A stretch of 42,422 nucleotides of DNA from Bryobacterales bacterium (GTDB lineage: Bacteria; Acidobacteriota; Terriglobia; Bryobacterales; Bryobacteraceae), in the NCBI GenBank assembly GCA_027324255.1, contig DAHVTI010000373.1, forward strand, positions 1-42,422, given 5' to 3'. The notes under the pieces are model-generated. The model worked only from the letters and a program-made list of their open reading frames with translations, was not told the DNA's origin and searched no databases. Positions 1 to 42,422 of the stretch are shown one piece after another. Numbering within the stretch: position 1 is the first letter of the stretch; each line of letters begins with the position of its first letter. A program made the translations under genes and the position numbers.

Positions 1-221
1 TACCATTCGAGCGCGGAATGGTGGGAACGGCCCAGCAGCCGCGGCTTCTCGCCCTCCTCCGCCATGTAGACGGACTGCCACGGCGGACAGGGCGCGCCCT
101 GCGGGTTCAGGAACAGCCGCGTGTACTCCAGTTCCGCTTCCGGGTCATCTGCCGGTGTCTTGAGGAGAGCCTGGCCCAGCTCCGCGTAGAGCTGGGCCAG
201 GTTTTGCGGGTCTTCGATCAT
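1..221 (-). CDS. TorD/DmsD-family molybdoenzyme chaperone (partial, 3' end outside window)
   Basis: The visible 73 codons are the N-terminal part; the gene runs off the left edge. TorD-family proteins are cytoplasmic chaperones that bind the Tat signal and apo-form of a molybdoenzyme until its cofactor is inserted. The sequence shows an N-terminal helix, then EYTRLFLNP followed by PPWQSVY at about residues 33-52, which matches the family pattern of a LF..P segment followed by PP.(E/Q)SVY. The ATG at 219-221 overlaps the TGA of the upstream molybdopterin subunit (ATGA), so translation is probably coupled and the client is probably that enzyme. This ORF reads to the edge without a stop. The family call rests on motif and context; the C-terminal part cannot be checked here. 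Confidence 0.8.
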   Translation of the reverse strand, partial: MIEDPQNLAQLYAELGQALLKTPADDPEAELEYTRLFLNPQGAPCPPWQSVYMAEEGEKPRLLGRSHHSALEW

Positions 222-2467
222 AAGGGTTCGACGCTGCAAACGGCATCCATGATGCACGATGCGCCGCCGTAGTTGCCCGCGGCGATGAAATCATCGATGG
301 AGGCGTTGGGCACCATGTCGCCGTCGCGCGCGCCCTTGCCGCCGGCCTTGCTGAGGTAGCGCGAGGTGTGTCCGAAGCCGTGCGCCACCATCACCGCGTC
401 CGGACGGATCACCTGGCTCACGTGAGCCGGCAGTTCCATCTGGCCGACGCGCGACCGCAGCAGCACCGTCTGCCCTTGCTTGATCCCCAGCATCGACGCC
501 AGCTCCGGATTCATGATGGCTGCGTTGGTGGGCATGATCTCGTTCAGAATGGCGTTGTTTTCCGTCGTGTTGCGGCGGTGCACGGCCGGGATGAAGGTCA
601 GGTAGTAGTAGGGATAGTCGGCAGTCGGAAGGTCGCGCTTCGGGTGCCACTTCGGCAGCGGCTCAGCGCCCCTGGCGACGAACTGCGGCACATAGATCTG
701 GCACTTGCCCTCGGCGTCCGCCGGCGTGGCGAACTTGGTGCGGGGCACGAAGTCCGCCGGCTTGGAAACGATGCCCTTCGCCTTGAACTCGGCGAAGTTG
801 GCGCCCAGACCCGCCTTCTGCGTCTTCAGGTCCAGCAGCGTGGCGGGATTGATCCACGAGCCATCGGGGGTCTTGAAGTAGTCCGGGCACAGGCGCTTGC
901 CCAGCTCGATGGCAACCCACCCGATGCTCTTGGTCTCGAAAATCGGAGAGGAGACCGCCACGCGGGCCAGCGATTGCGGATACTTCGCAATGTAGTCGCG
1001 CGTCAGGATGTCGCTCAGCTCCAGATACATCGCGGAAGGCAGGACGATGTCCGCCATCGAGACCGTGTCGGTCGGGATGAAGTCCATGACGACCATGAAG
1101 TCGACCTTCTTCATCGCCTCTTCCATCGTTTTCGGGTTCGGGAACCCCAGGATCGTATAGGAGTTCCAGAAGGCGAACTTGATCAGGCCGGGGAACTTGT
1201 TCAGCAGGCCGTCGGCCAGCGTGGAGAACATGCCCGAGTCGGTCTCCTGCACCAGCGGCAGCTTGTCGCGGCCGTCCACGCGGCGGCCCTTCTTGGCCGG
1301 GTAGGCAGGCGGCGGATAGACGCCGTCCACGCCCGGAACGCTGTCGGTGCGCGCAAAGTAACGGCCGCCGGGCCGGTCGATGGTGCCGGCCAGGATGTTC
1401 AGGATGGAGATGGCATGGACGAGCTGCGTGCCGTTCATGTAGTTGGCGCAGAGCGTCTTCTTGTGAGCCGGGGCGATGCCCGCGCCGGAGGCGGCGAATT
1501 CGCGGGCGATCCGGCGGATGTCGTTCGCCGCCACGCCGCTCTCCTGCTCGGCCCACTCCGGCGTGTACTCCTTGAAGTGGGCGAGGATCTCGGTCTCATA
1601 CTTCGAGTAGTTCGTGTAGTTGGCGACGAACTCCTTGTTGTAGATGCCCTCCGAGACGATCACGTTGATCATGGCCAGCGCCACGGCCAGGTCCGTGCCC
1701 GGCTTGATGTTGATCCACTCGTTGGACATCCGCGACGTGGCCGTGTAGTTGGGCGAGAAGTGCACCACCTTCGCGCCGTTCGACCGTGCCTTGACGATGC
1801 CGTGCGCGTAAGCCAGCTTGGCCTTCGCCACGATGTCCCAGCCGAACAGCAGAATGTAGTTCGAATTCTCGAAGTCGTTGCACCAGGTCTTGCCGCCCGT
1901 GGTGTACTTCTGGATGATCCGGTCCGTCTGGAAGCAGACGTCGATGTGGTCCACGCGGTTCACTACACCCAGCGCGTTCATCAGCCGCACGAACAGGTCG
2001 GGCCCGGGCAGCGTGACGAACAGCAGCGATTCCGCCCCGCTCTGGTCGATCGTGTTCTTCATCTGCAGGGCGATGGTGTCCAGCGCCTCCTCCCAGGAGA
2101 TGCGCACCCAGCCCGGATCCTCGTCGAAGCCCTTGCTCGGGTTCGTGCGTTTCATCGGGTACTTCAGGCGGTCCGGGTCATACAGCAGGCCCGCGCCCGC
2201 GGTGCCCTTGCCGCACAGATGTCCCTCGCCGTGAATGTCGCCCGGGAGCCCTTCGATGAACTGGACCACGCCATCCTTCACCGTGGCCTGGAGCCCGCAG
2301 GCCGGCGAGCAGATGCCGCAGCCCGTGACGACCTTGGTGGCGTCCGCCGCGGCTCCCGAAGCGGCCTTGAAATGTTCGTCAAAGCCGGCCAGGGCGGCCG
2401 GCGCCGTCAACAGTCCCGCGCCCGCGGCGCCGGAGTACTTCAGCAGGTTCCTTCTCGTCAGTGCCAT
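218..2467 (-). CDS. Tat-exported molybdopterin oxidoreductase catalytic subunit, PsrA/PhsA-like
   Basis: Catalytic subunit of a DMSO-reductase-family enzyme, 749 residues, close to PsrA/PhsA (about 760). A twin-arginine signal (TRRNLLK, residues 4-10) precedes a hydrophobic stretch ending near ALA-27, so the folded enzyme is probably exported. An N-terminal [4Fe-4S] site is visible as C50-x2-C53-x3-C57 with C85. Cys178 (HIDVCFQ) lies where polysulfide and thiosulfate reductases carry the molybdenum-binding Cys; that assignment is by position only. The C-terminal 120 residues look like the dinucleotide-binding domain, with HGFGHTS. A perfect AGGAGG lies 5 bases before ATG and overlaps the stop codon of the upstream ferredoxin gene. 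Substrate is not determinable: polysulfide, thiosulfate, tetrathionate and arsenate enzymes share these features. No NrfD/PsrC-type membrane subunit is in the window; one could lie beyond the left edge. Confidence 0.9.
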   Translation of the reverse strand: MALTRRNLLKYSGAAGAGLLTAPAALAGFDEHFKAASGAAADATKVVTGCGICSPACGLQATVKDGVVQFIEGLPGDIHGEGHLCGKGTAGAGLLYDPDRLKYPMKRTNPSKGFDEDPGWVRISWEEALDTIALQMKNTIDQSGAESLLFVTLPGPDLFVRLMNALGVVNRVDHIDVCFQTDRIIQKYTTGGKTWCNDFENSNYILLFGWDIVAKAKLAYAHGIVKARSNGAKVVHFSPNYTATSRMSNEWINIKPGTDLAVALAMINVIVSEGIYNKEFVANYTNYSKYETEILAHFKEYTPEWAEQESGVAANDIRRIAREFAASGAGIAPAHKKTLCANYMNGTQLVHAISILNILAGTIDRPGGRYFARTDSVPGVDGVYPPPAYPAKKGRRVDGRDKLPLVQETDSGMFSTLADGLLNKFPGLIKFAFWNSYTILGFPNPKTMEEAMKKVDFMVVMDFIPTDTVSMADIVLPSAMYLELSDILTRDYIAKYPQSLARVAVSSPIFETKSIGWVAIELGKRLCPDYFKTPDGSWINPATLLDLKTQKAGLGANFAEFKAKGIVSKPADFVPRTKFATPADAEGKCQIYVPQFVARGAEPLPKWHPKRDLPTADYPYYYLTFIPAVHRRNTTENNAILNEIMPTNAAIMNPELASMLGIKQGQTVLLRSRVGQMELPAHVSQVIRPDAVMVAHGFGHTSRYLSKAGGKGARDGDMVPNASIDDFIAAGNYGGASCIMDAVCSVEPL

Positions 2468-2476
2468 GGTCGCCTC

Positions 2477-3028
2477 CTACTTGCCCACCGGATATGCGTC
2501 GTTGATGAACCGGATCTTCGGCAGCGTCTGCTTCGGGTTCACGAAGTTCTCCGTGCTTTCCGAACCTTGCGCCGAGATCTCGCTCCACTTGCCCCACTGC
2601 AGCGCCCCCGTCGGGCACAGCGTGACGCAGGCCGGCTCCAGGCCGCTGTCCACGCGGTCCGAGCACATCGTGCACTTGTCCATCTTCTTCGTCCGCAGGT
2701 TGAACTGCGGCGCTCCGTACGGACAGAAGGCCGCGCACTGCTGGCAGCCCAGGCACTTGTCCTGGTCGATCAGGATGATGCCGTCCTCGCGACGCGAAAT
2801 CGCCTTCACCGGGCACACCTTCATGCACCAGGCGTTCTCGCAGTGGTTGCAGCCTCCGCTCAAGGCCTGCTGCCGCACCATCGGGAACGTGCCCATCTCG
2901 TAGATGCGCACCTGCCGGCGCCGCACGCCGACACCAATCTCTACCTTGTTCCATTGTTTGCAAGCGGATTCGCATGCCCTGCACTCAATGCATCTCTTCG
3001 CGTCCAATAGCCAGCCGTAAGTTTCCAT
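2477..3028 (-). CDS. Four-cluster ferredoxin subunit of the molybdopterin oxidoreductase (PsrB/PhsB/DmsB-like)
   Basis: 183-residue electron-transfer subunit. It has four cysteine groups typical of DmsB/PsrB/NrfC proteins: CIECRACESAC, CNHCENAWC with a following CP, CLGCQQCAAFCP, and CTMC with a later C and CP. These should hold four [4Fe-4S] clusters passing electrons between a quinol-oxidising membrane subunit and the catalytic subunit. The frame is open for another 38 codons upstream, but I chose METYGWLLD because GGAG stands 8 bases before this ATG and the extension is Arg/Cys-rich and unlike the family. There is no signal peptide, as expected for a subunit carried through Tat with its partner. 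It is the first gene of the ferredoxin, catalytic subunit, chaperone series; the next start is 9 bases downstream. Confidence 0.93.
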   Translation of the reverse strand: METYGWLLDAKRCIECRACESACKQWNKVEIGVGVRRRQVRIYEMGTFPMVRQQALSGGCNHCENAWCMKVCPVKAISRREDGIILIDQDKCLGCQQCAAFCPYGAPQFNLRTKKMDKCTMCSDRVDSGLEPACVTLCPTGALQWGKWSEISAQGSESTENFVNPKQTLPKIRFINDAYPVGK

Positions 3029-3127
3029 GTGGATGACTCCGTGGGCGCACTTCAGGCGCCGCCTCCCTCGCCAGCAATTCAGGGTCCAATCAGAAAATAA
3101 GACCGTAATGTCCAAAATGAAGCGAAA

Positions 3128-3212
3128 GTGCAAATTCTGCACACCGATTCCTGCGTGGAATCGCTCACCCGCGCGGGCCAGTGCGAAACTTCGCGCTATG
3201 CAAAAAATGCAC
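3128..3212. promoter_or_regulatory. Paired TGCA-N5-TGCA palindromes upstream of the oxidoreductase operon
   Basis: In the 189-base gap between the dehydrogenase gene and the ferredoxin start, GTGCAAATTCTGCAC (3128-3142) and ATGCAAAAAATGCAC (3198-3212) share the pattern RTGCAAAnnnTGCAC, with centres 70 bases apart. Between them lies a third dyad, GCGAA-AC-TTCGC (3183-3194). The first copy starts 100 bases before the ferredoxin start codon. Repeated half-sites of this type are what a dimeric regulator would bind. I cannot name the regulator. No clear -35/-10 pair was found: TTGCAC 17 bases from CATTAC on the minus strand is the best and is weak. Confidence 0.45.
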
Positions 3213-3217
3213 GCCCG

Positions 3218-3988
3218 CTAAATGGTCATGGCCAGATAGCCGCCGTCCACCCGCAGGATGGTCCCCGTGACGAAACTCGAGGCCTTGTCGGCGGCCAGAA
3301 ACACGGTGGCGCCCACCAGTTCGCTGGCCTCGCCGAAACGGCCCATCGGCGTGTGCTTCATGATCGAGGACACGCGCTCGTCCGTCAGCAGCTTGCGGTT
3401 CTGCTCGGCCGGGAAAAAGCACGGCAGGATGGCGTTCACGCGCACGCCTTGCGTCGCCCACTCGCGCGCCAGGAACTGCGTGATCTGGTTGACCCCGCCC
3501 TTCGCCACCGAATAGGTGAACACCTTCGACAGCGGCGGGCCCGACGACGCAGACGAGATGTTGATGATCGAGCCGCCGTTGCCCGGCTGCGTCATGTGGG
3601 CGCCGAACACCTGGCAGGCCAGGAAGACGCTCTTCAGGTCCACGTCGATGATGCGCTGCCACTCGTCTTCCGAGATCTCGAGGAACGGCGTCCCGCTGTT
3701 GATGCCGGCGGCATTGATGAGGATGTGGCACCCTCCCAGTTCCGCCACAATCTGCTCCAGCGCCGCCTGCAGGCCGCTCTTGCTGGTGGCGTCCACCTGG
3801 ATGCCCGCCGCCCGCCGGCCCAGCGCCTTCACCTCCTCGGCCCGCGCCTTGGCGGCTTCCGGGTTGAAGTCCAGCACCGCGATGTCGGCGCCCGCCCGCG
3901 CCAGTCCCAGCGCCATCTCTCCGGCCAGGACTCCGCCCCCGCCAATCACCGCCGCCACTTTGCCGCTCAGGTCAAACAGGTCAGACAT
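3218..3988 (-). CDS. Short-chain dehydrogenase/reductase (FabG/mannonate-oxidoreductase type)
   Basis: 256-residue classical SDR, an NAD(P)-dependent oxidoreductase of the cytoplasm. Seen: a glycine-rich nucleotide loop GGGGVLAG (16-23), Asp40 at the end of the second strand (suggesting NAD over NADP), NAAG at 92-95, a catalytic Ser near 146, and Y159-x3-K163. The C-terminal VDGGYLA is typical. Start MSDLFDLSGK was chosen because AAGAGG stands 7 bases upstream; the frame extends 16 codons further without support. The LFDLSGKVA opening and GGGGVL loop recall SDR enzymes annotated as D-mannonate oxidoreductase or 2-deoxy-D-gluconate dehydrogenase, but substrate cannot be fixed from sequence. 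It follows the ferredoxin-like gene by 80 bases on the same strand. Confidence 0.9.
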   Translation of the reverse strand: MSDLFDLSGKVAAVIGGGGVLAGEMALGLARAGADIAVLDFNPEAAKARAEEVKALGRRAAGIQVDATSKSGLQAALEQIVAELGGCHILINAAGINSGTPFLEISEDEWQRIIDVDLKSVFLACQVFGAHMTQPGNGGSIINISSASSGPPLSKVFTYSVAKGGVNQITQFLAREWATQGVRVNAILPCFFPAEQNRKLLTDERVSSIMKHTPMGRFGEASELVGATVFLAADKASSFVTGTILRVDGGYLAMTI

Positions 3989-4068
3989 GCGCAAACCTCT
4001 TCGTTGGATTTCAGGGTCTCGATACTTTTTTAGCATGACGCGGCCGTGCGGCGTCGCTCAGCCCGTCC

Positions 4069-4926
4069 CTACAGCGCCCGCACGTCCAGCGGAATGCCCT
4101 TCCGCTCGTCGCGCACCAGGCGCGCCGCGCCGGACGGGCACATCGCCTCGCAGGCGCCGCAGCCCAGGCACTTCTCCCAAGCGAGCTCCACCGAGTCTTC
4201 TTTCAGCGCCAGGGCGTCGAACGGACAGATGTCGATGCACGCGCCGCACAGCGAGCAGTTCTCGCGGTCGATCTCCGCTGCGTAGCCGGAGGCCGCCAGG
4301 AACGGCACTCCCCTGTTCCGCATGCACCGGATGCCCCCGCAGCAGCACTTGCAGCAGTTGCAGATGGCGTAGAAACGCCCCAGCACGGCGTCCTTGAACC
4401 AGGCGGCGTGCACGTGCCCGCGCTCGTGCTCCGACCGCAGCAGTTCCAGCGCCTCCTGCTGGCTCAGCCGGCGGCTCTGGTCCGGGTGGTGCTCCAGGAT
4501 CAGGTCCACCATCGGCTGGCCCACCACCATGCACACCATCGTCGGCTGGCAGGGCGACGGCCGCGCGTGGCGGCAGACGCATTCGTAGGCCGCGATCTCC
4601 GGCGGGCCGTTCAGCACGATCTCCCGCGCCGTGGGGTACGGCACCACCTGCTCCAGGTCCCGGCGGATCACCCGCTCGTTCACCACGATGGCGCGGGCCT
4701 GCTCGTGCGTCAGCACCTTGCCGTGATAGTGGTCCGCCAGCCAGCGCGAGGCCTTGCCGGACCCGCCGCGCCGCGGCTTCAGCAGGAAGTTGATGTACGG
4801 CTGGGTGAAGCGCGCGTAGATCCAGCCGTGCAGCGCGGCGGCCAGCGATTGCGACTGCTCGAAGAACGACCGCGTCGCCGGGCTGATCGCCCGCGCCTGC
4901 TCCAGCAGAGTGTAAAAGCTCTTCAT
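4069..4926 (-). CDS. Cysteine-rich 4Fe-4S dicluster protein
   Basis: 285 residues with two C-terminal ferredoxin motifs, CSLCGACIDICP (224-235) and CLGCGACEAMCP (253-264), plus unusual cysteines ahead of them: CVC at 116-118, C126, C132, and a dense cluster at 189-201 (CNCCKCCC then C). The N-terminal 110 residues have no cysteine and look helical. I do not recognise a named family beyond anaerobe-type ferredoxin-like proteins with a CVCR motif. The reading frame continues far upstream, but that part is antisense to the hydrolase gene. MKSFYTLLEQ was chosen as start; GGAG is directly adjacent to this ATG, so a start 9-10 codons earlier (ATG at 4956 or 4953) is possible. It may be co-transcribed with the dehydrogenase and would suit a low-potential electron-transfer role (inference). 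Confidence 0.82.
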   Translation of the reverse strand: MKSFYTLLEQARAISPATRSFFEQSQSLAAALHGWIYARFTQPYINFLLKPRRGGSGKASRWLADHYHGKVLTHEQARAIVVNERVIRRDLEQVVPYPTAREIVLNGPPEIAAYECVCRHARPSPCQPTMVCMVVGQPMVDLILEHHPDQSRRLSQQEALELLRSEHERGHVHAAWFKDAVLGRFYAICNCCKCCCGGIRCMRNRGVPFLAASGYAAEIDRENCSLCGACIDICPFDALALKEDSVELAWEKCLGCGACEAMCPSGAARLVRDERKGIPLDVRAL

Positions 4927-5019
4927 CTCCGCGCGGGACCCGCGCGGCCTCATCATAGCCGCGGCCGCTCCCGCTTGTAAACGGCGACACAGGTCTGCTA
5001 CCAAGAGGGGGGACATCGC

Positions 5020-7086
5020 ATGCAACGCAGAAGCTTCCTTACCGTCACGGCTCTCGGCGCGGGCGCCGCCCTTCCGCTCCCTGCTCAGAAACTCGGCGTC
5101 TGGACCACTGTTGGCAGCCTGCGGGAAGAGGACGGCACGCCGCCTCTCGCCGGCGCCCGCTGGTTCTCGGCCGACAAGACCGGCGACGGCATGTCTTATG
5201 CCTTCCCCGCCGGCACCCTGGCCCGTGCGAAATTTCTCACCGCCGACATGCTGCTGGAAGGCAAGGACCTGTGCGCCTGGCAGATCACTTTGCGCGAGGG
5301 GGCAGGCGGCCGCGCCTTCCGCTTCACCTTCGGCGGCCTCGCCCAGGTCTCCTTCCGCGTCCGCTTCGACCTGAGCCTGACCGACCAGCGCCTGTGGCAG
5401 GCCGACCGCGAAGGCGCCTTCCTCAAGCCGCTCTGCGGCGGAGATCGCGTGGACCTCGCCAAGGTGGACCGCCTGGCTTTCACCGTCCACCGCAAAGGGC
5501 CGCAGCCCGTCCGCTGGTGCATGACGCCCCTCGCCGCCCGGCCTTCCGCCCCGCCCAAGCTGGACGAGCTGGTGCTGCCCAAGGGGCCGCTGCTCGACGA
5601 ATTCGGGCAGAGCACCCTGCACGAGTGGACCGGCAAAACCCGCTCCGCCGCCGAGCTCAAGGCGCGCATCCAGGGCCAGTACGACGGCGCTTCAAAGATC
5701 GCCTGGCCCGAAGGCTTCTCCCGCTGGGGCGGCTGGGCGGGCAAGAAGCTGGGCGAGGGCACGGGCTTCTTCCGCACCGCCCAGGACGGCGGCCGCTGGT
5801 GGCTGGCCGACCCCGACGGGTGCGCCTTCTGGTCCACCGGCCTCGATTGTGTTCGCGTGGACTGCGAGGCGCGCATCGACGGGCTCGAATCGGCCCTCAA
5901 GTGGCTGCCGGAACTGCCCGAGTACGCCGGCGCCCTCAGCCGCGGCGAGGGGCGGCGGTCCAATGCGCGCTTCTGCAACTACCTCGCCGCCAACATGATC
6001 CGCGTCTTCGGCCGCGAGGGTTGGCGCGACAAGTGGGCCCAGGTGGCGCTCGCCGAGATCAAGCGCCTGCGCTTCAATACCGTCGGCAACTGGAGCGAAT
6101 ACGAGTTCGCCGCCAAGGCCCGGTTCCCCTACGTGCGCCCCATGAGCTTTCAGGGCCGCCGCTGCGGGACCATCTACCGCGACTTCCCCGACGTCTACCA
6201 CGCCGGCTTCGAGGCCGATGCCGCCGACTACGCCGCGCCCCTGAAGACCACCGCCTCCGACCCGGCTTTCCTCGGCTACTTCCTGATGAACGAGCCCACC
6301 TGGGCCTTCAGTTCCGAGGTCCCCGCCGCTGGGATGCTATTCAACACCGAGGCGTGCGCCACGCGCCAGGAGCTCGCCCGCTGGCTGCGGCAGAAATACG
6401 AAGGAGACGCGGCCCTGGCCCAGGCTTGGCATACAGAAACGACGCTCGAGCGCATGGCCCTCGGCCGCTGGCGCGGCGAGCTGCCCAAAGAGGCCGTCCC
6501 CGACCTGCGCGAGTTCAGCGTCCTGATGGCGGAGCGCTACTTCCAGACCCTCTCCAAGGCCTGCCGCGCCGCCGATCCGAATCACCTCAACCTGGGCATG
6601 CGTTGGGCCGGCATCCCGCCGGAGTGGGCCGTGCGCGGCATGCGGAGCTTCGACGTGTTCAGCCTGAACTGCTACCGGCAGAAGCTGCCGCGCGACACGG
6701 CCGGCAAGATTCACTCCCTGCTGAAAATGCCCGTGCTGGTGGGCGAATGGCACTTCGGCGCGCTCGACGCCGGGCTGCCCTCATCCGGCCTGATGCGCGT
6801 GAAGAACCAGGCCGACCGCGGCCGCGCCTATCGCGTCTATCTCGAAGACGCCGCCGCCGGGCCCTACTGCGTGGGCGTGCACTGGTTCACGCTCTACGAC
6901 GAAAGCGCCCTCGGCCGCTTCGACGGCGAGAACTTCAACATCGGCTTCCTGGACATCTGCCACCGCGCCTACGACGAAATGGGCCTGGCGGCCATCGCCA
7001 GCCATGAGCGGATGTACCAGGTGGCCTCGGGCGCGGTGCCGCCCTTTGCGCACGCGCCCGAATACCTGCCCGCGCTCGGTTTCTAG
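5020..7086 (+). CDS. Secreted clan GH-A glycoside hydrolase (agarase/GH50-like)
   Basis: 688-residue exported polysaccharide-degrading enzyme. The N-terminus has RRSFLT and a hydrophobic stretch ending near PAQ-23, a probable twin-arginine signal. Residues about 40-180 look like a beta-sandwich module; the rest resembles a TIM barrel. Two likely catalytic glutamates are visible: E425 in FLMNEPTW (acid/base in the NEP motif of clan GH-A) and E576 in VGEWHFG (nucleophile). Several barrel-rim tryptophans (W260, W261, W427, W577) could line a sugar site. The layout suggests agarase or beta-galactosidase-like families such as GH50, GH86 or GH42; I cannot choose. AGAGGGGGG stands 7 bases before the ATG. 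It is divergent from the ferredoxin-like gene across 93 bases and convergent with the next gene, 6 bases apart. Confidence 0.78.
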   Translation: MQRRSFLTVTALGAGAALPLPAQKLGVWTTVGSLREEDGTPPLAGARWFSADKTGDGMSYAFPAGTLARAKFLTADMLLEGKDLCAWQITLREGAGGRAFRFTFGGLAQVSFRVRFDLSLTDQRLWQADREGAFLKPLCGGDRVDLAKVDRLAFTVHRKGPQPVRWCMTPLAARPSAPPKLDELVLPKGPLLDEFGQSTLHEWTGKTRSAAELKARIQGQYDGASKIAWPEGFSRWGGWAGKKLGEGTGFFRTAQDGGRWWLADPDGCAFWSTGLDCVRVDCEARIDGLESALKWLPELPEYAGALSRGEGRRSNARFCNYLAANMIRVFGREGWRDKWAQVALAEIKRLRFNTVGNWSEYEFAAKARFPYVRPMSFQGRRCGTIYRDFPDVYHAGFEADAADYAAPLKTTASDPAFLGYFLMNEPTWAFSSEVPAAGMLFNTEACATRQELARWLRQKYEGDAALAQAWHTETTLERMALGRWRGELPKEAVPDLREFSVLMAERYFQTLSKACRAADPNHLNLGMRWAGIPPEWAVRGMRSFDVFSLNCYRQKLPRDTAGKIHSLLKMPVLVGEWHFGALDAGLPSSGLMRVKNQADRGRAYRVYLEDAAAGPYCVGVHWFTLYDESALGRFDGENFNIGFLDICHRAYDEMGLAAIASHERMYQVASGAVPPFAHAPEYLPALGF

Positions 7087-7092
7087 CGCGGC

Positions 7093-7506
7093 TCAGGCGG
7101 AGAGAATCTTCGCGGCCTTCTTGACGTCGGCCGCCGCCACCTGGATGAGTCCGCCAAAACGGCCCTCGCCGGAGCAGATCACCTGGGACGCCAGCATGCC
7201 GATGCCGGCCGCCGCCAGCTTTGCCGCCGCGTCCGCCGCCACGCCCAGCCGGTCTTCGCCCGCCCAGGCGATGGCGCTCTGCTTCGGCCCCACTTCCAGC
7301 TTCAGCTTCTTCGCGGCTTTCGTGAACGCCTTGGGGTCTACCGGAACCAGGTCGAACTGGGCTTTCTTGCCCTTGATCGGGTAGGCCCACAGGCCGATCA
7401 GGCTCACGCCCGCGTCCTTGAGAGCGCCCAGCAGCTTCGCGCCCTCGCCGGTTTTGTTCGGAGTGACCACGGAGAAATAGGGAACCACGGTGATGGTGTC
7501 AGGCAT
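7093..7506 (-). CDS. Small tandem ACT-domain-like protein
   Basis: 137-residue cytoplasmic protein. Two beta-alpha-beta-beta-alpha-beta units can be read: about residues 3-65 (VVPYFSVVTP, then GAGAKLLGALKDAGVSL-like helix and strands) and 72-137 (SAIAWAGEDRLGVAADAAAKL and later strands). This fits small stand-alone ACT proteins that bind amino acids. Such proteins are often annotated only as hypothetical or ACT domain-containing. AGGAGG lies 6 bases before the chosen ATG; an upstream extension of 19 codons lacks a ribosome site and is rejected. It is convergent with the hydrolase gene. Ligand and partner are unknown. Its position back to back with the ammonium/PII operon across a 379-base gap may be coincidence. 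Confidence 0.7.
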   Translation of the reverse strand: MPDTITVVPYFSVVTPNKTGEGAKLLGALKDAGVSLIGLWAYPIKGKKAQFDLVPVDPKAFTKAAKKLKLEVGPKQSAIAWAGEDRLGVAADAAAKLAAAGIGMLASQVICSGEGRFGGLIQVAAADVKKAAKILSA

Positions 7507-7885
7507 AGGAATCCTCCTCGAAGAGTTTCTGGCTGATTGTACCGCGAAAGAGAAGGGAATCACTCCGCTGCCTCGCCAGGCCGCACTCTCGCCCGCCGGC
7601 GCCGCGCCTCCGCATTCCCGTCCGGGCCGGGAGCCGTCCCTTCAAACAGCGCCAAGGCGCCTGATTCCAATCACTTGGGCCAATCAACTTTTTTACTGGC
7701 CTCCAGAAGTTTTTTCTGTTAGCCACCGCGCCTGCCGCAGTGTAGGATGAGATTCCAAACCCCAGTCTGGTTTCACCCGCCGGATCCCTCCAGGTCTTCC
7801 CCTGGATTTTCGGCAAACTTCCCCCGTCAGGCAGCCCGCAACGTCGCACCCTCCCGGGTGAACTAAAGAGGAGCATAGGAAGATC
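7507..7885. other. Divergent 379-base noncoding region between the ACT-like gene and amtB
   Basis: No supported gene. The region is less G+C-rich near 7670-7720, where a direct repeat CCAATCA (two copies about 14 bases apart, 7667-7687) is followed by T-rich stretches. The best promoter-like match for amtB is TAGCCA, 17 bases, TAGGAT near 7725-7750, which is weak. I searched by eye for the GG-N10-GC core of a sigma-54 promoter on the amtB strand and found none, so nitrogen control of the NtrC type is not supported here. A long untranslated leader is possible. Confidence 0.4.
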
Positions 7886-9271
7886 GTGTCGAAGAAGTTA
7901 CTACTCTGGATGAGTCTCTTGCCGGCTGGAGTCGCCTTGGCGCAGGCTCCGCCGACCTTGGAGCAGAAAGTGGAGGCCCTGCAATCCGCCGTCGCTTCGG
8001 CTCAGACCTCCGGCGACAACGCCTGGATGCTGGCCAGTTGCGCGCTGGTGCTGCTGATGACCGGACCCGGCCTGGCGCTGTTCTACGGCGGCCTGGTTCG
8101 CCGCAAAAACGTGCTGGGCACCATGATGCACAGCTTCATCCTCATGGCCCTGGCTACCGTGATCTGGGCGGTCGTCGGCTACAGCCTCTCCTTTGGCGAG
8201 GGCAATCCCTTCGTGGGCGGATTCCAGTACCTGTTCCTGAACGGCGTGGGCATGCAGCCCAACGCCGATTACGCCGCCACCATTCCCCAACTCACGTTCA
8301 TGGCCTTCCAGATGATGTTCGCCATCATCACCCCCGCGCTGATCTCCGGCGCCTACGCCGAGCGCATCAAGTTCAACGCCATGCTGGTCTACACCGCCCT
8401 CTGGTTGTTCATCGTCTACTTCCCCATGGCGCACATGGTTTGGGGCAAGGGCGGACTGCTGAACGCCTTCCTGGGCGGCAAGATCCCCTGCTTCGATTTC
8501 GCCGGCGGCACCGTGGTCCATATCACTTCCGGCGTCTCCGCCCTCGTGGCGGCCCTCTACCTGAAACCGCGCAAAGGCTACCAGGAAGAGCCCATGCGGC
8601 CCCACTCGCTGGTGCTGAGCTTCATCGGCGCCTGCCTGCTGTGGTTCGGCTGGTTCGGCTTCAACGCCGGCTCCGCGCTGGGCGCCGGCGGCCTCGCCGC
8701 CTCGGCCTTCGTCGCCACCCACTTCGGCGCCGCCGCGGCCTCCGTCGGCTGGCTCCTGGCGGAATGGCTCAGAACGGGCAAACCCTCCGTGCTGGGCGGC
8801 ATTTCGGGTTGCGTGGCCGGACTGGTGGCCATCACCCCGGCTTCCGGCTTCGTCAAGCCCATGCCGGCCCTCCTCATCGGTTTCGCCGCCGGCATCTTCT
8901 GCTACTTCATGGTGGCCATCGTGAAGATGAAGCTGGGCTACGACGATTCGCTGGACGCCTTCGGCGTGCACGGCGCGGGCGGTACCCTCGGAGCCATCCT
9001 CACCGGTGTCTTCGCCACCAACGCCGTCAACAACGCATTGAAAGACTCGGCCGGCAACCCGCTGCCCCTGGGGCTGGTTGACGGCAACGCCGCGCAGATT
9101 GCCAATCAGGCCATCGGCGCCGGAATCGCGATCGTCTTGGGAGCGGTCGGCAGCTTTGTCTGCCTCAAGATCGCCGACCTGGTGTGCGGCCTGCGCGCCA
9201 GCGCCGAGCATGAAGTCGACGGCCTCGACCTCTCCATGCACGGCGAAGAAGGCTATAACCTGGAGGCCTGA
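7886..9271 (+). CDS. amtB: Ammonium transporter AmtB
   Basis: 461-residue Amt/Mep/Rh channel conducting ammonium across the inner membrane. Residues 1-20 look like a cleavable signal (ending VALAQA), followed by a short linker and about eleven membrane helices. The signature DFAGGTVVHITSG carries pore His212, and FGVHGAGGTLGAILTG carries pore His362, the twin-His pair of the family. The C-terminal tail EHEVDGLDLSMHGEEGYN is the conserved cytoplasmic segment that GlnK binds. The start is GTG, with AGGA 5 bases upstream and a second AGAGGAG slightly further. glnK follows after 12 bases, the classical amtB-glnK pairing, here in the order amtB first. Confidence 0.97.
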   Translation: MSKKLLLWMSLLPAGVALAQAPPTLEQKVEALQSAVASAQTSGDNAWMLASCALVLLMTGPGLALFYGGLVRRKNVLGTMMHSFILMALATVIWAVVGYSLSFGEGNPFVGGFQYLFLNGVGMQPNADYAATIPQLTFMAFQMMFAIITPALISGAYAERIKFNAMLVYTALWLFIVYFPMAHMVWGKGGLLNAFLGGKIPCFDFAGGTVVHITSGVSALVAALYLKPRKGYQEEPMRPHSLVLSFIGACLLWFGWFGFNAGSALGAGGLAASAFVATHFGAAAASVGWLLAEWLRTGKPSVLGGISGCVAGLVAITPASGFVKPMPALLIGFAAGIFCYFMVAIVKMKLGYDDSLDAFGVHGAGGTLGAILTGVFATNAVNNALKDSAGNPLPLGLVDGNAAQIANQAIGAGIAIVLGAVGSFVCLKIADLVCGLRASAEHEVDGLDLSMHGEEGYNLEA

Positions 9272-9280
9272 CCGAGGTAA

Positions 9281-12077
<2,797 letters not shown>

Positions 12078-12109
12078 AGCGCCTCTTTTCTGCAAGCGAT
12101 TTGAAACAG

Positions 12110-12129
12110 GCTGGTGGTATCATGCCAGC
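12110..12129 (+). promoter_or_regulatory. Candidate glgC promoter -10 box within a small dyad
   Basis: TATCAT at 12118-12123 matches the -10 consensus at five of six bases and lies 23 bases before the glgC start. It is enclosed by the inverted repeat GCTGG (12110-12114) and CCAGC (12125-12129), which could form a hairpin or a small operator. No good -35 box stands 16-18 bases upstream, so this is a weak call. Confidence 0.3.
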
Positions 12130-12146
12130 ACAAGGAGGTTCGTGGT

Positions 12147-13400
12147 ATGCAATTGCGCGTGCTGTCGTTCGTGCTCGCCGGCGGCAAAGGCACCAGGCTC
12201 TACCCGCTCACCAAGGAGCGCGCCAAGCCGGCCGTCCCCTTCGGCGGCCAGTATCGCATCATCGACTTCGTCCTCTCCAATCTCGTTAATTCCGGCATTC
12301 ATTCCATCTACGTCCTCATCCAATTCAAGAGCCAGTCGCTGCTCCAGCACCTGCGCGACGGCTGGGAGTTCTCCGGCATCCTCAAGGACCGCTACATCAT
12401 TCCCGTCCCCGCCCAGATGCGCTCCGCCGGCGAAACCTGGTACCGAGGCACCGCCGACGCCATCTACCAGAACCTCAACCTCATCGAGCAGTCCGACCCG
12501 CACGTCGTCTCCGTCTTCGGCGCCGATCACATCTACCGCATGAACATTCGCGAGATGATCGAGTTCCACGAACAGAAACGCGCCCAGGCCACCGTCGCCG
12601 CCATCCCCGTCCCCAAGGAGTACGCCAGCGAATTCGGAGTCATCGAAATCTCCCCCGACGGCCGCATCATCGCCTTCCATGAGAAGAAGGCCGACGCCCC
12701 CACCATGCCAGGCAACCCGGACATGGTGCTCGCCTCCATGGGCAACTACATCTTCTCCACCGGGCCGCTGCTCAAGTTCCTCCACGAGGATGGCCGCGAC
12801 GAACACTCCAGCCACGACTTCGGCCGCGACATCCTGCCCCAATGGGTCACCCGCGGCGACGTCTTCGCCTACGATTTCCAGACCAACCGCATCCCCGGCG
12901 ACCCCATCGGCGCCCCCGTCTACTGGCGCGACGTCGGCACCATCGACGCCTACTACGACGCCAATATGGACCTGCGCATGGTCACCCCCGTCCTCAATCT
13001 CTATAACCGCCAGTGGCCCCTCCGCACCGCCGGCTACGACGATCCGCCCCCCAAGTTCACTTTCGACGATCAGGACCGCCGCGGCGTGGCCATCGATTCC
13101 ATCGTCTCCTCCGGATCCATCCTCTCCGGCGGCAGCGTCAAGAACTCCATCATCGGCCGCGGCGTCCGCGTCCATTCCGGCGCCGTTGTCGAAGACTCCA
13201 TCGTCTTCGACAACTGCGACATCGGCCGCAAATGCCGTATCCGCCGCGCCATCCTCGACAAGAACGTCACCCTCCCCGAGGAGACCGTGATCGGCTACGA
13301 CCTCGACGCCGACCGCCAGAGGTACCACGTCACCGAGTCCGGCATCGTCGTCGTCGAGGGCCGCCGCTCCCGCGTCCAGGTCTCATCCATCGAAGTCTGA
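12147..13400 (+). CDS. glgC: Glucose-1-phosphate adenylyltransferase GlgC
   Basis: 417-residue ADP-glucose pyrophosphorylase, first committed step of bacterial glycogen synthesis. Motifs in order: nucleotide-binding VLAGGKGTRLYPLT (10-23) with AKPAVPFGG, WYRGTADAIYQN, catalytic FGADHIYRMN, sugar-phosphate site EFGVIE, then YWRDVGTIDAYY and a C-terminal left-handed beta-helix with hexapeptide-like repeats (SIVSSGSILSGG, NSIIGRGVRVHSG). AGGAGG stands 8 bases before the chosen ATG; the frame is open 11 codons upstream but without support. Length fits the 415-430 usual for the family. It lies 69 bases after glnD and may be read from its own promoter. No other glycogen gene is in the window. Confidence 0.96.
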   Translation: MQLRVLSFVLAGGKGTRLYPLTKERAKPAVPFGGQYRIIDFVLSNLVNSGIHSIYVLIQFKSQSLLQHLRDGWEFSGILKDRYIIPVPAQMRSAGETWYRGTADAIYQNLNLIEQSDPHVVSVFGADHIYRMNIREMIEFHEQKRAQATVAAIPVPKEYASEFGVIEISPDGRIIAFHEKKADAPTMPGNPDMVLASMGNYIFSTGPLLKFLHEDGRDEHSSHDFGRDILPQWVTRGDVFAYDFQTNRIPGDPIGAPVYWRDVGTIDAYYDANMDLRMVTPVLNLYNRQWPLRTAGYDDPPPKFTFDDQDRRGVAIDSIVSSGSILSGGSVKNSIIGRGVRVHSGAVVEDSIVFDNCDIGRKCRIRRAILDKNVTLPEETVIGYDLDADRQRYHVTESGIVVVEGRRSRVQVSSIEV

Positions 13401-13469
13401 AGCTCCGGCTCAGCCCTCGATCCAGTCGTCCTCCCACCTGACTGCGCCTGCTTCCCCGGATCGGGAAGA

Positions 13470-14024
13470 ATGCACGTTGCGCACTCAGCCTCGGCCCAGG
13501 TGCGGTCAGCTTTGAACGGAACTATTGCCGGCGCCTCCGGCTCCACCTTTGCCCTCGCTTCCAAGCCCGGCAACGATTCGACTACTTCGCTCAGTTTCAG
13601 CAGCGTCGGGGACTTCCAGACGCTGAACCTCGGTTTGGCCAGCGGCGAAAACTCCATCGGGCAGAACTACCCGATCATCTCTCCCCGTTTACCGCGGTAA
13701 TTCTGGGCGGGTAGACATTCATCCTCTCACCGGTGATCACCGAGAGCACCCAGAGCGCGGACAGCATTACATTCACTTCCGGTCATCCAGTGGCGTGAAA
13801 CCAACTCTTCAACCTGAGGCGCAAGTCAGAGCAGCAACCAGAACGACACCGGCTCCAACGGGCGCTCGTTTGAATCGCTGACGATGACATAAGTTCCGCA
13901 GCCTCTGCCGCCGCGTCTCGCCGAGCCGGTTCCAGAGCCTGCGTCCCTGACCTTCGTTGGCGCCGGTCTCACCGGGTTGGTCCATTCGCGACGCTGCCTG
14001 CCCTCTACTCCTCCGCCGTCCTGA
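13470..14024 (+). pseudogene. Decayed PEP-CTERM secreted protein gene
   Basis: This stretch has no intact gene but translates piecewise into one protein. Reading from 13470 gives a Ser/Thr/Gly-rich segment (SSVGDFQTLNLGLASGENS, then IGQNYPIISP). After a run of C near 13681-13686 the match continues one frame over as FTAVILGG, a TAG at 13712, TFILSPVITES and QSADSITFTSGHPVA, a TGA at 13796, then NQLFNL. Near 13818 it returns to the first frame as ASQSSNQNDTGSNGRSFES, a TAA at 13890, and ends with VPEPASLTFVGAGLTGL and an Arg pair. That ending matches the PEP-CTERM sorting signal handled by exosortases. No N-terminal signal peptide is visible, so the 5' end is probably lost. The last 20 bases overlap the convergent symporter gene. 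Confidence 0.72.
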
Positions 14025-15642
14025 ACTCAGCCAGCGCCAACCCCGTTCCCATCACCACCGCGCACCCCAGCACGTTCAGCCACAGGAACGCCACTTCCGT
14101 CCCGCTCCACACCGCGAACACCACCGCCTCGCCCACCAGCACCGCCGCAAATGCCGCCGTCCCCTTCACCTTCGGGAAGAAGAAAGCCAGCACGAACACT
14201 CCCAGCATGGAGCCGTAGAAGAGCGACCCCAGCTTGTTTACCGCCTCCACCAGCGATCCCAGGCCCTGCGCGTAATACGCCGTCACCACCGCATACAACC
14301 CCCAGAACCCGGTCAGCCAGCGCGAGGCCGCCAGGTAGTGCCGGTCCTCCGCATCCGGGCGCACGAAGCGCTTGTAGACGTCGATGACGCTCACCGTGGC
14401 CAGCGAGTTGACCTCTGCGGAGGCCGTCGACATCGCCGCAGCGAAGATGGCAGCCATCACCAGGCCCACCACGCCCACCGGCATGTAGCGCGTCACGAAC
14501 TGCAGGAAAATGTAGTTCGTGTCCTTGGCGCCGTTCTGCCCGGTAGCCCGCCCGGCCGCCTCGGCGGCGCCGGCCCGCGCGGCGTCCAGGTCTCTCTGCG
14601 CCGCGCGGAATTTCTCCCAATCCGACGTTCGTGCCGCCGCCCGCCGCGCCTCAAACGCCGCGTTGTAGCGCGCCTGCACGGCGCTGGAACCGGCCTGCCT
14701 CTCAAACGCCGCGTTCAACTCCGGATTGAAGTTCACCGGCGGCTTCTCGTAGACGTAAAACACGAACACCATGGCGCCCGTGAACAGGATGAAGAACTGC
14801 ATCGGGATCTTCGCCACCGCGTTGAACAGCAGGCTCAGCCGCATCTGCGTGACGTCGCGCCCCGTCAGGTAACGCTGCACCTGGCTCTGGTCGCAGCCGA
14901 AGTAAGCCAGCGCCAGGAACATCCCGCCGATCACGCCGCTCCACACGTTGTACTGGTCGTTGAACGAGAAGCTCCAGACGGCCGGGTTCAGCCGCCCCGC
15001 CGCCCCCGCCAGCGAAAGTGCCTGCGTGAATGGCAGGTCCGCGGGCAGCAGCAGCACCGCCGTCGTCAGGGCGGCGATCAGCCCCGCGATCATGATGATC
15101 ATCTGCAGCACGTCCGTCCACGTCACTGCCTGGATGCCGCCGCTCACCGTGTAGCTCACCACCAGGATGCCCATCAGCAGCGTCGTCCACTGGCTCGGCC
15201 AGCCCAGGATCACCGTCAGCACCACGGCCGGCGCGGACAGGGAAACCCCCACCGCCAGCCCGCGCGACAGTAGAAAGATCACGCCCACCAGCGCCCGCGT
15301 CTTGGCGTCGAACCGCTTCTCCAGGAACTCGTACGCCGTGTAGACCCCGCTATGGTGGAATCGCGGCACGGCAATGGCCGCGATGGCGATCATCGCCAGC
15401 GGCAGGCCCAGGTACATCTGCACGAACCGCATCCCGTCCGCGTAGCTCTGCCCCGTGGTCGAAATGAACGTGATGGCGCTGGCCTGCGTCGCCATGATCG
15501 ACAGCGCCATGGCGTACCATGGCATGCTCTTCCCCGCCAGCAGGTATTTCGAGGTCGTGTCGCTGCCCCGCCCGCGCCACATGCCGTAGGCGGCGATGCC
15601 CGCCAGCGACAACACCAGCACCACCCAATCGGCGGGCCTCAC
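14005..15642 (-). CDS. Sodium/solute symporter (SSS family)
   Basis: 545-residue inner-membrane transporter with about 13 hydrophobic helices and SSS-family segments (ADWVVLVLSL at the start, KYLLAGKSMPWYAMALS, FISTTGQSYADG, SRGLAVGVSLSAPAVVL, QSQVQRYL). Substrate is unknown. An Ala/Arg-rich soluble insert of about 75 residues, probably a helical hairpin, interrupts the membrane helices near residues 318-392. The start is GTG at 15640-15642, giving MRPADWVV, with GGAG 9 bases upstream; the frame runs further upstream, but that part is the frame-shifted copy of a small gene. The GTG overlaps the TGA of that small gene (GTGA), so the two are coupled. It lies last in a three-gene operon with an exported PIG-L protein, which may produce its substrate (inference). 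Confidence 0.92.
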   Translation of the reverse strand: MRPADWVVLVLSLAGIAAYGMWRGRGSDTTSKYLLAGKSMPWYAMALSIMATQASAITFISTTGQSYADGMRFVQMYLGLPLAMIAIAAIAVPRFHHSGVYTAYEFLEKRFDAKTRALVGVIFLLSRGLAVGVSLSAPAVVLTVILGWPSQWTTLLMGILVVSYTVSGGIQAVTWTDVLQMIIMIAGLIAALTTAVLLLPADLPFTQALSLAGAAGRLNPAVWSFSFNDQYNVWSGVIGGMFLALAYFGCDQSQVQRYLTGRDVTQMRLSLLFNAVAKIPMQFFILFTGAMVFVFYVYEKPPVNFNPELNAAFERQAGSSAVQARYNAAFEARRAAARTSDWEKFRAAQRDLDAARAGAAEAAGRATGQNGAKDTNYIFLQFVTRYMPVGVVGLVMAAIFAAAMSTASAEVNSLATVSVIDVYKRFVRPDAEDRHYLAASRWLTGFWGLYAVVTAYYAQGLGSLVEAVNKLGSLFYGSMLGVFVLAFFFPKVKGTAAFAAVLVGEAVVFAVWSGTEVAFLWLNVLGCAVVMGTGLALAEFRTAEE

Positions 15643-15761
15643 CGGTTCCAACTCCAGGTGAACCAACTGAACAGCGCGATCACCGCCGCCAGGTACAGCA
15701 CGACGGCCGAATAGATCCGCCGCCACGTGCGTAGAAAGGGAGGCCGCTCATCCTGCGTCAT
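15639..15761 (-). CDS. 40-residue single-pass membrane protein
   Basis: A short gene between the PIG-L protein and the symporter. It encodes MTQDERPPFLRTWRRIYSAV followed by a hydrophobic helix (about residues 18-34) and ends FTWSWNR. The charged N-terminus (R11, R14, R15) before the helix predicts N-in, C-out. Its ATG overlaps the TGA of the upstream gene (ATGA, 15758-15761) and its TGA overlaps the GTG of the symporter (GTGA, 15639-15642), so it completes a chain of two 4-base overlaps. This leaves little doubt it is translated. Its role is unknown; a small accessory subunit of the symporter is plausible from position (inference). It is too short for most automatic annotation. Confidence 0.85.
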   Translation of the reverse strand: MTQDERPPFLRTWRRIYSAVVLYLAAVIALFSWFTWSWNR

Positions 15762-18271
15762 CGTTGCCCCGCGCTCACGATGTTGGCGAACAGTTTGTAA
15801 GCCCCGGGAACGCCGGCCGGCAGCTCCCGGAACCAGTCGTACGACGTGTAGACATACGCGCCCTGTCCCACGCGAGTATAAAGCAGGCCGCCCTTGCGCG
15901 CCGGCTCGCCGGGGTCGTGGCTCTCGAGCACCGCCTCATACCGCGCGTCCCACTCCGCCGGGAAGTACAGCGCCCGCTCCTGCACCCAGCCGCCGAAATC
16001 CGCCTGCGTGATGTGGTTCGGCAACTGCAGCAGCCGGTGGTCCGGCAGCAGGAATTCCACCGGCGCCTCTTCCACCGTGGTCCGGTCGCGCCCGATCCGC
16101 AGCGGGTACGGGCCGACATTCTTCAGCGCGCCCGGATCTCCGCCGCCCGGCCCGCCGTCCAGCGTGTTGTACTGCACCACCAGCGTGCCGCCCCGCTCCA
16201 TGTACTCGCGCAGCCGCGCGTGCGCCGCGCGCAGGTCTTCCCGAACGTTCCAGGCCCGCACGCCGGTCACGATCGCGTCAAACCGCCGCAAATCGCCCTG
16301 CGCCAGGTCCCCGGCGCCCAGCAGCGTCACCTCGCAGCCCATCTCCTTCAGCGCCTCCGGCACCAGGTCCCCGGCGCCCATCACGTAGCCCACCCGCTTC
16401 GCCGTCACCCGCACGTCTTCGCGCAGCGCTTTCGTCGCCGCCGCGCGCAGCACCGTCTGTGGGGGAATGTGCTCGTAGTCGATCAGCGCCACCGCGTTCG
16501 ACCACTCGAATCCGTTCGTCTTCGCCGTCATCCGCAGTTCGCCCCGGCTCTGCGCCGCCGGCGGCGTGATGCGGAACCGCGCCGTGGCTACCTGCCCGCT
16601 CTCGGCCAGCGTGAACGGCGCCGACCCGGGCGACACCTGCCAGCCCGCCGGAGCCTGCACGCTCACCGTGCCCGATGCCGCCCCCGCGTTCGCCTTCACC
16701 TCCACCCGCACCTGCCGCGGCTCTGCCGTGGAGAAGAGCAGCGGGGTGTCGGAGAGCTTCAACGACACGGCCGGCACAATCACGAACGGCCGCGTCAGCT
16801 CTCCGCGCACGCGGTCCACGTACCGGTTCTCCACCGGCCGTGTGATCTCGATCGGCGCCCCCTCCACTTCCAGTTGGAAGCGCGCCGACAGCGCCGGTGC
16901 CGCCTCCGCCGGGCCGATGTCCAGCGGGTTGGAAATGGTATACAGGTTGCCCTTCCGCGGCTCCCGCAGTTGCAGCGGCTGCGAGAGCGCCTGATGCTCC
17001 GGGACCTTCAGCGTAGTCTTTGCGCTGTAGGGCAGGTTGCCGGCCAGGCCGGAGCCAGTGAATCCCGGCGCGCCCGCCATCCCTTTCAGCTCCGCGCCGG
17101 CCAGCCGGACTCTGGCCTTGCCCCGGTTCACCGCGCTCAGCGTCAGGCCCACTTCGCTCCCCGGCGTCGCCAGCGCCCGCGCCGCGCTCACGTCCACCCA
17201 TACGCCGGCCGCCAGCGCGATCGCCTCGTCGAACTCGCTCAGCTTCCTCTTCGCATCCGGGTGGTCCAGCGCCCTGGCCAGCTTCCGCGCCCGCAGCAGG
17301 GCCGGCAGAGTCTTCTCCGGCGCCTCCATCTGGTAGGCCGCCAGCGCCTCTCCCAGCGCTTTGTCCACCGCCTCGCCGCCGGGGAAGCGCTTCCACGACA
17401 CGTCCACGTCGTCGAAAAAGTCCTGCTTCGCCGGCTCGCCGGCGTAGAGGAACAGGTAGTTCGGCAGTGTGCCCTTCCGCTCCGCCGAGCCGAAGCCCTG
17501 GCTGCGGTGCTGGCTGCGGCTCAGGCCGGCCAGCTCTCCGTAGCTCATCCCCAGCACCGGGCTGTATTCGCCCGTGTCCACCATCAGCCGGTTCGGCGTC
17601 TTGTCGAGTTCCCGCTCCTGCTGGCGCGTGAAGCTGAAGCCGTTCCACAGCAGTCGCTTCGCCTGCCACGGCTCCGCGTACTTCAACTGTTCGGGAAATG
17701 CCTTCGGGTCCGCTGCCAGCTTGAAAGCCTCCTGCCCCAGGATCGAAGACGCCTGGTGGTGGCCGTGCCCGTCGCGCGTCGTGCCGGAGAATCGCAGCAA
17801 GACCACGTCCGGCCGGAACCGCCGGATCACCCACACCACGTCCGACAGCACATCCTGCCGGCCCCACTTCGCCAGGGTCTCGTCCGCCGTCTTCGAGAAC
17901 CCGAAGTCGATGGCCCGCGTGAAGTACTGCTCCGCGCCGTCGATCCGCCGCGCCGCCAGCAGTTCCTGCGTGCGGATCACTCCCAGCAGGTCGCCCTGCT
18001 CGTCGCCGATCAGGTTCTGCCCGCCCTCGCCGCGCGTCAGTGACAGGTAGCCCGTGCGCAGCTTGCGCCCCTGCGCGCAGTATGCCAGCAGCGCCGTGTT
18101 CTCGTCGTCCGGGTGGGCGGCGATCATCAGTACGCTGCCCACTACGCGCAGCCGTTCCAGTCGCTGGTAGAGCGCGGGCGCGCCGCCCAGCCGGCGGAAT
18201 TCAGCGGAAAGCGGAGCGGCCAGGGCCAGCGCCGCCGCGATGGCACACAGCCGTCGAGCGATGTTCTTCAT
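15758..18271 (-). CDS. Exported PIG-L/LmbE deacetylase with C-terminal GATase1-like domain
   Basis: 837 residues. The signal peptide spans residues 1-23 (ending PLSA). The PIG-L domain follows, with the zinc site AHPDDE (52-57) and HGHHQ (169-173); this family removes N-acetyl groups from sugar amides. Residues about 360-600 are beta-sandwich-like with alternating polar strands (NEW3-like). The last 220 residues (DAIVTGVRAWN, YMERGGTLVVQYN) resemble class I glutamine-amidotransferase or ThuA folds; no catalytic Cys was identified. Start MKNIARRLCA gives the best signal peptide; an ATG 7 codons earlier is possible. TACAAT at 18291-18296 is a likely -10 box 19 bases before the start. It is first in an operon with a small membrane protein and a symporter, which suggests a substrate processed in the periplasm and then imported. 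Confidence 0.88.
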   Translation of the reverse strand: MKNIARRLCAIAAALALAAPLSAEFRRLGGAPALYQRLERLRVVGSVLMIAAHPDDENTALLAYCAQGRKLRTGYLSLTRGEGGQNLIGDEQGDLLGVIRTQELLAARRIDGAEQYFTRAIDFGFSKTADETLAKWGRQDVLSDVVWVIRRFRPDVVLLRFSGTTRDGHGHHQASSILGQEAFKLAADPKAFPEQLKYAEPWQAKRLLWNGFSFTRQQERELDKTPNRLMVDTGEYSPVLGMSYGELAGLSRSQHRSQGFGSAERKGTLPNYLFLYAGEPAKQDFFDDVDVSWKRFPGGEAVDKALGEALAAYQMEAPEKTLPALLRARKLARALDHPDAKRKLSEFDEAIALAAGVWVDVSAARALATPGSEVGLTLSAVNRGKARVRLAGAELKGMAGAPGFTGSGLAGNLPYSAKTTLKVPEHQALSQPLQLREPRKGNLYTISNPLDIGPAEAAPALSARFQLEVEGAPIEITRPVENRYVDRVRGELTRPFVIVPAVSLKLSDTPLLFSTAEPRQVRVEVKANAGAASGTVSVQAPAGWQVSPGSAPFTLAESGQVATARFRITPPAAQSRGELRMTAKTNGFEWSNAVALIDYEHIPPQTVLRAAATKALREDVRVTAKRVGYVMGAGDLVPEALKEMGCEVTLLGAGDLAQGDLRRFDAIVTGVRAWNVREDLRAAHARLREYMERGGTLVVQYNTLDGGPGGGDPGALKNVGPYPLRIGRDRTTVEEAPVEFLLPDHRLLQLPNHITQADFGGWVQERALYFPAEWDARYEAVLESHDPGEPARKGGLLYTRVGQGAYVYTSYDWFRELPAGVPGAYKLFANIVSAGQR

Positions 18272-18320
18272 GGCGGGAATAGGTCTTATCATTGTAACCG
18301 CCGTCCGCCGCCCCGGCCTC

Positions 18321-18363
18321 AAAACGGAAAGCGGCGGGTGCCCCGTCCCGGGATGCCCGCCGC
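18321..18363 (-). terminator. Intrinsic terminator of the bacterioferritin gene
   Basis: GCGGCGGG (18331-18338) pairs with CCCGCCGC (18356-18363), with partial pairing further in. Read on the minus strand the hairpin is followed by TTTCCGTTTT. It lies 22 bases beyond the bacterioferritin stop codon, the expected place. Confidence 0.65.
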
Positions 18364-18385
18364 GTGTCTGCCAGTCCGCTGAAAA

Positions 18386-18862
18386 CTACTTGTCTTCCTT
18401 GATCTGCTGCGCCAGGTAGTTCTCGTAGCCCATCTCCTGGATCATGTACAACTGCGCTTCCAGGTAATCCACGTGGTGCTCCTCGTCCTTCAGGATCGAC
18501 TCGAACAGGTCGCGCGAGCCGTTGTCGCCCGCCGCCACCGCCGCGTTGATGGCCCGGTTCAGGCGCGGCACCGCTTCCATCTCCAGCGCCAGGTCGTTCT
18601 CGAACTGCTCCTTCACGTTTTGCCCGATTCGCAGCTCGAACAGCTTGCTCATGTTCGGCGAGCCGTCCAGGTACAGCAGCCTGTGCAGCAGCTTCTCCGC
18701 GTGCACCATCTCCTCGATCGACTCTTTCTTCGTGATCTTCGCCAGCCTCTCGTAGCCCCAGTTCTCCATCATCTCCGCGTGGAGAAAGTACTGGTTGATG
18801 GCCGTCAGTTCAGCCGTGAGCGTCTCCTGCAGGAACTCGAGAACCTTTGCATCACCCTTCAT
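18386..18862 (-). CDS. bfr: Bacterioferritin Bfr
   Basis: 158-residue, 24-meric, haem-containing iron-storage protein. All ferroxidase ligands are in place by standard numbering: E18, E51, H54, E94, E127 and H130. Met52, which binds haem between subunits, is conserved (IEEMVHAE), so this is a true bacterioferritin rather than a ferritin. The length equals that of the E. coli protein. AAGGAG stands 8 bases before the ATG. It is a single gene with its own candidate promoter and terminator, divergent from the glycine cleavage operon. No bacterioferritin-associated ferredoxin is adjacent, and I saw no clear Fur box. Confidence 0.97.
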   Translation of the reverse strand: MKGDAKVLEFLQETLTAELTAINQYFLHAEMMENWGYERLAKITKKESIEEMVHAEKLLHRLLYLDGSPNMSKLFELRIGQNVKEQFENDLALEMEAVPRLNRAINAAVAAGDNGSRDLFESILKDEEHHVDYLEAQLYMIQEMGYENYLAQQIKEDK

Positions 18863-18908
18863 CGCTTGCGCTCCTTATTTCCCGGTCGTTCTTTCCTCTG
18901 ACACCCGA

Positions 18909-18935
18909 ATTGTAGCCTTGCCGCCAACGCGACAA
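18909..18935 (-). promoter_or_regulatory. Candidate sigma-70 promoter of bfr
   Basis: On the minus strand, TACAAT (18909-18914) matches the -10 consensus at five of six bases. TTGTCG (18930-18935) stands 15 bases upstream, or TTGTTG (18933-18938) at 18 bases. The -10 box ends 46 bases before the bfr start. The -35 part is uncertain. Confidence 0.42.
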
Positions 18936-18993
18936 CAACGTCCGAAACACCGCCTCGCATGCCTCCGATGGCGTATCTTAGATGGAGGTGAAC

Positions 18994-20078
<1,085 letters not shown>

Positions 20079-20082
<4 letters not shown>

Positions 20083-20459
20083 CCTACCCCGAAAACTTCC
20101 GTTACACCAAAGAGCACGAGTGGGTCTCCGTCGAGGGAGACACCGGCACCGTGGGCATCACTTTCCACGCCCAGAAGGAGCTCGGCGACATCGTCTACGT
20201 TGACCTGCCCAAGCCCGGCACCCAGGTGGAGGTCGGCAAGACCTTCGGCTCCGTCGAATCCGTCAAGGCCGTCAGCGACATCTACTCGCCGGTCTCCGGC
20301 GAGGTCACGGAAGCCAACAGCCTGCTGGCCGAAGCCCCCGAGAAGCTCAACGAAGATCCGCACGGCGCGGCCTGGCTCGTGAAGATTCGCCTCGCCAATC
20401 CGGGCGACGTGGGCGCGCTGCTTTCCGCCGCCGACTACGCCGCCTACATCGGCGAATAG
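20079..20459 (+). CDS. gcvH: Glycine cleavage system H protein
   Basis: 126-residue lipoyl carrier protein that shuttles the aminomethyl group between the P and T proteins. The lipoylated lysine is K63 in GSVESVKAVSDIYSPVSGEV-type context, with VVG-like strand TVGITFHAQKELGDIVYVDLP ahead of it split across residues 24-43. The C-terminus ends DYAAYIGE. The ATG overlaps the gcvT stop (ATGA), implying coupled translation. Length and motif are fully typical. The next gene begins 75 bases later and may have an additional promoter. Confidence 0.96.
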
Positions 20460-20503
20460 CCCGGCTCTGCCATCCTCGCCTCAGGCTCCCCGCGGCCCCA
20501 CGT

Positions 20504-20509
20504 TACAAT
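20504..20509 (+). promoter_or_regulatory. Candidate internal -10 box before gcvPA
   Basis: TACAAT (five of six consensus bases) in the 75-base gap between gcvH and gcvPA, 25 bases before the TTG start. No convincing -35 box lies at the right distance. It could add expression of the P-protein genes inside the operon. Confidence 0.32.
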
Positions 20510-20534
20510 AGTGACTTCGGGGAGTCATAAGTCT

Positions 20535-21848
20535 TTGCGATACCTTCCAAATTCCACCGCCGACAGGCAAGCCATGCTCGCTGCCTGCGGCCTTCAATCC
20601 GTTGAGGACCTCTACAACCACCTGCCGGACGAAGTCCTGCTGAAACGGCCTCTGGCGATTCCGGACGGCCTGTCGGAGTACGAAATCGCCGCCTGGTTTA
20701 AGGACCAGGCCGCGCGCAACGCCAACGGCTGCGCCTCCTTCCTCGGCGCCGGCGTCTACTCGCACTACCGGCCCGTGTTGTGCGACGTTGTCGTCAGCCG
20801 TGGAGAGTTCCTCACCTCCTACACCCCCTACCAGGCCGAGTTCGCCCAGGGCACCCTGACGTCGATCTTCGAATTCCAGACGATGATCTGCCAGCTCACC
20901 GGCATGGAAGTGGCCAACGCCTCCATGTACGACGGCTCCACCGCCGTCCCCGAAGCCGCCATGATGGCCGCCCGCATCACCGGCCGCCACCGCTTCCTCG
21001 CCGCCGCCAACCTCCACCCCGAATACCGCGAGGTGCTCGACACCGCGGCCCGCAACGCCCGCCTCGAAGTGGACGCCTTCGGCTACGACGCTGAGTCCGG
21101 CCGCTTCGACCTCGCCGCCCTCGAAGCCAAACTCGACTCCTCCGTGGCCTGCGTCATCGTCCAGTCGCCCAACTTCTTCGGCGTCATCGAGGACGTGAAA
21201 GCCGCCGCCGAAATCGCCCACAAGCACGGCGCCCTGCTCGTCGTCGTCTTTACCGAAGCCGTTTCTCTCGGCCTGCTCGAGCCGCCCCGCGACGCCGACA
21301 TTGTCGTCGGCGAACTCCAGTCCTTCGCTATCTCGCCCAGCTACGGCGGGCCCTTCGCCGGCATCATCGCCACGCGCGAAAAATACATGCGCCAGATCCC
21401 CGGCCGCCTTGTCGGCGAAACGAAGGATGCCGACGGCCACCGCGCCTTCTGCCTCACCCTCTCCACCCGCGAGCAGCACATCCGCCGCGAAAAGGCCACC
21501 TCCAACATCTGCACCAACCAGGCCCTCATCGCCCTCATGGCCACCGTCTTCATGAGCGTCTACGGCAAGCAGGGCTTGCGCGAGCTGGCCTCGCAGAACC
21601 TCGCCAAGGCCCACTACCTCGCCTCTGGCCTCGACCTCCCCTTCTCCGGGCCGTTCTTCAACGAGTTCGTCGTCAACCCGCGCGGCCGCACGCCCGAAGA
21701 GGCGAACGCCGCCCTGCTCGAAAAGCAGATCGTCGGCGGCCTCCCGCTCGGCCGCTTCTTCCCCGAACTCTCCGGTTCATTGCTCCTCTGCGCCACGGAA
21801 ATGTCCCGCCGCGCCGACATGGACGCCGTCAAGGAGGTGCTCCTCTAA
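20535..21848 (+). CDS. gcvPA: Glycine dehydrogenase (decarboxylating) subunit 1
   Basis: 437 residues, the N-terminal half of the two-subunit P protein, which decarboxylates glycine on PLP and passes the aminomethyl group to GcvH. It has the typical opening [14 protein letters not shown] and the segments [49 protein letters not shown] and [20 protein letters not shown] (the last split over about 20 residues). I place the start at TTG 20535 because family members begin MRYLP and GGGGAG stands 10 bases upstream; GTG at 20511 is the alternative and would add eight unlike residues. The stop TAA shares its last A with the gcvPB ATG. Confidence 0.94.
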
Positions 21849-23338
21849 TGCCTAAGACCCTCGGCAAAATCCGCCCCCACCTCACCCAGGACGAGCAGCT
21901 TCTCTTCGAGCTCTCCAGCCCCGGCAAGAAGGGCTATCAACTGCCCGCCCTCGACGTCCCTGAAGTGGACCCCGCCTCGGCCCTCGGCTCAGAAAACGTC
22001 CGCGCCGCAATCGAGCACTTCCCCGAAGTCAGCGAAGTCGAAGTCATTCGCCACTTCACGCGCCTCTCCACCTGGAACTACGGCATCGACCTCGGCCTCT
22101 TCCCGCTCGGCTCCTGCACCATGAAGTACAACCCGCGCATCAATGAGGCCGTGGCGCGCACGGAAGGCCTGGCCTGGGCACACCCCTATCAGCCCGAAGC
22201 GCTCAGCCAGGGCGCCATGGAAGTGGTCGCCATCCTCGAGCAATACCTCGGCGAGATCTTCGGCATGGACGCCGTCACGCTCCAGCCCGCCGCCGGCGCC
22301 CACGGCGAGTACACCGGCATCATGCTGGTCCGCGCCTATCTCGAAGCCCAGGGCAATCCCCGCAAGAAAGTGCTCGTGCCGGACTCCGCCCACGGCACCA
22401 ATCCCGCCACGGCCTTCATGGCCGGCTACGACGTCCAAACCCTCAAGTCCAACGACAGCGGCATGGTCGATCCGGCCGTGCTCGCCGCCGCTGTGAATGA
22501 AGACGTCGCCGCCCTCATGGTCACCAACCCCAACACCGTCGGCGTGTTCGAAGAGAACATCGTGCAAATCGCCGGAATCATGCACGAGAAGGGCGCCCAG
22601 GTTTATATGGACGGCGCCAACTTGAACGCCCTCGTCGGCATCGCCCGCCCCGGCGACTTCGGCGTCGACGTCCTCCACTCCAACCTCCACAAGACTTTCT
22701 CCACCCCGCACGGCGGCGGCGGTCCCGGCGCCGGCGCCGTCGGCGTCCGTTCCCACCTTGAGCCCTTCCTCCCCACGCCGCGCCTCCGCCGGGATGGTGA
22801 ACTCTGGGCCTGGGATTACGACCGCCCGCAATCCATCGGCCGCGTCCGCGCCTTCTACGGCAACTTCGGCGTCCTCGTCCGCGCCCTGGCCTATATCCTC
22901 GCCCACGGCGGCGAGGGCCTCCGCAACGCCACCATCGACGCCCTCCTGAACGCCAACTACATCCGCGCGCGCCTCGAGGAGCATTACCAGATCGCTTACA
23001 ACGCCCGCTCCATGCACGAGTGCGTCTTTAGCGACGTTCGCCAGGAGAAGCAGGGCGTGCGCACCGGCGACATCGCCAAGCGCCTCATCGACTACGGCTT
23101 CCATCCCTACACCGTCAGCTTCCCGCTCATCGTCCACGGCGCGCTCATGATCGAGCCCACCGAAACCGAACCCAAGGCCGAGCTCGACGCTTTCTGCGAC
23201 GCCCTCATCGCCATCGCCCGCGAAATCGAAGCGGACCCCGAAACCGTCAAAAAGGCGCCCCACATGACCCGCACTTCACGCGTCGATGAAGTCGCCGCCG
23301 CCCGCAAGCCCAAAGTCCGCTGGACGCCCCAGGCCTGA
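21848..23338 (+). CDS. gcvPB: Glycine dehydrogenase (decarboxylating) subunit 2
   Basis: 496-residue PLP-binding half of the P protein. The cofactor lysine is K282 in HSNLHKTFSTPHGGGGPG. Other family segments are FPLGSCTMKYNPRINE, LQPAAGAHGEYTG, DSAHGTNPATA and MIEPTETEP. The ATG overlaps the gcvPA TAA by one base (TAATG). With gcvT, gcvH and gcvPA this completes the system except for the shared lipoamide dehydrogenase, which is not in the window. The length fits the 480-500 usual for the split form. Confidence 0.97.
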   Translation: MPKTLGKIRPHLTQDEQLLFELSSPGKKGYQLPALDVPEVDPASALGSENVRAAIEHFPEVSEVEVIRHFTRLSTWNYGIDLGLFPLGSCTMKYNPRINEAVARTEGLAWAHPYQPEALSQGAMEVVAILEQYLGEIFGMDAVTLQPAAGAHGEYTGIMLVRAYLEAQGNPRKKVLVPDSAHGTNPATAFMAGYDVQTLKSNDSGMVDPAVLAAAVNEDVAALMVTNPNTVGVFEENIVQIAGIMHEKGAQVYMDGANLNALVGIARPGDFGVDVLHSNLHKTFSTPHGGGGPGAGAVGVRSHLEPFLPTPRLRRDGELWAWDYDRPQSIGRVRAFYGNFGVLVRALAYILAHGGEGLRNATIDALLNANYIRARLEEHYQIAYNARSMHECVFSDVRQEKQGVRTGDIAKRLIDYGFHPYTVSFPLIVHGALMIEPTETEPKAELDAFCDALIAIAREIEADPETVKKAPHMTRTSRVDEVAAARKPKVRWTPQA

Positions 23339-23349
23339 CCTCCCACTCC

Positions 23350-23378
23350 GGCCCCGCGCGCCCGCGCGCCGCGGGGCC
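23350..23378 (+). other. Strong GC hairpin between gcvPB and the ABC-F gene
   Basis: GGCCCCGCG (23350-23358) and CGCGGGGCC (23370-23378) form a perfect 9-base stem around an 11-base loop, 11 bases after the gcvPB stop and 9 bases before the ABC-F start. There is no T tract, so it is not a textbook terminator. The only G-rich ribosome-binding candidate for the next gene lies in the right arm, so the stem could limit its translation. Confidence 0.5.
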
Positions 23379-23387
23379 GCTCCCCCG

Positions 23388-25025
23388 ATGATCACTTTTT
23401 CCAACATCAGCAAGCAGTACGGCCGCCAGCTCATCTTCGTCGAGGCCGGCTTCCAGCTCAACCCCGGTGAAAAGGTCGGCCTTGTCGGCCCCAACGGGGC
23501 GGGCAAGACCACCCTCTTCCGCATGGCCGTTGGCGAGGAGTTCCCCGACGAAGGCGAAGTCTCGCTGCCCAAGCGCCTCACCGTCGGCTACTTCCGCCAG
23601 GACGTCGAGGAGATGGCCGGCCGCTCCGTGCTCGACGAGGCCATCGCCGGCAGCGGCCGCGTCGGCGAACTCCACCACGAGCTCGAAAGCCTCCAGCACG
23701 CCATGGGTGACCCCGCCCAGGCCGATCGCCTCGACCGCATCCTCGCCCGCTTCGGCGAAGTCCAGGAAGAGTACGACCACCTCGGCGGCTACTCCCTCGA
23801 GGCCCAGGCCCGCGAGGTCCTCCACGGCCTCGGCTTCGCCGGCGACCAGATCGACGGCGACGTCGGCGCCCTCTCCGGCGGCTGGAAGATGCGCGTCGCC
23901 CTCGCCCGCGTCCTCCTCGGCCGCCCCGACGTCCTGCTGATGGACGAGCCCACCAACCACCTCGACCTCGAATCCATCATCTGGCTGGAGCGTTTCCTCA
24001 AGTCCTACCCCGGCGCTCTCCTCATGACCTCCCACGATCGCGAGTTCATGAACCGCGTCGTCTCTAAAATCGCCGAAATCGATGCCGGAGAAATTACCGT
24101 CTACTCCGGCAACTTCGACTTCTACGAGCGCGAGCGCGCCATCCGCGAAGCCAACCAGCAGGCCGCCTACGCCCGCCAGCAGGCCATGCTCGCCAAGGAG
24201 CAGCGCTTTATCGACCGCTTCCGTACCCACGCCGCCAAGGCCGCCCAGGTCCAGAGCCGCATCAAGGCCCTCGACAAAATCGAGAAGCTCGAACTGCCCA
24301 GGCGCCGCCAGGTGGTCCAGTTTGATTTCCGCGTCCCGCCGCGCTCCGGTGACCAGGTGGTCGTCATCGAGGATCTCCACAAGAGCTACGGCCCCCGCGT
24401 CATCTACCAGGGCTTCGACTTCACCGTCCGCCGCGGCGAGCGCTGGGCCGTCATGGGCCGCAACGGCGCCGGCAAAACCACCCTGCTCAAAATGATCGCC
24501 GGCGCCGCGCAGCCCGATTCAGGCACCGTGCGCCTCGGCGCCAGCCTCCGCATGGGCTACTTCGCCCAGCAGTCCCTCGACGTCCTCGATCCCTCCCTCA
24601 CGGTCCTGGACCAGTTGCAGCGCGACTTCCCGCAGGACGGCATCGGCTCTCTCCGCACCCTCGCCGGCGCTTTCCAGTTCTGTGGAGACGACGTTGAAAA
24701 GCCGATCAGAGCCCTCTCCGGAGGCGAGCGCTCCCGCCTCGCCATGGCCCGCATGCTCTACGACCCGCCCAATTTCCTGGTCCTCGACGAGCCCACCAAC
24801 CACCTCGACCTCGCCACCAAGGAGATGCTCGTCGCCGCCCTCAGCCAGTTCGAAGGCACTATGATCTTCGTCTCCCACGACCGCATGTTCCTCCGCGGCC
24901 TCGCCTCCCGCGTCCTTGAACTCGGCGGCGAAAGCGGCACCGCCCGCCAGCCGTTGCTCTATCCCGGCTCCTACGTCGAATACGTTGAAAAGCTCGGTCA
25001 CGAGGCGCCGGGTATCTACTCTTAA
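23388..25025 (+). CDS. ABC-F family ATPase (ribosome-associated, Uup/EttA/YbiT type)
   Basis: 545-residue soluble protein with two ABC cassettes and no membrane helix, as in ABC-F translation factors that act at the ribosomal E site or give antibiotic protection. First cassette: Walker A GPNGAGKTT (34-42), signature LSGGWKMRVALARV, Walker B LLMDEPTNHLDL. Second cassette: GRNGAGKTT, LSGGERSRLAMARM, LVLDEPTNHLDL. A charged helical linker (RERAIREANQQAAYARQQAM and on) joins them, the P-site tRNA interaction region. Start MITFSNISKQYG is the family start; the frame extends upstream through the gcv intergenic hairpin without support. The subfamily cannot be fixed by eye. It follows gcvPB by 49 bases. 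Confidence 0.94.
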   Translation: MITFSNISKQYGRQLIFVEAGFQLNPGEKVGLVGPNGAGKTTLFRMAVGEEFPDEGEVSLPKRLTVGYFRQDVEEMAGRSVLDEAIAGSGRVGELHHELESLQHAMGDPAQADRLDRILARFGEVQEEYDHLGGYSLEAQAREVLHGLGFAGDQIDGDVGALSGGWKMRVALARVLLGRPDVLLMDEPTNHLDLESIIWLERFLKSYPGALLMTSHDREFMNRVVSKIAEIDAGEITVYSGNFDFYERERAIREANQQAAYARQQAMLAKEQRFIDRFRTHAAKAAQVQSRIKALDKIEKLELPRRRQVVQFDFRVPPRSGDQVVVIEDLHKSYGPRVIYQGFDFTVRRGERWAVMGRNGAGKTTLLKMIAGAAQPDSGTVRLGASLRMGYFAQQSLDVLDPSLTVLDQLQRDFPQDGIGSLRTLAGAFQFCGDDVEKPIRALSGGERSRLAMARMLYDPPNFLVLDEPTNHLDLATKEMLVAALSQFEGTMIFVSHDRMFLRGLASRVLELGGESGTARQPLLYPGSYVEYVEKLGHEAPGIYS

Positions 25026-25075
25026 TACCCAGCGCTGCCACCTCCGGGGCATTCTGGTGGTATTCATGGTGTTTC

Positions 25076-27649
25076 GTGGCTGAAAGGATCTTTGACCAGT
25101 TGCGCGTCCGCGCCCAGGCTTCCCCCGGCTCTGCCGCCCTGCTGAGCCCCGGACGGCCCGCACTGTCCCACGCCGCCTTGCAGCGCCGCAGCCAGGCCGT
25201 GGCCCGCATTCTTCTCGACGCCGGCGTGCCCCGCGGCGGCGTCGTCATCGTCGTCGAGCCTGACCCCGTCGAACTGCTGCCGCTCTTCCTCGGCATCACC
25301 TCCTTCGCCGCCTGCGCCCCCATCAATCCCGCCCTCTCCCGCTCCGAACTCGAGTTCCACCTCCCCGACCTCCACGCCAGCGCCATCATCGTCCGCGGCA
25401 GGGACTCCCAGGCCGGCCTCCTCGGCCGTGTCCTCAGCCTGAAGATCTTCGAAACGGCCCAGTTTTCCGAAGCCGAGCTGCCCCCCGCGCCGGAGCCTCC
25501 TCCTCCGGACCTCGACGCCGAAGCCCTTCTGCTCCATACCTCCGCCACCACTGGCCACCCGAAACTTGTCCCCCTCTCCCACCGCCGCCTGCAGGCCATG
25601 GCGGCCAACGCCCTCCACGCCTTCGGCCTGTCCGCCGCCGACCGCTTCCTCAGCATGATGCCCCTCTTCCACTTGCAGGGGCTCATCAGCGCCTTGGCGC
25701 AGCTCTCCGCCGGCGGCAGCGTCGTCTGCACTCCGGGCTTCGACGCGGGCCGGTTCCCGTACTGGCTCGAGGAGTTCCGCCCCACCTGGTACACCGCCGG
25801 CCCCGCGCTCCATGCAGCCATCCTGCCCGTGGCCAAGAGCAATCCTGACGCCCTCCGCGTCGCGCCCCTCCGCTTCGTCCGCTCCATCGGCGCGCGCCTC
25901 TCTCCCCACCTCCTCACCGAACTCGAACAGGCCCTGAATGCCCCCGTCCTCGAAGGCTACGGCCTCACTGAAACCGGCACCGTCACCAGCAACCCCCTCC
26001 CTCCGGGAGTCCGCAAGCCCGGCTCGGCCGGTATCGTAGGCGGCGCCGAACTCGCCATCCTGAACCCCGCCGGCGAGACCCTCCCCCCTCGCGCCCAGGG
26101 GCAGATCGCCGTGCGCGGCCCGGCCGTCTTCTCCGGCTATCGCGACAACGAGCTGGCCACCCGGCAATCGTTCCACGACGGCTGGTTCCTCACCGGCGAC
26201 CTCGGCTGGCTCGACGAGGACGGGTACCTTTTCATCGACGGCCGCCTCAAGGAGATGATCAACCGCGGCGGTGAAAAAGTCCTGCCCGGAGAAATCGACG
26301 ACGTCCTGATGGCCCACCCGGCCGTCGCCCGCGCCGCCGCCTTCGCGCTGCCCCATCCCACTCTCGGCGAGGACGCCGCCGCCGCCGTCGTCCTCCGCCC
26401 CGGCTCCGAAATCGCCGAATCCGATCTCCGCCGCTTCGCCTCCGCCCACCTCGCCCCGTTCAAAGTGCCGCGCCGCATCTTTTTCGTCGATGCCCTCCCC
26501 GTCGGCGCCACCGGCAAGCCCAAACGCGCCGCGCTATCCGAGCAGTTGGCCCACCGGCTCCCGCCCCACCAGCCGCCCACCACCCCGCTCGAGCTGCGCC
26601 TCGCCCAAATCTGGCAGCGCCTGCTCCACGTCCCCCGCGCGGGCCTCGCCGATGACTTCTTCGCGCTCGGCGGCGACTCTTTCGCCATGACCCTGCTCAT
26701 GGTCGAACTTCACGAAGAGTTCGGCGACGCCGCCGCCCGCCTCGACGAGTCCGAGTTCTTCGCCAGCCCCGACATCGCCACCCTGGCCCGCCTCCTCGGC
26801 GGCTCCCCGCCCCTTCCCGGCAGCCGCCCTGTCGCCCAGCGCCCCCCTTACGTCGTTCTCCAGCGCGAAGGCTCGTGCCAGCCGTTCTTCTGCATCCCTG
26901 GCGCCGACGAAAACCCCTACTACTTCCGCGAGCTCGCCCAGAGCCTCGGCGAGGACCAGCCCTTCTACGTCATCCGCGATCCCCAGCCCCTCGAGCTGCG
27001 CGGCCGGCAGACCGTTGAACAGGTCGCCGCCCGCTTCCTCGGCTACATCCGCGCCGTCCAGCCCGCCGGTCCCTACCTCCTCGGAGGCCACTGCTTCGGC
27101 GGCATCGTCGCCTTCGAGGTCGCCCGCCAACTGCACGCACAGGGCGAGATCGTCTCCCGGCTCGTCCTCTTCGAAGTGCCCACCCCCGGCTACCCCAAGC
27201 TGCTCCGCACCTGGAAAGGCTACGGGCGCGTCGCCGCGGATCTCCTCCGCGGCCGCCGCAGAATCGGCCCGCGCGACGCAATCGCCCATGTCCGGGTCCT
27301 GTCCGGGCTCGCCCGCCGCAAAGCCCGCGACGCCGGTATGCGGCTCTTCAGGCTGGCTCGCCCCAGGTCCTCCGGTAAACTTCCCCTCGAGCCCGAGCAC
27401 CCCAACGTCTGGGCCGCCCGCGTCTACACCCCCCAACCCCACCACGGACGCGTCACCTGCTTCCTCGCCGCCGACGAGCCCCATAGCACCCAAATCCTCG
27501 ACAATCCCCTCCTCGCCTGGCGCGAATTCGTCCATGGCGAATTCGAGGTCCGCCACACCCCCGGCAGGGCGGCCGCCATCTTTCGCCACCCCCATGTCCG
27601 CCACCTCGCCGGCCAGCTCCGCCGCGTCCTCGATCCGCCCGCGAAGTGA
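25076..27649 (+). CDS. Stand-alone adenylation-carrier-thioesterase (NRPS-like) synthetase
   Basis: 857 residues in three domains. Adenylation (about 1-500): LLLHTSATTGHPK, GYGLTETG, TGDLGWLDEDGY, RGGEKVLPGEID and GKPKRAAL; the segment MMPLFHLQG has His where amino-acid A domains carry FD, which points to an acyl- or aryl-acid substrate. Carrier (about 510-580): DDFFALGGDSF with the phosphopantetheine Ser535. Thioesterase (about 600-857): alpha/beta hydrolase with GGHCFGG, so the nucleophile position (673) is Cys, not Ser; a late His (FRHPHVRH) may complete the triad. The start is GTG, poorly marked by a ribosome site. No condensation domain is present, so it probably makes a self-condensed or released acyl product. 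No tailoring genes are adjacent; the product is unknown. Confidence 0.88.
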   Translation: MAERIFDQLRVRAQASPGSAALLSPGRPALSHAALQRRSQAVARILLDAGVPRGGVVIVVEPDPVELLPLFLGITSFAACAPINPALSRSELEFHLPDLHASAIIVRGRDSQAGLLGRVLSLKIFETAQFSEAELPPAPEPPPPDLDAEALLLHTSATTGHPKLVPLSHRRLQAMAANALHAFGLSAADRFLSMMPLFHLQGLISALAQLSAGGSVVCTPGFDAGRFPYWLEEFRPTWYTAGPALHAAILPVAKSNPDALRVAPLRFVRSIGARLSPHLLTELEQALNAPVLEGYGLTETGTVTSNPLPPGVRKPGSAGIVGGAELAILNPAGETLPPRAQGQIAVRGPAVFSGYRDNELATRQSFHDGWFLTGDLGWLDEDGYLFIDGRLKEMINRGGEKVLPGEIDDVLMAHPAVARAAAFALPHPTLGEDAAAAVVLRPGSEIAESDLRRFASAHLAPFKVPRRIFFVDALPVGATGKPKRAALSEQLAHRLPPHQPPTTPLELRLAQIWQRLLHVPRAGLADDFFALGGDSFAMTLLMVELHEEFGDAAARLDESEFFASPDIATLARLLGGSPPLPGSRPVAQRPPYVVLQREGSCQPFFCIPGADENPYYFRELAQSLGEDQPFYVIRDPQPLELRGRQTVEQVAARFLGYIRAVQPAGPYLLGGHCFGGIVAFEVARQLHAQGEIVSRLVLFEVPTPGYPKLLRTWKGYGRVAADLLRGRRRIGPRDAIAHVRVLSGLARRKARDAGMRLFRLARPRSSGKLPLEPEHPNVWAARVYTPQPHHGRVTCFLAADEPHSTQILDNPLLAWREFVHGEFEVRHTPGRAAAIFRHPHVRHLAGQLRRVLDPPAK

Positions 27650-27685
27650 GCCCTCTCGCCAGGCCGCTGGCCCTTCCGGCGCCTT

Positions 27686-27724
27686 CGACCCCGGCTCCGC
27701 CGGGTCGCCGCCGTCAGTTTTCGA
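27686..27724 (+). terminator. Candidate terminator after the synthetase gene
   Basis: CGACCCCGGC pairs with GCCGGGTCG (27686-27707, one bulge), and a second small stem CCGTC/GACGG follows around AGTTTTC. It lies 37 bases after the stop codon. The T tract is short, so efficiency is uncertain. Confidence 0.35.
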
Positions 27725-27732
27725 CGGCCCCC

Positions 27733-27806
27733 GTTCCGTGGAACGTCGCTTCCGTGACGGAAACCGCAGGACCGCACCATGCGAATGGGGCGGTTGCTGC
27801 GGTTTC
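27733..27806. repeat. Cluster of palindromes upstream of the receptor promoter
   Basis: Three dyads follow one another: GTTCC-GT-GGAAC (27733-27744), TTCCGT-G-ACGGAA (27750-27762), and GAAACCGCAG (27760-27769) paired with CTGCGGTTTC (27797-27806). The first two share TTCCGTG at 16-base spacing. They end 41 bases before the -35 box of the receptor gene, so they could be regulator sites, or the last could be a transcription-ending hairpin. I do not recognise the binding protein. Confidence 0.45.
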
Positions 27807-27847
27807 TGAACCACACGTAAAAATGATGGAACTTGGTTTCAAAAGCG

Positions 27848-27876
27848 TTGACTCGCTCATAGGAATCACTTATACT
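27848..27876 (+). promoter_or_regulatory. Sigma-70-like promoter of the TonB-dependent receptor
   Basis: TTGACT (27848-27853) and TATACT (27871-27876) each match the consensus at five of six bases and are exactly 17 bases apart. The start codon lies 68 bases beyond the -10 box. This is the best promoter in the window and sits in a locally A+T-rich stretch. Confidence 0.78.
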
Positions 27877-27944
27877 CGCTTCGCATATGCGCACCGCCTG
27901 TGCGCTGAGGAGAGGACTGGCAGACAGGGTTCCGAGGAGTTGCA

Positions 27945-30900
27945 ATGCTACGACATCCATCTTTGATACTCGCCATGGGATTTCTGCTGGCGCTGACGCC
28001 GGACGCGAGAGCGCAAGAAGTCCGGGCCACGATTCTGGGCACCGTCACCGACGCGTCTGACGCAGCCGTGCCGGGTGCGAAAGTGAAGGTGACCTACCTC
28101 GAACGGAATTCGACGGTTGAGGTGCAAACGAATGCCACGGGCACGTTCGTGACGCCGTTCCTGGCGCCCGGCGTCTACCGCGTTGAAGTGGAAGCGCAGG
28201 GTTTTCAGAAGTACGTGCGCGACAACATGACGCTTCAGGCCCAGGACAGAGCGCGCCTGGACGTCAAGCTGACGCTGGGAGAGTTGACGCAGAGCGTCAG
28301 TGTCAGCGGCTCGGTCACACAGTTGGAAACCGAGACCGCCAGCCGGTCGCAGGTGGTGGCCAGCGAGATCATCGCCAGCCTGCCCACGCAGGGACGCAAT
28401 CCGTTTCAGATCGCGTGGGCGGCCGCCGGCGTCATCAAGAGCGGCTCGTGGCGCTATCTCCGGTCCTTCGACATCGGCGGCACCACCGGCATCTCCATCA
28501 ACGGTGGCCGCGAAGGCCGCAACGAAGTTCTGCTCGACGGCATCAGCAACGTCCGCGCCGAGTGGACCGTCATCAGCATCCCCACCACCGAGTCCATCCA
28601 GGAGTTCAAGGTGCAGGCCAACACCTTCGACGCGCAGTACGGCCGCACCTCCGGCGGCGTCATCACCATGGTGACCAAGGGCGGCGGCAACGACTTCCAC
28701 GGCACCATGTTCGAGTACTTCCAGAACGACAAGCTGAACGCCAACCAGAGCGAGCTGAACCGGCCGCTCACCGTCGGCGGACAGTTTTTCCCGAACGGCC
28801 GCAAGCCGCCAAACCACATCAACCAGTTCGGCGCCACCGGCTCCGGCCCCATCTGGATTCCGAAGCTGTTCAACGGCAGGAACCGCGCGTTCTGGATGCT
28901 CTCCTGGGAGAGCATGCGCCAGCGCTCGGCCGACCCCGACGTCAAGACCTTCCCGATTCCTGAAATCCGCGGCGGCAACTTCAGCCAGTTATTCAACGCC
29001 GCCGGCAATCAGGTGCTCATCTACGATCCGCTCACCACTAAGGCCGACGGCAAGCGCACGCCGTTTGCCGGAAACATCATTCCGTCCAACCGGATCGACC
29101 CGATCGCGCTGAAGTTCATGTCTTTCTACCCGCAACCTTCCGCCCAAGGCGAGGGGTTCGCGCGCATCAATAACTACCCCTACCCATCGATGTGGATCGC
29201 TGATTTCGACCAGTTCGTGGGCCGCACGGACGTGGTTGTCAACTCGAAGAACAACGTGTTCTTCCGTTACAACCAGAACCCGTTCGCCGAGTACCGCGCC
29301 GTCGTCTTCGGCCTCGACAACCCGGCCGAGCCCACCGGCAACGCGCCGCTGCTCCGCAACGGCCGTAACGTGATGATGAACTGGACCTCCACGCTCACGC
29401 CCACCACTACCTTCGACTTCCGCTTCGGTCTCAACCGCTGGGAAGAGGCTGGCGGCAGCACCATCGGCTACGGTTACGATCCCAAGCAACTCGGCTTCGA
29501 TGCTGCGCTGGTCGGACAGTTCAAGGCTTACCAGTTCCCCAGAGTGGACATGGAAGGCTATCAGAACATCGGTTCGAATGCGGTAAGCCCCGGCATCCGC
29601 GACACCTACAGCCTCCAGCCCAACCTGAACCGGGTTATCGGCAAGCACTTCGTCAAGCTGGGCGCCGAAGTCCGGCGCTACAACCGCGCCAACTCCGGTG
29701 GTGGTTATCCGTCCGGTGCCTACTCCTTCAACAAGAACTGGACCCAGGCGGATGCCGCCCGCGGCGACGCCGTCTCCGGCAATGGCCTCGCCACCTTCCT
29801 GCTGGGCTACCCGACCTCGGCCTACGTCCAGAAGAACATCGACCCCTACTACCGGCACTACTACTACGCCGGTTTCGTCCACGACGACTGGAAGCTCACT
29901 CCCAAGCTCAGCCTTAACATCGGCCTGCGCTGGGATGCCGAGTCCGGCAACGTCGAACGCTTTGACCGCATGGTCAACGGTCTCGACTTCAACGCCGCCA
30001 GTCCCATCGCCAGCAGCGTCACCGGCTTGTCCCTAAGGGGCGCCCTCGTGTTCGCCGGCGCCAATGGGGCGCCGCGGGCGCTCATCGATACCCCGAAGTC
30101 GAACTGGCAGCCGCGCGTCGGCCTCGCCTACAGGCTGAAGGATTCCTGGGTGCTCCGTGGCGGCTACGGCCTCTACTACATGGGCGAGGACGCCATCGGC
30201 TCCAGCAACGGCTTCAGCCGCCAGACCAACGCCGTCGTCTCCAGCGACGGCCTGACCCCCTATCCCGGCCTGAAGCTCGCCAACGCTTTCGTCGCTCTCC
30301 CCGGCGGCAAGCTGCTTGATCCCATCGGCAGCTCCCTCGGCGCCAGCAGCTTCCTCGGCGAAGGCGTCCCATCCTACATGCGCGATCGCGCTCTGCCCCA
30401 CATCCACACCTACTCCTTCGACATCCAGCGCGAAGTCAAGGGCGGTTTCCTTTTCGAGGTCGGCTACGCCGGCAATACCGCCAGGCGCCTGCCCGTCGAC
30501 AACCTCCAGCTCAACTACGTCCCGACCAGCGAACTCGGCCGCCGCACTTCGACCGGCGTCATCGACACCGCCTACTACCAGGCGCAGGTGCCGAACCCGA
30601 TGGCCGGTCTCATCCCCAACAACGCCTCTCTCAATGGCGCCACCATCCAACGCCAGATCCTCTGGCGGGCCTTCCCCCAGTACAACGCTCCCACCCTCAG
30701 CACTGTACCCGTCGGACGCGCCCAGTACCACGGCATGAGCGTCAAGGTCACTAAACGCATGTCCAAAGGCTTGAGCTTCCTGTCCAGCTACACCGTCGGC
30801 AAGAACCTCCGCCAGACCCGCATTCTGAACGCCCAGGACTTTGTCCAGGGCAGTTGGGATAACACCGTCCTCGTCAAAGAGCCCGACCAGAACATCGACA

Positions 30901-31439
30901 CCCCGCAGAAGTTCGCCATTGCGGGCATCTACGAACTGCCGTTCGGCAAGGGCCAGCGCTGGGGCGCCGACGTCAACGGCGTCGTCAACCAGTTCATCGG
31001 CGGCTGGCAGCTCAACTTCAACGTGACCTACCAGAAAGGCTGGGTGGTCGACTATCCGAACGCCCCGCAGAACGCCGCGGGCAGCGCAAAACTGGATAGC
31101 CCCACCAACAAGCAGTGGTTCAATACCTCGCTCTGGAAGACGGCTTCCGGCACGCCCGTCGCCACCATGGAAGCCTTCACCCTCAGAGCCTTCCCGTACC
31201 TCTTTAGCGATGTCCGCCGCCCCGGCTACAAGAACTGGGATGCCTCCGTGTCCAAGATCTTCCCCATCACGGAACAGCTCAGGCTCCAGTTCCGCGCCGA
31301 GGCCGTCAACCTGATGAACCATCCCTGGTTCGCCGACATGGCTTCCACCGACGTCACCAACGCCGCCTTCGGCCAGTTGAACCCGACGCAGCGCAACTTG
31401 CCGAGATTCGTCAAGTTCGGCCTGCACCTGACGTTCTAG
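27945..31439 (+). CDS. Oar-like TonB-dependent receptor with carboxypeptidase-regulatory domain
   Basis: 1164-residue outer-membrane receptor. A signal peptide (1-23, ending ARA) is followed by a carboxypeptidase-regulatory-like beta-sandwich (about 27-115: GTVTDASDAAVPGAKVKV, GVYRVEVEAQGF), a plug-like region with INGGREGRNEVLLDGIS, and a long beta barrel ending in the aromatic FGLHLTF. This is the large receptor family that is greatly expanded in acidobacteria, usually linked to uptake of sugars or polymers; the ligand is unknown. GAGGAG stands 5 bases before the ATG. It is a single gene with a strong promoter and a strong terminator. No SusD-like partner or sigma/anti-sigma pair is adjacent. 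Confidence 0.93.
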   Translation: MLRHPSLILAMGFLLALTPDARAQEVRATILGTVTDASDAAVPGAKVKVTYLERNSTVEVQTNATGTFVTPFLAPGVYRVEVEAQGFQKYVRDNMTLQAQDRARLDVKLTLGELTQSVSVSGSVTQLETETASRSQVVASEIIASLPTQGRNPFQIAWAAAGVIKSGSWRYLRSFDIGGTTGISINGGREGRNEVLLDGISNVRAEWTVISIPTTESIQEFKVQANTFDAQYGRTSGGVITMVTKGGGNDFHGTMFEYFQNDKLNANQSELNRPLTVGGQFFPNGRKPPNHINQFGATGSGPIWIPKLFNGRNRAFWMLSWESMRQRSADPDVKTFPIPEIRGGNFSQLFNAAGNQVLIYDPLTTKADGKRTPFAGNIIPSNRIDPIALKFMSFYPQPSAQGEGFARINNYPYPSMWIADFDQFVGRTDVVVNSKNNVFFRYNQNPFAEYRAVVFGLDNPAEPTGNAPLLRNGRNVMMNWTSTLTPTTTFDFRFGLNRWEEAGGSTIGYGYDPKQLGFDAALVGQFKAYQFPRVDMEGYQNIGSNAVSPGIRDTYSLQPNLNRVIGKHFVKLGAEVRRYNRANSGGGYPSGAYSFNKNWTQADAARGDAVSGNGLATFLLGYPTSAYVQKNIDPYYRHYYYAGFVHDDWKLTPKLSLNIGLRWDAESGNVERFDRMVNGLDFNAASPIASSVTGLSLRGALVFAGANGAPRALIDTPKSNWQPRVGLAYRLKDSWVLRGGYGLYYMGEDAIGSSNGFSRQTNAVVSSDGLTPYPGLKLANAFVALPGGKLLDPIGSSLGASSFLGEGVPSYMRDRALPHIHTYSFDIQREVKGGFLFEVGYAGNTARRLPVDNLQLNYVPTSELGRRTSTGVIDTAYYQAQVPNPMAGLIPNNASLNGATIQRQILWRAFPQYNAPTLSTVPVGRAQYHGMSVKVTKRMSKGLSFLSSYTVGKNLRQTRILNAQDFVQGSWDNTVLVKEPDQNIDTPQKFAIAGIYELPFGKGQRWGADVNGVVNQFIGGWQLNFNVTYQKGWVVDYPNAPQNAAGSAKLDSPTNKQWFNTSLWKTASGTPVATMEAFTLRAFPYLFSDVRRPGYKNWDASVSKIFPITEQLRLQFRAEAVNLMNHPWFADMASTDVTNAAFGQLNPTQRNLPRFVKFGLHLTF

Positions 31440-31460
31440 CTTCGGCTGATCAGAGTCTGA

Positions 31461-31490
31461 AAGGAGGCCCCCAACCGGGGCCTCCTTTTT
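31461..31490 (+). terminator. Rho-independent terminator of the receptor gene
   Basis: AGGAGGCCCC (31462-31471) and GGGGCCTCCT (31477-31486) form a perfect 10-base stem with a 5-base loop, followed directly by a T run (31486-31490). It begins 22 bases after the receptor stop codon. Confidence 0.93.
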
Positions 31491-31643
31491 CTCGCTCCCA
31501 ACGCCCGTCCCCCGCTTCACCCCGCTCCTCAACTCTCCGGACCGCCGCCGCGCATCTGCTCCCCACAGGGCCGCCCCCCTCGTCCCCCGCCTGCATTCTT
31601 CCCTTGCTCCGCCTGAACTCGAACTGCTACATTAGTGAGTACT

Positions 31644-32291
31644 ATGTTAGCGGACGCTAATTCTGAACCGGCGCAGCCCTCCGTCCGGGCTCGCATGACC
31701 GGCGCCGAACGCCGCGCCGCTATCGTGCAGGCGGCCATCCAGCTCTTTTCGCAGAAGGGCTTTCGCGGCGCCACGACGCGCGAGCTCGCCTCTGCCGTCG
31801 GCGTCAGTGAGCCCGTTCTCTATCAGCACTTTGCCACCAAACGGGACCTCTACGACGCCATCGTGGACCGTCTCATCGCGGAGACCTCCGCTACGTTTCT
31901 CCAGTCCCTCGAAGAACTGGGCGAAGACTACGACGACCGTGCCTTCTTCCAATGGCTCGGCGAGCAGATCGTCATGTGGTATACGGCCCGCACGCGGGAG
32001 GTCCGCCTGCTCCTCTTCAGCGCCTTGGAGGGCCACAACCTCGCCCAGCTCTGGCACGAAAAAGCCATCGCCAGCTTCCTGCTGTGGGTGGAGGATTATT
32101 ATCGCCGCCGGACCCTCGCCGGCGCCTTCGTGCCGGCCAATGCCCCGCTGGCAGCCCGCGCCTTCATCGGCATGGTGGCCAACTACGGACAAACCACCAT
32201 GCTCTTCCCCTACACCGCCACCGGCATGCCCCCGAAAGAAGTCGTTTCGTGCATGGTCGGTATTTATCTCGACGGGGTCCGTACCCGCTAA
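31644..32291 (+). CDS. TetR/AcrR-family transcriptional regulator
   Basis: 215 residues. The N-terminal helix-turn-helix is clear (AAIQLFSQKGFRGATTRELA, then VGVSEPVLYQHFATKRDLY), and the rest is the variable ligand-binding helical part. It is probably a repressor of the efflux genes that follow after 15 bases on the same strand. I chose ATG 31644; GTG 31635 and ATG 31695 (just before the conserved part) are alternatives, and no strong ribosome site decides between them. A perfect 14-base palindrome lies at 31647-31660, inside the first codons if 31644 is used, which suggests self-repression; if translation starts at 31695 the palindrome becomes a leader operator. Confidence 0.93.
   Translation: MLADANSEPAQPSVRARMTGAERRAAIVQAAIQLFSQKGFRGATTRELASAVGVSEPVLYQHFATKRDLYDAIVDRLIAETSATFLQSLEELGEDYDDRAFFQWLGEQIVMWYTARTREVRLLLFSALEGHNLAQLWHEKAIASFLLWVEDYYRRRTLAGAFVPANAPLAARAFIGMVANYGQTTMLFPYTATGMPPKEVVSCMVGIYLDGVRTR
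31647..31660. promoter_or_regulatory. Candidate TetR operator
   Basis: TTAGCG-GA-CGCTAA is a perfect 14-base palindrome at the 5' end of the tetR gene. Just upstream, CATTAGT and ACTATG (31629-31646) form an imperfect dyad. TetR repressors typically bind such palindromes near their own start. Confidence 0.55.
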
Positions 32292-32306
32292 TGCCTGGAG
32301 CCATTC

Positions 32307-33500
32307 ATGTCCCGCAAATCCCTGTTGTTGCTCTCTCTGCTTGCGGCCGCCGCTGCCGCCGGCTGTGGCGGAAAAAGAGAAGCTTCCGCCGATTCCACGA
32401 GGGCCGTCCAGCCCGTGGCGGTGAAAACCGCTCAGGCTGAAGCGCGCACCGTGGAGAAATCGATCATGGTGACCGGCTCGCTGCAGCCCGACGAGACCAC
32501 TGTCGTCTCTTCCGAAGTGCCGGGCCGCATCGCCAGCCTGAAGGCCGATTTCGGCCAGCCCGTCCGCAAAGGCGAGATCGTCGCCCAGATCGACACCCAG
32601 GAGCTCAGCCTGCAGCTCGACCGCTCCCGCGCCACCCTCGCCCAGGCCCTGGCCCGCATCGGCATGGATCCCAAGACAATGCAGGAGCCGGATTCCACGC
32701 CTCTCTCCCGCCAGGCGCGCGCCCAGATGGAAGACGCCCGCTCCAAGTACGACAACGCCGCCAAGCTCGTCAAAACCGGCGACATCTCTCCCGAGCGCTT
32801 CAACGAGCTGGAGAAGGCCTACCGCGCCCGCCAGGCCGCCTGGGAAGCCACCCAGGACGACCTCCGCACCCAGTTGGCCCTCATCCACTCCCTTCAGGCC
32901 GATCTCAAACTGGCCGAAAAGCGCGTCCGGGACGCCTCCGTCCTCGCTCCCTTCGACGGCATCGTGCAGGTAAAGCACGTCTCCCCCGGCCAGTACATCA
33001 AGGAAAACGTGGCCATCTACACCATCGTGAAGGCCTCCCCGCTGCGGCTCCGCGTGGATATCCCCGAGTCCGCCGTGGCCCAGGTCCGCACCGGCACCAC
33101 CCTCGCCTTCACCACCGAGGCCGTCCCCGGCGCCGAGTTCACCGCCGTCGTCCGCGAGCTGAATCCCTCCCTCGAGAACCGCTCCCGCACTCTCACCGCC
33201 GAGGCCCGCCTCGTCCGCCACGACGAACGCCTCAAGCCCGGCTCCTTTGTCCAGGTGCGCCTCATCACCGACCAGGCCGCCCCCGTCGTGGCCGTGCCGC
33301 GCGCCGCCGTCTACACCGTCGCCGGCCTCAACAAGTTCTTTTCCATCGAAAACGGCAAGGCCGTCGAGCACCGCATCCCCGAGATCCTCGCCACCAACGG
33401 CTTCGTCGAAATGCCCGCCGGCACCGTGGAGCCCGGTACCGTCGTGGCCGTCTCCAACATCGCCCAACTCAGCTCCGGCACAGCCGTGGTCGTGAAGTAG
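32307..33500 (+). CDS. RND efflux membrane-fusion lipoprotein (HlyD/AcrA type)
   Basis: 397-residue periplasmic adaptor. The N-terminus has a lipobox (AAAGC, Cys20), so it is probably acylated and anchored. The domain order fits adaptors: barrel-sandwich half with GRIASLKADFGQPVRKGEIVAQID, a coiled-coil hairpin (about 95-185), second half with APFDGIVQVKHVSPGQYI, then a beta-barrel domain and a membrane-proximal domain ending SSGTAVVVK. GGAG stands 6 bases before the ATG. It should link the inner-membrane RND pump to the outer channel, both of which are supplied by the next gene, 15 bases downstream. Confidence 0.95.
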   Translation: MSRKSLLLLSLLAAAAAAGCGGKREASADSTRAVQPVAVKTAQAEARTVEKSIMVTGSLQPDETTVVSSEVPGRIASLKADFGQPVRKGEIVAQIDTQELSLQLDRSRATLAQALARIGMDPKTMQEPDSTPLSRQARAQMEDARSKYDNAAKLVKTGDISPERFNELEKAYRARQAAWEATQDDLRTQLALIHSLQADLKLAEKRVRDASVLAPFDGIVQVKHVSPGQYIKENVAIYTIVKASPLRLRVDIPESAVAQVRTGTTLAFTTEAVPGAEFTAVVRELNPSLENRSRTLTAEARLVRHDERLKPGSFVQVRLITDQAAPVVAVPRAAVYTVAGLNKFFSIENGKAVEHRIPEILATNGFVEMPAGTVEPGTVVAVSNIAQLSSGTAVVVK

Positions 33501-33515
33501 GAGAGGCGCCGCACC

Positions 33516-36500
33516 ATGCAAAAACTAGCTCAAATCTGCATCCGGCGCCCCGTCTTCGCCACCATGCTCATCCTCGCGCTGGTGGTCATCGGACTCGACT
33601 CCTACCGCAAGCTCGGCGTCGACTACTTCCCCAAAATCGAGTTCCCCTACGTCAACATCACCACCGTCCTCGCCGGCGCCTCCCCCGAAGAGGTCGAATC
33701 CCAGGTCACCAAGCCCATCGAGGAGGCCGTCAATACCATCTCCGGCATCGACGAGCTGAACTCCACCTCGGCCGAAGGCCTCTCTCTCGTCACCCTCCAG
33801 TTCGTGCTCGAAAAGGATCCCGACATCGCCGCCCAGGAGGTGCGCGACAAGATCTCCACCGTCCTCGGCCAGTTGCCGAAGGACGCCAAGACGCCCGTCG
33901 TCGAAAAACTGGCCACCGACGCCGCGCCCGTCCTCAACGTGGTGGTCTCCGCCAACCGCGACCTCCGCGAAATCACCAAGCTCGTCGACGACAACCTCAA
34001 GAAGAACATCGAATCCATCAACGGCGTCGGCCAGGTCCGCTTCGTCGGCGACCGCAAGCGCCAGATTCAGGTTATTCTCAACCCCGAACAGCTCGCCGCC
34101 TACAACATCAACATCGAGCAGGTCCGCGGAGCCCTCGCCGCCCAGAATATCGAGATCCCCGGCGGCCGCATCGATGAAGGCAACCGCGAGCTCTCCCTCC
34201 GCACCCTCGGCCGCGTAGAACGGCCTGCCGATTTCGCCAGAATCGTCGTCGGCAATCTCGGCGGCGCACCCATCCGCGTCTCCGATATCGCCGAAGTCGT
34301 CGACGGCTTCGAAGAGCCGCGCTCCCTCGCCCGCCTCAACGGCTCTCAGGCCGTCGCTCTCGCCGTCCGCAAGCAGGCCGGCACCAACTCCCTCGATGTC
34401 ATCGCCGCCGTCAAGACCCGCATCGGGGAACTCCGCTCCTCCCTCCCGCGCGACTTCCAGATCACCTACACCCGCGATCAGTCCGGCTTCATCCAGGCCG
34501 CCTTCGAGGCCGTTCAGGAACACCTCATCCTCGGCGGCGTCTTCGCCGCCATCATCGTCATGTTCTTCATCCGCAACTGGCGCTCCACCCTCATCGCCGC
34601 CGTTGCCATCCCCACCTCCATCATCTCCACCTTCTCCCTCCTCCAGTGGATGGGCTTCACCCTCAACCAGATCACGATGCTCGCCCTCACCCTCGTCGTC
34701 GGCATCGTCATCGACGACGCCATCGTCGTGCTCGAAAATGTCTTCCGCCACATGGAAGAGAAAAACATGACCGCCATGGAGGCCGCCGCCGAGGGCACCA
34801 AGGAAATCGGCCTCGCCGTCATGGCCACCACCTTTTCGCTCATCATCATCTTCCTCCCCATCGCCGTCATGCCCGGCATCGTCGGCCGCTTCATGTCCTC
34901 CTTCGGCTACACCGCCGCCTTCGCCATCGGCGTCTCCCTGCTGGTCAGCTTCACGCTCACCCCCATGCTCTGCTCGCGCTTCCTCAAGCTCGGCAACGTC
35001 AACCACGACACCAAAGCCGGCTTCTTCGAAAAGGCCGCCGCTTCTCCTTACCGCGCCATGCTCGGCTGGTCCCTCCGCCACCGCTGGGCCATCGTCGGCA
35101 TCTCCTTCCTGGTCATCCTCTCCACCGTTCCCATGATCAAAAGCATGGGCGTGGACTTCCTGCCCGTCGAGGACCAGAGCGAGTTCGAAGTCTCCGTCCG
35201 CATGCCCGTCGGCTCCTCGCTCGAAGGCACCTCCCAGGTCATGGCCCTCATCGAGAAAGACCTGCGCACGCTGCCCGGCGTCCGCGACCTCTTCACCACC
35301 ATCGGCGCCGACCAGCGCCGCCAGGTCGACCGCGGCTCCATCATCGTCGAGCTCGTCGACGTCAAAGACCGCAAGCAGTCCCAGCGCCAGCTCATGGACC
35401 ACACCCGCGAAATGCTCGCCAAGTACAAGGACCTCATCATCGGCGTCCAGCTCCCTTCGCTCTTTTCCGGCGGCTCCGACCGCGATCTCATGTACTCCAT
35501 CCAGGGCCCCGACCTCAACCGCCTTGAAGGCTACGCCAAACGGCTCATGGATCGCATCCGGCCCATCGAAGGCGTCGCCGACCTCGAACTCACCTACGAG
35601 TCCGGCAAGCCCGAAGTCCGCGTCAACATCAACCGCGACAAGGCCGCCGACCTCAACGTCAACGTCGCCCAGGTGGCCAATGCCATGCGCGTCCTCGTCG
35701 GCGGCGACGACCAGGTCACCACCTACAAGGAAGGCGACGACCGCTACGACGTCCTCCTCCGCGTCGCTAAGAAGTTCCGCAACTCCCCCGCCGCCCTCGA
35801 CCGCCTCTATCTCCCGTCCGCCTCCCTCGGCAACGTTCCCATCTCCAACGTGGCCTCGCTCGAAATGGGCACCGGCCCCACCTCCATCGACCGCTGGAAC
35901 CGCCAGCGCCGCGTCCTCATCATGGGTAACCTCTCCAAGGGCCTCGCCCTCGGAGACCTCATCAAGGTCGTGGACCAGGAGATGGCCGCCATGAACCTCC
36001 CCCCCGAGTACCGCCACAACGCCGTCGGCCGCTCCCGCGAGCTTGGCCGCGCCGTCAACAACTTCCTCATCGCCTTCCTCCTCTCCGTGATCTTCATGTA
36101 CATGATCCTCGCCTCCAACTACGAAAGCTTCATCGATCCCGTCACCATCCTCCTCTCCCTCCCCCTCTCCGTCCCCTTCGCCCTCCTCAGCCTCTTCCTG
36201 GCCCGCGAGAACTTCTCCGTCATCTACACCTCCCTCGGCATCCTCGTCCTGTTCGGCATCGTCAAGAAGAACTCCATTCTTCAGATCGATCACATCAAGG
36301 GCCTGCGCCGCGATGGCATGCCCCGCCTCGACGCCATCTTCCAGGGCTGCGAGGACCGGCTCCGCCCCATCCTCATGACCACCGCCGCCCTCGTGGCCGG
36401 CATGCTTCCCCTCGCCTTCGGCACCGGCGCCGGAGCCGGCACCCGCCGCACCGTCGCCATCGTCGTCATCGGCGGCCAGAGCCTCGCCCTCCTGCTCACT

Positions 36501-38300
36501 CTGCTCGTCACCCCGGTGGCCTACTCCCTCTTCGACGACCTCGCCCATACCGGCTTCTGGAAACGCCTCTTCTCCCGCGGCCGCAAGCCTGTGGAGCAGA
36601 TCACGGCCCTCCTGCTCATCGCCCTCCTGCTCGCCGCCGCGCCCGTGCGCGCCCAGCAGCAGCCGCCCGCCGCCGAATGGGACCAGGCTCTCGAAAAGGC
36701 CCGCGCCGCCGTCCTCGCCGCCAAACGGGTCGGTGTCACCTCCGCCGAGCGCCGCCTCACTCTAGACGCCGCTCTCCAGCTCGCCCTGCGCAACAACCTG
36801 GAAATCGAAGTCGAGCGCACCGGCCTCGATTCCGCCGCCGCCTTCGTCAAGGGCGCCCGCGGCGTCTTCGACCCCACCCTCCTCTACCAGCCCTCCGTCG
36901 AGTCCCGCAACATTCCCGCCGCCAGTACGCTGGCCGCCGCCGACGGCAAGGTCAGCGAACGCTACACCACCAACAACTTCTACGTCCGCGGCAAGTCCAA
37001 CCTCTCCGGCCTCTCCTACCACGTGGACTTCGAAAATCAGCGCCAGTCCACCAACAACCCCTTCGTCTCGCTCAACCCCAACTTCACCTCCCGCATCACC
37101 GCCGGCTTCTCCGTGCCCCTCTGGCGCTACCGCGACCTCGACCCCGACCGCGCCCAGCTCAAAATCCGCCTCCGCCGGCAGGAGCAGTCCCGCACCGACT
37201 TCGAGGTCAAGGTTATCGACGTCATCGCCCGCACCCAGTCCGCCTATTGGGACCTCGCCGCCGCTATCGAGGACGCCGTCGTCGCCGAGGACGGCGTCCG
37301 CCTCGCCCGCGAGCAGCACGAGCGCAACCTCCGCCAGATCGCCGCCGGCACCCTCGCCCCCGTCGAGTCCGCCGCCTCCGAAGCCGAGCTCCAGCGCCGC
37401 ATCGATACCTACGTCACAGCCATCGGCATCGTCTCCGCCGCCGAGAACCAGTTGAAGGCCATCCTCACACCCGATCCGGCCGATGCGCTCTGGAGCGAAC
37501 GCGTCATCCCGACTGACCGCGCCACCGTCGAGCCCCCCGTCTCCGAGGTGGGCCCCGCCATCTCCACCGCCTTTGAGAAGCGTCTCGAGCTCCGCTCCCT
37601 CGACCTCCGCATGGCCCAGAACGACCTGCAGAAGCAACTCGCCGCCAGCTCCACCAAGCCCCAGGTCAACCTCACCGCCAACTACACCAACTCCGGCCTC
37701 GCCGGTACCCTGCCCCCCTCCACCGGCGGCTTCATCTCCGCCCTCGCGCCCTATTTTGAGCGCACCAACGAACTCTCCGCCCTCGCCGGCCTGCCTCCGC
37801 TGCCCGGCTTCTCCACCGGCGGCGCCGTCCCCCCTTCCTTCGTCGGCGGCTACGGCCAGTCCCTCTCCAACCTCTTCAGCGGCAACTTCCAGACCTTCGC
37901 CGGCGGCCTGCAGATCGAATGGAATCCCCGCAACCGCACCGCCCAGTCCCAGGTGGATCAGGCCGTTGTCAACGAGCGCCGCCTCAAGCTGGCCCGCCTC
38001 CAGATCCAGCAGGGCATCAGCGCCGAGGTCCGCACCTCGCTTCAGGGCCTCGAAACCGCCCACCAGCGCATCGCCGCCGCCCGCGCCAGCGAGCGCGCCG
38101 CCCGCGAAAAGCTCGAAAGCGAAATCCGCCTCTTTCAGACGGGCGAAAGCACCAACTTCTTCGTGCTCACCCGCCAGAACGAGCTCATCGACTCCCGCCG
38201 CCGCGTCGTCGGGGCCACCCTGCTGCTCAATAAGGCCGTCGCACAGCTCCAACGCGTCCTCGGCTCCACGCTCGAGGCCAACAGGATCGTCCTCCAGTAA
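33516..38300 (+). CDS. RND efflux pump (HAE1/AcrB type) fused to a TolC-like outer-membrane channel
   Basis: One uninterrupted 1594-residue frame. Residues 1-1025 are a complete RND permease: IRRPVFATMLILALVV at the start, two large periplasmic loops, the proton-relay pair D400-D401 in GIVIDDAIVVLEN, and a last membrane helix ending VTPVAYSLFDDL. Residues 1026-1594 are a complete TolC-family protein: LTLDAALQLALRNNLEIEVE, a second repeat near 1380, and a C-terminal TRQNELIDSRRRVVGATLLL segment. The joint has KRLFSRGRKP, a hydrophobic stretch (1030-1043) and VRA-Q (1044-1047), which reads as a signal peptide. A GTG in frame at 36591 could start a separate channel, but has no visible ribosome site. 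GGAGAGG stands 9 bases before the ATG. Either a true fusion, or a polyprotein cut at the joint. Confidence 0.93.
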   Translation: MQKLAQICIRRPVFATMLILALVVIGLDSYRKLGVDYFPKIEFPYVNITTVLAGASPEEVESQVTKPIEEAVNTISGIDELNSTSAEGLSLVTLQFVLEKDPDIAAQEVRDKISTVLGQLPKDAKTPVVEKLATDAAPVLNVVVSANRDLREITKLVDDNLKKNIESINGVGQVRFVGDRKRQIQVILNPEQLAAYNINIEQVRGALAAQNIEIPGGRIDEGNRELSLRTLGRVERPADFARIVVGNLGGAPIRVSDIAEVVDGFEEPRSLARLNGSQAVALAVRKQAGTNSLDVIAAVKTRIGELRSSLPRDFQITYTRDQSGFIQAAFEAVQEHLILGGVFAAIIVMFFIRNWRSTLIAAVAIPTSIISTFSLLQWMGFTLNQITMLALTLVVGIVIDDAIVVLENVFRHMEEKNMTAMEAAAEGTKEIGLAVMATTFSLIIIFLPIAVMPGIVGRFMSSFGYTAAFAIGVSLLVSFTLTPMLCSRFLKLGNVNHDTKAGFFEKAAASPYRAMLGWSLRHRWAIVGISFLVILSTVPMIKSMGVDFLPVEDQSEFEVSVRMPVGSSLEGTSQVMALIEKDLRTLPGVRDLFTTIGADQRRQVDRGSIIVELVDVKDRKQSQRQLMDHTREMLAKYKDLIIGVQLPSLFSGGSDRDLMYSIQGPDLNRLEGYAKRLMDRIRPIEGVADLELTYESGKPEVRVNINRDKAADLNVNVAQVANAMRVLVGGDDQVTTYKEGDDRYDVLLRVAKKFRNSPAALDRLYLPSASLGNVPISNVASLEMGTGPTSIDRWNRQRRVLIMGNLSKGLALGDLIKVVDQEMAAMNLPPEYRHNAVGRSRELGRAVNNFLIAFLLSVIFMYMILASNYESFIDPVTILLSLPLSVPFALLSLFLARENFSVIYTSLGILVLFGIVKKNSILQIDHIKGLRRDGMPRLDAIFQGCEDRLRPILMTTAALVAGMLPLAFGTGAGAGTRRTVAIVVIGGQSLALLLTLLVTPVAYSLFDDLAHTGFWKRLFSRGRKPVEQITALLLIALLLAAAPVRAQQQPPAAEWDQALEKARAAVLAAKRVGVTSAERRLTLDAALQLALRNNLEIEVERTGLDSAAAFVKGARGVFDPTLLYQPSVESRNIPAASTLAAADGKVSERYTTNNFYVRGKSNLSGLSYHVDFENQRQSTNNPFVSLNPNFTSRITAGFSVPLWRYRDLDPDRAQLKIRLRRQEQSRTDFEVKVIDVIARTQSAYWDLAAAIEDAVVAEDGVRLAREQHERNLRQIAAGTLAPVESAASEAELQRRIDTYVTAIGIVSAAENQLKAILTPDPADALWSERVIPTDRATVEPPVSEVGPAISTAFEKRLELRSLDLRMAQNDLQKQLAASSTKPQVNLTANYTNSGLAGTLPPSTGGFISALAPYFERTNELSALAGLPPLPGFSTGGAVPPSFVGGYGQSLSNLFSGNFQTFAGGLQIEWNPRNRTAQSQVDQAVVNERRLKLARLQIQQGISAEVRTSLQGLETAHQRIAAARASERAAREKLESEIRLFQTGESTNFFVLTRQNELIDSRRRVVGATLLLNKAVAQLQRVLGSTLEANRIVLQ

Positions 38301-38307
38301 CGCGGAA

Positions 38308-38331
38308 AGGGGGGCTTCCACACTCCCCCCT
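38308..38331. terminator. Hairpin between convergent genes
   Basis: AGGGGGG (38308-38314) pairs with CCCCCCT (38325-38331) around a 10-base loop, 8 bases after the pump stop codon and 21 bases before the end of the convergent gene. Neither side has a T tract, so a terminator role is uncertain. Confidence 0.35.
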
Positions 38332-38352
38332 CGAAGATCTAAGCCTTCGCTG

Positions 38353-38724
38353 CTACTTGGCCCGCTTGGCCGTGAACTCCACCGGCTCGCCCCGCTGGCC
38401 CTGGCGCTTCATCTTGATCTCGTCGCCGGCCACCTTGCCTGTGTAGGTCTGCTTCATCGTGTTGCCATTGCGCTCGGTCGCAACCACGAAGCTGATCTCG
38501 TCGCCCGTCACCTTGCCTTCGGAAATCGGGTTGGCCTGACCCCGCATGCCCGACACCGTGCCCGTCAGCGCGGCTCCGTCGGCCTTCAGCTCGATCGTCA
38601 TTTCGCGCGTCTGGCCGTTCCGGCCCGGCACCTGCGCCGTCCATTTGCCCGTCACGTCGGCCGCCAGCGCGGCCCCCGCAAACAGAGCGGTAATCGTCAA
38701 GAGGAGGATGAGTTTTCTGCTCAT
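38353..38724 (-). CDS. Small secreted protein of unknown function
   Basis: 123 residues with a clear signal peptide (MSRKLILLL to ALAA, cleavage near residue 22). The mature part is about 100 residues of beta strands with the pattern GKWTAQVPG, REMTIELKADGAALTGTVSG, GEISFVV-like and TYTGKVAGDEIKMKRQ, in which each strand pair echoes the previous one, suggesting a small lipocalin-like or beta-barrel fold. Similar proteins are common in acidobacterial genomes without assigned function. The ATG has no ribosome-binding site; a -10-like TATACT ends 6 bases before it, which would place the transcript start at the start codon (leaderless). Confidence 0.8.
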   Translation of the reverse strand: MSRKLILLLTITALFAGAALAADVTGKWTAQVPGRNGQTREMTIELKADGAALTGTVSGMRGQANPISEGKVTGDEISFVVATERNGNTMKQTYTGKVAGDEIKMKRQGQRGEPVEFTAKRAK

Positions 38725-38730
38725 GGTGCG

Positions 38731-38736
38731 AGTATA
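38731..38736 (-). promoter_or_regulatory. -10 box implying a leaderless transcript
   Basis: TATACT (five of six consensus bases on the minus strand) ends 6 bases before the ATG of the small secreted protein. Initiation about 7 bases after a -10 box would fall on the A of ATG. No clear -35 box is seen. Confidence 0.4.
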
Positions 38737-38758
38737 GACCCGTTTTGCCCCACGATGG

Positions 38759-39820
38759 TTACTCCTCGCCCCGCCATCTTCGCAGCGCCTTCACCATCGC
38801 CACGATATTCTCCCCCGGCATCCCCATGCTGATCCCTCCGCCCACCGATAGGATCAGCCCCTCGCCGCCGCTCTCCTGGAGCACCGCCTCGGCTGCGGCT
38901 TGCACCTCCTCCGGTGTCCCGCGCACCCCCGGGTCCAGCGGCGCCACGTTCCCCATCAGCGTCATCCGCCCGCCCGTCTTCTCCCTCGCCTCCCGGACGC
39001 CGATCTTGTGGTTCCAGTTCAGGACGTCGAACCCCGTCTCCGGCAGGTCCTGGAGGCACGGCCGCGCATTCGCGTCGTTGTGGTACACCTTTACCCACTC
39101 TTTCGGGAATGCCTCGCAGATCCGCTACAGGTACGGGTGTGCGAACTCCCGGTAGGCCCGCGGTGACGGGAACCCCACAATGTCGTCCAGCACCAGGATG
39201 CCCTCCACCGTCGGCCCGATCGCCTCCGCCTTCAGCCACTCGATCACCGTGTGCGTCGCCGCCTCCAGCAGCCGGTGCGCCGCCTCCGGCGCGTCCACCA
39301 GGTCCGTCATCAATCGCGGCACGCCCCGCAGGAACGACGCCAGGCACAGCGGATCCCGCGCCGCCACCGCCGGCAGCGTATAGCCCGCGTCGAAGATGCG
39401 CTGCTTCAACGTCCTGTAGCGGTGCAGCGCGAAAGGCATCAGCCCGTCCGCCTGCGGATTCAACGCCGGCCAGCTCTCAACGTCCTCCAGCCGTTGCAGC
39501 GCCGGCGTCTGGTCCGAAGGCCGGTCCGGCCAGAGGTGCAGCCGGCTGCCCGGCGCCGACGGCTCGATCCCCATCCCGTACTCCACCCACCACCCGGGGA
39601 AGAAGATGACGTCCGGAAACTCCCCCATCACCCGCAGGTTGGCTTCCAGCCACTGCGCCGGATCCAGAAAGTAATCCAGGTGGCTCATCCCCGCCCAGCC
39701 CGGAATCCACGGGCTGTCCACGATCAGCGCCAGTGGCGTCTCCGCGCCCGCTTCCCGCTTCGCCGCCCTCCTGAATTGAGTCCATTGCTCCGGCCGGATC
39801 GCGCCTCCTCGCCCTCCCAT
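38759..39820 (-). pseudogene. Uroporphyrinogen-decarboxylase-like gene with an in-frame amber codon
   Basis: A 354-codon frame of UroD-fold type (UroD, MtbA-like methyltransferases), broken only by TAG at codon 232 (39125-39127). Upstream part: ALIVDSPWIPGWAG, a segment around FFPGWWVEYGMG, and LVLDDIVGFPSPRAYREFAHPYL just before the stop. Downstream part in the same frame: RICEAFPKEWVKVYHNDAN, then GFDVLNWNHKIGV, LMGNVAPLDP, GLILSVGGGISMGMP. Both halves are needed for the barrel. In relatives PYLK or PYLQ is usual, so one base change (AAG or CAG to TAG) explains the break. It is therefore a recent pseudogene, an assembly error, or a read-through gene. Its exact substrate is unknown; acidobacteria carry many such non-haem UroD-like proteins. 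Start ATG 39820 has GGGGGG 2 bases upstream. Confidence 0.82.
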
Positions 39821-39856
39821 CTTCCTCCCCCCGCCGCCCGCCGGCCAGCGGGCCAG

Positions 39857-39886
39857 TTGAGGTGAGGCACTCCGGGATTCTACAAT
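39857..39886 (+). promoter_or_regulatory. Candidate sigma-70 promoter of groES
   Basis: TTGAGG (39857-39862) and TACAAT (39881-39886) are 18 bases apart and match the consensus at four and five of six bases. The groES start lies 86 bases beyond. No CIRCE element (TTAGCACTC-N9-GAGTGCTAA) is present, so HrcA control is not supported. Confidence 0.5.
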
Positions 39887-39891
39887 GCAAC

Positions 39892-39969
39892 ATGGACCCG
39901 TTTGGCTGCGCCTCGCAGCCGGCCGCGTCCGAAATTGAATTCCTGGCGTCTAATACCGAAGGAGAGTGA
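39892..39969 (+). CDS. Possible 25-codon leader ORF ahead of groES
   Basis: ATG at 39892 opens a 25-residue frame (MDPFGCASQPAASEIEFLAS, then NTEGE) that ends with TGA 3 bases before the groES ATG and contains the groES ribosome site. The ATG lies 5 bases after the TACAAT box, so the transcript would start at or next to it (leaderless). It has no ribosome site and may be chance; translation of it would pass over the groES start region. Confidence 0.25.
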   Translation: MDPFGCASQPAASEIEFLASNTEGE

Positions 39970-39972
39970 GCT

Positions 39973-40260
39973 ATGGCACTGCGCCCCTTGCATGATCGCG
40001 TGCTCGTCAAGCGTTTGGAAGAGGGGGAGTCCGTCGTCGGCGGCATCATCATCCCCGACTCGGCCAAGGAAAAGCCCCAGCAGGGTGAAGTGGTCGCCGC
40101 GGGCAACGGCAAGCTCCTGGAATCCGGCCAGCGCGTCGAGCTCGACGTGAAGGCCGGCGATCGCATCCTTTTCGGGAAGTACTCCGGCGCTGAAGTCAAA
40201 ATCGACGGCGTCGAGTACCTGATTCTGCGCGAGGATGAGATTCTGGCGGTCATCGGCTGA
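39973..40260 (+). CDS. groES: Co-chaperonin GroES
   Basis: 95-residue 10-kDa chaperonin that caps GroEL. Start [20 protein letters not shown] and the mobile loop [23 protein letters not shown] are canonical; the C-terminus [27 protein letters not shown] (read in parts) is typical. GGAG stands 8 bases before the ATG. Unusually, groEL does not follow: the next gene, 38 bases downstream, is a Skp/OmpH-type periplasmic chaperone. groEL must lie elsewhere, or this is a second groES copy. Confidence 0.95.
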
Positions 40261-40298
40261 AGCCGCCGCCTCTGGCTGGAAGGAGTTCAATCAATCCC

Positions 40299-40826
40299 AT
40301 GATGTCCATTCGTTGGTCCCGTCTCGCCGCTCTGGCCGCCCTGAGCCTGGCCTTCACTTTCGCCGCTTCCGCCCAGGTCAAGGTCGGCACCGTCAACCTG
40401 CAGAAGGCCCTCCAGGATACCGCTGAAATCAAGCAGGCGGAAGCCGATCTCAAAGCCCGCTTCGGCCCCCGGCAGGAAGAGCTCGCCCAGCTCGAAAAGG
40501 AAATCGCCAAGCTGAACCAGGAGGCCCAAGCCAATCAGCAGAAGTACAACGAGGCCGCCCTCGCCGAGCTCAGTAGCCGCCTCCAGCTCCGCCAGCGCCA
40601 GTACCAGCGCAACAGCGAAGCCCTCCAGGATGCCGTCAACCGCGAGCGCCAGGATATCCTCCAGCGCGTCGGCCAGCGCTTCCAGGAAATCGTCAAGAAG
40701 GTCGCTGAGTCCAAGGGCCTCGATGTCGTCATCGACGGCGCCAACCTGCTCTATGCCAAGCCGGCGCTCGATATCTCCGCCGACGTCACCGCCGCCTACG
40801 ACATCGCCTATCCGGCCAAGAAGTAG
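40299..40826 (+). CDS. Skp/OmpH-family periplasmic chaperone
   Basis: 175 residues. A signal peptide (1-25, ending ASA) precedes VKVGTVNLQKALQDTAEIKQ, the conserved Skp opening, then two long charged helices (about 45-125) that form the tentacle coiled coil, and a C-terminal strand region (KGLDVVIDGANLLYAKP) with DISADVTAAYD. Skp holds unfolded outer-membrane proteins in the periplasm. AGGAG stands 13 bases before the first ATG (a second ATG follows directly). In many genomes skp lies beside bamA; here it stands between groES and an unknown membrane protein. Confidence 0.9.
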   Translation: MMSIRWSRLAALAALSLAFTFAASAQVKVGTVNLQKALQDTAEIKQAEADLKARFGPRQEELAQLEKEIAKLNQEAQANQQKYNEAALAELSSRLQLRQRQYQRNSEALQDAVNRERQDILQRVGQRFQEIVKKVAESKGLDVVIDGANLLYAKPALDISADVTAAYDIAYPAKK

Positions 40827-40845
40827 CGAAGGGAGGGCATGAGCC

Positions 40846-41325
40846 ATGCCCGGCTTTCTCGACAACTACGGCGTCTCCGACGCCCGCCGCGAACGCAAGG
40901 TCAAGCTCTGGGTCCTCGGCTGCCTCGGCGCCCTCGCCATCGCCCTCTTCGGCTATTGGTTCTGGCACGACTTCCACGAGAAACGTCAGGTCTCCCGCTT
41001 CTTCGACCTCCTCCAGGAGCAGAAGTACGAGGATGCCTACCGCCTCTGGGGCTGTGACCCGTCCAATCCCTGCCGCGATTACAATTACCAGAAATTTCTC
41101 GAAGATTGGGGGCCCAAGAGCCCCCACCCCGACCAGTCCCGCGCCCACGTTCGCCGTACCCGCTCCTGCAGCGAGGGCGTCATCCAGATCGTCGAGTACG
41201 CGCCCGGCGACGAGGTCCTTCTCTACGTCGACCGCCGCACCCTCCAGATCTCCTTCAGCCCCTTCTCCTACTGCGTCGACGCCGCCGGCCGCAATACCCG
41301 CTTCTGGGACATCTTCTTCCGCTGA
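40846..41325 (+). CDS. Single-pass membrane protein of unknown function
   Basis: 159 residues. A basic N-terminus (RRERKVK, 14-20) precedes one membrane helix (about 21-40), predicting a periplasmic C-terminal domain of about 115 residues. That domain starts with a helical repeat-like segment (VSRFFDLLQEQKYEDAYRLW) and then has cysteines in WGCDPSNPC, RSCSE and SYCVD, which could form disulfides. I do not recognise a family; the layout resembles small DUF4878- or NTF2-like anchored domains (inference). GGAGG stands 9 bases before the ATG. It follows the skp-like gene by 19 bases, so the two are probably co-transcribed. Confidence 0.78.
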   Translation: MPGFLDNYGVSDARRERKVKLWVLGCLGALAIALFGYWFWHDFHEKRQVSRFFDLLQEQKYEDAYRLWGCDPSNPCRDYNYQKFLEDWGPKSPHPDQSRAHVRRTRSCSEGVIQIVEYAPGDEVLLYVDRRTLQISFSPFSYCVDAAGRNTRFWDIFFR

Positions 41326-41427
41326 CCCGGCCGTCCTCCGGTTCCTTGCCCCGGCGCGGTACGCTCAAACGTTTTTGCCCTGCTCCGTTTCATTCGTATT
41401 AGAGATAGAATTGGTAGCAAGGATTTT

Positions 41428-41742
41428 ATGGAGGAGAATATTTTCGAGCTGGAAGCCCGCCTGCACCAGTTCAACCGGCTGATGCAGGAGATCCTGCGTG
41501 GCCGCATCCAGCGCAACACCTTCCAGCCCTGGGAGGTGGAAATCCTCCTCGACATCGAAGCCTGCGCTCTTCGCGACTCCAACCGCCGCGAAATCCTCCG
41601 CCGCTACCAGAAAGCCGCCAATCGCTACGTCGACCGCGGCGGCCGCAGTCTCCTGAAACTCTCCGAGTATCTCGAGAAGAAGCACCGCCTCCCGCGCGAC
41701 GGCGGTGCCCCCGCCACTTCCGTCGAAGCCGCGGAGTCCTGA
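41428..41742 (+). CDS. Small soluble helical protein of unknown function
   Basis: 104 residues, no signal peptide or membrane helix, strongly charged and almost entirely helical (LEARLHQFNRLMQEILRGRI, then EVEILLDIEACALRDSNRRE and a basic helix ILRRYQKAANRYVDRGG), ending in a flexible tail. The regular Arg/Glu spacing suggests a coiled coil or a nucleic-acid-binding bundle. I do not recognise it. AAGGA stands 4 bases before the ATG and TAGAAT at 41406-41411 could be a -10 box. It is convergent with the glycosyltransferase gene, 5 bases away. Confidence 0.72.
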   Translation: MEENIFELEARLHQFNRLMQEILRGRIQRNTFQPWEVEILLDIEACALRDSNRREILRRYQKAANRYVDRGGRSLLKLSEYLEKKHRLPRDGGAPATSVEAAES

Positions 41743-41747
41743 CCCGC

Positions 41748-42422
41748 TCAGCGCAGGTCTTCCCGCAGCAGGTCGCTCACATCGTAGACGTAAATCGATT
41801 CGCCCACCCGCGCCACCGGCCGCCGCTCCCGCAGCCACCCATACCACTCCCGCTTGTGATACACCCCCTGTAGCAGTGTGACGCTGATCGCCGCATACTT
41901 CCTCTCCGTCTTCACGCCCTTCCGAATCTCCTCGGTCGGCGGCAGCGCGCAGATCGAGAACCCGTAGTGCTCGATCGGCGCCGTCCCGAAATACACCAGG
42001 CACACGTCGTCCGGCTTCCGGTTCCCGAGCCACGTGCGCAGCTCGCCCAGGCTCTGCCCCCAGTCGATGTTCGAGTCCACCAGCATCTGCCCGCCCCGCT
42101 CCGGTCCGCCCGCCGCCGCGTTGAAAAACGCGATGTCGTGGCCTGCGGCCCGCGCCGATTCGTACGCCAGCAGCGCCACCGCCAGCAACACAATCATGCG
42201 CTTGTGGGGCAGGCCTCCAGGCCTGCGGCCGGCCTCCAGGCCGGCCCCGCGCTGGTCGAGCCGCGCGCCGAGCCCATACTTCCCCAGCAGCCCGGCCGCC
42301 AGCGCGTAGCTCAGCGGGTACACCGGCAGCAGGTGCCGCAGCCCGATGTTGATCCCGCTCGCAATGCTAAACGCCCAAAACAGCGCCAGCGGAATCGCCA
42401 GCGTCCGCCATTCCGCCGCCGG
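41748..42422 (-). CDS. Membrane glycosyltransferase, GT39/PMT-like (partial, 5' end outside window)
   Basis: The last 224 codons of a longer gene that enters from the right edge. The first residues (LAIPLALFWAF, then GINIGLRHLLPVYPL) form membrane helices with the RHLLPVYP motif typical of dolichyl-phosphate-mannose or ArnT-like glycosyltransferases, followed by SNIDWGQSLGELRTWL and VYFGTAPIEHYG, which recur in the C-terminal periplasmic part of such proteins. The family uses lipid-linked sugars. A nested palindrome inserted in frame encodes about 17 extra residues (RGAGLEAGRRPGGLPHK) between two membrane helices. The catalytic N-terminal region is not visible. Confidence 0.8.
   Translation of the reverse strand, partial: PAAEWRTLAIPLALFWAFSIASGINIGLRHLLPVYPLSYALAAGLLGKYGLGARLDQRGAGLEAGRRPGGLPHKRMIVLLAVALLAYESARAAGHDIAFFNAAAGGPERGGQMLVDSNIDWGQSLGELRTWLGNRKPDDVCLVYFGTAPIEHYGFSICALPPTEEIRKGVKTERKYAAISVTLLQGVYHKREWYGWLRERRPVARVGESIYVYDVSDLLREDLR
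42206..42248. repeat. Nested palindromic repeat inside the glycosyltransferase frame
   Basis: Two perfect hairpins stand side by side: CAGGCCT-CC-AGGCCTG (42210-42225) and GGCCGGCCT-CC-AGGCCGGCC (42227-42246), both with a CC loop. Outer arms GGGGC (42206-42210) and GCCCC (42244-42248) can pair around both. The design looks like a REP-type or small mobile palindromic element rather than coding sequence. Confidence 0.75.

Follow-up and report, generated by a model that had tools for sequence, protein, structure and literature searches.

A single-helix membrane protein encoded beside a subfamily of SSS symporters is a candidate accessory subunit

Results

Gene organization of the locus

The window analyzed in this study is a 42,422-nt stretch of a Bryobacterales contig. 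On its minus strand lie, in this order, a gene for a PIG-L/LmbE-type hydrolase (837 aa; 15758..18271), a small open reading frame (ORF) of 40 aa encoding the membrane protein P0001 (15639..15761), and a gene for an SSS (SSF) sodium:solute symporter (545 aa; GTG start; 14005..15642). An ATGA (15758..15761) comprises the PIG-L stop and the start of the small ORF, and a GTGA (15639..15642) comprises the stop of the small ORF and the symporter start. This chain of three genes had been proposed from the letters of the DNA alone (the sequence-only reading), and both 4-base overlaps were confirmed on the minus strand at 15761..15758 and 15642..15639. The symporter gene (15642..14005) falls almost entirely beyond the range of that reading, 15639-18271.

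The symporter scored 145.8 bits with PF00474 (curated cut-off, 22.8; E = 2.2e-42) and is a member of the SSF/SSS family. It also exceeded the cut-off of TIGR00813 (242.7 bits; cut-off, 184), and its score with TIGR03648, the VC_2705 model, was 65.9 bits, under the cut-off of 320.75. Solved structures near it by sequence include SMVT (multivitamin transporter), SMCT1, vSGLT, SiaT, and NIS. The match to the SSF profile is interrupted at residues ca. 300–390, and the structure model of a homologue (L034) has long helices there; the subfamily therefore seems to carry a helical insertion. A search of viral contigs gave two pattern matches and no confirmed symporter relative.

The hydrolase belongs to the PIG-L/LmbE superfamily (PF02585, 56.1 bits; cut-off, 28.2; E = 6.9e-15) and carries an NPCBM-associated domain (PF10633, 6.3e-07). 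Its N-terminus resembles a signal peptide, as judged by eye. Its scores were below the cut-offs of the BshB1 equivalog TIGR04001 (30.8 of 182.5 bits) and the Mca equivalog TIGR03446 (44 of 277.15 bits).

The small protein and its family

As previously described from the letters, the 40-residue product has one hydrophobic stretch, whose best 17-residue window (I16–S32) has a mean hydropathy of 2.28. The best 17-residue window was at least 1.76 in 243 members of the family. Predicted lengths have a median of 44 residues (range, 27–74), as set by a start-choice rule devised for this analysis. The small protein is predicted to form a single membrane helix: its length leaves room for one, and one helix was obtained in each of two structure models.

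In an alignment of 55 members, Y17 was invariant and V20 was kept in at least 90%, and the mean column identity was 34%; the sequences differ widely. The W-rich C-terminus FTWSWNR, once suggested as a conserved signature, was rejected, since the consensus end of the 55 members is LFYxFTxxFx. No acceptable match to the window protein was found among the Pfam and NCBIfam profiles, and by these profile searches the family appears to belong to no family of either collection. A match to UcrQ (0.15) was below acceptance and was judged to be due to chance, as were matches to DUF2976, SoxE_N, MAP17, and other profiles, each involving at most four of the 55 members. A comparison with solved structures gave no match, and one Bacteroidota small protein searched in plasmids had no relative there. 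None of 105 upstream frames open for at least 25 residues showed the small protein naturally fused to the symporter (best score, 3.7 bits).

Occurrence of the small ORF at symporter loci

A first search with a single small-protein sequence matched 22 of 149 phylum genomes (23 places), and at 16 of the 23 loci the small ORF precedes a symporter homologue. Six first-pass matches (L016–L020 and L023) were judged by eye to be due to chance. To avoid the bias of a small-protein search, later loci were picked by symporter similarity alone. Of the 396 phylum genomes, 151 had a symporter match at E 1e-60, and in the phylum Bacteroidota 114 of 296 genomes had one at E 1e-120; the second set consisted of the best 80 of more than 589 symporter loci in a scan of named genomes. 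We took 110 places in set 1, 80 in set 2, and 89 in set 3, together with 10 extra orthologues that repeat set 2. The usable loci numbered 288 and the distinct symporter proteins 274.

Upstream ORFs were scored with an HMM (threshold, 14 bits) that was started from 16 small proteins and then refined in rounds on ORFs upstream of symporters. The sequence-only reading had proposed looking in acidobacterial genomes for short ORFs between PIG-L and SSS genes; a homologue was found directly upstream of 245 of the 274 distinct symporters (96/110, 73/78, and 76/86 in sets 1, 2, and 3, respectively). At eight more loci (L047, L054, L066, L113, L159, L285, L291, and L319), the small ORF was weaker or was taken from an earlier model or by eye; at two loci (L050 and L087) a contig end truncates the sequence, and 19 symporters have no small ORF next to them. 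The small stop and the symporter start overlap by 4 nt in 139 of the 245 loci. In named records, the pairing occurs in Acidobacteriota, Bacteroidota, Ignavibacteriota, Calditrichota (one), and Candidatus Eiseniibacteriota (one). In-frame stops interrupt some Bacteroidota symporter matches, namely the second copy of G699 (four stops) and those of G481, G516, and G667 (a single TAA each); these are perhaps decaying copies or assembly errors.

Among the 245 loci that carry the small ORF, 153 have PIG-L upstream and 18 have it downstream; in the other 74, the examined stretch shows no PIG-L. The upstream PIG-L match ends within 1.2 kb in 150 of the 153 loci; among the 74, at least 1.2 kb upstream was examined in 70 and at least 3 kb in 45. 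The earlier proposal that the three genes form one uptake unit is not supported in the sense of a fixed trio; the constant partner is the symporter. The association of the small gene with the symporter is closer than that with PIG-L, which was counted at loci only.

Selection and genome-wide co-occurrence

We compared 49 pairs of close relatives, each locus being used once (1940 codons). The pN/pS of the small ORF was 0.29 in frame versus 1.13 and 1.64 in the shifted frames, and differences at codon positions 1, 2, and 3 affected 22, 14, and 44% of the codons, respectively. The suggestion that the ORF is a real coding gene is thus borne out by purifying selection on its product.

In ten control genomes, the small ORF was present at nine of ten orthologous symporters versus none of the 19 paralogous SSS genes examined, where the best small-ORF score was 7.8 bits; among the control loci, L243 is a second piece of L226. 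We also searched the 396 phylum genomes with a profile of 55 small proteins (A4; threshold, E 0.001), which was trained on ORFs beside symporters and applied to whole genomes. It matched 141 genomes, all of them among the 151 symporter genomes, and none of the 245 symporter-less genomes. Six of the ten symporter genomes without a profile match show a weaker adjacent ORF (G088, G125, G237, G293, G325, and G367), G296 and G304 have no small ORF on a wider reading of the locus, and the loci of the remaining two (G008 and G096) are outside the fetched set.

The adjacency at 245 of 274 symporters, the in-frame constraint, and the genome-wide profile result together indicate that the ORF is more than a product of chance. 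It is a conserved coding gene confined to symporter genomes. Adjacency and this confinement support the earlier idea that the small protein is a partner of the symporter.

Putative interface between the small protein and the symporter

Since the small ORF and the symporter gene are in frame at 56 loci, read-through chains could be modelled. The L034 model had a pLDDT of 90.1 and a pTM of 0.88, with the small helix at pLDDT ca. 87–93. Its symporter part matches SiaT (5nva; Z, 43.4; 2.1 Å over 462 residues) as well as other SLC5 folds, and the small helix lies outside those alignments. In the L129 model, the small helix was poor (pLDDT, 52–68).

Covariation was measured by a mean-field method in 244 symporter–small protein pairs (effective number, 178), a sample that makes the analysis underpowered. 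The top inter-protein pair was symporter L218 and small-protein F34 (z, 8.96), the four shuffles peaking at 6.7, 6.0, 5.6, and 5.3. The symporter–small protein pairs A89–R14, I85–V21, G79–L24, and M71–F34 form an antiparallel register along M2 (sums, 103–106), and symporter L218 and P220, the latter paired with small-protein T35, are located by the M6 entrance. Pairs above z 5 numbered 12 with the true pairing and 14, 5, 2, and 2 in the shuffles; I85–V21 retained a z of 4.19 in one shuffle. The M2 band ranked fifth of 1063 by mean and tied with band 227–229 for most strong pairs. When mutual information was calculated in split halves of 96 and 148, L218–F34 (3.5/3.0) and G79–L24 (3.2/3.6) persisted, P220–T35 gave -0.1/6.5, the other M2/M6 pairs were weaker, and most top pairs were elsewhere. 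These covariation results give a hint that the small helix may touch M2 and M6 of the symporter.

The N-terminus of SSS symporters lies outside. With the antiparallel register along M2, the N-terminus of the small protein would then face inside. Lys and Arg near the helix (n = 243) averaged 2.0 in the up to 12 residues before it versus 0.8 in the tail, which averages 5.5 residues; per residue the two sides are about equal, and charge therefore does not settle the orientation.

The small protein is very probably an accessory subunit specific to a single subfamily of SSS symporters. In this reading, it is one helix whose synthesis immediately precedes that of its partner. Translation of the small ORF would be coupled to that of the symporter, and the product would bind the symporter, possibly at M2 and the M6 entrance, its N-terminus facing inside. 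Once bound, the helix would stabilize or tune its partner in a way comparable to the role of MAP17 for SGLT2. A factor that acts transiently on the symporter during its assembly or insertion would be expected to show identical genetics, and the small gene does precede the symporter gene; the suggestive covariation fits a lasting interface somewhat better, with nothing decisive, and we regard such a factor as unlikely.

Loci where the small gene and the symporter are apart

A tree of 157 symporters includes 19 rows that lack an adjacent ORF. Their distribution requires a minimum of nine changes, which fits an ancestral small gene that was moved or lost repeatedly. According to the profile, 12 of 18 genomes with a non-adjacent symporter keep an acceptable copy of the small gene elsewhere. 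In G336 the order is PIG-L–small gene–BshC–BshB1–BshA–SSS, and G702 has the same layout when two of its loci are joined; in G351 a PIG-L–small gene pair is close to a contig end. G398 and G703 (L338 and L337) have the order small gene–CutC–SSS, the CutC-like gene of L338 matching the CutC profile below the equivalog cut-off. The small gene is present at another symporter locus in G701 and G175, and unlinked copies occur in G680, G459, G505, G206, and G123.

Some of the unlinked copies have other neighbors. In G123 (L341/L013), whose symporter is on a different contig, a small-family gene (E 1.6e-8) is located directly before a gene for a FecCD/BtuC-type ABC permease (by eye). In G459 and G505 (L342 and L343), the stand-alone small genes are ca. 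15 kb from the symporter and converge on an SLC13-like sodium symporter gene (by eye).

An acceptable copy was not found in six of the 18 genomes (G304, G296, G567, G549, G541, and G518); in these, the symporter can do without the small protein or has replaced it. A match in G567 (E 0.00145) looked CcmD-like on inspection by eye and was discarded. In G549, G541, and G518 (L329–L331), PIG-L overlaps the symporter directly, and these loci offer a possible natural test of what replaces the small gene.

Copies that lie at a distance from the symporter speak against the gene being no more than a coupling device. The small ORF might otherwise be a leader whose translation opens the symporter start and whose peptide does little, and both the very common 4-nt overlap (139/245) and the wide variation among members (mean column identity of 34%) would suit such a role. 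Yet selection acts on the protein, tyrosine Y17 is invariant, and coupling is impossible in the several genomes where the copies are distant from the symporter; a translational-coupling or regulatory leader is thus very improbable. It is just as improbable that the small protein is a membrane anchor or chaperone of PIG-L instead of a partner of the symporter: PIG-L is upstream at 153 of 245 loci and the PIG-L–small gene pair is intact in G336 and G702 though Bsh genes separate it from the symporter, but 74 loci lack PIG-L in the examined stretch, 18 have it downstream, L329–L331 lack the small gene where PIG-L overlaps the symporter, and presence of the small gene follows the symporter genome-wide.

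Bacillithiol genes near the system

BshC, BshB1, and BshA of the G336 operon all exceed their equivalog cut-offs. In further loci BshA is upstream of the PIG-L–small gene–SSS genes, and all five tested (L072, L103, L105, L110, and L111) were above the cut-off; in G175, BshC is 31 bp from the symporter. Taken together, operon-like clusters of Bsh, PIG-L, and symporter genes, with or without the small gene, were seen in several Acidobacteriota lineages (L357:1-6443, L353, L354, L162, L110, L072, and L359). Among the matches listed, the symporter and BshC are at most 15 kb apart in 22 of 86 genomes holding both, and these 22 belong to seven families, 14 being in one family. BshC was found in 124 of 151 symporter genomes versus 115 of 245 others (odds ratio, 5.2, with kinship ignored), and the source genome has it too (two matches; best, 1.8e-67). 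Bacillithiol genes as a universal neighbor of the system were rejected: the window contains no Bsh gene, the Bacteroidota loci of the 80-locus second set gave none at E 1e-20, and a BshC match is lacking in 27 of the 151 symporter genomes. The presence of these genes beside the system in some Acidobacteriota lineages is a lead on the substrate.

Discussion

The earlier suggestion that the system takes up a substrate produced extracytoplasmically is plausible, given the signal-peptide-like N-terminus of PIG-L (by eye) and the bacillithiol neighbors in some lineages. The system may import an amino-sugar product freed outside the cytoplasm by PIG-L, which might be related to bacillithiol in some lineages; this step is weaker than the binding of the small protein. 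A wider proposal, which we offer as a doubtful possibility, combines a single-helix subunit family near-obligate to a widespread SLC5-type symporter with a thiol salvage cycle based on an extracytoplasmic PIG-L amidase. Acting on bacillithiol or its conjugates, the amidase would free glucosaminyl-malate or an amino sugar like it, which the symporter and its small subunit would then retrieve for re-use. Thiol salvage of this kind is inferred. The bacillithiol neighbors provide a first concrete guess at what the symporter carries and at the substrates of the PIG-L proteins beside it that look exported.

Mca and Bca, two amidases of thiol conjugates, belong with BshB to the PIG-L/LmbE superfamily, to which the window PIG-L is also assigned by profile. 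The window protein differs from Mca and BshB1 in that it is far below their equivalog cut-offs, is longer, and looks exported. In PMC4360819, Mca is described as cleaving mycothiol conjugates, and Mca and Bca as thiol-conjugate amidases. The text of PMC4101496 contains no mention of a signal peptide, periplasm, symporter, transporter, or secretion.

The literature searched contains no description of the pairing of the small protein with the symporter, and papers beyond the searched collection may hold one; PMC10903887 has no mention of symporter, sodium, Bacteroid-, or Acidobacteri- terms. If the subunit reading is true, a whole subfamily of bacterial SLC5-type transporters has been annotated without one of its parts, and such a symporter expressed alone may show little activity.

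Small membrane proteins encoded beside SSS genes include DUF4212/TIGR03647, DUF485 (YjcH with ActP), and DUF997 (YhdT with PanF) proteins, which are longer and have more than one helix. The protein reported here is like them in being a small membrane protein encoded next to an SSS gene. Unlike them, none of the 55 members matched DUF4212, DUF485, or DUF997 at E ≤ 0.1, where 11 Pfam and 8 NCBIfam families were matched. AcrZ with AcrB and CydX with cytochrome bd are likewise reported to be small helical parts of large membrane complexes, and their partners differ from the symporter.

A parallel in logic is MAP17, which has one helix. According to PMC9616851, SGLT2 requires MAP17 (PDZK1IP1), which binds M13 of SGLT2, and the stable module of SGLT1 consists of M1, M2, M6, M7, and M11–M13. 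As in the pairing of MAP17 with SGLT2 and SGLT1 described there, the partner of a small membrane protein is a transporter of this superfamily; in contrast to binding at M13, covariation here hints at M2 and M6. Unlike MAP17, the small gene is encoded beside its partner, and there is no accepted sequence relation (the MAP17 profile PF15807 matched one of the 55 small proteins at E 0.075, below acceptance and at chance level). A MAP17-like role of the small protein is suggested here by genomic co-occurrence and covariation. If the subunit reading is true, the bacterial pairs would be simple models for the tuning of SLC5 transporters by a single helix, as in MAP17–SGLT2.
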